Program-made: the position numbers and the translations under genes
The notes under the pieces: model-generated
What the model saw: the letters and a program-made list of their open reading frames with translations, nothing else
The model's database searches: none
Told to the model about the DNA's origin: nothing
Shown here: positions 1 to 28,378 of the stretch, piece by piece
Position numbering within the stretch: position 1 is the stretch's first letter
How the letters are laid out: every line of letters starts with the position of its first letter
IMG/VR virus record: IMGVR_UViG_3300030060_003274
Span: 1 to 28,378 of that record
Source of the DNA: a virus
Length of the DNA: 28,378 bases
Direction: 5' to 3' (one strand)

Positions 1-98
1 GCAATAGAAGAAAACTTTATTGCACTAAACAAACAACAAATACTACTTAAAGAAGTAGACAAAGAAAAGCGCATACTTATGGGTGCTGCTTTAGTGCC
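1..98. repeat. Terminal direct repeat, left copy
   Basis: The first 98 bases are identical to 28280-28377. The next base differs: T at 99 and A at 28378. This is the usual sign of a contig that closes on itself, giving a unit of about 28,279 bp. It could instead be a short true terminal redundancy of the packaged DNA, but the repeat lies inside the protease coding sequence, which favours assembly overlap of a circular or circularly permuted genome. Confidence 0.95.
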
Positions 99-1485
99 TA
101 ATAAACAAATTTACAGACGCAACGAAAAAACGAACGATGAATACTACATATACTTTAGTAAAGACACCGTACGCAAAGCTTCAGAATTATTCTTTAAGCG
201 TTCTAACCACAAAAACGCAACCTACGAACATAAACAACCTATTAAAGGAACTACGATTGTAGAAAGTTGGATTGTCGAAAACACGAAAAAAGATAAAAGC
301 GCACACTACGGCTTAAACGTACCAGAGGGTACTTGGATGATCAGTATGAAAATTGATGATGAAGAACTATACAACAAAGCAAAAGAAGGCGAAATAAAAG
401 GTTTTAGTATTGAAGGATATTTTGCAGATAAATACGATATGACTAAAGAAGAAAGCTTTGAAGACTTTGAAAAGAAAATGCTTGTTGAAGAACTTAAAGA
501 ACTTCTACAAAAACAAGAATTAGAAAGTTATAGCGACTATCCAGATAGTGTAAGCAACAATGCAAGGCGAGGACGTGAATTGAACAAAGCAGTAGGCAAC
601 AAGTGTGCCACAAATATAGGCAAGGCTCGTAGTGCCGACTTATTGGCAAAACGTCCTTTGTCAGTAAGTACAATTAAGCGTATGTTTTCGTATTTAAGCC
701 GTGCAGAAACTTATTACGATGCTGGTGATAAAGAATCTTGTGGTTATATTTCTTATTTGCTATGGGGTGGTAAATCGGCAAAGACTTGGGCAGAATCTAA
801 ACTAAAACAAATAGAACGTGAAGACTTGGCAAGTATGTTAATCGATGACAACTTTGCGATCATAGATGACCGACTTGCCTATTCTTCTGAGGCTATGGCA
901 CAAAAAGCAGCTAAAGATTTAGGTGTTGAAGGTATACACGAACACGAATACGAAGGTAAAACTTGGTATATGGTTGGCGAAACGCACGAAGTAGATTTGT
1001 ATGGTAAATGTCCAAAGGGCTACGAAAAGAAGAACGGTAAGTGCGTCAAAAAAAAAAGTAAGTACGCAGAAGTAGGACCAAGAGGCGGAGTAAAGCGAAG
1101 CAAAAAAGCACCTAAAAGCGACACACCAAATCCAAAACCAAAAGGCAAAGGAAGTGCAAAAGGCGATGCTGGCACAAGTAGAGGTGCAGTTGTAAGCAAG
1201 GCAGACGAAGAAAGTTTACGCAAAAAGAGTAATGAATTTAACGAAAGGTACAAAAACAAACTTGGCTACGGTGCAAATGTAGGTGCTTTAAAAAGTGTAT
1301 TTCAAAGAGGTTTAGGTGCGTATAATACAAGTCATTCACCAACCGTTAAAAGTGCAAAACAATGGGCTATGGCAAGAGTAAACGCTTTTTTGTATTTACT
1401 TAAAAACGGAAGACCACAAAACGCAAAATACACAACTGATTATGATTTGCTTCCAGCTAAACACCCAAAAAGTTCTAAGAAATGA
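1..1485 (+). CDS. XkdF-like prohead maturation protease (3' part; N-terminus at the window end)
   Basis: This is the downstream part of a gene that starts at 28202 and crosses the circular junction; joined, it is 520 aa. It resembles the XkdF-type serine protease family that matures phage capsids. The candidate nucleophile is Ser162 in GFSIEGYF and the candidate histidine is His103 in TYEHKQ (joined numbering), separated by the family-typical PEGTW segment. After the protease come three further pieces: a helical block with SNNARRGRELN and ISYLLWGGKSA; a short CPKGYEKKNGKCVKK motif; and a basic C-terminal block starting at VGPRGGV and containing QRGLGAYNTSHSP and WAMARVNAFLYLL, which resembles DUF5824-type domains. 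Fusion of the protease with these modules is much longer than a bare prohead protease. The stop overlaps the next start (ATGA). It is the first head gene of the circle. Protease assignment is good; roles of the C-terminal modules are unknown. Confidence 0.82.
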   Translation, partial: AIEENFIALNKQQILLKEVDKEKRILMGAALVPNKQIYRRNEKTNDEYYIYFSKDTVRKASELFFKRSNHKNATYEHKQPIKGTTIVESWIVENTKKDKSAHYGLNVPEGTWMISMKIDDEELYNKAKEGEIKGFSIEGYFADKYDMTKEESFEDFEKKMLVEELKELLQKQELESYSDYPDSVSNNARRGRELNKAVGNKCATNIGKARSADLLAKRPLSVSTIKRMFSYLSRAETYYDAGDKESCGYISYLLWGGKSAKTWAESKLKQIEREDLASMLIDDNFAIIDDRLAYSSEAMAQKAAKDLGVEGIHEHEYEGKTWYMVGETHEVDLYGKCPKGYEKKNGKCVKKKSKYAEVGPRGGVKRSKKAPKSDTPNPKPKGKGSAKGDAGTSRGAVVSKADEESLRKKSNEFNERYKNKLGYGANVGALKSVFQRGLGAYNTSHSPTVKSAKQWAMARVNAFLYLLKNGRPQNAKYTTDYDLLPAKHPKSSKK

Positions 1486-1622
1486 GAAAAAAAAGAACAA
1501 AAGAAACACAAGGTAAAGCTACAGGTAAAGGCGGCAAAAGAGGTTGCTTATGTAAAGACAACACATACAGCCCAAAGTGTTGTGACGGCACACTTCGAGC
1601 GCAAGGCATAGGCAAGGTTTAA
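1482..1622 (+). CDS. Small basic cysteine-rich phage protein (46 aa)
   Basis: The start codon overlaps the protease stop (ATGA at 1482-1485), so translation is probably coupled. The 46-residue product has a very basic N-terminal third (MRKKRTKETQGK) followed by GCLCKDNTYSPKCCDG and a short AQGIG segment. The four cysteines in a C-x-C...CC pattern suggest metal binding or a compact disulphide fold. From memory, similar tiny proteins recur next to head genes in Bacteroidota phages, but no function is established. It is likely a minor head component or assembly factor, inferred from position only. The ORF is real by overlap, codon use and cysteine pattern. Confidence 0.72.
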   Translation: MRKKRTKETQGKATGKGGKRGCLCKDNTYSPKCCDGTLRAQGIGKV

Positions 1623-1650
1623 GACAAAAATGAAACAAACAATTTAATAT

Positions 1651-1667
1651 AAAGTTATTATAGTATG
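1651..1667 (+). promoter_or_regulatory. Late start motif, copy 1
   Basis: AAAGTTATTATAGTATG, where the final ATG is the start codon of the next gene. Close copies stand at 4587, 20836 and 28188, always before structural genes that do not overlap their upstream neighbour. It may be a phage-specific late promoter giving a near-leaderless message, or a translation start element suited to Bacteroidota ribosomes. Confidence 0.5.
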
Positions 1668-2060
1668 AATACACATAGAGCCGTTCGGCAATATTTAGCA
1701 AAAGAAGAAAACAAGACAGAGTTAGCTTCTGAAAAAGTAGAACTTGGAATTGACGACTATCAAAGATATTTAAAAGAATCATTTGCAATAAGAAAAAAAA
1801 TCGAATCAGCAGTAAGTGAGTTTGTTTCTGTAAAAAAACAACTTATAGCAATAAAAAACAATGCAAGTAAATTAAGTGTAGAATCTTCACAAATACAAAA
1901 AGAAGCAGAAGCACAAGCTACTAAAGATGTTAAAGCTGCTAAAGAATTAGGAATAAACGATGCAGTTATAATGAAACCATACAAACAAGTTGTAAAAGAT
2001 ACTGACGACAACATAAAAATAGTTGAAAGAATCGTAAAACAATTAGGTGGTATAAGATAA
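1665..2060 (+). CDS. Coiled-coil head-operon protein of unknown function
   Basis: This 131-aa, highly charged, almost fully helical protein lies between the protease/Cys-rich pair and the scaffold. The middle (about residues 35-90) is rich in Lys, Glu, Ser and Ala in a heptad-like pattern, which suggests a coiled coil. There is no signal peptide, membrane segment or catalytic motif. The ATG at 1665 is chosen because it directly follows the AAAGTTATTATA motif. Position among capsid assembly genes suggests a minor scaffold, head decoration or assembly chaperone, but this is inference; I do not recognise the family. Confidence 0.75.
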   Translation: MNTHRAVRQYLAKEENKTELASEKVELGIDDYQRYLKESFAIRKKIESAVSEFVSVKKQLIAIKNNASKLSVESSQIQKEAEAQATKDVKAAKELGINDAVIMKPYKQVVKDTDDNIKIVERIVKQLGGIR

Positions 2061-2084
2061 ACACGAATAATAAATAAATAAAAA

Positions 2085-2744
2085 ATGAAAGATAATTCAA
2101 TACTAAACAAAGTAAGAGAACTTCTTGGAATGGAAGTGAAACTTGAAACAAGAAAGTTGGACGATAGCACAACAACAGTAGAAGCAGAATCGTTTGAAAA
2201 AGGCGAACAAATTATGATCGTAACAGAAGACGAGCAAAAAATTGCGTTGCCTATGGGTGAATATAAAATGGAATCTGGCGAAATGCTTATTGTAAAAGAA
2301 GAAGGTATTATTGACGAAATAAAAGCCGAAGAAAAAGAAGAAGAAGAAGTGATTGAAGAAGATGCTAAAAAAGAAGAAGAAATGTACGAAGAAGAAGTAG
2401 AAGCATCTGAAGAAGTTAAGCCAGTCAAAAAGACTGTAGAATCAATTGTAAAAGAAACTTTCTTTAGTGAAATAGAAGCTTTGAAAACAGAGAACGAAGA
2501 ACTCAAAGCAGAAATTGAATTGCTTTCTAAAGTATCTACTGACGAAAACACGAATGCAGAAGTAGAAACTACAGAAGAAGTAAAAGAAGAAGTAGAATTA
2601 GCAGCAGAAGAAACAATAGAAGAACCAGCTGCAAAACCTATTACACACAATCCAGAGAACAAGAAAAAGACGAACCACATACAATATAGTGCAAATCGTC
2701 AAAGAACGACTTTAGATCGTGTAATGGAAAAATTAAGCAAATAA
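2085..2744 (+). CDS. Acidic capsid scaffolding-like protein
   Basis: This 219-aa protein ends 27 bp before the major capsid gene, the usual scaffold position. It begins with a small folded-looking domain (about residues 1-80), continues with an extreme Glu/Lys run (about 80-110), a predicted coiled coil (ALKTENEELKAEIELLSK, about 140-158), a second acidic stretch, and ends with a basic tail (NRQRTTLDRVMEKLSK). Acidic coiled-coil body plus a short basic C-terminus that could bind the coat protein matches phage scaffolds in general. The upstream XkdF-like protease would be expected to remove it during maturation. The start follows an A-rich leader typical of Bacteroidota genes. Function is inferred from composition and synteny. 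Confidence 0.72.
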   Translation: MKDNSILNKVRELLGMEVKLETRKLDDSTTTVEAESFEKGEQIMIVTEDEQKIALPMGEYKMESGEMLIVKEEGIIDEIKAEEKEEEEVIEEDAKKEEEMYEEEVEASEEVKPVKKTVESIVKETFFSEIEALKTENEELKAEIELLSKVSTDENTNAEVETTEEVKEEVELAAEETIEEPAAKPITHNPENKKKTNHIQYSANRQRTTLDRVMEKLSK

Positions 2745-2771
2745 ATTATTAATAAATAAAAAACAAAAACA

Positions 2772-3695
2772 ATGGCAGTATCATTGACATCAACCTATGC
2801 GGGTGAATTTGCGGGGAAATATATTTCTGCGGCTTTACTTTCGGGTTCAACATTAGAAAACGGATTGGTAACGGTTTTACCAAACGTAAAGTACAAGCAA
2901 GTACTTCAAACAGGTTCTTTAGGGAGCATCGTAGCTAACGCAACTTGCGACTACACGGCTTCTGGAACTTTAACTTTGGCAGAAAAAATTATTGAGCCAG
3001 AAGAATTCCAAGTAAATTATGACATCTGTAAAAAAGATTTGATTAGTTCTTGGGAAGCAGAACAAATGGGCTTTTCTGCATTTGACAATTTAGCACCTTC
3101 ACTTTCTGATTTCGTTATCGGATATACTGCTGCTAAAGTAGCTGCACAAGTAGAAACAACTATTTGGAGTGGACAAACTGCAAACGCTGGAGAATTTGAC
3201 GGATTCTATTACTTGGCTACTGCTGGTGGTTCTGGATGTGTTGCCGTAACAGGTACTTCTGTAACTGCTTTAAACGTAATTGACGAAATGGGTAAAGTAG
3301 TTGATGCTATTCCAACGGCAGTTTATGGTAAAGAAGATTTATATATCTACGTTGCTCCTAACGTAGCTCGTGCTTACATCCGTGCTTTGGGTGGATTCGG
3401 TGCTAACGGACTTGGTGCTAACGGTGTAAACAACGAAGGAACAACTTGGTTTACTAACGGTGCATTGTCATTCGATGGTATTCCTGTAGTAGTTGCACAA
3501 GGTCTTCCAGCTTCTTCTATGATGGCAGCACAAAAGTCAAATATGTTCTTTGGAACAGGACTTCTTTCTGACCACAACGAAGTAAGAGTATTGGATATGG
3601 CAGAACTTGACGGATCACAAAACGTAAGAGTAATTATGCGTTTTACTGGTGCCGTTCAAATGGGAATTAATTCAGACGTAGTTATATACGCTTAA
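2772..3695 (+). CDS. Major capsid protein (HK97-like expected)
   Basis: A 307-aa protein directly after the scaffold. It is rich in Ala, Gly and Val, has few charged runs, and shows capsid-like features: an N-terminal arm (residues 1-50), a FDNLAPSLSDFV region near residue 105, a Gly/Asn-rich loop around 205-225, and an ordered C-terminal beta region ending in VQMGINSDVVIYA. Codon use differs visibly from most neighbours (more GCT, GTA, GGT and TTC), as expected for the most highly expressed gene. An A-rich leader precedes the ATG and a strong terminator follows. The call rests on position between scaffold and tail tube, length and composition; no literal signature motif is visible. Confidence 0.85.
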   Translation: MAVSLTSTYAGEFAGKYISAALLSGSTLENGLVTVLPNVKYKQVLQTGSLGSIVANATCDYTASGTLTLAEKIIEPEEFQVNYDICKKDLISSWEAEQMGFSAFDNLAPSLSDFVIGYTAAKVAAQVETTIWSGQTANAGEFDGFYYLATAGGSGCVAVTGTSVTALNVIDEMGKVVDAIPTAVYGKEDLYIYVAPNVARAYIRALGGFGANGLGANGVNNEGTTWFTNGALSFDGIPVVVAQGLPASSMMAAQKSNMFFGTGLLSDHNEVRVLDMAELDGSQNVRVIMRFTGAVQMGINSDVVIYA

Positions 3696-3713
3696 TATTA
3701 ACCAGAATTAAGG

Positions 3714-3743
3714 AAGGGTAGGTAAAAGTGCCTACCCTTTTTT
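3714..3743 (+). terminator. Rho-independent terminator after the capsid gene
   Basis: AAGGGTAGG (3714-3722) pairs perfectly with CCTACCCTT (3731-3739) across an 8-nt loop, and six Ts follow. It lies 22 bp before the tail tube start, so it either ends a capsid-dominated message or is partially read through to set the ratio of capsid to downstream products. Confidence 0.88.
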
Positions 3744-3765
3744 ATTCATAAAAACTTTTAACAAA

Positions 3766-4338
3766 ATGAGTTGTGATATTACAAACGGTAGAGTTGAAGA
3801 ATGCAAAGATTCGGTTTCTGGATTAAAAGCCATATTTTTTGCAAATTTCGACGATTTATCGACAGACACTATAGACTATAGCGATACAAATGTAGACGTT
3901 ATAGACGGATGGCATCCAACTGCTGCTCTCTCTTTATTCAAATATGAATTAAAATCTAATGAGAACAGCTTTACAACGGCGATTCAAACATCACGTGACA
4001 ATGGTACTACATTCTTTGAGCAGACCTTACAAATTTCTTTAAAGAAACAAGACCAAGCTATGCACAAGAATATTAAACTACTTGCATACGGTAGACCAAG
4101 AATCATTGTGCAGACTATGACAGATCAATTCTTTTTAATGGGATTGGCACAGGGTTGTGACACAACTGCTGGAGAAATTTCTTCTGGTGCAGCACTTGGC
4201 GACTTTAACGGTTACAAATTAACTTTTGTAGCGAGTGAAGTTCTACCAGCTAACTTCATAAACATTTCAACAGAAACTGCTTTGAAGGCTGCATTTTCAG
4301 ATTCTTCTGGTGCAGATGCGACAATCGTAACAACGTAA
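3766..4338 (+). CDS. Major tail tube protein (likely)
   Basis: A 190-aa protein placed between two terminators immediately after the capsid gene, which suggests separate high expression. It contains GLKAIFFANFDDL near the start, a central NGTTFFEQTLQISLKK segment and LLAYGRPRIIVQTMTDQFFLMG, then GYKLTFVASEVLPANF near the C-terminus. From memory this arrangement matches tail tube proteins of flavobacterial and Bacteroides siphoviruses. The short alternating beta segments fit a tube-protein fold. The start lies in an A-rich context. Confidence is good for a structural protein and moderate for tail tube specifically. Confidence 0.75.
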   Translation: MSCDITNGRVEECKDSVSGLKAIFFANFDDLSTDTIDYSDTNVDVIDGWHPTAALSLFKYELKSNENSFTTAIQTSRDNGTTFFEQTLQISLKKQDQAMHKNIKLLAYGRPRIIVQTMTDQFFLMGLAQGCDTTAGEISSGAALGDFNGYKLTFVASEVLPANFINISTETALKAAFSDSSGADATIVTT

Positions 4339-4364
4339 GGTTTTTCTTTTCCTTTCATAATGTA

Positions 4365-4392
4365 AGAGGCACTTTTCGGAGTGCCTTTTTTT
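4365..4392 (+). terminator. Rho-independent terminator after the tail tube gene
   Basis: AGGCAC (4367-4372) pairs with GTGCCT (4381-4386), extended by a T:A pair inside the loop, and is followed by seven Ts. It isolates the tail tube gene from the portal operon. Confidence 0.88.
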
Positions 4393-4603
4393 GTTTATAT
4401 ACTAATCAAAAGTTTTGTTTAGATTTATGACTTTTTAGTTTAATAGCATAACGCAAGTTTTTAATATGTGCGTAAGTGAGCAAAGTAGAAAGTTCGTTAG
4501 AACGCACGAAAACGCATATTTGGGCATTTGTATAATTCGTTTTTTATTACTATGGAAACACGAAATAAAAACAAAAAAACAAAAAAAAAGTTATTATAGT
4601 AGA
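4393..4603. other. Intergenic region before the portal operon
   Basis: About 210 bp without a convincing gene. It contains TTTTGTTTAGAT, also present at 17045-17056 ahead of the sigma-like gene, an inverted repeat GTGCGT (4468-4473) / ACGCAC (4502-4507), an A-rich stretch, and then the late start motif. An in-frame extension from 4466 is possible but its residues look like chance translation. This is the longest gene-free stretch in the window and a likely site of regulation. Confidence 0.55.
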
Positions 4604-4606
4604 ATG
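4587..4606 (+). promoter_or_regulatory. Late start motif, copy 2
   Basis: AAAGTTATTATAGTAGAATG, ending in the start codon of the gene at 4604. The first 15 bases equal copy 1 at 1651; the start codon is three bases further away. It decides the start at 4604 over the upstream ATG at 4466. Confidence 0.5.
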
Positions 4607-4936
4607 ATTATTTTAACTACAAGTGGAGTACAACAGACGTTTAGTTTCATACCAAGAAGCCAAACCTACGACACTTTAAATTTAACAGACGAACAACTAA
4701 ACACAACCGTAGCCGTAACAATCCAAGCAAGTACAAATGGTGACTATTACGATACAATTAGTGCCGTGTTTTCGTTAAAAGAAGGACACTTCTATAAGCT
4801 TGAATTAAAAAACGGTAGCACGGTAGTTCATAAAGACAGAGTATTTTGCACCGACCAACCTGTAGCAACCTATTCAGTAAACAACGGACAATACACAAGC
4901 CAAGCATCGAATAACGAATTTATAATCTATGAGTAA
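4604..4936 (+). CDS. Small beta-rich structural protein of unknown function
   Basis: A 110-aa protein preceding the portal gene and overlapping it by 8 bp. It is predicted to be mostly beta strands (TVAVTIQASTNGDYYDTISAV, FYKLELKNG, NEFIIYE), like an immunoglobulin-type or decoration fold. It has one cysteine and no membrane segment. The ATG at 4604 is preferred to the one 46 codons upstream because the late start motif abuts it and the upstream translation is basic and low in complexity. Coupling to the portal suggests a head or neck component. I do not recognise a named family. Confidence 0.7.
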   Translation: MIILTTSGVQQTFSFIPRSQTYDTLNLTDEQLNTTVAVTIQASTNGDYYDTISAVFSLKEGHFYKLELKNGSTVVHKDRVFCTDQPVATYSVNNGQYTSQASNNEFIIYE

Positions 4937-6713
4937 GGATATACACATATTAGAATTAGCTGCCTACGAGCAACCAACGATCACAGAAAGTAAACGCGAA
5001 GATTGGGTGGAATTTGGTGATGACAATAACTACTACCAATTCTTAATTGACTGTTACACAAATAGCACCACACAAAACGCTATTATAAACAACACGAATC
5101 GTTTAGTATACGGAAAAGGTTTAAGCGCTTCAGATGCTTCAAGAAAGCCAAATGAGTACGCTGCTATGATGGCTTTGTTTAGCAAGAAATGCACACGACA
5201 TCTTGTAAGCGATTTGAAGCTATTAGGACAATGTGCTATGCAAGTCATATACACGAAAGACCGAAAGAAGATAGCACAAGTAGAACATATACCTGTACAA
5301 CTTTTAAGAGCCGAAAAGTGCAACGAAGATGGCAAAGTAGAAGCTTACTATTATTCAGATAATTGGCAAGACACTAAAAACTATAAGCCACAAAGAATAC
5401 CAGCTTTTGGAACTTCAAAAGAACCGATTGAAATCTATTTTTGTAAGCCCTATTCCGTCGGTTTAAAGTACTATGCACTTCCAGACTATATTGGTTGTTT
5501 ACCTTATTGCACACTTGAAGAATCAATAAGCGAATACTTAATTAACGAAGTAAATAATGGCTTTAGTTCACGATCAGTTATAAACTTTAACAACGGACAA
5601 CCAAGTGACGAACAACAAAGACTAATAAAAAGCAAAGTTTTAAACCAACTGACAGGAACACAAGGCGAAAAGGTTATTGTTAGTTTTAACAACAACGCAG
5701 AATCGAAAACAACGGTTGATGCGATGCCTGTAAATGATGCACCAGACTTATACGCAACACTTGCAGAAGAATGTTTAAGAAAAATAATGCTTGGTAACAA
5801 TGTTACTTCGCCTTTATTATTCGGGATCGCAAGTAGTAACGGCTTTAGTTCCAACGCCGATGAATTAAAAGATTCTTTTATTCTTTTTGACAATATGGTA
5901 ATTCGACCTATGCAAGAACTTCTATTAGATGCGTTTGATGAAATACTTGCATATAACGGCATAGCTTTGAACTTGTACTTTAAAACTTTAAAGCCTTTAG
6001 AATTTACTGATTTGAGTGGTATGATGGATGAAGAACAACTCGAAGAAGAAACAGGTTTAGAATTAAGTGGCGATTATGTAGGTAAAGCTTTAATTGAATT
6101 AGGCGAACAACCTAAAGAAGATTGGTTGCTTATTGATGAGTTTGAAGTGGACTACGATTTAGACGAAGAAGAAAACACGCTATTATCAAGCGACATAAAA
6201 ACGAAACTAACTTTTAAAGACAAATTAGTAAATCTTGTTTCAAGTGGTACGGCTTTTCCAAACGCAAAAAGTGAGCAAGATAAAGTAATAGACGGACTTA
6301 AATTTATTACAAGATATGTTTACGCTGGGGAACTACAAAAAAACACAAGGGCTTTTTGTCGTAATATGTTAAGTGCAAATAAAATATACCGTAAAGAAGA
6401 CATTATAAGAATGGGTAGCACTTATATGGGCGATGCTTACACGAACAAAGACGGTAGACAAGTTGGATGGGGAAAAGGTGGTGCTTTAAGCTTTTCACGG
6501 TGGTTATACAAGGGCGGAGGTAACTGCCATCACAGATGGAACAAACAGGTTTATGTAAGTTTTGAAGGCACAGGAATAGATGTTAAATCGCCTTTAGCAA
6601 ATCGTGTAGCAGTTCGTAAAGCTGAAAAGTACGGTTATAAAATTAAAAACGACAAGTTAGTAAGTCAAAGACCAATTGATATGCCTAACAGAGGATTTAT
6701 AAAAAAGCAATAA
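4929..6713 (+). CDS. Portal protein with C-terminal Mu-F-like domain
   Basis: A 594-aa protein. Residues 1 to about 370 look like a phage portal: an N-terminal WVEFGDDNNYYQFLIDCY segment, NRLVYGKGLS, a stretch discussing side interactions (VEHIPVQLLRAEKC), and a long helical region ending in PMQELLLDAFDEIL, as in portals that form the dodecameric DNA gate. The C-terminal part from about residue 410 differs: it has an EENTLLSSDIKTKL linker, then RAFCRNMLSANKIYRKEDI and KGGGNCHHRW. The Cys...Cys-His-His arrangement resembles the C-terminal motif of Mu gpF-type minor head proteins, so the gene may be a fusion of portal and minor head protein. Unusually it lies after the capsid gene. Portal call is good; the F-like part is inferred. 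Confidence 0.82.
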   Translation: MSKDIHILELAAYEQPTITESKREDWVEFGDDNNYYQFLIDCYTNSTTQNAIINNTNRLVYGKGLSASDASRKPNEYAAMMALFSKKCTRHLVSDLKLLGQCAMQVIYTKDRKKIAQVEHIPVQLLRAEKCNEDGKVEAYYYSDNWQDTKNYKPQRIPAFGTSKEPIEIYFCKPYSVGLKYYALPDYIGCLPYCTLEESISEYLINEVNNGFSSRSVINFNNGQPSDEQQRLIKSKVLNQLTGTQGEKVIVSFNNNAESKTTVDAMPVNDAPDLYATLAEECLRKIMLGNNVTSPLLFGIASSNGFSSNADELKDSFILFDNMVIRPMQELLLDAFDEILAYNGIALNLYFKTLKPLEFTDLSGMMDEEQLEEETGLELSGDYVGKALIELGEQPKEDWLLIDEFEVDYDLDEEENTLLSSDIKTKLTFKDKLVNLVSSGTAFPNAKSEQDKVIDGLKFITRYVYAGELQKNTRAFCRNMLSANKIYRKEDIIRMGSTYMGDAYTNKDGRQVGWGKGGALSFSRWLYKGGGNCHHRWNKQVYVSFEGTGIDVKSPLANRVAVRKAEKYGYKIKNDKLVSQRPIDMPNRGFIKKQ

Positions 6714-6714
6714 T

Positions 6715-7215
6715 ATGGCAACGGCGTTATTAATAACAAGAGATGATGTAGTAAGATACACAAACGTAAACGGAAACGTAGACGTAGATAAATTCATACA
6801 GTTTGTTCTTATAGCACAAGATATTCATATACAATCTATGCTTGGCACAAAGCTACTTGAAAAGATACAAGCAGACATAATTGCTGGTACTTTAGCTAAT
6901 CCGTATTTATCGCTTCTAACGACTTATGTAAAGCCGTGCTTAATACACTTTGCAATGGTTGAATACTTGCCTTACGCAGCTTATACGGTGGCAAATAAAG
7001 GCGTATATAAACACGGAGCAGAAAATAGCGAAACGGTAAGTAAAGAAGAAGTAGATTTTATGATCGAGAAACAACGACAAACGGCTATGCACTACAAAGA
7101 AAGATTTGTAGATTTTATTTGTAACAATAGTGCATCGTTTCCAGAGTATAACGCAAACGAAGGCGAAGATATGTTTCCTAACGATAGTACAAATTTTACA
7201 GGTTGGTGTATATGA
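6715..7215 (+). CDS. Head-tail connector/adaptor protein (DUF6712-like)
   Basis: A 166-aa helical protein one base after the portal stop. The opening LLITRDDVVRYTNVNGNVD and the following FIQFVLIAQDIHIQSMLGTKLLEKI match, from memory, the DUF6712 family of Bacteroidota phages, generally treated as the gp6-like connector below the portal. The middle helix (LLTTYVKPCLIHFAMVEYLPYA) is a core helix rather than a membrane segment. Position after portal supports a connector role. The stop overlaps the start of a tiny ORF (ATGA). Confidence 0.78.
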   Translation: MATALLITRDDVVRYTNVNGNVDVDKFIQFVLIAQDIHIQSMLGTKLLEKIQADIIAGTLANPYLSLLTTYVKPCLIHFAMVEYLPYAAYTVANKGVYKHGAENSETVSKEEVDFMIEKQRQTAMHYKERFVDFICNNSASFPEYNANEGEDMFPNDSTNFTGWCI

Positions 7216-7328
7216 AGAAAAGAAAGTATACTATAAAAAAACGAAACATAATTCGTTTACAAAAGTTTTTAAACAAATTAGAAGATGGCAGACATAAAGA
7301 TAAGTGCGCTAACGGCAAAGAGTGCTAA
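7212..7328 (+). CDS. Possible tiny basic protein (38 aa)
   Basis: The start overlaps the connector stop (ATGA), and the frame stays open for 38 codons, ending inside the next gene. The product (MKKRKYTIKKRNIIRLQKF...) is very basic and ends in CANGKEC. ATGA coupling is the normal style of this genome, which favours a real gene, but 44 bp overlap with the fibre-like gene and small size leave doubt. No function can be proposed. Confidence 0.4.
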   Translation: MKKRKYTIKKRNIIRLQKFLNKLEDGRHKDKCANGKEC

Positions 7329-7737
7329 TTTAGCAACTACAGACCGTTTTGCAATAGCAGAAGTTGGTGGTGGTTCTTTCAATAGTAAGCACATCACAGG
7401 AAGCGAAATAATAGACGGTGTAAAATTAACAACTACAAGAGCCGTTTCAAGTTTTCCAAACACTTTAACTTTAGCCGATGCAAACAAGTTTTTAAAATTA
7501 GATGATTCAAGTGCTAACGTCACTACAATACCACCAAATAGTTCGGTTGCTTTTCCTACAGGAACACGAATTGAAATTACACAAAGCAATAGTGGACAAT
7601 CACAAATAGTAGCTGGTAGTGGTGTAACTTTAAGAGCAGCTGGTGGTGCAAGTAAACTATCGGCACAATATGCTCAAGCTACATTGTTAAAAGTGGCAAC
7701 CGATGAATGGTATTTATTTGGATCAATAACAACTTAA
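7285..7737 (+). CDS. Tail fibre or virion appendage-like protein
   Basis: A 150-aa protein that starts with DIKISALTAKSANLATTDRFAIAE, a pattern common at the N-terminus of phage fibre proteins. The rest is Ser/Thr/Ala/Gly rich beta structure (TLTLADANKFLKLDD, GTRIEITQSNSGQSQIVAGSGV) ending in an aromatic segment, DEWYLFGSITT. It precedes a LamG-like lectin gene by 10 bp, so the two probably make one receptor-binding apparatus. No enzymatic motif is visible. Fibre-like is inferred from composition, the N-terminal pattern and neighbours. Confidence 0.65.
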   Translation: MADIKISALTAKSANLATTDRFAIAEVGGGSFNSKHITGSEIIDGVKLTTTRAVSSFPNTLTLADANKFLKLDDSSANVTTIPPNSSVAFPTGTRIEITQSNSGQSQIVAGSGVTLRAAGGASKLSAQYAQATLLKVATDEWYLFGSITT

Positions 7738-7747
7738 AAGAAGCGAT

Positions 7748-8608
7748 ATGGCAGTAACAAACGGATGGGGACAAGGTGCAGTAAACAACACAATAGATTG
7801 GGGTAAAGGTAAAACTACGGCTACAAATAATTGGGGAAAAATATATGATTCAAGTGCAAGTGGTGATACAACTTTAGCATCGGCATCAACACCCTTTACT
7901 AATACTTATTCGGTAAACTTTGACGGATTTAATGACCTTATTACTATGGGCAATGTTTTGAACACATCAGACACGGCAGCAGACGCGCTGAGTCTTTCTT
8001 GCTGGTTTAAAACATCGGACAGTAGTACACAAATATTGATGGCTAAGCAAGATAAAGATTCTCCATTTTCTGGATATAGTTTAGCAATAGTTAGCAGTAA
8101 TAAAATTTATTTTAACATTGGTAATTATACAGGGAATAAATACATACAATTGAGAACTGGTGCAATTAGCAATTTATCCAATGGGAATTGGCATCATATT
8201 GCAGTCACTTATGATGGCAGCAGAGCAGCAAGTGGAGTAAATATATACTTTGACAATAGTCCTTTAAGTCTGACTATTGGAAACAATCAGCAGCCAGTTA
8301 ACACGCAAAATACTGAGCATTTTATGATAGGCGCAAGAGGTAAGGGTACAGCTGGAGATTTTGCTTTGCCCTTTGAAGGAAATATTGACGAAGCAGCTTA
8401 TTTCGCAACTGAACTATCTGCAAGTGACATTAATACAATCTACGGCACAGGCAATCCAAGCGATATCACAAGTCTCAACCCTGTGGGCTGGTGGCGAATG
8501 GGCGACAACGATGATGGCACAGGATCCACAGTTACTGATCAAGGGAGCGGTGGCAACAATGGAACTTTAACAAATTCACCAACTTTTCAAGAAGATGTAC
8601 CAAACTAA
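7748..8608 (+). CDS. LamG/concanavalin-like receptor-binding protein
   Basis: A 286-aa protein. The N-terminal 40 residues carry repeated Trp-Gly motifs (NGWGQGAVNN, IDWGKGKT, NNWGKIYD) that look like an attachment module. From about residue 55 a LamG-type jelly roll follows: YSVNFDGFNDLITMGNVL, LSLSCWFKTSDS, GNWHHIAVTYDGS and GNIDEAAYFATELSASDI are all classic elements, and the protein ends with a GWWRMGDNDDG segment. Such domains bind glycans or proteins, so host-surface recognition is likely. The coding sequence from about 7980 to 8600 contains words that are rare elsewhere (CTGTGGGCTGGTGGCG, GGATCC), hinting that the lectin domain was exchanged from another source. Confidence 0.82.
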   Translation: MAVTNGWGQGAVNNTIDWGKGKTTATNNWGKIYDSSASGDTTLASASTPFTNTYSVNFDGFNDLITMGNVLNTSDTAADALSLSCWFKTSDSSTQILMAKQDKDSPFSGYSLAIVSSNKIYFNIGNYTGNKYIQLRTGAISNLSNGNWHHIAVTYDGSRAASGVNIYFDNSPLSLTIGNNQQPVNTQNTEHFMIGARGKGTAGDFALPFEGNIDEAAYFATELSASDINTIYGTGNPSDITSLNPVGWWRMGDNDDGTGSTVTDQGSGGNNGTLTNSPTFQEDVPN

Positions 8609-8613
8609 ACACT

Positions 8614-8868
8614 ATGAGAGCAATATTTAAGAAATACTCTGTAATAAAGATAGAAGACTTGACTAATATTGATTTTTCACAAGTAGGCGAAACCAGCGCC
8701 AACACCATTAGAAAATCATTAGACGGAAGCCTATTTGTAATAAAATATAATTTGATGCCTTCTTTCATTAGTGATGGTACTGTAACACCAATAGAAACTT
8801 TGACGCATTCAGAAGCCGTTGCTTTAGGTAGAAGCGCTGCGTGGAGCGAACCTATAGAAATAGAATAA
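8614..8868 (+). CDS. Small protein of unknown function downstream of the lectin
   Basis: An 84-aa soluble protein with several beta segments (FKKYSVIKIEDL, LFVIKYNLMPSF) and an Ala-rich helix (SEAVALGRSAAW) near the end. It begins 6 bp after the lectin stop and overlaps the next start by TAATG. It has no cysteine, signal peptide or membrane segment. Position suggests a fibre-assembly helper or small tip protein, but the family is not recognised. Confidence 0.68.
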   Translation: MRAIFKKYSVIKIEDLTNIDFSQVGETSANTIRKSLDGSLFVIKYNLMPSFISDGTVTPIETLTHSEAVALGRSAAWSEPIEIE

Positions 8869-9023
8869 TGAAACACACAAACATTCTTGCCATATTATAT
8901 TTTGCCAGTGGATACTTTGCTACAATAGCAATGGTGTTTTATAAGCAATTACACATACAAGCACTTGGTGTTTTTCTTGGAATTTACATAACTTACTTGC
9001 TGGTAGAACAACTTGAACAATGA
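8868..9023 (+). CDS. Small membrane protein (possible holin partner)
   Basis: A 51-aa protein with two hydrophobic segments (ILAILYFASGYFATIAMVFY and ALGVFLGIYITYLLV) separated by a short polar loop. It starts within TAATG of the preceding stop and overlaps the holin start (ATGA). Two membrane spans and immediate linkage to the holin suggest an antiholin or second holin. An upstream in-frame start at 8841 is less likely, because the ATG at 8868 has the typical overlap. Function is inferred from topology and context. Confidence 0.68.
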   Translation: MKHTNILAILYFASGYFATIAMVFYKQLHIQALGVFLGIYITYLLVEQLEQ

Positions 9024-9493
9024 AAGAACAGTTACTTTTGCTGATTACTAAAACTAAACTATATTCAATGGAACTATTAGCTATTGTCAGCAGCTTCTTT
9101 TTGCCTATTTACGGCATACTAATATTAATCTTTTTTTGTATTGTGTTCGATACAATCACAGGAATTTGGAAAGCCAAAAAAACTAACACACCTGTAACCA
9201 GCCGTAGACTATCTGCAATCATTTCTAAGATCTTATTGTACGAAGCAACTGTAATGCTATTTTACTTAATGGACTATTATCTACTAAATGACATTGTAAT
9301 GACTTTCTTTAGTGTTGAGTTGCTTACTACAAAAATACTTGCTTTGGTTCTTGTTTCTGTAGAAGTAATAAGCATCAACGAAAACTACAAAGCCGTGAAA
9401 GGAATCGACTTGTGGGCTTCACTTAAAAACTTATTTGCAAGAGCAAAAGAAGTAACCCAAGACTTTAAAAACATTAATGAGAAAAATAAATAA
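9020..9493 (+). CDS. Holin (phage holin family 4-like)
   Basis: A 157-aa membrane protein with about four hydrophobic segments: residues about 17-45 (LAIVSSFFLPIYGILILIFFC), 70-90 and 105-122. The DTITGIWKAKK element after the first hairpin and SRRLSAIISKILLYEATVMLF match the toxin-secretion/lysis holin family. It would form inner-membrane lesions that release the downstream amidase. The C-terminus is cytoplasmic and charged (EVTQDFKNINEKNK). It overlaps the amidase by 17 bp, and the whole cassette is probably co-transcribed. Confidence 0.85.
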   Translation: MKEQLLLLITKTKLYSMELLAIVSSFFLPIYGILILIFFCIVFDTITGIWKAKKTNTPVTSRRLSAIISKILLYEATVMLFYLMDYYLLNDIVMTFFSVELLTTKILALVLVSVEVISINENYKAVKGIDLWASLKNLFARAKEVTQDFKNINEKNK

Positions 9494-9890
9494 AATCATT
9501 GTTCATTGTACTGCTACACCAGAAGGAAGGCATCACGATGTAGAAGACGTTAGACGTTGGCATTTAGCACGAGGCTTTAACGATATCGGCTACCATTACT
9601 TAATACATTTAGATGGCTTTATCGAGGTTGGAAGACCGATTACAAAGACAGGTGCGCACACGGCATATGCGAATAAAGGCAGCATTGGCATTTGTTACGT
9701 GGGTGGTATGACTAAAGATATGAAGCATCCTAAAGACACAAGAACGGATGCACAAAAAAATAGCTTGATTGAATTAATACAAGAATTAATGTATAAATAC
9801 AACAAGGATATGACGATTCACGGTCACAACGAATTTGCAAATAAAGCTTGTCCGTGTTTCGATGTAAAAACAGAATATGCGATTATTTAG
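9477..9890 (+). CDS. N-acetylmuramoyl-L-alanine amidase (endolysin)
   Basis: A 137-aa, single-domain Amidase_2/PGRP-type enzyme like T7 lysozyme. Candidate zinc ligands are His10 (IIVHCTA), His117 (HGHNEF) and Cys125 (ACPCFD), with the eight-residue His-Cys spacing typical of the family. Tyr40 in DIGYHYLI is the likely catalytic-side tyrosine. GSIGICYVGG is the conserved strand before the Cys-containing loop. No signal peptide is present, so it relies on the holin. No cell-wall-binding domain is present, as usual for phages of Gram-negative hosts. It cleaves the amide between muramic acid and the stem peptide. Confidence 0.92.
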   Translation: MRKINKIIVHCTATPEGRHHDVEDVRRWHLARGFNDIGYHYLIHLDGFIEVGRPITKTGAHTAYANKGSIGICYVGGMTKDMKHPKDTRTDAQKNSLIELIQELMYKYNKDMTIHGHNEFANKACPCFDVKTEYAII

Positions 9891-10299
9891 TTTATTTTTG
9901 ATTGTAGGGCTTTTTTCTTGCTCGGCGAAGTATTACTATAACAAAGCGCTTAAAAAGGGCTTAGAACTCACGCAAACAAGCGACACGATAAGAATTAGCA
10001 CAATAGATTCTATACCTGTAATAAAACACGATACAATTGTTTATCAAAAGTTCTTTAGTTCAAAAGATACCGTAGTGATGTATAAAAATGTTTATGTGCC
10101 ACAAACAAGGTTAGAAACACGAATCGAATACAAGCTAAAACGTGACACTTTAAAAATGATTACAAGAGTAGAAGTACACAAAGCAAAAGCCGATGCCAAA
10201 ATAAACAAGAAGCCAAATTATTGGGGTATGCTTATATTTATTGCTTGTGTTTTTCTTGTAGGATTGTTCGGTACGAAGTTGGTAAATAAATACTTATGA
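9877..10299 (+). CDS. Candidate unimolecular spanin (lipoprotein with C-terminal membrane anchor)
   Basis: A 140-aa protein with a lipoprotein signal (RLFSLFLIVGLFSC, lipobox LFSC with Cys15) and a C-terminal transmembrane segment (about 115-131, YWGMLIFIACVFLVGLFG) followed by a short basic tail. The middle is periplasmic and beta/charged, with repeated DT(I/V) units. Outer-membrane lipid anchor plus inner-membrane anchor in one chain is the defining layout of u-spanins such as T1 gp11, which fuse the two membranes at lysis. The gene overlaps the endolysin by 14 bp and the following gene by ATGA. Topology is seen; spanin function is inferred. Confidence 0.78.
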   Translation: MRLFSLFLIVGLFSCSAKYYYNKALKKGLELTQTSDTIRISTIDSIPVIKHDTIVYQKFFSSKDTVVMYKNVYVPQTRLETRIEYKLKRDTLKMITRVEVHKAKADAKINKKPNYWGMLIFIACVFLVGLFGTKLVNKYL

Positions 10300-11165
10300 A
10301 ACTAATAAAACACGGAAGAAACGTACACGAATTACAATTAGAACATACCAACCAAGTTGCAATGCTATCCGATTTGCATTGGGACAACCCTAAATGCGAC
10401 CAAGAACTTCTTAAACAACATCTTGATTATTGTAAAGAAAATTCAATACCTGTTATGATTAACGGCGATATGTTTTGTTTAATGCAAGGTAGAGGCGATA
10501 ATCGAAGAAACAAAAGCGATATACGACCAGAACACAACAACGCAAGATATTTAGATTCTATTGTAGAAACGGCAGTAGAATGGTTCGCACCGTATGCCGA
10601 CATCTTAACAGTTATTGGCTATGGTAACCACGAAACGGCTATAATAAAGTGGCAAGAAACAGATATTCTTCAACGCTTTGTAGATTTACTTAATTTAAAA
10701 TGCCATTCAAACGTACAAACAGGTGGTTATGGTGGTTGGTTAATTGTCAAGATTATTAAACACAATAAAGCTTTTCCATTTAGAATAAAATATTTTCACG
10801 GTTCTGGTGGTGGTGGTGTAGTTACTAAAGGTGCTTTGAATTTAACAAGGGCTTTAGAAATGTATGAAGGTTTTGATGTGTTTACTATGGGACACATTCA
10901 CGAAAATAGCTGCCGTAATGATGTTAGAGATTCTATAAAGCACCAAGCAAAAAACGGTTATAAAATAGAACACAAGTATTTACATAGTATGATCACAGGA
11001 ACATACAAAGAAGAATACCAAGAAGGTGCTTATGGTTGGCACGTGGAACGTGGTGCGCCAATAAAGCCGTTAGGTGGACGCATACTTGACTTGAATATAT
11101 CACGAAAACAAAAAGACGGTCAAGACTTTAGCACTAAAATTATAGATTCACGAAGATTTTTTTAA
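10296..11165 (+). CDS. Calcineurin-like metallophosphoesterase
   Basis: A 289-aa enzyme with the full set of motifs: SDLHWDNP (Asp26, His28), NGDMF (Asp58), GNHE, YFHGSGG and MGHIHE (GHxH). These residues bind two metal ions and activate water for phosphate ester cleavage. The substrate is unknown; family members include nucleases, cyclic-nucleotide phosphodiesterases and phosphatases. A Gly-rich loop (GSGGGGVV) follows the fifth motif. It is the last gene of the lysis operon and ends before the early promoter region. Possible roles are nucleotide signal destruction (an anti-defence activity) or DNA processing, but neither is shown by the sequence. Confidence 0.85.
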   Translation: MKLIKHGRNVHELQLEHTNQVAMLSDLHWDNPKCDQELLKQHLDYCKENSIPVMINGDMFCLMQGRGDNRRNKSDIRPEHNNARYLDSIVETAVEWFAPYADILTVIGYGNHETAIIKWQETDILQRFVDLLNLKCHSNVQTGGYGGWLIVKIIKHNKAFPFRIKYFHGSGGGGVVTKGALNLTRALEMYEGFDVFTMGHIHENSCRNDVRDSIKHQAKNGYKIEHKYLHSMITGTYKEEYQEGAYGWHVERGAPIKPLGGRILDLNISRKQKDGQDFSTKIIDSRRFF

Positions 11166-11249
11166 TACTTAACTTGTTGTTTTATAGCACATTATAAATA
11201 ATTGTAACTTTTTTTGTTGAAAAGTAGTATAATATTGTTGAGAAATGTA

Positions 11250-11257
11250 TATATTTG
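11250..11257 (+). promoter_or_regulatory. Bacteroidota-type -7 box before the early genes
   Basis: TATATTTG matches the TAnnTTTG -7 consensus. It lies 22 bp before the ATG at 11279. No good -33 TTTG stands at the usual distance, but three TTGTTG words occur upstream (11174, 11214, 11235). The 113-bp gap after the phosphoesterase makes this the likely start of the first early transcript. Confidence 0.6.
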
Positions 11258-11278
11258 TTTATACAAAATTTAACACTT

Positions 11279-11497
11279 ATGAAAACACGAATGGAAAAAT
11301 TACAAATTTTAGTAGGACTTGAAGAAGGCATACAGTCTTTCAAAGACCGAATAGAACTAAAGCAAGATAGTATTAACGGTCACGGTGGTATGTTTAAAGA
11401 ACTGCGTGACAAATACACGGATGACATACATACATATAAGTTGTGTATTAAACGATTAGAACAACGATTTAGTAAAGTAAGAAAAACACTTAAATAA
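11279..11497 (+). CDS. Small helical early protein (72 aa)
   Basis: A charged, helical protein without cysteine-pair or membrane features; the central part (GLEEGIQSFKDRIELKQDS) and the end (CIKRLEQRFSKVRKTLK) look like a short coiled coil. ATG at 11279 is preferred to an upstream TTG at 11255 because that one lies within the -7 promoter box. It is the first gene of the early region. Function is unknown; small first-expressed phage proteins often interfere with the host, which is inference from place only. Confidence 0.68.
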   Translation: MKTRMEKLQILVGLEEGIQSFKDRIELKQDSINGHGGMFKELRDKYTDDIHTYKLCIKRLEQRFSKVRKTLK

Positions 11498-11502
11498 GAG
11501 GT

Positions 11503-11613
11503 ATGAACAAGCAAGAAAGAAAAGAAGCAAAAAGAGAATTAATTACAGGATTCGTGTTTTTGTGGTCGGTATGGATAGGTTACTATTTAGTTATGAAAAT
11601 TATAACGCTATGA
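11503..11613 (+). CDS. Tiny single-span membrane protein (36 aa)
   Basis: MNKQERKEAKREL is followed by one hydrophobic segment (about residues 15-31, TGFVFLWSVWIGYYLVM). It starts 5 bp after the preceding stop, after AAGAGGT, one of the few Shine-Dalgarno-like sequences in this genome. The stop overlaps the next gene's start (ATGA at 11610), which supports translation. Positive-inside charge predicts a cytoplasmic N-terminus. Function is unknown. Confidence 0.6.
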   Translation: MNKQERKEAKRELITGFVFLWSVWIGYYLVMKIITL

Positions 11614-11879
11614 ACTACGAAATACAAATAGATCATAAAGACGATGACATTGTAAGCTTTACAATTAACGATGTGCCGTGTCAAGTAGAAATAGAAGTAG
11701 AGATAGGTTCTGAACAATATCCAGTTAGCTACAATAGTTTTACTGACGATATAACGTATGCAGAAAGCGACACTATTTATTATCACGTTAAATGCGATAC
11801 TTTGCTCTGTGCTGGTTTAATCTATTACAACGACGAAGATATTTGCACGGCTTTAGAACAACAACTAAACATAGTATGA
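11610..11879 (+). CDS. Small acidic early protein (89 aa)
   Basis: An acidic, beta-rich protein (YEIQIDHKDDDIVSFTI, VEIEVEIGSEQYPV) with a C-terminal CAGLIYYNDEDICTAL segment. The ATG at 11610 overlaps the preceding stop (ATGA) and is preferred to an upstream in-frame ATG at 11562. The stop likewise overlaps the next start. No family recognised; the negative charge could suit a DNA-mimic or protein-binding role, but there is no direct evidence. Confidence 0.65.
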   Translation: MNYEIQIDHKDDDIVSFTINDVPCQVEIEVEIGSEQYPVSYNSFTDDITYAESDTIYYHVKCDTLLCAGLIYYNDEDICTALEQQLNIV

Positions 11880-12079
11880 AATACAGTAAATGGATGCAGT
11901 ACAATAACAGCTGGTATTATGTAAGCTTTGGAAGTGTTAAAAACGGCAGAGGTTGTTTAGGACATAAAGACGAACCATATTACAACACCGAAGCCGAAAT
12001 GCTATCTTGTGCAATTTACAAGTACGAAACTTTAAGTAAAGACGAAAAAATAATATATAACAAAAACAAAAACCAATGA
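11876..12079 (+). CDS. Small early protein (67 aa), aromatic-rich
   Basis: The ATG overlaps the preceding stop and the TGA overlaps the following start, so it sits in a string of ATGA-coupled genes. The product is rich in Tyr and Trp (KYSKWMQYNNSWYYVSFGS) and has RGCLGHKDEPYYNTEAEMLSC; two cysteines are about 20 residues apart. An upstream ATG at 11792 would run far into the previous gene and is less likely. Function unknown. Confidence 0.65.
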   Translation: MKYSKWMQYNNSWYYVSFGSVKNGRGCLGHKDEPYYNTEAEMLSCAIYKYETLSKDEKIIYNKNKNQ

Positions 12080-12303
12080 GTATTAACAACCCAATTTTCG
12101 AACACTATCGAAAACAACAACGACAAATTCAAGAAGCAAAGCAGCTACTTGAAAAAAACGGATTTACCGTAAATGAAAAAAACAAAGCTATTAATCAAGA
12201 ACTGCAAAGGTTAAAAAGCCAACTTACAGGCAACGTGTCACAAGACGTAAACACGAATAAAGACATCGCAAGATTAAACAGAATTTTAAAACAAGGCGAA
12301 TGA
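12076..12303 (+). CDS. Small helical early protein (75 aa)
   Basis: Gln/Lys/Asn-rich, mostly helical, with two probable coiled-coil stretches (YRKQQRQIQEAKQLLEKNG and NQELQRLKSQL). Both ends use ATGA overlaps. No cysteine and no membrane segment. No recognised family; oligomerisation is suggested by the heptad-like pattern. Confidence 0.65.
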   Translation: MSINNPIFEHYRKQQRQIQEAKQLLEKNGFTVNEKNKAINQELQRLKSQLTGNVSQDVNTNKDIARLNRILKQGE

Positions 12304-12548
12304 AAAATATGGATGAATTAAGAAAAGAATATTGGCGAAATTTTGACGAAGAATTATATTACAAATATTTATTAGCAAGAGACGAAAGAATGAACACTTA
12401 TAAAATACTATACAAATATTACAAAGGCAGCGACACAAGTGCTGAAATGTGCCACGCTATTAAATATGTAAAAGGTGATGACAAACAAGAAGCAATTAAA
12501 GCTTTTGGTTTGTGGCCGAAACTAATTATAAGCATCGAAAAAGTATGA
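12300..12548 (+). CDS. Small early protein (82 aa)
   Basis: A soluble helical protein, Tyr- and Lys-rich (LRKEYWRNFDEELYYKYLLARDER), with an ATGA overlap at each end. Near the C-terminus it has GDDKQEAIKAFGLWPKLIISIEKV. No known motif seen; it belongs to the ATGA-coupled early string that ends with the DnaA-like gene. Confidence 0.65.
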   Translation: MKNMDELRKEYWRNFDEELYYKYLLARDERMNTYKILYKYYKGSDTSAEMCHAIKYVKGDDKQEAIKAFGLWPKLIISIEKV

Positions 12549-12610
12549 AAAAATTATTTGAATATATTTACACGCTTATAATCAATCTACTTTATGGAGG
12601 ACTTAATTAG
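12545..12610 (+). CDS. Possible 21-aa hydrophobic peptide
   Basis: Begins at an ATGA overlap with the preceding stop and ends inside the first codons of the DnaA-like gene. The peptide is mainly hydrophobic (MKKLFEYIYTLIINLLYGG). It could be a membrane peptide or simply a reading link that couples translation across the 45-bp gap. Length is too short to judge. Confidence 0.3.
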   Translation: MKKLFEYIYTLIINLLYGGLN

Positions 12611-12971
12611 AAAAGTGAAACATCACATACGAAAAGACGGACTAAAATCTAAATGCAGAAAGCCATATTACACACATCGAAGAATGTACCTGTTTAATCT
12701 TTTAAGAAACGCTGGTGTAACGTATAGCCGTATAGCTGAATTATTTGATTTAAACCACGCTACGATCATTCACGGTATAAAACGATATCAAAACCTTAAG
12801 CAGACCAGAGATGCGTTTTTATTGCTTGACATAGCAGATTACGATGGCAAGTTTAAACTACACAAACACGAATACAATTTGAAACGTGATATTCTAAAAG
12901 CTACTACAATAAGAGATTTAGAAATTATAAAAGGAAGAACAGAAAAAGAACTTTATAAAGAATTAATTTAA
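12594..12971 (+). CDS. DnaA domain IV-like DNA-binding protein
   Basis: A 125-aa protein. The central segment MYLFNLLRNAGVTYSRIAELFDLNHATIIHGIKRY (about residues 31-65) closely follows the DnaA C-terminal helix-turn-helix, where the DHTTVLHA-like signature becomes NHATIIHG. The ATPase part of DnaA is absent. Such stand-alone domains could bind DnaA boxes and direct host replication factors to the phage origin or compete with host DnaA. A basic N-terminus (KVKHHIRKDGLKSKCRK) may add DNA contacts. It is the last gene before a promoter/leader region and the replication genes. Confidence 0.78.
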   Translation: MEDLIRKVKHHIRKDGLKSKCRKPYYTHRRMYLFNLLRNAGVTYSRIAELFDLNHATIIHGIKRYQNLKQTRDAFLLLDIADYDGKFKLHKHEYNLKRDILKATTIRDLEIIKGRTEKELYKELI

Positions 12972-12979
12972 TATATTTG
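12972..12979 (+). promoter_or_regulatory. Bacteroidota-type -7 box before the leader RNA
   Basis: TATATTTG, fitting TAnnTTTG, immediately after the DnaA-like stop. Transcription would start near 12985-12987, right at the 5' arm of the predicted pseudoknot. No clear -33 box at the standard distance. Confidence 0.55.
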
Positions 12980-12985
12980 TAAAGT

Positions 12986-13060
12986 TGGTAGGACAATCGA
13001 ATTTTTTTAAGTGTGACGTTAGTAAGTGTTCCTACCCACCGAAAGCGTTACACTTTTTTT
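12986..13060 (+). ncRNA. Candidate leader RNA or small RNA with pseudoknot and terminator
   Basis: The 101-bp gap between the DnaA-like gene and the gene at 13073 holds a promoter box and a structured ~75-nt stretch. Stem A pairs GGTAGGA (12987-12993) with TCCTACC (13030-13036). Stem B pairs 13009-13020 with 13044-13055 (12 pairs, two G:T), and a seven-T run follows at 13054-13060. Because the 3' arm of stem A lies in the loop of stem B, the order is that of an H-type pseudoknot. Stem B with the T-run is a terminator, so the transcript would end before the coding region unless read through: attenuation or a free small RNA. Pairings are seen; function is inferred. Confidence 0.55.
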
Positions 13061-13072
13061 ATACCTTAATTT

Positions 13073-13639
13073 ATGGCAGAAAACAAGAAAAGCTTTTTAT
13101 TGTATTGTGATTTAATACACACCGTACAAAAATTAAACGATGATCAAGCTGGAAAGCTATTTAAACACGTTTTAGAGTATGTAAACGACTTGAATCCAGA
13201 AACCGATGACATACTACTACAAGTTTGTTTTGAACCAATTAAACAAAACTTAAAGCGTGACTTAAAAACTTACGAAAAGATGTGTAAAAAACGGAGTGAT
13301 GCTGGTAAAAAAGGAATGGCAAAACGATGGGGAAAAGATAACAAAGATAACAAGTGTTATAAACCGATAACAAAAATAACCGATAATGATAATGATAATG
13401 AGAAAGATATATATAGAAGCTTCGCACATTTGTCTATGAGTGTAGATCAGTTTAATAAATTAGAAGCTAAATACGATAAGAGTGTAATTGATTCGTGTTT
13501 AGATAGTATAGAGAACTTTAAAAACAACAACAAATACAAATCGTTATATTTGACTTGTAAGAATTGGTTAAAGAAAGAACCGAAGAAGGTAGAAGATAAA
13601 TTGGTAGCACAAGCAAAGAAGCACGGTTATGTTAAGTAA
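13073..13639 (+). CDS. DUF6291-like replication-initiation-type protein
   Basis: A 188-aa protein. The N-terminal 95 residues (SFLLYCDLIHTVQKLNDDQAG..., ...RSDAGKKGMAKRWG) match, from memory, the DUF6291 domain frequent before helicase genes in Bacteroidota phages. An Asn/Asp-rich linker follows (TDNDNDNEKD), then a C-terminal helical domain (DQFNKLEAKYDKSVIDSCL, LTCKNWLKKEP) that resembles DnaD/DnaT-type helicase-loader ends. It overlaps the ATPase gene by 11 bp. A role in loading the ATPase at the phage origin is likely but inferred. It is placed behind a terminator-bearing leader. Confidence 0.75.
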   Translation: MAENKKSFLLYCDLIHTVQKLNDDQAGKLFKHVLEYVNDLNPETDDILLQVCFEPIKQNLKRDLKTYEKMCKKRSDAGKKGMAKRWGKDNKDNKCYKPITKITDNDNDNEKDIYRSFAHLSMSVDQFNKLEAKYDKSVIDSCLDSIENFKNNNKYKSLYLTCKNWLKKEPKKVEDKLVAQAKKHGYVK

Positions 13640-14483
13640 AGGAATACACACTAAATATTTATTAGATTATAAACACGGAAGAATAAAACAAGGGTTGCCT
13701 ATTGGTTGTAAGTTAGATGACTTTGTAGTATTTAAACCTAAACAACTTAACATCATACTTGGTCACGATAATGTAGGTAAATCTTATTTCGTGTTTTGGT
13801 ACTTTTTAACACTTGCACTTAAGCACGATTTAAAGTTTTGTTTATGGGCTGGAGAAAACCAATACGGTCAGATAATGCGTGATATGATTCAGATGTATAC
13901 AGGAGTGCCTTTTAAAGAATTACACGATTCACAAATAAGAAGCTACTCAACACATCTTGAACAATACTTTGACTTTATAGACAATTCAAGACTATACACA
14001 CCAGAAGAACTTTTAGAAGCTTTTAAAAACACGGATGCAGATTGTTGTTTAATTGATCCGTTTACAGGTTTAAGCCGTGAGTATGGTTATGAAGGCAACT
14101 ACAAGTTTCTGAATATGGCACGACAATTTGTAAACGAAACAGGAAAAACAATATACATAAGTACACACCCAACAAGCGAAAGTGGTAGGCAAGGCAATTT
14201 GTTTCCTAAAGGTCATATGTGGGATGGACATTTAAAGCCACCAATGGCAGCTTACGTTGAAGGTGGTAAAAGCTTCTTAAATCGGTGTGATGATTTTATT
14301 ACGATTCACAGATTAGTAAAACACGAAACAATGAAATACGTTACTTTAGTAAGCATTGACAAAATTAAAGACCGTGATACAGGTGGCGAACAAACACTTT
14401 TAGAAGACTATATTTTTTGCGATTTTAATAGTGGTTTAGGTTTTGAATTGTACGGTGTAAACCCTTTAGAAAAATTAAGATAG
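13629..14483 (+). CDS. RecA/DnaB-fold ATPase (helicase-like)
   Basis: A 284-aa P-loop protein. Walker A is GHDNVGKS (residues 45-52) and Walker B is CLIDPF (140-145), followed by the ISTHP sensor-like strand (178-182). The CLWAGENQ segment after the first helix is typical of RecA-like/AAA_25 proteins that act as replicative helicases (DnaB C-terminal half, RepA). No primase or N-terminal helicase domain is present, so it may act with host helicase parts or as a minimal hexameric helicase. It overlaps the preceding replication protein gene and supports phage DNA replication. Confidence 0.8.
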   Translation: MLSKGIHTKYLLDYKHGRIKQGLPIGCKLDDFVVFKPKQLNIILGHDNVGKSYFVFWYFLTLALKHDLKFCLWAGENQYGQIMRDMIQMYTGVPFKELHDSQIRSYSTHLEQYFDFIDNSRLYTPEELLEAFKNTDADCCLIDPFTGLSREYGYEGNYKFLNMARQFVNETGKTIYISTHPTSESGRQGNLFPKGHMWDGHLKPPMAAYVEGGKSFLNRCDDFITIHRLVKHETMKYVTLVSIDKIKDRDTGGEQTLLEDYIFCDFNSGLGFELYGVNPLEKLR

Positions 14484-14777
14484 ATGGAAAGCATAGATTT
14501 ACTAAAAGCAAAGATAAACCTACAAACTACAATAATAAAGTTTACAAGTAGTATAGAAGAATTACAAAAGACGCATCCAGAACGACACGATTTAATTAAT
14601 TCGATGCTTGAAAGTTTAGAAGATGTAGCCGAATTTCAATCCGTGTTTATGCAGTTAGAAGAAGAATTTATTTTAGAGTGCAAAACGAATTTACGTTTGC
14701 AAATGCAAATAAGCGAACAGAAACACGAAATAGATAAATTAAATATTTTAGTAGAAAACTTAAAAGAAGGTATTTAA
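14484..14777 (+). CDS. Coiled-coil protein of unknown function (97 aa)
   Basis: Begins directly after the ATPase stop and overlaps ninG by TAATG. The whole protein is predicted helical; the second half (LRLQMQISEQKHEIDKLNILVENL) shows leucine heptads. One cysteine, no catalytic motif, no membrane segment. As it sits between the helicase-like and recombination genes it may be an accessory subunit, but I do not recognise it. Confidence 0.68.
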   Translation: MESIDLLKAKINLQTTIIKFTSSIEELQKTHPERHDLINSMLESLEDVAEFQSVFMQLEEEFILECKTNLRLQMQISEQKHEIDKLNILVENLKEGI

Positions 14778-15316
14778 TGCCACGATGTAAACACTGTAAA
14801 GAAAAGTTTGAAGCTAAACACTTTAACCAAAAGTACTGCTTTAAAAGTGAGTGTGTTAAAGTGTGGGTAGAATCGGCAAAAGTAAAGAATTGGAAGAAAG
14901 AAAAGAAACGACTAAAAGACGAATTAGAAACGGTGCAAAGCTTAACTAAAAAAGCACAAACATACTTCAACGCATACATAAGAGCAAGGGATGAAGCAAA
15001 AGGTTATCCGTGTATATCTTGTGGTAAAGAATTACGCAAAGGCAATATAGATGCTGGTCATTATTTTTCTGCTGGTGGACACGGTTCTGTTAGGTTCAAT
15101 CCATTTAATTGCCACGCACAATGTAGTAGACCGTGCAATAAAGATAAAAGTGGTGATCTATTGAATTATCAAATAGGTATAGAAAAACGAATAGGTGGCG
15201 CAGAACTATTTAAGCTGCACGAAGAAGCGCACAAAATAAGAAAGTACACACGCGAAGAACTAAAAGAAATAATAGAATTGTATAAACAAAAAAAGAAGTT
15301 ATTGAATAAAAAGTAG
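14777..15316 (+). CDS. ninG: NinG/Rap-like recombination protein
   Basis: A 179-aa protein with the hallmarks of lambda NinG (Rap), a Holliday-junction/branched-DNA endonuclease. The N-terminal zinc-finger-like CKHCKEKFEAKHFNQKYC is followed by a long charged helix, then YIRARDEAKGYPCISCGKEL, NIDAGHYFSAGGHGSVRF and FNCHAQCSRPCNKDKSG, which form the HNH-like cysteine/histidine core, then a helical tail. Length is close to that of lambda NinG (about 200 aa). Adjacent ERF and YqaJ-like genes make a recombination block. Confidence 0.9.
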   Translation: MPRCKHCKEKFEAKHFNQKYCFKSECVKVWVESAKVKNWKKEKKRLKDELETVQSLTKKAQTYFNAYIRARDEAKGYPCISCGKELRKGNIDAGHYFSAGGHGSVRFNPFNCHAQCSRPCNKDKSGDLLNYQIGIEKRIGGAELFKLHEEAHKIRKYTREELKEIIELYKQKKKLLNKK

Positions 15317-15324
15317 TATATTTG
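15317..15324 (+). promoter_or_regulatory. Bacteroidota-type -7 box before the ERF gene
   Basis: TATATTTG stands directly after the ninG stop, 23 bp before the ERF start; the 31-bp gap is otherwise A-rich. It could start a separate recombination transcript. The -33 element is not evident. Confidence 0.55.
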
Positions 15325-15347
15325 TATACACATTTAAAAAATACATT

Positions 15348-15884
15348 ATGAAGAATACATTAATTGAAAGGTTGGGTGCTATCCAGCAAGAATTAAAAGC
15401 ACCAAAGAATCAGTTTAACAAGTTTGGCAATTACAAATACAGAAGTTGTGAAGATATTATGGAAGCCGTTAAGCCGTTATTAAGTGGTTTAGTATTGAAC
15501 TTAACAGATGAAGTAAAAGAAGCTGCTGGATATATGTACGTTGAAGCTACTGCAATGATTACCGATGGCAACAAAGTTCAAGCAGTAAAAGCACAAGCTG
15601 GTATTGATCCAAATCGTAAAGGTATGGACATAGCACAAAGCTTTGGTAGTTCATCAAGCTATGCAAGAAAGTATGCACTAAACGGATTGTTTTTAATTGA
15701 CGATACAAAAGATGCCGATAGTACGAACACACACGGCAAGGACAAAAACACGAAGAAAACTTTAACTAAATCAAGATTCGAAAGCGCATTAAAAGCAGTA
15801 CAAGAAGGCACATACACTAAAGAACAACTTAAAAGCCAATACGAACTTACTGACTTACAACTAAAAGCACTTAAAATATGTTAA
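15348..15884 (+). CDS. erf: ERF-family single-strand annealing protein
   Basis: A 178-aa protein matching the ERF family: the N-terminal LIERLGAIQQELKAPKNQFNKFGNYKYRSCEDI..., then a beta region, then GMDIAQSFGSSSSYARKYALNGLFLIDDTKD, the family's most conserved core, where DIAQSFGS-type and YARKYAL helices form the DNA-binding ring subunit. The C-terminus (EQLKSQYELTDLQLKALKIC) is a small helical tail. It anneals complementary single strands after resection by the nuclease encoded immediately downstream (7-bp overlap). Confidence 0.92.
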   Translation: MKNTLIERLGAIQQELKAPKNQFNKFGNYKYRSCEDIMEAVKPLLSGLVLNLTDEVKEAAGYMYVEATAMITDGNKVQAVKAQAGIDPNRKGMDIAQSFGSSSSYARKYALNGLFLIDDTKDADSTNTHGKDKNTKKTLTKSRFESALKAVQEGTYTKEQLKSQYELTDLQLKALKIC

Positions 15885-16546
15885 AAATAAGATGTAGTGC
15901 GTTAGGTAAAATAATGACCAATGCAAGAGGCAAGTCTGAAGTATTGAGTAAGACTTGCAAGACCTACTTACAGGAGTTAGCAATAGAAGAAATGTACGGC
16001 ATCAAGAAAGAGTTTTCAAGCCGTTACACAGATAAAGGTAATATCGTTGAGAACGAATCAATAGAACTTGCACAACAAGTTTTAGATTGTGGCTTTATGC
16101 ACAAGAACGAAGAACACTTGAGCAACGATTACTTAACAGGAACACCAGACGTAAACACGAAAGATATTCTTTTAGATATCAAAAGTAGTTACGATGGAAC
16201 GACGTTTCCATTCTTTGCCGAAGAAATACCAACTAAAGATTATTATTATCAACTAATGGGCTATATGGCACTAACTGGCAAGACTGAAAGCTTACTTGTG
16301 TATTGCTTAACAAACACACCAAGCGAAATAGTAGAAGACGAAGTAAGACGTGAACATTGGAAGAATCATTTGATTGATGAAAGCGAAGAACTGCGCCAAG
16401 AAGTAGAAGCCAAACACAACTTTGACCATATACCTACAGAAAAACGAATCAAGACGTTTGAAGTAAACTATGACGAAGAAGTAATACAAGCAATCTACAA
16501 ACGAATAGAAGAGTGCAGAGAATACTATAATACTTTAATAGGATGA
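15878..16546 (+). CDS. YqaJ-type PD-(D/E)XK exonuclease
   Basis: A 222-aa protein. A conserved early glutamate (Glu58 or Glu60, in GNIVENESIELA), GTPDV (Asp91), LLDIKSS (Asp100 and Lys102) and the downstream YYYQLMGYMALTG (Gln125) form a YqaJ/lambda-exonuclease-like active site. It would resect double-stranded ends 5' to 3', producing substrates for the ERF annealase. The overlap with the next small gene is ATGA. Such ERF plus YqaJ pairs are a standard phage recombination system. Confidence 0.88.
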   Translation: MLKIRCSALGKIMTNARGKSEVLSKTCKTYLQELAIEEMYGIKKEFSSRYTDKGNIVENESIELAQQVLDCGFMHKNEEHLSNDYLTGTPDVNTKDILLDIKSSYDGTTFPFFAEEIPTKDYYYQLMGYMALTGKTESLLVYCLTNTPSEIVEDEVRREHWKNHLIDESEELRQEVEAKHNFDHIPTEKRIKTFEVNYDEEVIQAIYKRIEECREYYNTLIG

Positions 16547-16677
16547 AAACACGAAAGAATGACATCGTTACAATAAGAGTAACACAAGAAGAAAAAAAGC
16601 TTTTAAAAGAAAAAGCAAGGCGGCAGCGAAAGACGTTGAGTGCCTATATTTTAAGTGAAACAATAAATAATAAATAA
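16543..16677 (+). CDS. Ribbon-helix-helix DNA-binding protein (44 aa)
   Basis: The start overlaps the nuclease stop (ATGA). A short basic beta strand (DIVTIRVTQEE) leads to two helices (EEKKLLKEKARRQRK and TLSAYILSETINNK), the pattern of Arc/CopG and MobC-like RHH proteins. It lies among recombination genes and is followed at once by the start of the SSB-tip protein. At this size it would bind DNA as a dimer, and it is the only obvious transcription-repressor-like protein in the window. Confidence 0.72.
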   Translation: MKTRKNDIVTIRVTQEEKKLLKEKARRQRKTLSAYILSETINNK

Positions 16678-16920
16678 ATGGAACAGAAAGACAACACAGG
16701 TGCAATCTTTAAAAACGATTACAAAAAAACGGAAACGCAACCAGATTACAAAGGCAAAGCTATGATCGATGGCAAAGAAAAAGAAGTAGCACTATGGCTA
16801 AACGAATCTAAAAACGGCAAGAAGTATTTTAGTGTTAAGTTTTCAGAACCGTACCAAGCAGAAGTAGAAGCTGGATATGGACACAAACCAAAAGAAGATA
16901 AAAACGATTTACCGTTTTAA
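16678..16920 (+). CDS. Small SSB-like or DUF736-like protein with an SSB-type C-terminal tip
   Basis: An 80-aa protein. NTGAIFKNDYKKTETQPDYKGKAMIDGKEKEVALWLNES resembles the small single-strand-binding-like DUF736 proteins. It ends in KNDLPF, close to the DDIPF tip that bacterial SSB uses to recruit repair and replication proteins. The position right after ERF, the nuclease and an RHH gene fits a role as a phage single-strand-binding or host-SSB-competing protein. There is no canonical full OB-fold length (SSB is about 110 aa domain), so it would be a compact or derived version. Confidence 0.68.
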   Translation: MEQKDNTGAIFKNDYKKTETQPDYKGKAMIDGKEKEVALWLNESKNGKKYFSVKFSEPYQAEVEAGYGHKPKEDKNDLPF

Positions 16921-16924
16921 TTTG

Positions 16925-16932
16925 TATCTTTG
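16925..16932 (+). promoter_or_regulatory. Bacteroidota-type -7 box before a short terminated transcript
   Basis: TATCTTTG, a TAnnTTTG match 5 bases after the stop of the SSB-tip gene and 29 bases before the terminator hairpin. Any RNA starting here would be about 50 nt unless it reads through the terminator. Confidence 0.4.
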
Positions 16933-16961
16933 ATTTTTGATTAGGTTAATTTGTATAAGGT

Positions 16962-16988
16962 AAGCGCTCAGAGATGGGCGCTTTTTTT
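16962..16988 (+). terminator. Rho-independent terminator closing the recombination operon
   Basis: AAGCGCTC (16962-16969) pairs with GGGCGCTT (16976-16983), with two G:T-type contacts at the inner end, a 6-nt loop and seven Ts. It separates the recombination genes from the sigma-like gene. Confidence 0.88.
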
Positions 16989-17041
16989 ATTGACAACTAT
17001 TTGTTTAAAAGTTCGTCTATACACTATTAGAAAATAATCAT

Positions 17042-17049
17042 TACTTTTG
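17042..17049 (+). promoter_or_regulatory. Bacteroidota-type -7 box before the sigma-like gene
   Basis: TACTTTTG, a TAnnTTTG match after a terminator and 15 bp before the start at 17065, so the 5' untranslated region would be about 10 bases. The following TTTTGTTTAGAT word also occurs in the 4393-4603 region. Confidence 0.6.
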
Positions 17050-17064
17050 TTTAGATACTAACCA

Positions 17065-17598
17065 ATGAACTGGCTTAAAAAAGTTGCGAAGTTTCACGAT
17101 GACTATGTACGCATAGTTCAAAGTTATGGCGAAGAACTTTATGCAGAAGACATTGTTCAAGAAATGTATTTACGCTTAAACAAGTATGCAGACGTTTCAA
17201 AGATTCTACGAAAAGACGGATCAGTAAACCGAGCATACATTCACTTTACATTAAGAAATATATTTTGCGACTTAATGAAACAAAGAAAGAAACATCAGAA
17301 AGTAGATATACACGAATGCAGAAACTTGGGAGTAGAATATGACTACATAGAAAAGCAAGATGCCGAAATGATTTTAGAAGCAAGAATACAAGCCGAAGTA
17401 AGCACTTGGCATTGGTTTGACCAGCGCATTTTTAATATATATCGAAACGACAAAATATCAATGCGTGAGTTAAGTAAGCAAACACGAATAGGCACAAGCA
17501 CAATATTTCATACGATTAAGTATTGCAAAGAAAGAATAAAAGAAAACATAAGCGAAGATTACGAAGATTACATAAATAAAGATTACGAAAAGATATGA
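17065..17598 (+). CDS. Sigma-70-family (ECF-like) sigma factor
   Basis: A 177-aa protein with the two-domain layout of small sigma factors. YAEDIVQEMYLRLNKY (residues 26-41) resembles region 2.1/2.2, and AYIHFTLRNIFCDLMKQRKKH (57-77) resembles 2.3/2.4, which melts and reads the -10 region. MRELSKQTRIGTSTIFHTIKYCKERIKE (133-160) is a region-4 helix-turn-helix for the -35 region. The linker is short. It has its own TAnnTTTG promoter, and its stop overlaps the next start (ATGA). A phage sigma could redirect host polymerase to late genes; its target sites are unproven. Confidence 0.75.
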   Translation: MNWLKKVAKFHDDYVRIVQSYGEELYAEDIVQEMYLRLNKYADVSKILRKDGSVNRAYIHFTLRNIFCDLMKQRKKHQKVDIHECRNLGVEYDYIEKQDAEMILEARIQAEVSTWHWFDQRIFNIYRNDKISMRELSKQTRIGTSTIFHTIKYCKERIKENISEDYEDYINKDYEKI

Positions 17599-17996
17599 GC
17601 GAACCAAAAAAGAAAACGAGAAAAAAACGAACTACTAAAAAGAAAGAACCTAAAGGAGTAGGCGACATAGTAGAAACAGTATTAGAAAAAACAGGAGTAG
17701 CAGCAGTTGCAAAGTTTGTACTTGGTGAAGATTGTGGATGCGAAGAACGAAAGCAAAAGCTTAATGAGATGTTTAGTAGAACACGAAAGCCAGAGTGCCT
17801 ACAGGAAGACGAATACAAATGGTTACACGAATGGTTTACAATAGAAAGAAATACTATTAAGCCAACAGAACAACAAGCACTACTAAAAATATACAATAGA
17901 ATATTTAAAGTAAAGCAAAACCCTACAAGTTGTGCAAGTTGTATTCGTGAAATTATAGAGAAAATGAGAAAAGTATATTTAACATACGAAGACTAA
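17595..17996 (+). CDS. Conserved Cys-containing phage protein (133 aa)
   Basis: A very basic N-terminal tail (KKKTRKKRTTKKKEPK) precedes a domain with GVGDIVETVLEKTGVAAVAKFVLGEDCGCEERK and a later SCASCIREIIEKMRKVY. The paired CGC and C-x-x-C positions could bind zinc. TIKPTEQQALLKIYNRIFKVKQNP lies between. I recognise the pattern from Bacteroidota phages and prophages, where it lies close to terminase genes, but no function is assigned. It overlaps the sigma gene by ATGA and is spaced one base from the ParB-domain gene. Confidence 0.75.
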   Translation: MSEPKKKTRKKRTTKKKEPKGVGDIVETVLEKTGVAAVAKFVLGEDCGCEERKQKLNEMFSRTRKPECLQEDEYKWLHEWFTIERNTIKPTEQQALLKIYNRIFKVKQNPTSCASCIREIIEKMRKVYLTYED

Positions 17997-17997
17997 T

Positions 17998-18597
17998 ATG
18001 AAAACAGAAAGGGTAAAGATTAGCAACGTAAAAACGAATCCAAACAATCCACGATTAATAAAAGACGATAAATTTAAAAAGCTTGTAAGGTCAATAAAGG
18101 AGTTTCCAGAGATGTTACAAATAAGACCAATAGTTGTAGATAAAGACAATATTGTACTCGGTGGAAATATGAGATTAAGGGCTTGTAAAGAAGCTGGATT
18201 AAAAGAAGTTTATATAGTCAAAGCAGACCAACTTACAGAGAAACAACAAAGAGAATTTATTATAAAAGATAATGTTGGGTTTGGAGAATGGGACTGGGAT
18301 GATTTAGCAAACGAATGGGATGTAGATGAGTTAGAAGATTGGGGTTTAGATTTACCTGTTTACATAGAGGATAGTGATGAGTTTGGAACTGACTTTAGTT
18401 TAGCAGATGGAGAAAAAGAACCATTTCAACAAATGACTTTTACTTTAGCAGATGAACAGGCAGAGCAAATTAAAAACGCAATAACAGATATTAAGCAAAC
18501 AGAAGAATATAAATACTGCGAAACTATGGGCAACGAAAACACGAATGGAAATGCTTTATATTTAATTATTATGCAATGGGCAGAGCAAAGGAAATAA
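17998..18597 (+). CDS. ParB/Srx-domain protein
   Basis: A 199-aa protein. Residues 1 to about 100 match the ParB N-terminal (ParB/sulfiredoxin-like) fold: VKTNPNNPRLIKDDKFKKLVRSIKEF, a central IVVDKDNIVLGGNMRLRACKEAGLKEV with the GGxxRxxA nucleotide-binding motif, and LTEKQQREFIIKDN. A segment with WDWDDLANEWDVDELEDWGLDLP follows, typical of ParB-domain proteins linked to phage DNA methyltransferases. The remaining C-terminal 80 residues are unassigned. It overlaps the Mom-like gene by 22 bp, so the two are likely translated together. A DNA-modification or nuclease partner role is likely. Confidence 0.85.
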   Translation: MKTERVKISNVKTNPNNPRLIKDDKFKKLVRSIKEFPEMLQIRPIVVDKDNIVLGGNMRLRACKEAGLKEVYIVKADQLTEKQQREFIIKDNVGFGEWDWDDLANEWDVDELEDWGLDLPVYIEDSDEFGTDFSLADGEKEPFQQMTFTLADEQAEQIKNAITDIKQTEEYKYCETMGNENTNGNALYLIIMQWAEQRK

Positions 18598-19262
18598 TTG
18601 TAAAGGTAATACCAAGTAAAATAGCTAATGAGTTTGTAAAAAAGCATCATTACTCTGGTAAGGTTGTGCCAAATAGTACATTGCACTTTGGCTGCTTTTT
18701 AGATAATAAACTTCACGGAGTTATGCAATATGGAAGTCCGTTTATGAAAACCAAAGTGCTTTCATTAGTTCATAATACAGGTTGGAATGAAATGCTGGAA
18801 CTAAACAGAATGGCTTTTGATAATTACTTGCCCAAGTATTCAGAAAGCAGATGTATTGCAATTAGCATTAAACTTATTAAAAAAAACGCACCACAAATAA
18901 AATGGATATTGTCATTTGCAGACGGCACACAATGTGGAGATGGCACAATATATAGGGCAAGTGGCTTTGTTTTAACGTCTATTAAACAAAACAACTCTAT
19001 TATAAAATTATCAAATGGCAATATAGTTGCAGCTATGACATATACAAAAGGTAAAAATATTTTAAAACAGGGTGGCAGAGCTGGGATACCAAAAAATGCA
19101 GAAAAATTAAAAGGAAATATGTTTAGATATATTTATTTAATAGATAAGAATTGTAAAATTAACACAGAAATTTTACCGTTTAGCGAAATAGACAAACAAG
19201 ATGCTGGAATGTATAAAGGCAAAAAAATAAGTTTAAGTGAAAGAAATAGAGCGCAGCAATAG
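18576..19262 (+). CDS. Mom-like DNA modification protein
   Basis: A 228-aa protein with the conserved segments of the phage Mu Mom family: FVKKHHYSG (20-28), FGCFLDNKLHGVMQYGSP (38-55), MLELNRMAFDNYLPKYSESR (73-92), WILSFADGTQCGDGTIYRASGF (110-131). Mom converts adenines of phage DNA into N6-carbamoylmethyl-adenine, protecting it from restriction. The fold is GNAT-like. The gene is AT-richer than its neighbours and its 3' end overlaps a tRNA-like element on the other strand. Its start is inside the ParB-domain gene. Members of this family are found near ParB and terminase genes in other phages, from memory. Confidence 0.82.
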   Translation: MGRAKEIIVKVIPSKIANEFVKKHHYSGKVVPNSTLHFGCFLDNKLHGVMQYGSPFMKTKVLSLVHNTGWNEMLELNRMAFDNYLPKYSESRCIAISIKLIKKNAPQIKWILSFADGTQCGDGTIYRASGFVLTSIKQNNSIIKLSNGNIVAAMTYTKGKNILKQGGRAGIPKNAEKLKGNMFRYIYLIDKNCKINTEILPFSEIDKQDAGMYKGKKISLSERNRAQQ

Positions 19263-19321
19263 ATTCGAACTTTACTTTTATTCTGGAATGAATAATGTGC
19301 TACCAATTACACTAACTGCGC
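19250..19321 (-). tRNA. tRNA-like element on the opposite strand (degenerate; Gly-TCC or Trp-CCA possible)
   Basis: Read on the minus strand, 19321 down to 19251 folds as a cloverleaf. The acceptor stem has 7 pairs (GCGCAGT / GCTGCGC, one G:T). The D arm is GTGT...GCAC around AATTGGTA, with the expected GG. The anticodon stem is TTATT / AATAA with an 8-base loop CATTCCAG, and the T loop is TTCGAAT. The T stem has two mismatches and the anticodon loop is one base too long, so the anticodon is uncertain (TCC or CCA). It overlaps the last 13 bases of the Mom-like gene. It may be a degenerate phage tRNA or a tRNA fragment taken from a host. Confidence 0.5.
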
Positions 19322-19344
19322 TTATGAAACAAATATAATAAAAA

Positions 19345-19686
19345 ATGGCGAACGAAGAAAACTTAATACCATATCAAAAAGGACAAAGTGGCAATCCTAA
19401 AGGCAGACCAAAAGGAAGCAAGAACAGAAGCACCATTGCAAAGAAATGGCTACAGGTAGAACAAGACTTAAAGAATCCGTTAACAGGCGAAAATGAAACA
19501 ATGTCCCAAGAAGATTTAATGACATTAGCACTAATTAAAAAAGCTCGTGAAGGAGATGCAACGGCATACCAAAAATTATTAGATAGTGCTTATGGTGCGC
19601 CTGTCCAACAAGTTGAACAAACAAATATTGAACTACCATTTTTTAATTTAGATGCTGATAGAAACGACGGCAGCAAAGAAGATTAA
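19345..19686 (+). CDS. terS: Terminase small subunit-like protein (DUF5681)
   Basis: A 113-aa protein. The N-terminal YQKGQSGNPKGRPKGSKN (residues 9-26) is the DUF5681 signature, often seen in phage small terminases and DNA-binding proteins. A helical part (SQEDLMTLALIKKAREGDATAYQKLLDSAYG) resembles the oligomerising region. It overlaps the large terminase by 35 bp, the usual arrangement. It would recognise packaging sites and load the large subunit. Confidence 0.82.
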   Translation: MANEENLIPYQKGQSGNPKGRPKGSKNRSTIAKKWLQVEQDLKNPLTGENETMSQEDLMTLALIKKAREGDATAYQKLLDSAYGAPVQQVEQTNIELPFFNLDADRNDGSKED

Positions 19687-20812
19687 TGCGTTAAAAAAAC
19701 GAATTAAAATTATACAAGGTGGCACAAGTGCTTCCAAGACATTCAGTACGCTTTTTATTTTGATTAATAAAGCTATGTTCTATGACAATTTAGAAATAAG
19801 CGTAGTAGCAGAATCAATACCCCATTTAAGAAGGGGAGCAGTTAGAGATTTTGAAAAGATAATGAAATGGGGACGTAGATATACACAAACCAGCTTTAAC
19901 AAATCTTTACTTAAATACCAATTTCAAAACGGCAGTTTCATTGAGTTCTTTTCAGCAGACGATGCAAGTAAGTTGCGAGGTGCAAGAAGGGACATACTTT
20001 ATATTAACGAGTGTAACAATGTAAGCTTTGATGCGTACAACGAACTTTCAATAAGAACAAAGAAAGAAATTTATCTTGATTTTAATCCGAGTAACGAGTT
20101 CTGGGTGCATAATGAATTAAAAGGCGAAGACGATACTGATTTTATAATTTTAACGTACAAGGACAATGAAGCACTTGATGATGGTATTGTACAACAAATA
20201 GAAAAGAATCGCTTAAAAGCGAAGACAAGCACATATTGGCGCAATTGGTGGCTTGTGTATGGAGAAGGAAAAATCGGACAACTTCAAGGCGCAGTATTCA
20301 GCAACTATAAAATCATTGACACAATACCAACGGAAGCAAGATTAATTGGCATAGGAATGGACTTTGGATATACGAACGACCCTACGTCAATTATCGAAGT
20401 ATACAAACTTAACGAAACACGAATCCTAAACGAAGTAACATACCAAACAGGTTTACTAAATAGCGACATAGCAAAACTACTTCCTAAAAACGTACCTGTA
20501 TATGCAGATAGTGCCGAGCCAAAAAGTATAAGAACAATTCAATTAGCTGGAATCACAATCAAAGGTGTAACAAAAGGCAAAGATTCTATAAATTATGGTA
20601 TTGACGTTATGCAACGTGAAGACTATTTAGTAACATCACAAAGCACAAACTTGATTAAAGAGTTAAGAAGCTACTGCTGGGACACCGACAAGACAGGTAA
20701 ACGACTAAACAAACCGGTTGACAATTTTAATCACGCAATTGATGCCGTCCGTTATCACGAAATGGAGACTTTGGGTATGAACAAGAACTATGGTTCTTAT
20801 TCGATTTTATAG
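19652..20812 (+). CDS. terL: Terminase large subunit
   Basis: A 386-aa packaging motor. The ATPase part has a Walker A variant IQGGTSASKT (21-30) and Walker B DILYINE (114-120). The nuclease part has Asp237 in GMDFGYTNDPTS, Asp286 in VYADSAEP and Asp364 in NHAIDAVRY, the RNase-H-like metal ligands. The order and the Gly-Gly-Thr-Ser-Ala-Ser-Lys-Thr loop fit the PBSX/Terminase_6-like class. It cuts concatemers and pumps DNA into the prohead. Tail genes, not the portal, follow it here, which is unusual. Confidence 0.93.
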   Translation: MLIETTAAKKINALKKRIKIIQGGTSASKTFSTLFILINKAMFYDNLEISVVAESIPHLRRGAVRDFEKIMKWGRRYTQTSFNKSLLKYQFQNGSFIEFFSADDASKLRGARRDILYINECNNVSFDAYNELSIRTKKEIYLDFNPSNEFWVHNELKGEDDTDFIILTYKDNEALDDGIVQQIEKNRLKAKTSTYWRNWWLVYGEGKIGQLQGAVFSNYKIIDTIPTEARLIGIGMDFGYTNDPTSIIEVYKLNETRILNEVTYQTGLLNSDIAKLLPKNVPVYADSAEPKSIRTIQLAGITIKGVTKGKDSINYGIDVMQREDYLVTSQSTNLIKELRSYCWDTDKTGKRLNKPVDNFNHAIDAVRYHEMETLGMNKNYGSYSIL

Positions 20813-20835
20813 CACTATTACAAAAACACGAAAAA

Positions 20836-20852
20836 TAAGTTATTAATATATG
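20836..20852 (+). promoter_or_regulatory. Late start motif, copy 4
   Basis: TAAGTTATTAATATATG, the final ATG being the start at 20850. It matches the 28188 copy at 14 of 17 positions. It lies in the 37-bp gap after the large terminase, before the tail chaperone gene. Confidence 0.42.
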
Positions 20853-21599
20853 AAGTTAGATTTATTACTCCCCACATCATTAAGTGAAATACCATTATCA
20901 AGGTATCAGAACTTTATTAAGACAAAAGAAGCATCGAATGACGATGAATTTATTGCACAAAAGATGATTCAGATTTTCTGTGGCATAGATTTAAAAGATG
21001 TAGGCAAGATAAAAATGAAGCACTTAAACGAACTAATAAACCACTTCACAAAAGTGTTTAGTGAAAAGCCAAAGCTTATTCGGCAGTTTAAAATTAAAGA
21101 TATTGAATTCGGCTTCATACCAAAGCTTGACGAAATTACATTTGGGGAATATGTGGATTTAGAACATCACTTACAAAATTGGAAAACATACCATAAAGCG
21201 ATGGCAGTTATGTACCGACCAATCAAAGAAAAACACGGAAACACATACACGATTGTAGACTACGAACCTAACGAAGATATGCAAGACCTAATGAAGTTTG
21301 CGCCTTTAGATGTAGCAATTAGTTCAAGTGTTTTTTTTTGGACTTTAGGAAGCGAATTACTGAATCTTACAATCAACTATTTACAGAAAGAACTGACGAT
21401 GATGACTTCCAGCAGTATAGCGAAAGACAAAACTTTAGCAAACAATGGGGATGGTATAATTCAATCTATGCACTCGCTAAAGGAGATGTTACCAGATTTG
21501 ACGAAGTTACAAGCTACCGACTTACTAAATGTCTTACCTATCTCACATTCGAAAAGCAAAAAAACCAAATCGAAGCAAACGAACTTAAACAACAAATGA
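20850..21599 (+). CDS. Tail assembly chaperone, zero-frame product
   Basis: A 249-aa protein in the G/GT position, before the tail completion and tape-measure genes. Residues 1 to about 160 form the common N-terminal part (ISLSRYQNFIKTKEAS-like opening, HLNELINHFTKVF, IPKLDEITFGEYVDLEHHL). After the nine-T run at 21331 the zero frame continues with WTLGSELLNLTINYLQKEL, DKTLANNGDGIIQSMHSLKEML and a low-complexity Lys-rich end. From memory, the NGDGI-type segment is conserved in Bacteroidota tail chaperones, so this frame is real. A second frame overlaps it (see the next entry). Confidence 0.78.
   Translation: MKLDLLLPTSLSEIPLSRYQNFIKTKEASNDDEFIAQKMIQIFCGIDLKDVGKIKMKHLNELINHFTKVFSEKPKLIRQFKIKDIEFGFIPKLDEITFGEYVDLEHHLQNWKTYHKAMAVMYRPIKEKHGNTYTIVDYEPNEDMQDLMKFAPLDVAISSSVFFWTLGSELLNLTINYLQKELTMMTSSSIAKDKTLANNGDGIIQSMHSLKEMLPDLTKLQATDLLNVLPISHSKSKKTKSKQTNLNNK
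21331..21339 (+). promoter_or_regulatory. Nine-T slippery site for -1 frameshift
   Basis: Zero-frame codons are GTT TTT TTT TGG at 21330-21341. Any -1 slip on the T run keeps pairing and moves ribosomes into the frame that starts at TTG 21338 and stays open to 21607. A homopolymer of this kind in a tail chaperone gene fits programmed frameshifting. Confidence 0.65.
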
Positions 21600-21607
21600 G
21601 AAGATGA
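21338..21607 (+). CDS. Alternative C-terminus of the tail chaperone via -1 frameshift
   Basis: An 89-codon open frame in the -1 register, overlapping the zero-frame gene almost completely. It has no ATG except near its end, so it is reached by frameshift at the T run; the joined product would be about 252 aa. Its sequence is not random: SKQWGWYNSIYALAKGDVTRFDEVT and LTFEKQKNQIEANELKQQ match, from memory, a conserved WGWY...LAKGD element downstream of tail chaperones in Bacteroidota phages. Its stop overlaps the next gene's start (ATGA at 21604), which the zero frame does not. A TTG start at 21338 is an alternative. Both frames therefore appear to be coding. Confidence 0.7.
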   Translation: MDFRKRITESYNQLFTERTDDDDFQQYSERQNFSKQWGWYNSIYALAKGDVTRFDEVTSYRLTKCLTYLTFEKQKNQIEANELKQQMRR

Positions 21608-22056
21608 ATTATTTTGATATTATAGACAAACTAAAAGCACACTTTGATGCAGACGAATTAGTAAACACCGTTACACAAGGCGATATATTCGAAGTGGACT
21701 TATCAAAGCAAACTATCTTTCCGTTGGTTCACTTGATTGTAAACACGGCAACCTTTGAAGAAAACGTAATAAGATACAACATTAGCATTTTAGCAATGGA
21801 TATTGTGGACATAACAAAAGACGAAACCACAAGCAAGTTTGATGGCAACGATAACGAACTATACATAATTAATACACAGTTAGCAGTTCTTAACAGGTGT
21901 TATGAGTTGTTAAGACGTGGCACACTATACACCGATGCTTTTCAAGTAGATGGCAACCCAAGTGCTGAATTTTTCACAGAAAGATTTGAAAACAAATTAG
22001 CTGGTGCAACTTTAACGGTTGACATTTTAGTAAGTAATTCTATGACTATTTGCTAA
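21604..22056 (+). CDS. Tail completion or terminator-like protein
   Basis: A 150-aa protein, alpha/beta, with an N-terminal helix (MNYFDIIDKLKAHFDADEL), a strand-rich core (FPLVHLIVNTATFEENVIRYNISILAMDIVDITKD) and a C-terminal strand (AGATLTVDILVSNSM). The layout and position between the chaperone and a gp10-like gene fit a tail terminator/completion protein. Both ends overlap neighbours (ATGA, TAATG). The specific family is not certain. Confidence 0.65.
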   Translation: MNYFDIIDKLKAHFDADELVNTVTQGDIFEVDLSKQTIFPLVHLIVNTATFEENVIRYNISILAMDIVDITKDETTSKFDGNDNELYIINTQLAVLNRCYELLRRGTLYTDAFQVDGNPSAEFFTERFENKLAGATLTVDILVSNSMTIC

Positions 22057-22640
22057 TGGCAGAATTTGAAAACATACAAGATTTACTAAACGACTTTAGA
22101 AGCAACGTTATTCGTGAAGCTAAACGAAACTTGTCTAAACGACACGACACAGGCAAGTTAAAGAATAGTTTAAAATCGTATGTTAAAGAATCTAAAAACA
22201 GTATTCAAATTAGCTTTGAGATGGATGAGTACGGCTTTTACCAAGACGAAGGTGTAAAGGGTGCAAATCCGAGCAAGGTGTCTCCTAACGCAAAAATAAA
22301 AGGTCAACAAGCACCAAATAGTCAGTATAGATTTGGTAGTGGCAAAAGCAAAGGCACTTTTAAAAGCTTTGCTAATAAAATGGCTAAATGGGCGCAGCGA
22401 AAAAACATACGCTTTAGAGATAAAAAAGGTCAATTTGCAAAAGGCGGATACAAATCAATGGGCTACATTATAGCAAGTAACATATACAATAGAGGTTTAA
22501 AACCAACACTATTTTTTACAAAGCCATTTGAAAAATACTACAAGCGACTGCCAGATGAATTGGTAGAAAAATACGGATTAGATATGGAAGAACTATTTAC
22601 ACAAATAACAGACGAAAACTTTAAAAGACTAAGCAAATGA
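22056..22640 (+). CDS. HK97 gp10-like tail/neck protein (tentative)
   Basis: A 194-aa basic protein. Residues 1-60 carry DTGKLKNSLKSYVKES, and the middle has WAQRKNIRFRDKKGQFAKGGYKSMGYIIASNIYNRGLKPTLFFTKPFEK, a pattern that recalls HK97 gp10 family proteins needed for head-tail joining. The ATG at 22056 overlaps the previous stop (TAATG) and is preferred to an in-frame TTG two codons upstream. Role in the neck or tail completion is inferred. Confidence 0.65.
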   Translation: MAEFENIQDLLNDFRSNVIREAKRNLSKRHDTGKLKNSLKSYVKESKNSIQISFEMDEYGFYQDEGVKGANPSKVSPNAKIKGQQAPNSQYRFGSGKSKGTFKSFANKMAKWAQRKNIRFRDKKGQFAKGGYKSMGYIIASNIYNRGLKPTLFFTKPFEKYYKRLPDELVEKYGLDMEELFTQITDENFKRLSK

Positions 22641-23725
22641 ATTTAGCACGATCACCATACATAGTAGAAATTGACGAAACCAATCAAACATCTACAAAAG
22701 TGAAGTTGTATTTATGGAATACAGGAAGCCAACCAGCATCACCACAATACACACTTGAAAAACTTATACCGTCTTCAAATATATCTGCTACATATTACAA
22801 TATATCTCCGTATGTCCGAGAGTATTTTACAATGGGTGGTTACGACTACGATACTGCAAATTTTTTCGACACGGCAACAAGTACAAACTATCTTGTAAAC
22901 TATCACATAGAAAAATTTAAAACTATTGGTGGGGTTGAATCGTCTGCTGGAACGGAAACAGGACAATTTGTAAACGGCTATAGTGAATATATGGAAGGGC
23001 AAAACACCGTCAAGCAAGATGTTCTTTTAGACGAAGGCACATATCTATATCACTACGATAGTTCGTTTAGTACAACGCAAAGAAACGCAATTGCTGGAAG
23101 CTTTGATGCAGATTTAGCAGTAGGCGAAAAAATAAGATACACTAATTTAAGCACAGGTGCAACGCAAGAATTTACAATAAGTGCTGCTGGTGTCAAAGTA
23201 TTTGGTCGTGTTTATACAGGCAACTTAGCGCACGGTAACAAGGTAGAAATGATTAATACAAGTTCTAATGTGGTTTGGACTGCTACGTTCAAGCCAGTAT
23301 GCGAACCAAAGTATAGCCCTATCGTAGTAGACTTTGTAAACAAGTATGGTAGTTGGTCGAGAATGTTCTTTATGAAAGTAAATAAACGAACAACCGCAGT
23401 TAAGAGCAACGAATATAAATTTAATCCTCAGACGTTGCCATATAGCCCAACAAGTGATGGTGGACAAATAAAGCAATTTAACAAAACAGGAAACGAAAGC
23501 ATTAAGCTAAATAGTGGCTTTGTAAATGATGGCTATGCAGAATACATACAACAATTAATGCTAAGCGAACACATTACGGTTTTAGATTTTGACACAAACA
23601 CGAATGCTTTACCAGCTAAAGTCAAAACACAATCACTTGTAAAGCAAACAGGATTAAATGACGGAACTATGAACTACACACTTGACTTTGATTTTGCTTT
23701 TGATCTTATAAACAACGTAACATAA
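22637..23725 (+). CDS. Tail structural protein of unknown exact role (362 aa)
   Basis: Overlaps the upstream gene by ATGA and the next by TAATG. Beta-rich throughout (YIVEIDETNQTSTKVKLYLW, YTLEKLIPSSNISATYYNI, VKVFGRVYTGNLAHGNKVEM). YSPIVVDFVNKYGSWSRMFFMKVNKRTT is a conserved-looking segment, recalled from Bacteroidota phage tail proteins. No enzyme motif or membrane segment. It precedes the largest tail protein gene, so a tail-tip or distal-tail role is likely; I do not recognise a named family. Confidence 0.68.
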   Translation: MNLARSPYIVEIDETNQTSTKVKLYLWNTGSQPASPQYTLEKLIPSSNISATYYNISPYVREYFTMGGYDYDTANFFDTATSTNYLVNYHIEKFKTIGGVESSAGTETGQFVNGYSEYMEGQNTVKQDVLLDEGTYLYHYDSSFSTTQRNAIAGSFDADLAVGEKIRYTNLSTGATQEFTISAAGVKVFGRVYTGNLAHGNKVEMINTSSNVVWTATFKPVCEPKYSPIVVDFVNKYGSWSRMFFMKVNKRTTAVKSNEYKFNPQTLPYSPTSDGGQIKQFNKTGNESIKLNSGFVNDGYAEYIQQLMLSEHITVLDFDTNTNALPAKVKTQSLVKQTGLNDGTMNYTLDFDFAFDLINNVT

Positions 23726-26130
23726 TGAGAGGAGTTTCTATTTACATAGAAGGTGTTAAATTAGATTTGTTTGATGACGAACAAATAAATGTAACATCTA
23801 TACAACAAAACGTACAAGATATAAGCAAAGTATTTACCGACTTTAGTCAATCGTTTTCTTGTCCAGCTACACCAAACAACAACCAAGTATTTGAACACTT
23901 TTACCAAAACGATGTAAACGCAACTATTGATTTTAACGTAAGGCGTGAGGCATTAATTGAAATAGATTTAACTACATTTAGAAGAGGTAAAATAAGCTTG
24001 GAAAAAACGGAAGTAAAAAACAACGAACCGTATAGCTACCAAATTACATTCTATGGTGACGTAGCAAGTTTAAAAGATACGTTTGGCGATTCTAAACTGG
24101 CAGACATTAGCACATTGAGCAGTACGGATATGTCATACACATTTGCACAAGTAAGCCAAAGAATAACAGACGATGCTACAGAGTATCCGATTCGTTTTCC
24201 TTTAATAGTTGGCAGAAACTTAACTTATGGCGATACTGGAAGCACGGACATTAACCCAAGTACGGGTAGTGGTTCTATACTTTATAACGAGTTGTTTCCA
24301 GCACTTGCAGTATATCAAATATTCAACGCACTACAAACACACTATAGTATTACTTTTAATGGTAGCTTTTTATCAAGCGAAAGATTTAGAAGGGCTTTTT
24401 TGTATTGCCAAAATGCCGAAACTTTTACTTTTAACACAAAACCTTTGTTAATGGATATAGTGGGTGCAACGGCATTTGCATTTAACAATAATACTTCTTT
24501 ACTTGCAGCAGATTATTTTAGTATACCAAACGACACTTTAACAATAAGCGAAGTAGTACCATCCGTAACTTTTCCAACGGTCACTTCAGCAGGTGGCACA
24601 TACTTCAATACGCAACACATAATAAATTTAACTTTAAACAATGCAACGGCTGGTGTAGATGCATTTATTGATGTTTACGAAAACGACCAATTAATACAGA
24701 CCTACGATGTTAGCAGTAGTTCTGCATTGTCAATAGTTAGGGGTAATGACAACCTAAACACAAGGGTTTTTAAGTTTTTTATTCGTTCTACTGCACCGAT
24801 GACAGGACAATTTCAAATATTGTACCGACAAAAAACACTATACACTTACGGAGTTGCACAATTAGAAACTTTAGAAAATCAATTTACAGGTAGTGGTTCA
24901 ATATCTACTACATCAACTTTAAGCGTGTTGAATTACTTGCCAGATATGAAGGTAGTAGACTTTTTTAAAGGCATTTTACAGATGTTTAATTTAACTTGTT
25001 ACGGTACTGCTAAAGACGTATATCAAATCGAACCATTAGACGATTGGTATCAAAAAGGTGCTATTGTAGACATCACAGAATACACCGATATTAAAAGCAT
25101 TAAAATAGACCGTTTAAAGCTATACAAAAATATAAGCTTTTCATATCAAGAAAGTGAGTGCGCAACAAACGAAGCGTTTAGAGATATAACAGGTGGTCGT
25201 GACTACGGAAACACAAGCCAACTATATGAGTATGACGGTGGCGAATATAAGATAGATTTGCCTTTCGAGAATATGATGATGCAAAAGTTCGAAAACACGG
25301 ACTTACAAATAGGCGAAAGATTAAACACAGACATACAAACATACACACCAAAACCTATGATTATGTATGCTTACGACACTACAAGCGCACAATGGCGTTT
25401 TAACGATGGTAGTAGCGTAACTGATATGACTACATACATACCGTTTGGTCAAGACTTACGTTTAGGCACAAGCGACTTTACACTAAACTTTAACGCTGAC
25501 ATTAGTACATTTCTTTTAGAACCTGTAGCAAACACTTTGTTTGCAGTTTACTATGCACCGTATTTATTAAATCTTTACAATCTTAAAAACAGAAAAACTA
25601 ACGTAAAGACGAACTTACCTATTAGTTTACTTACAGGACTACAACTAAACGACCGTGTTATAATTCGTGATAAGCGATATATGATTGAATCAATGAAAAG
25701 CAACCTAAACACAGGTGACGTTGATTTAGTTTTAATTAACGACTTTAGAGAACTTATTGCAGATGGTGGAGTCATACCAGAAATAATAGTGCCAGATAAT
25801 AGCGCACAATGTTTGAACATAGATATATTATTCCCTAACGATGCAGTAAGTGCTACGGTAACAACAACGACTGCTGGAGTAACAATTACACCAAGTACAC
25901 TAACAAGCGAAGGTAGAACGAGAGTTTGTTTACCTGTTAATACTGCTACTGACTTAATCGTAACGGAAGACGGAACTGATAACATAACAGATGAAAACGC
26001 TGGTAGTATCGCAACTAAACAACTAAGAACAGAAGGTGCAAATGACACGGTAATTATCTTGGTGGTTACTTACACGTTTAGCAATGGCACAACGGCAGCA
26101 AATCAACTATTTATACAACAACAAGGCTAA
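23725..26130 (+). CDS. Large tail-tip protein (distal tail/baseplate hub-like)
   Basis: An 801-aa, mainly beta protein and the largest gene in the window. The N-terminus (VSIYIEGVKLDLFDDEQINVT, FTDFSQSFSCPATPNNNQVFEHFY) is recalled from tail-tip proteins of Bacteroidota siphoviruses. The central part has LPDMKVVDFFKGILQMFNLTCY and ITGGRDYGNTSQLYEYDGGEYKIDLPF, reminiscent of hub domains, and the last 120 residues resemble small Ig-like or fibronectin-like modules (VSATVTTTTAGVTITPSTL). It probably forms the tail tip and presents the receptor-binding machinery. Exact equivalence to Dit or Tal is not established. Confidence 0.7.
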   Translation: MRGVSIYIEGVKLDLFDDEQINVTSIQQNVQDISKVFTDFSQSFSCPATPNNNQVFEHFYQNDVNATIDFNVRREALIEIDLTTFRRGKISLEKTEVKNNEPYSYQITFYGDVASLKDTFGDSKLADISTLSSTDMSYTFAQVSQRITDDATEYPIRFPLIVGRNLTYGDTGSTDINPSTGSGSILYNELFPALAVYQIFNALQTHYSITFNGSFLSSERFRRAFLYCQNAETFTFNTKPLLMDIVGATAFAFNNNTSLLAADYFSIPNDTLTISEVVPSVTFPTVTSAGGTYFNTQHIINLTLNNATAGVDAFIDVYENDQLIQTYDVSSSSALSIVRGNDNLNTRVFKFFIRSTAPMTGQFQILYRQKTLYTYGVAQLETLENQFTGSGSISTTSTLSVLNYLPDMKVVDFFKGILQMFNLTCYGTAKDVYQIEPLDDWYQKGAIVDITEYTDIKSIKIDRLKLYKNISFSYQESECATNEAFRDITGGRDYGNTSQLYEYDGGEYKIDLPFENMMMQKFENTDLQIGERLNTDIQTYTPKPMIMYAYDTTSAQWRFNDGSSVTDMTTYIPFGQDLRLGTSDFTLNFNADISTFLLEPVANTLFAVYYAPYLLNLYNLKNRKTNVKTNLPISLLTGLQLNDRVIIRDKRYMIESMKSNLNTGDVDLVLINDFRELIADGGVIPEIIVPDNSAQCLNIDILFPNDAVSATVTTTTAGVTITPSTLTSEGRTRVCLPVNTATDLIVTEDGTDNITDENAGSIATKQLRTEGANDTVIILVVTYTFSNGTTAANQLFIQQQG

Positions 26131-26315
26131 TGTTAAAACACATAATAGATTTACTACAGATAGACGAATTTTACGAAGGTAGTCACGATGTACAAATAGC
26201 TAAAGGCTTATACAATTTTGAGAAAGGAGTTAAAGGAATATACAAGCAAAAGAAAAGAATGCAAATATTAAAGCAAAAAAATTCAGAGAATCTCAAAAAA
26301 ATTAAAAAGCTATGA
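26130..26315 (+). CDS. Small basic protein before the tape measure (61 aa)
   Basis: Starts within TAATG of the previous stop and its own stop overlaps the tape measure start (ATGA). N-terminal MLKHIIDLLQIDEFYEGSHDVQIAKGLYNFEKG is followed by a Lys-rich helix (KQKKRMQILKQKNSENLKKIKKL). No known motif. It may help tail assembly or tape measure folding, by position only. Confidence 0.62.
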   Translation: MLKHIIDLLQIDEFYEGSHDVQIAKGLYNFEKGVKGIYKQKKRMQILKQKNSENLKKIKKL

Positions 26316-28180
26316 GTGTAAAAAAGACTATTGACATAGAAGTAACGCTGGAAAATGGCGACAAGGTTATAAAGCAATTTGAAGATTTAGGCAATGGAGT
26401 TTTAAAATTAGCAGATAGTTCAGATAAACTTGAAGCAAGTTTTGAAGAAGTGTATAATGGTATGCAACCATTAACTACGAGAATGGGCGAAGCTGAAGAC
26501 CGTCTTTATGAGTTGGCACTTGCTGGAGATACTACTTCTAAAGAATATCAAGAACTCTTAACTAAAGTAGGAGAATATCGCAAAGTTCAAATACAAACAG
26601 ATTTAGCAGTAGACCAAGCAGCGACTACATTTAGTCAAAAATTAGGTACTGCTTTAGGTGGTGCAACAAGTGGCTTCGCAGCAGTTCAAGGGGTAATGGC
26701 TTTGACAGGTGGCGAATCGGAAGCACTTGAAAAATCACTATTAAAAGTTCAAGGTGCTTTAGCTTTTCAACAAGGTATACAAGGTGTTATTGATTATAGT
26801 AAGTCAGTTGGTTTAGCTGGTAAAGCAACGCAGTTATGGACTATTGCCGTAGGTGGCACAACAGGTGCTATGAAGTTATTAAGACTGGCGTTAATAAGTA
26901 CAGGTATTGGTGCTTTAGTTGTTTTATTAGGTACACTAATTGCCAATCAAGATAAAGTATCTAAAGGCGCAAAAGGTGTAGTAAAAGCGACAGATGAAAT
27001 GAGTTTTGGTATGCGTTTACTTTTAGCACCGATTGTTGCCGTTGTTGAAGCGTATAAAGCCTTAAGAAAAGCAGCACAATTTTTAGGTTTGGTAGAGACC
27101 GAAGAACAAGAAAAAACAAGACTTCGTGCAGAAGAAAAAAAGAGGTTGTATAAAGAAGAACGTGATGAAATAGAAAGAACTATAACAAGTATTAACAGAT
27201 TAAACAACCGTAGAAATGAAGGTTTAGAAAAACGAATTAGATTACTTCAAGCTGCTGGTAAAGAAACACGGAAAATAGAACGTCAAATATTAATAAATAA
27301 TATAAAAAACGAAGCTGAAATTCTTAAAGAAAAGGCAAAATCGGTAGAAGCAGCAAAAAAATTAGGTTTCTTGCAATTAAATAATGCTAAGGCAGTATTA
27401 ATTGGACAAATGAAAATACTAAAAGATGCAGAGTTTGAGTTAAGAGTATTTGATACAGAAAGTGCAAGGATAAGAAGGGAAAACGCAGCTAAAGAAGAAC
27501 AAGAAGAAAAAATAGAATTTGATGGCAAAATTGAACGGCTACAAATACAAGCAGCAACAGAGGTAAGTATTGACAAAGAGAAAAACGAACAAATAGCAAA
27601 AAACGCAGAAGAAGCCAGAGAAAGACAAAAAGCAGCTGCTCAATCATTAGCAGATACTGAAAAAGCTATACAAGATGCGAGAATGGCAAACATTGAAGCT
27701 GGTATTTCATTGTTTAAAGATTTAGCTGGTGAAAACAACAAGCTACAAGCTTTGGCAATAGCAGCCGAAAGCGCAGTATCAATAGCGAAAACTATAATAG
27801 CAACACAAGCAGCAAACGCAGCAGCAACTGCACAGGGAACGGCTTTAGCAATAACGACAGGTGGCGCATCGGTAGCAGCGGCAGCGGCACTTGTCACGCA
27901 AAACAATATAGCCGCTGGTATATCTATTGCAGCGCAAATAGCAGCAGCAGCAAAAGGAATAAGTGCTTTAGGTGGTGGCGCATCACCAGCGTCTGGTGGT
28001 AGTTTAGGTGGCGATTCTGGTGGTGGTGGACAAGCACCAAGTTTTAACGTAGTAGGTGATAGTGGCATAAATCAATTAGCACAATTACAACAAGCACCTG
28101 TACAAGCATTTGTAGTTAGTGGCGAAGTAACTACAAGCCAAGCTTTAGATAGAAACAGAGTAGAAAATGCAACACTATAA
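26312..28180 (+). CDS. Tail tape measure protein
   Basis: A 622-aa protein with the typical composition: an N-terminal helical region, a hydrophobic stretch at about 184-211 (GAMKLLRLALISTGIGALVVLLGTLIAN), a long coiled coil (about 255-460) of Glu/Lys/Ala residues, an Ala-rich helix (about 470-550) and a Gly/Ser-rich segment (GGGASPASGGSLGGDSGGGGQ region). At about 0.15 nm per residue the tail would be roughly 90 nm, typical of a short siphovirus tail. It is the last gene before the junction and is followed by the late start motif. Confidence 0.88.
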   Translation: MSVKKTIDIEVTLENGDKVIKQFEDLGNGVLKLADSSDKLEASFEEVYNGMQPLTTRMGEAEDRLYELALAGDTTSKEYQELLTKVGEYRKVQIQTDLAVDQAATTFSQKLGTALGGATSGFAAVQGVMALTGGESEALEKSLLKVQGALAFQQGIQGVIDYSKSVGLAGKATQLWTIAVGGTTGAMKLLRLALISTGIGALVVLLGTLIANQDKVSKGAKGVVKATDEMSFGMRLLLAPIVAVVEAYKALRKAAQFLGLVETEEQEKTRLRAEEKKRLYKEERDEIERTITSINRLNNRRNEGLEKRIRLLQAAGKETRKIERQILINNIKNEAEILKEKAKSVEAAKKLGFLQLNNAKAVLIGQMKILKDAEFELRVFDTESARIRRENAAKEEQEEKIEFDGKIERLQIQAATEVSIDKEKNEQIAKNAEEARERQKAAAQSLADTEKAIQDARMANIEAGISLFKDLAGENNKLQALAIAAESAVSIAKTIIATQAANAAATAQGTALAITTGGASVAAAAALVTQNNIAAGISIAAQIAAAAKGISALGGGASPASGGSLGGDSGGGGQAPSFNVVGDSGINQLAQLQQAPVQAFVVSGEVTTSQALDRNRVENATL

Positions 28181-28187
28181 ACAAATA

Positions 28188-28204
28188 AAAGTTATTATAA
28201 TATG
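28188..28204 (+). promoter_or_regulatory. Late start motif, copy 3
   Basis: AAAGTTATTATAATATG, ending in the start codon of the maturation protease. It lies in the 21-bp gap after the tape measure gene. Its spacing to the ATG is identical to the copies at 1651 and 20836. Confidence 0.5.
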
Positions 28205-28378
28205 AGGATAGTTGAATTGATCATAGACGAATCAGACGAGCAAAGTGGAATTGAAGCCGTTTCGCTTGTTGAAACACCAGCAATAGAAGAAAACTTTATT
28301 GCACTAAACAAACAACAAATACTACTTAAAGAAGTAGACAAAGAAAAGCGCATACTTATGGGTGCTGCTTTAGTGCCA
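28202..28378 (+). CDS. XkdF-like prohead maturation protease, 5' part
   Basis: The first 59 codons of the gene completed at 1-1485. The N-terminus MRIVELIIDESDEQSGIEAV, SLVETPAIEENFIAL is typical of XkdF-like proteases, which begin with a strand and a PAIE motif. The reading frame continues without change across the junction; codons from 28280 onward duplicate those from base 1. The last base of the window changes CCT to CCA at the same proline codon, so the difference between the two copies is synonymous. Confidence 0.85.
   Translation, partial: MRIVELIIDESDEQSGIEAVSLVETPAIEENFIALNKQQILLKEVDKEKRILMGAALVP
28280..28377. repeat. Terminal direct repeat, right copy
   Basis: Identical to bases 1-98 in the same orientation. 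It shows that the window closes into a circle; one of the two copies should be removed to give the unit genome. The base after the repeat (28378) differs from base 99 and lies in the third position of a proline codon. Confidence 0.95.

Follow-up and report, generated by a model that had tools for sequence, protein, structure and literature searches.

A predicted pseudoknotted leader RNA with a built-in terminator at the head of a phage replication operon, probably setting the expression of that operon, and its relatives in Bacteroidota phages

How phages of Bacteroidota control their transcription is, to our knowledge, poorly understood. The window analysed here, a stretch of 28,378 nucleotides (positions 1 to 28,378 of IMG/VR virus record IMGVR_UViG_3300030060_003274), belongs to a flavobacterial-type phage and raises a question in this respect: what is made from the short interval that separates the stop codon of a DnaA-like gene from the first gene of the replication operon, given that this interval holds a promoter box, two interleaved pairings and a run of Ts? 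An earlier sequence-only reading had offered an attenuator controlling replication or a stable small RNA as possible answers. We compared the interval with its counterparts in related and unrelated phages, and the resulting layout is given in Table 1.

The elements first proposed are confirmed, with refinements. The box TATATTTG directly abuts the stop codon of the DnaA-like gene, stem A (GGTAGGA with TCCTACC in the window) lies at 12987-12993 and 13030-13036 with 7 bp, the two stems interleave in the order of an H-type pseudoknot, and the seven Ts end at 13060, leaving 12 bases before the ATG at 13073. For stem B the coordinates 13009-13020 and 13044-13055 stand, but its innermost pair, 13020:13044, lacks conservation and falls within an internal loop, so the stem has 11 bp. 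The transcription start, formerly put near 12986, is now predicted at 12984, the first base of a possible 5' hairpin P0, because the -7 box of the flavobacterial sigma-A has been reported to span -12 to -5 (PMC9723704). Sequence, covariation and RNAalifold together place a hairpin with a U run between the promoter box and the first gene, which is the arrangement of an attenuator. Simple promoter and terminator scans of the window listed neither the box nor the terminator; the latter was missed because the scan allows loops of up to 8 nt, as against the 23 nt found here. Folded as a single sequence the leader is unremarkable (z -1.09), and therefore the case rests on comparison.

Table 1. Layout of the leader and of the genes around it in the window.
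Feature	Position	Strand	Basis
Upstream gene, DnaA C-terminal-like HTH, outside the module	12594-12971	+	Pfam 9.5e-6, under the curated cut-off
-7 promoter box TAnnTTTG (TATATTTG)	12972-12979	+	sequence; abuts TAA 12969-12971 of the DnaA_C-like gene
Predicted transcription start	12984	+	predicted from a box at -12 to -5 (PMC9723704)
Possible 5' hairpin P0: GUUG 12984-12987 / CAAU 12994-12997, loop GUAGGA	12984-12997	+	weak
P1 5' arm (P1a, stem A), GGUAGGA	12987-12993	+	covariation
Spacer, A/U rich	12998-13008	+	sequence
P2 5' arm (stem B, terminator stem)	13009-13019	+	covariation; RNAalifold
Internal loop strand 1, U-AGUA	13020-13024	+	AGUA columns invariant
P3 5' arm, GUG	13026-13028	+	covariation; fourth pair 13025:13040 in many relatives
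P1 3' arm (P1b, stem A), UCCUACC, inside the terminator loop	13030-13036	+	covariation
P3 3' arm, CAC	13037-13039	+	covariation
Internal loop strand 2, GAAA	13041-13044	+	invariant
P2 3' arm (terminator stem)	13045-13055	+	covariation
U run of the intrinsic terminator, seven T	13054-13060	+	first two bases also paired in P2
First replication-operon gene, DUF6291 (PF19808)	13073-13639	+	Pfam 2.2e-24; distant PHROGs matches to primosomal/replisome-organizer proteins
Second gene, primase/helicase- and DnaB-like	13629-14483	+	PHROGs 1.9e-15

Relatives were collected by scanning IMG/VR with the DUF6291 protein, which yielded 80 loci, most of which carry the same promoter and RNA upstream of the gene; a pattern scan added more. 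Covariation of both stems in related phages had been named as a check, and compensatory changes are indeed found in both. In an alignment of 28 distinct leaders of the window's family (family A, alignment A1), 93.7% of the cells are paired, 14 of the 22 pairs are changed on both sides and 76 cells are doubly changed; none of 500 shuffles gave as good a covariation score, and sliding the partner by one to three columns as a control left at most 9 doubly changed cells. Changes on both sides affect four of seven pairs in P1 (93.9% of cells paired), six of eleven in P2 (94.8%) and all four in P3, a stem of 3-4 bp. P1 thereby occurs as GGTAGGA/TCCTACC, GGTCGGA/TCCGACC, GCTGGGA/TCCCAGC and GGCGGGA/TCCCGCC, and P3 as GTG/CAC, GAG/CTC, GGCT/AGCC and GGAA/TTCC, and the RNAalifold consensus recovers P2 and P3 independently and unprompted. 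Between these two stems the unpaired letters AGUA, facing GAAA, are invariant throughout the family, as is an AAT on the spacer side; the AGUA/GAAA loop bears a resemblance, and a resemblance only, to a loop E or bulged-G module. P0 is not supported by covariation in this family and has a C-A mismatch in about one third of the A1 rows. A U run of six Ts or more remains in 59 of the 61 distinct leaders of family A. Two leaders (L099 and L114), located about 90 bases before the ATG of another gene family, keep the structure with P3 as GGGG/CCCC and have the U run replaced, which hints at a role beyond termination.

A wider search, begun from a protein of Cellulophaga phage phi13:2, revealed the same plan in leaders of unrelated sequence: a TAnnTTTG box, a 5' hairpin (P0), the terminator hairpin (P2/P3), a U run and then the gene, with the P0 loop (P1a) pairing with the terminator loop (P1b) over 6-13 bp. 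In one such group (family B, alignment A3, 11 leaders), 93.4% of the cells are paired, 21 of 28 pairs are changed on both sides and no shuffle out of 500 did as well; covariation here covers P0, P1, P2 and P3, and RNAalifold recovers P0, P2 and P3 exactly. As P1a lies inside the loop of P0 in leaders of this type, the contact is a kissing loop. When 15 unlike leaders were segmented by hand, all 15 had the same order of parts and 13 had P1a inside the P0 loop. Cultured phages with this architecture include Cellulophaga phages phi13:2 and phi19:3, Flavobacterium phages 11b, lillamy9-1, tooticki6-1, hattifnatt9-1 and elemoC, and Olleya phage Harreka_1. The sequence-only reading had missed P3, the invariant loop next to it, the form with a 5' hairpin and a kissing loop that occurs in other families, and the wide spread of the RNA. 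A leader of the same kind, with a 9-bp P1 and a perfect 18-bp P2, was also seen together with a DUF6291 gene in one genome drawn from the set of Bacteroidota genomes, upstream of 1483 in that locus (L353).

A descriptor that combines the promoter box, the terminator stem and the U run with a set strength of P1 was applied to 2.10 Mb of loci and found 210 matches (58 distinct leaders) as against 2 in dinucleotide-shuffled copies, although this count is uninformative on the frequency in phages at large because the loci were mostly chosen for DUF6291. Among DUF6291 loci with enough upstream DNA, a match lies within 1.5 kb in at least 60 of 69 and at least 34 of 68, both being lower bounds because loci that the descriptor missed (L052, L282, L292 and L338) are clearly positive by eye. 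The window and the genomes of 11b and lillamy hold exactly one match each. The architecture was not convincingly found in phage 6H or in the first 50 kb of either Cellulophaga phi14:2 or Bacteroides crAss001. Visual inspection did not reveal it ahead of DUF6291 in Riemerella RAP44, one Vibrio phage and one Shewanella phage either, and it is therefore not universal. In genome contigs the family-A pattern gave 25 matches, which were taken as chance, the stems being absent by eye. A covariance model (R1) run without a positive control had no match in 394 Bacteroidota genomes, a negative that carries no weight, and DUF6291 is itself rare in genomes (3 of 395). Among contigs that were fetched through a chance match to the pattern, four (L139, L148, L149 and L164) show the architecture as GCGGAAC/GTTCCGC across AATAAGCCCTGG/CCGGGACTTATT, immediately 5' of an unrelated gene of 231-365 aa.

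The gene order after DUF6291 is a helicase-like gene, then NinG and then ERF. Upstream of the leader, other genes replace the DnaA_C-like gene in relatives, and the promoter, the RNA and the gene behind it stay together as a unit; the promoter box is kept in nearly all relatives despite the changing upstream gene. In leaders adjacent to DUF6291, the gene starts about 7-24 bases past the terminator stem; a distance of 12-23 bases is usual. The first genes found behind the leader comprise DUF6291, a MNILKKAN.. family (L207-L211 and L150) that we take to be DUF6378, HNH-like endonucleases, small ORFs and others, and the operons that it heads are replication, early or nucleotide operons. Given several different first genes and a varying upstream gene, the RNA is tied to the head of the operon and not to one gene, which bears out the association with replication genes proposed at the outset, and the variety of first genes suggests control at the level of the operon. 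In many Bacteroidota phages, cultured ones included, the leader is a marker of where the replication or early operon begins.

On the evidence of sequence comparison, we favour, with a probability of about 0.55, the reading of the leader RNA as an attenuator that acts in cis on the phage replication operon, whose expression level it probably sets. The sequences themselves show the pairings with their conservation, the U run and the position of the leader; we infer the transcript start, the transcript end and regulated read-through. Transcription would begin at about 12984, and P1a would pair with the loop of the P2/P3 hairpin, itself the intrinsic terminator. The majority of transcripts would stop at about 13060, giving a knotted RNA of 75-77 nt. 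The DUF6291-led operon would then be expressed from the leader promoter only by read-through transcripts, since the 12 bases from the U run to the ATG show no further promoter. The ratio of termination to read-through would be altered by some factor, be it a protein of the phage or the host, a ligand or a further copy of the RNA. In folds of growing transcripts, P1 appears at nt 53-68, ahead of the 3' arm of P2, and P2 dominates afterwards. Since P1 is able to form while the 3' arm of the terminator has yet to be transcribed, control is likely to be exerted at the P1 contact jointly with the AGUA/GAAA loop. The leader does not look like a classical either/or attenuator, as P1 and P2 are compatible and no mutually exclusive antiterminator is apparent; the P1 contact may instead adjust the efficiency of termination or offer a binding surface for a partner. 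This compatibility and the loss of the U run in L099 and L114 were weighed against the attenuator. A functional small RNA could just as well arise from this stretch, and the original pair of choices, attenuator or stable small RNA, remains the right one. The leader offers a handle on the timing of replication in Bacteroidota phages.

Several known systems resemble the attenuator reading in part. Lambda 6S RNA at tR' with Q antitermination and HK022 put are short terminated leader RNAs of phage operons opened by read-through; their structures are unrelated to that of the leader described here, for which no antiterminator was identified. The leader of T4 gene 32 places a pseudoknot before a phage replication gene, but serves translational autoregulation by gp32, and its knot, unlike the present one, has no intrinsic terminator. 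In the cobalamin riboswitch, the loop of an upstream domain contacts the hairpin loop of the expression platform as a kissing loop (L5-L13), whereas the leader has two hairpins only, with neither the cobalamin core nor an Rfam match. As a regulatory geometry, a terminator whose loop is recognised by the 5' end of its own RNA is unusual.

The main rival reading, which is more tentative, is that the leader acts in trans as a self-complementary regulatory RNA. The terminated RNA of 75-95 nt would accumulate with the number of phage genomes. Its P1b or P1a would base-pair either with freshly made leaders or with the ribosome-binding region on the read-through mRNA, and the replication operon would thereby be held back or switched on in the manner of P4 CI RNA, P1/P7 c4 and Gifsy-1 IsrK. 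As in those systems, a segment of the RNA is complementary to an upstream site in its own transcript (P1a/P1b); the self-complementarity on the sense strand and the loop-loop geometry would suit such a role, and the loop sequences of close relatives differ in lockstep, as specificity groups would. The window's family shows no further complementary site downstream, whether at the controlled gene or ahead of it (P1a repeat before the ATG, p 0.64), and the intramolecular contact should compete with pairing in trans. P1a is, however, repeated just before the ATG and tracks the changes of P1b in a subgroup of seven loci (L267, L302, L282, L286, L288, L306 and L338), as GTTGCAG, GTCGCAG, AGGCAG, AAGCAG or CCACTA(C), with p values from 0 to 0.088 that amount to moderate evidence, since some of these loci are related. 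P1b of this subgroup could cover the ribosome-binding region or kiss P1a, not both at once. In the last 160 bases before 2001 of L338, P1 has 13 bp and a third copy, CCACTACAC, stands right at the ATG, the most striking case of a possible pairing between loop and ribosome-binding site. P1a has no other sense-strand occurrence in the window or in the genomes of 11b and lillamy, and therefore any target in trans within the phage would be the leader itself.

The P1/P7 c4 antisense RNA resembles the leader in its complementarity to an upstream site and, where family C is concerned, to a site before the next gene. P4 CI (PMC4825925) is comparable in that a sense-strand segment (seqA/seqC) is complementary to an upstream site, here P1a, and, in family C, also to one immediately ahead of the next gene; CI is, however, processed from a longer transcript, and the window's family is without the downstream site. 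Gifsy-1 IsrK, a short prophage leader RNA with a terminator, some of whose transcripts read into the downstream phage genes, can act on its own read-through mRNA (PMC4825925), but it has no sequence or Rfam match to the leader and comes from another host phylum; the contact here joins the 5' end to the terminator loop, and action in trans is only a candidate feature. It can be speculated that Bacteroidota phages carry a widespread, undescribed class of RNA, self-complementary on the sense strand, whose 5' hairpin loop and terminator loop recognise each other in cis and in trans as a control of replication dose or superinfection immunity with loop-defined specificity groups. If the leader does act in trans, it would represent a possible RNA-based immunity in Bacteroidota, where we found none described.

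It is unlikely, in our view, that the leader is an aptamer-type switch, in which P1, P3 and the AGUA/GAAA loop would form a pocket, and a small molecule or protein bound there would either stabilise the terminator or open it. The unpaired AGUA, GAAA and AAT are invariant in family A and the AGUA/GAA core recurs in 11b, Harreka and family C, yet family B, the Cellulophaga phages, L063 and elemoC keep the architecture without this loop, the genes behind the leader point to no single metabolite, and no Rfam riboswitch matches. No family of Rfam 15 matches the window or the related loci, and low-threshold scans of the leader and the cultured phages gave chance-level matches only. The AGUAGG..CCGAA of the leader recalls what we take to be a feature of the glutamine riboswitch, which is absent from the output of the low-threshold scan. 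A type III toxin-antitoxin pseudoknot was rejected, as a replication protein is encoded downstream and the leader consists of a single unit with no repeat array. The retention of the architecture in sequences altered beyond recognition would account for the failure of sequence and covariance-model libraries to pick up this RNA. A literature search, with most subscription papers outside its coverage, found no description of it.

We regard it as improbable that the leader is a stable small RNA which has an unrelated job, such as that of a host-protein decoy, and only its promoter region in common with the operon. Its own promoter and terminator, its compact shape of two hairpins and, in several families, a 5' end in or near a hairpin would fit such an RNA, but in the genuine family-A matches and in nearly all other leaders it directly precedes a gene with no further visible promoter, and no free-standing copy was seen, though most loci were gene-selected. 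An ordinary terminator with chance complementarity, with which the unexceptional fold energy would agree, is refuted by the covariation in two unlike families and by the descriptor scan.

Base pairing of the leader with the capsid terminator through the heptamer CCTACCC, which the sequence-only reading had thought conceivable, finds no support, and the shared heptamer is put down to chance: about one match to a heptamer is expected at random, and only one relative out of eight carries the hairpin, which several others lack although they have the same stem A. The site at 3716-3737 of the window is an ordinary intrinsic terminator behind a virion gene (GGGTAGG-N8-CCTACCC-T6), CCTACCC being one arm of its hairpin. 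Elsewhere in the window, the phage encodes a Mu-Mom-type DNA modification protein at 18576-19259 on the + strand (Pfam Mom PF25680, 7e-53).
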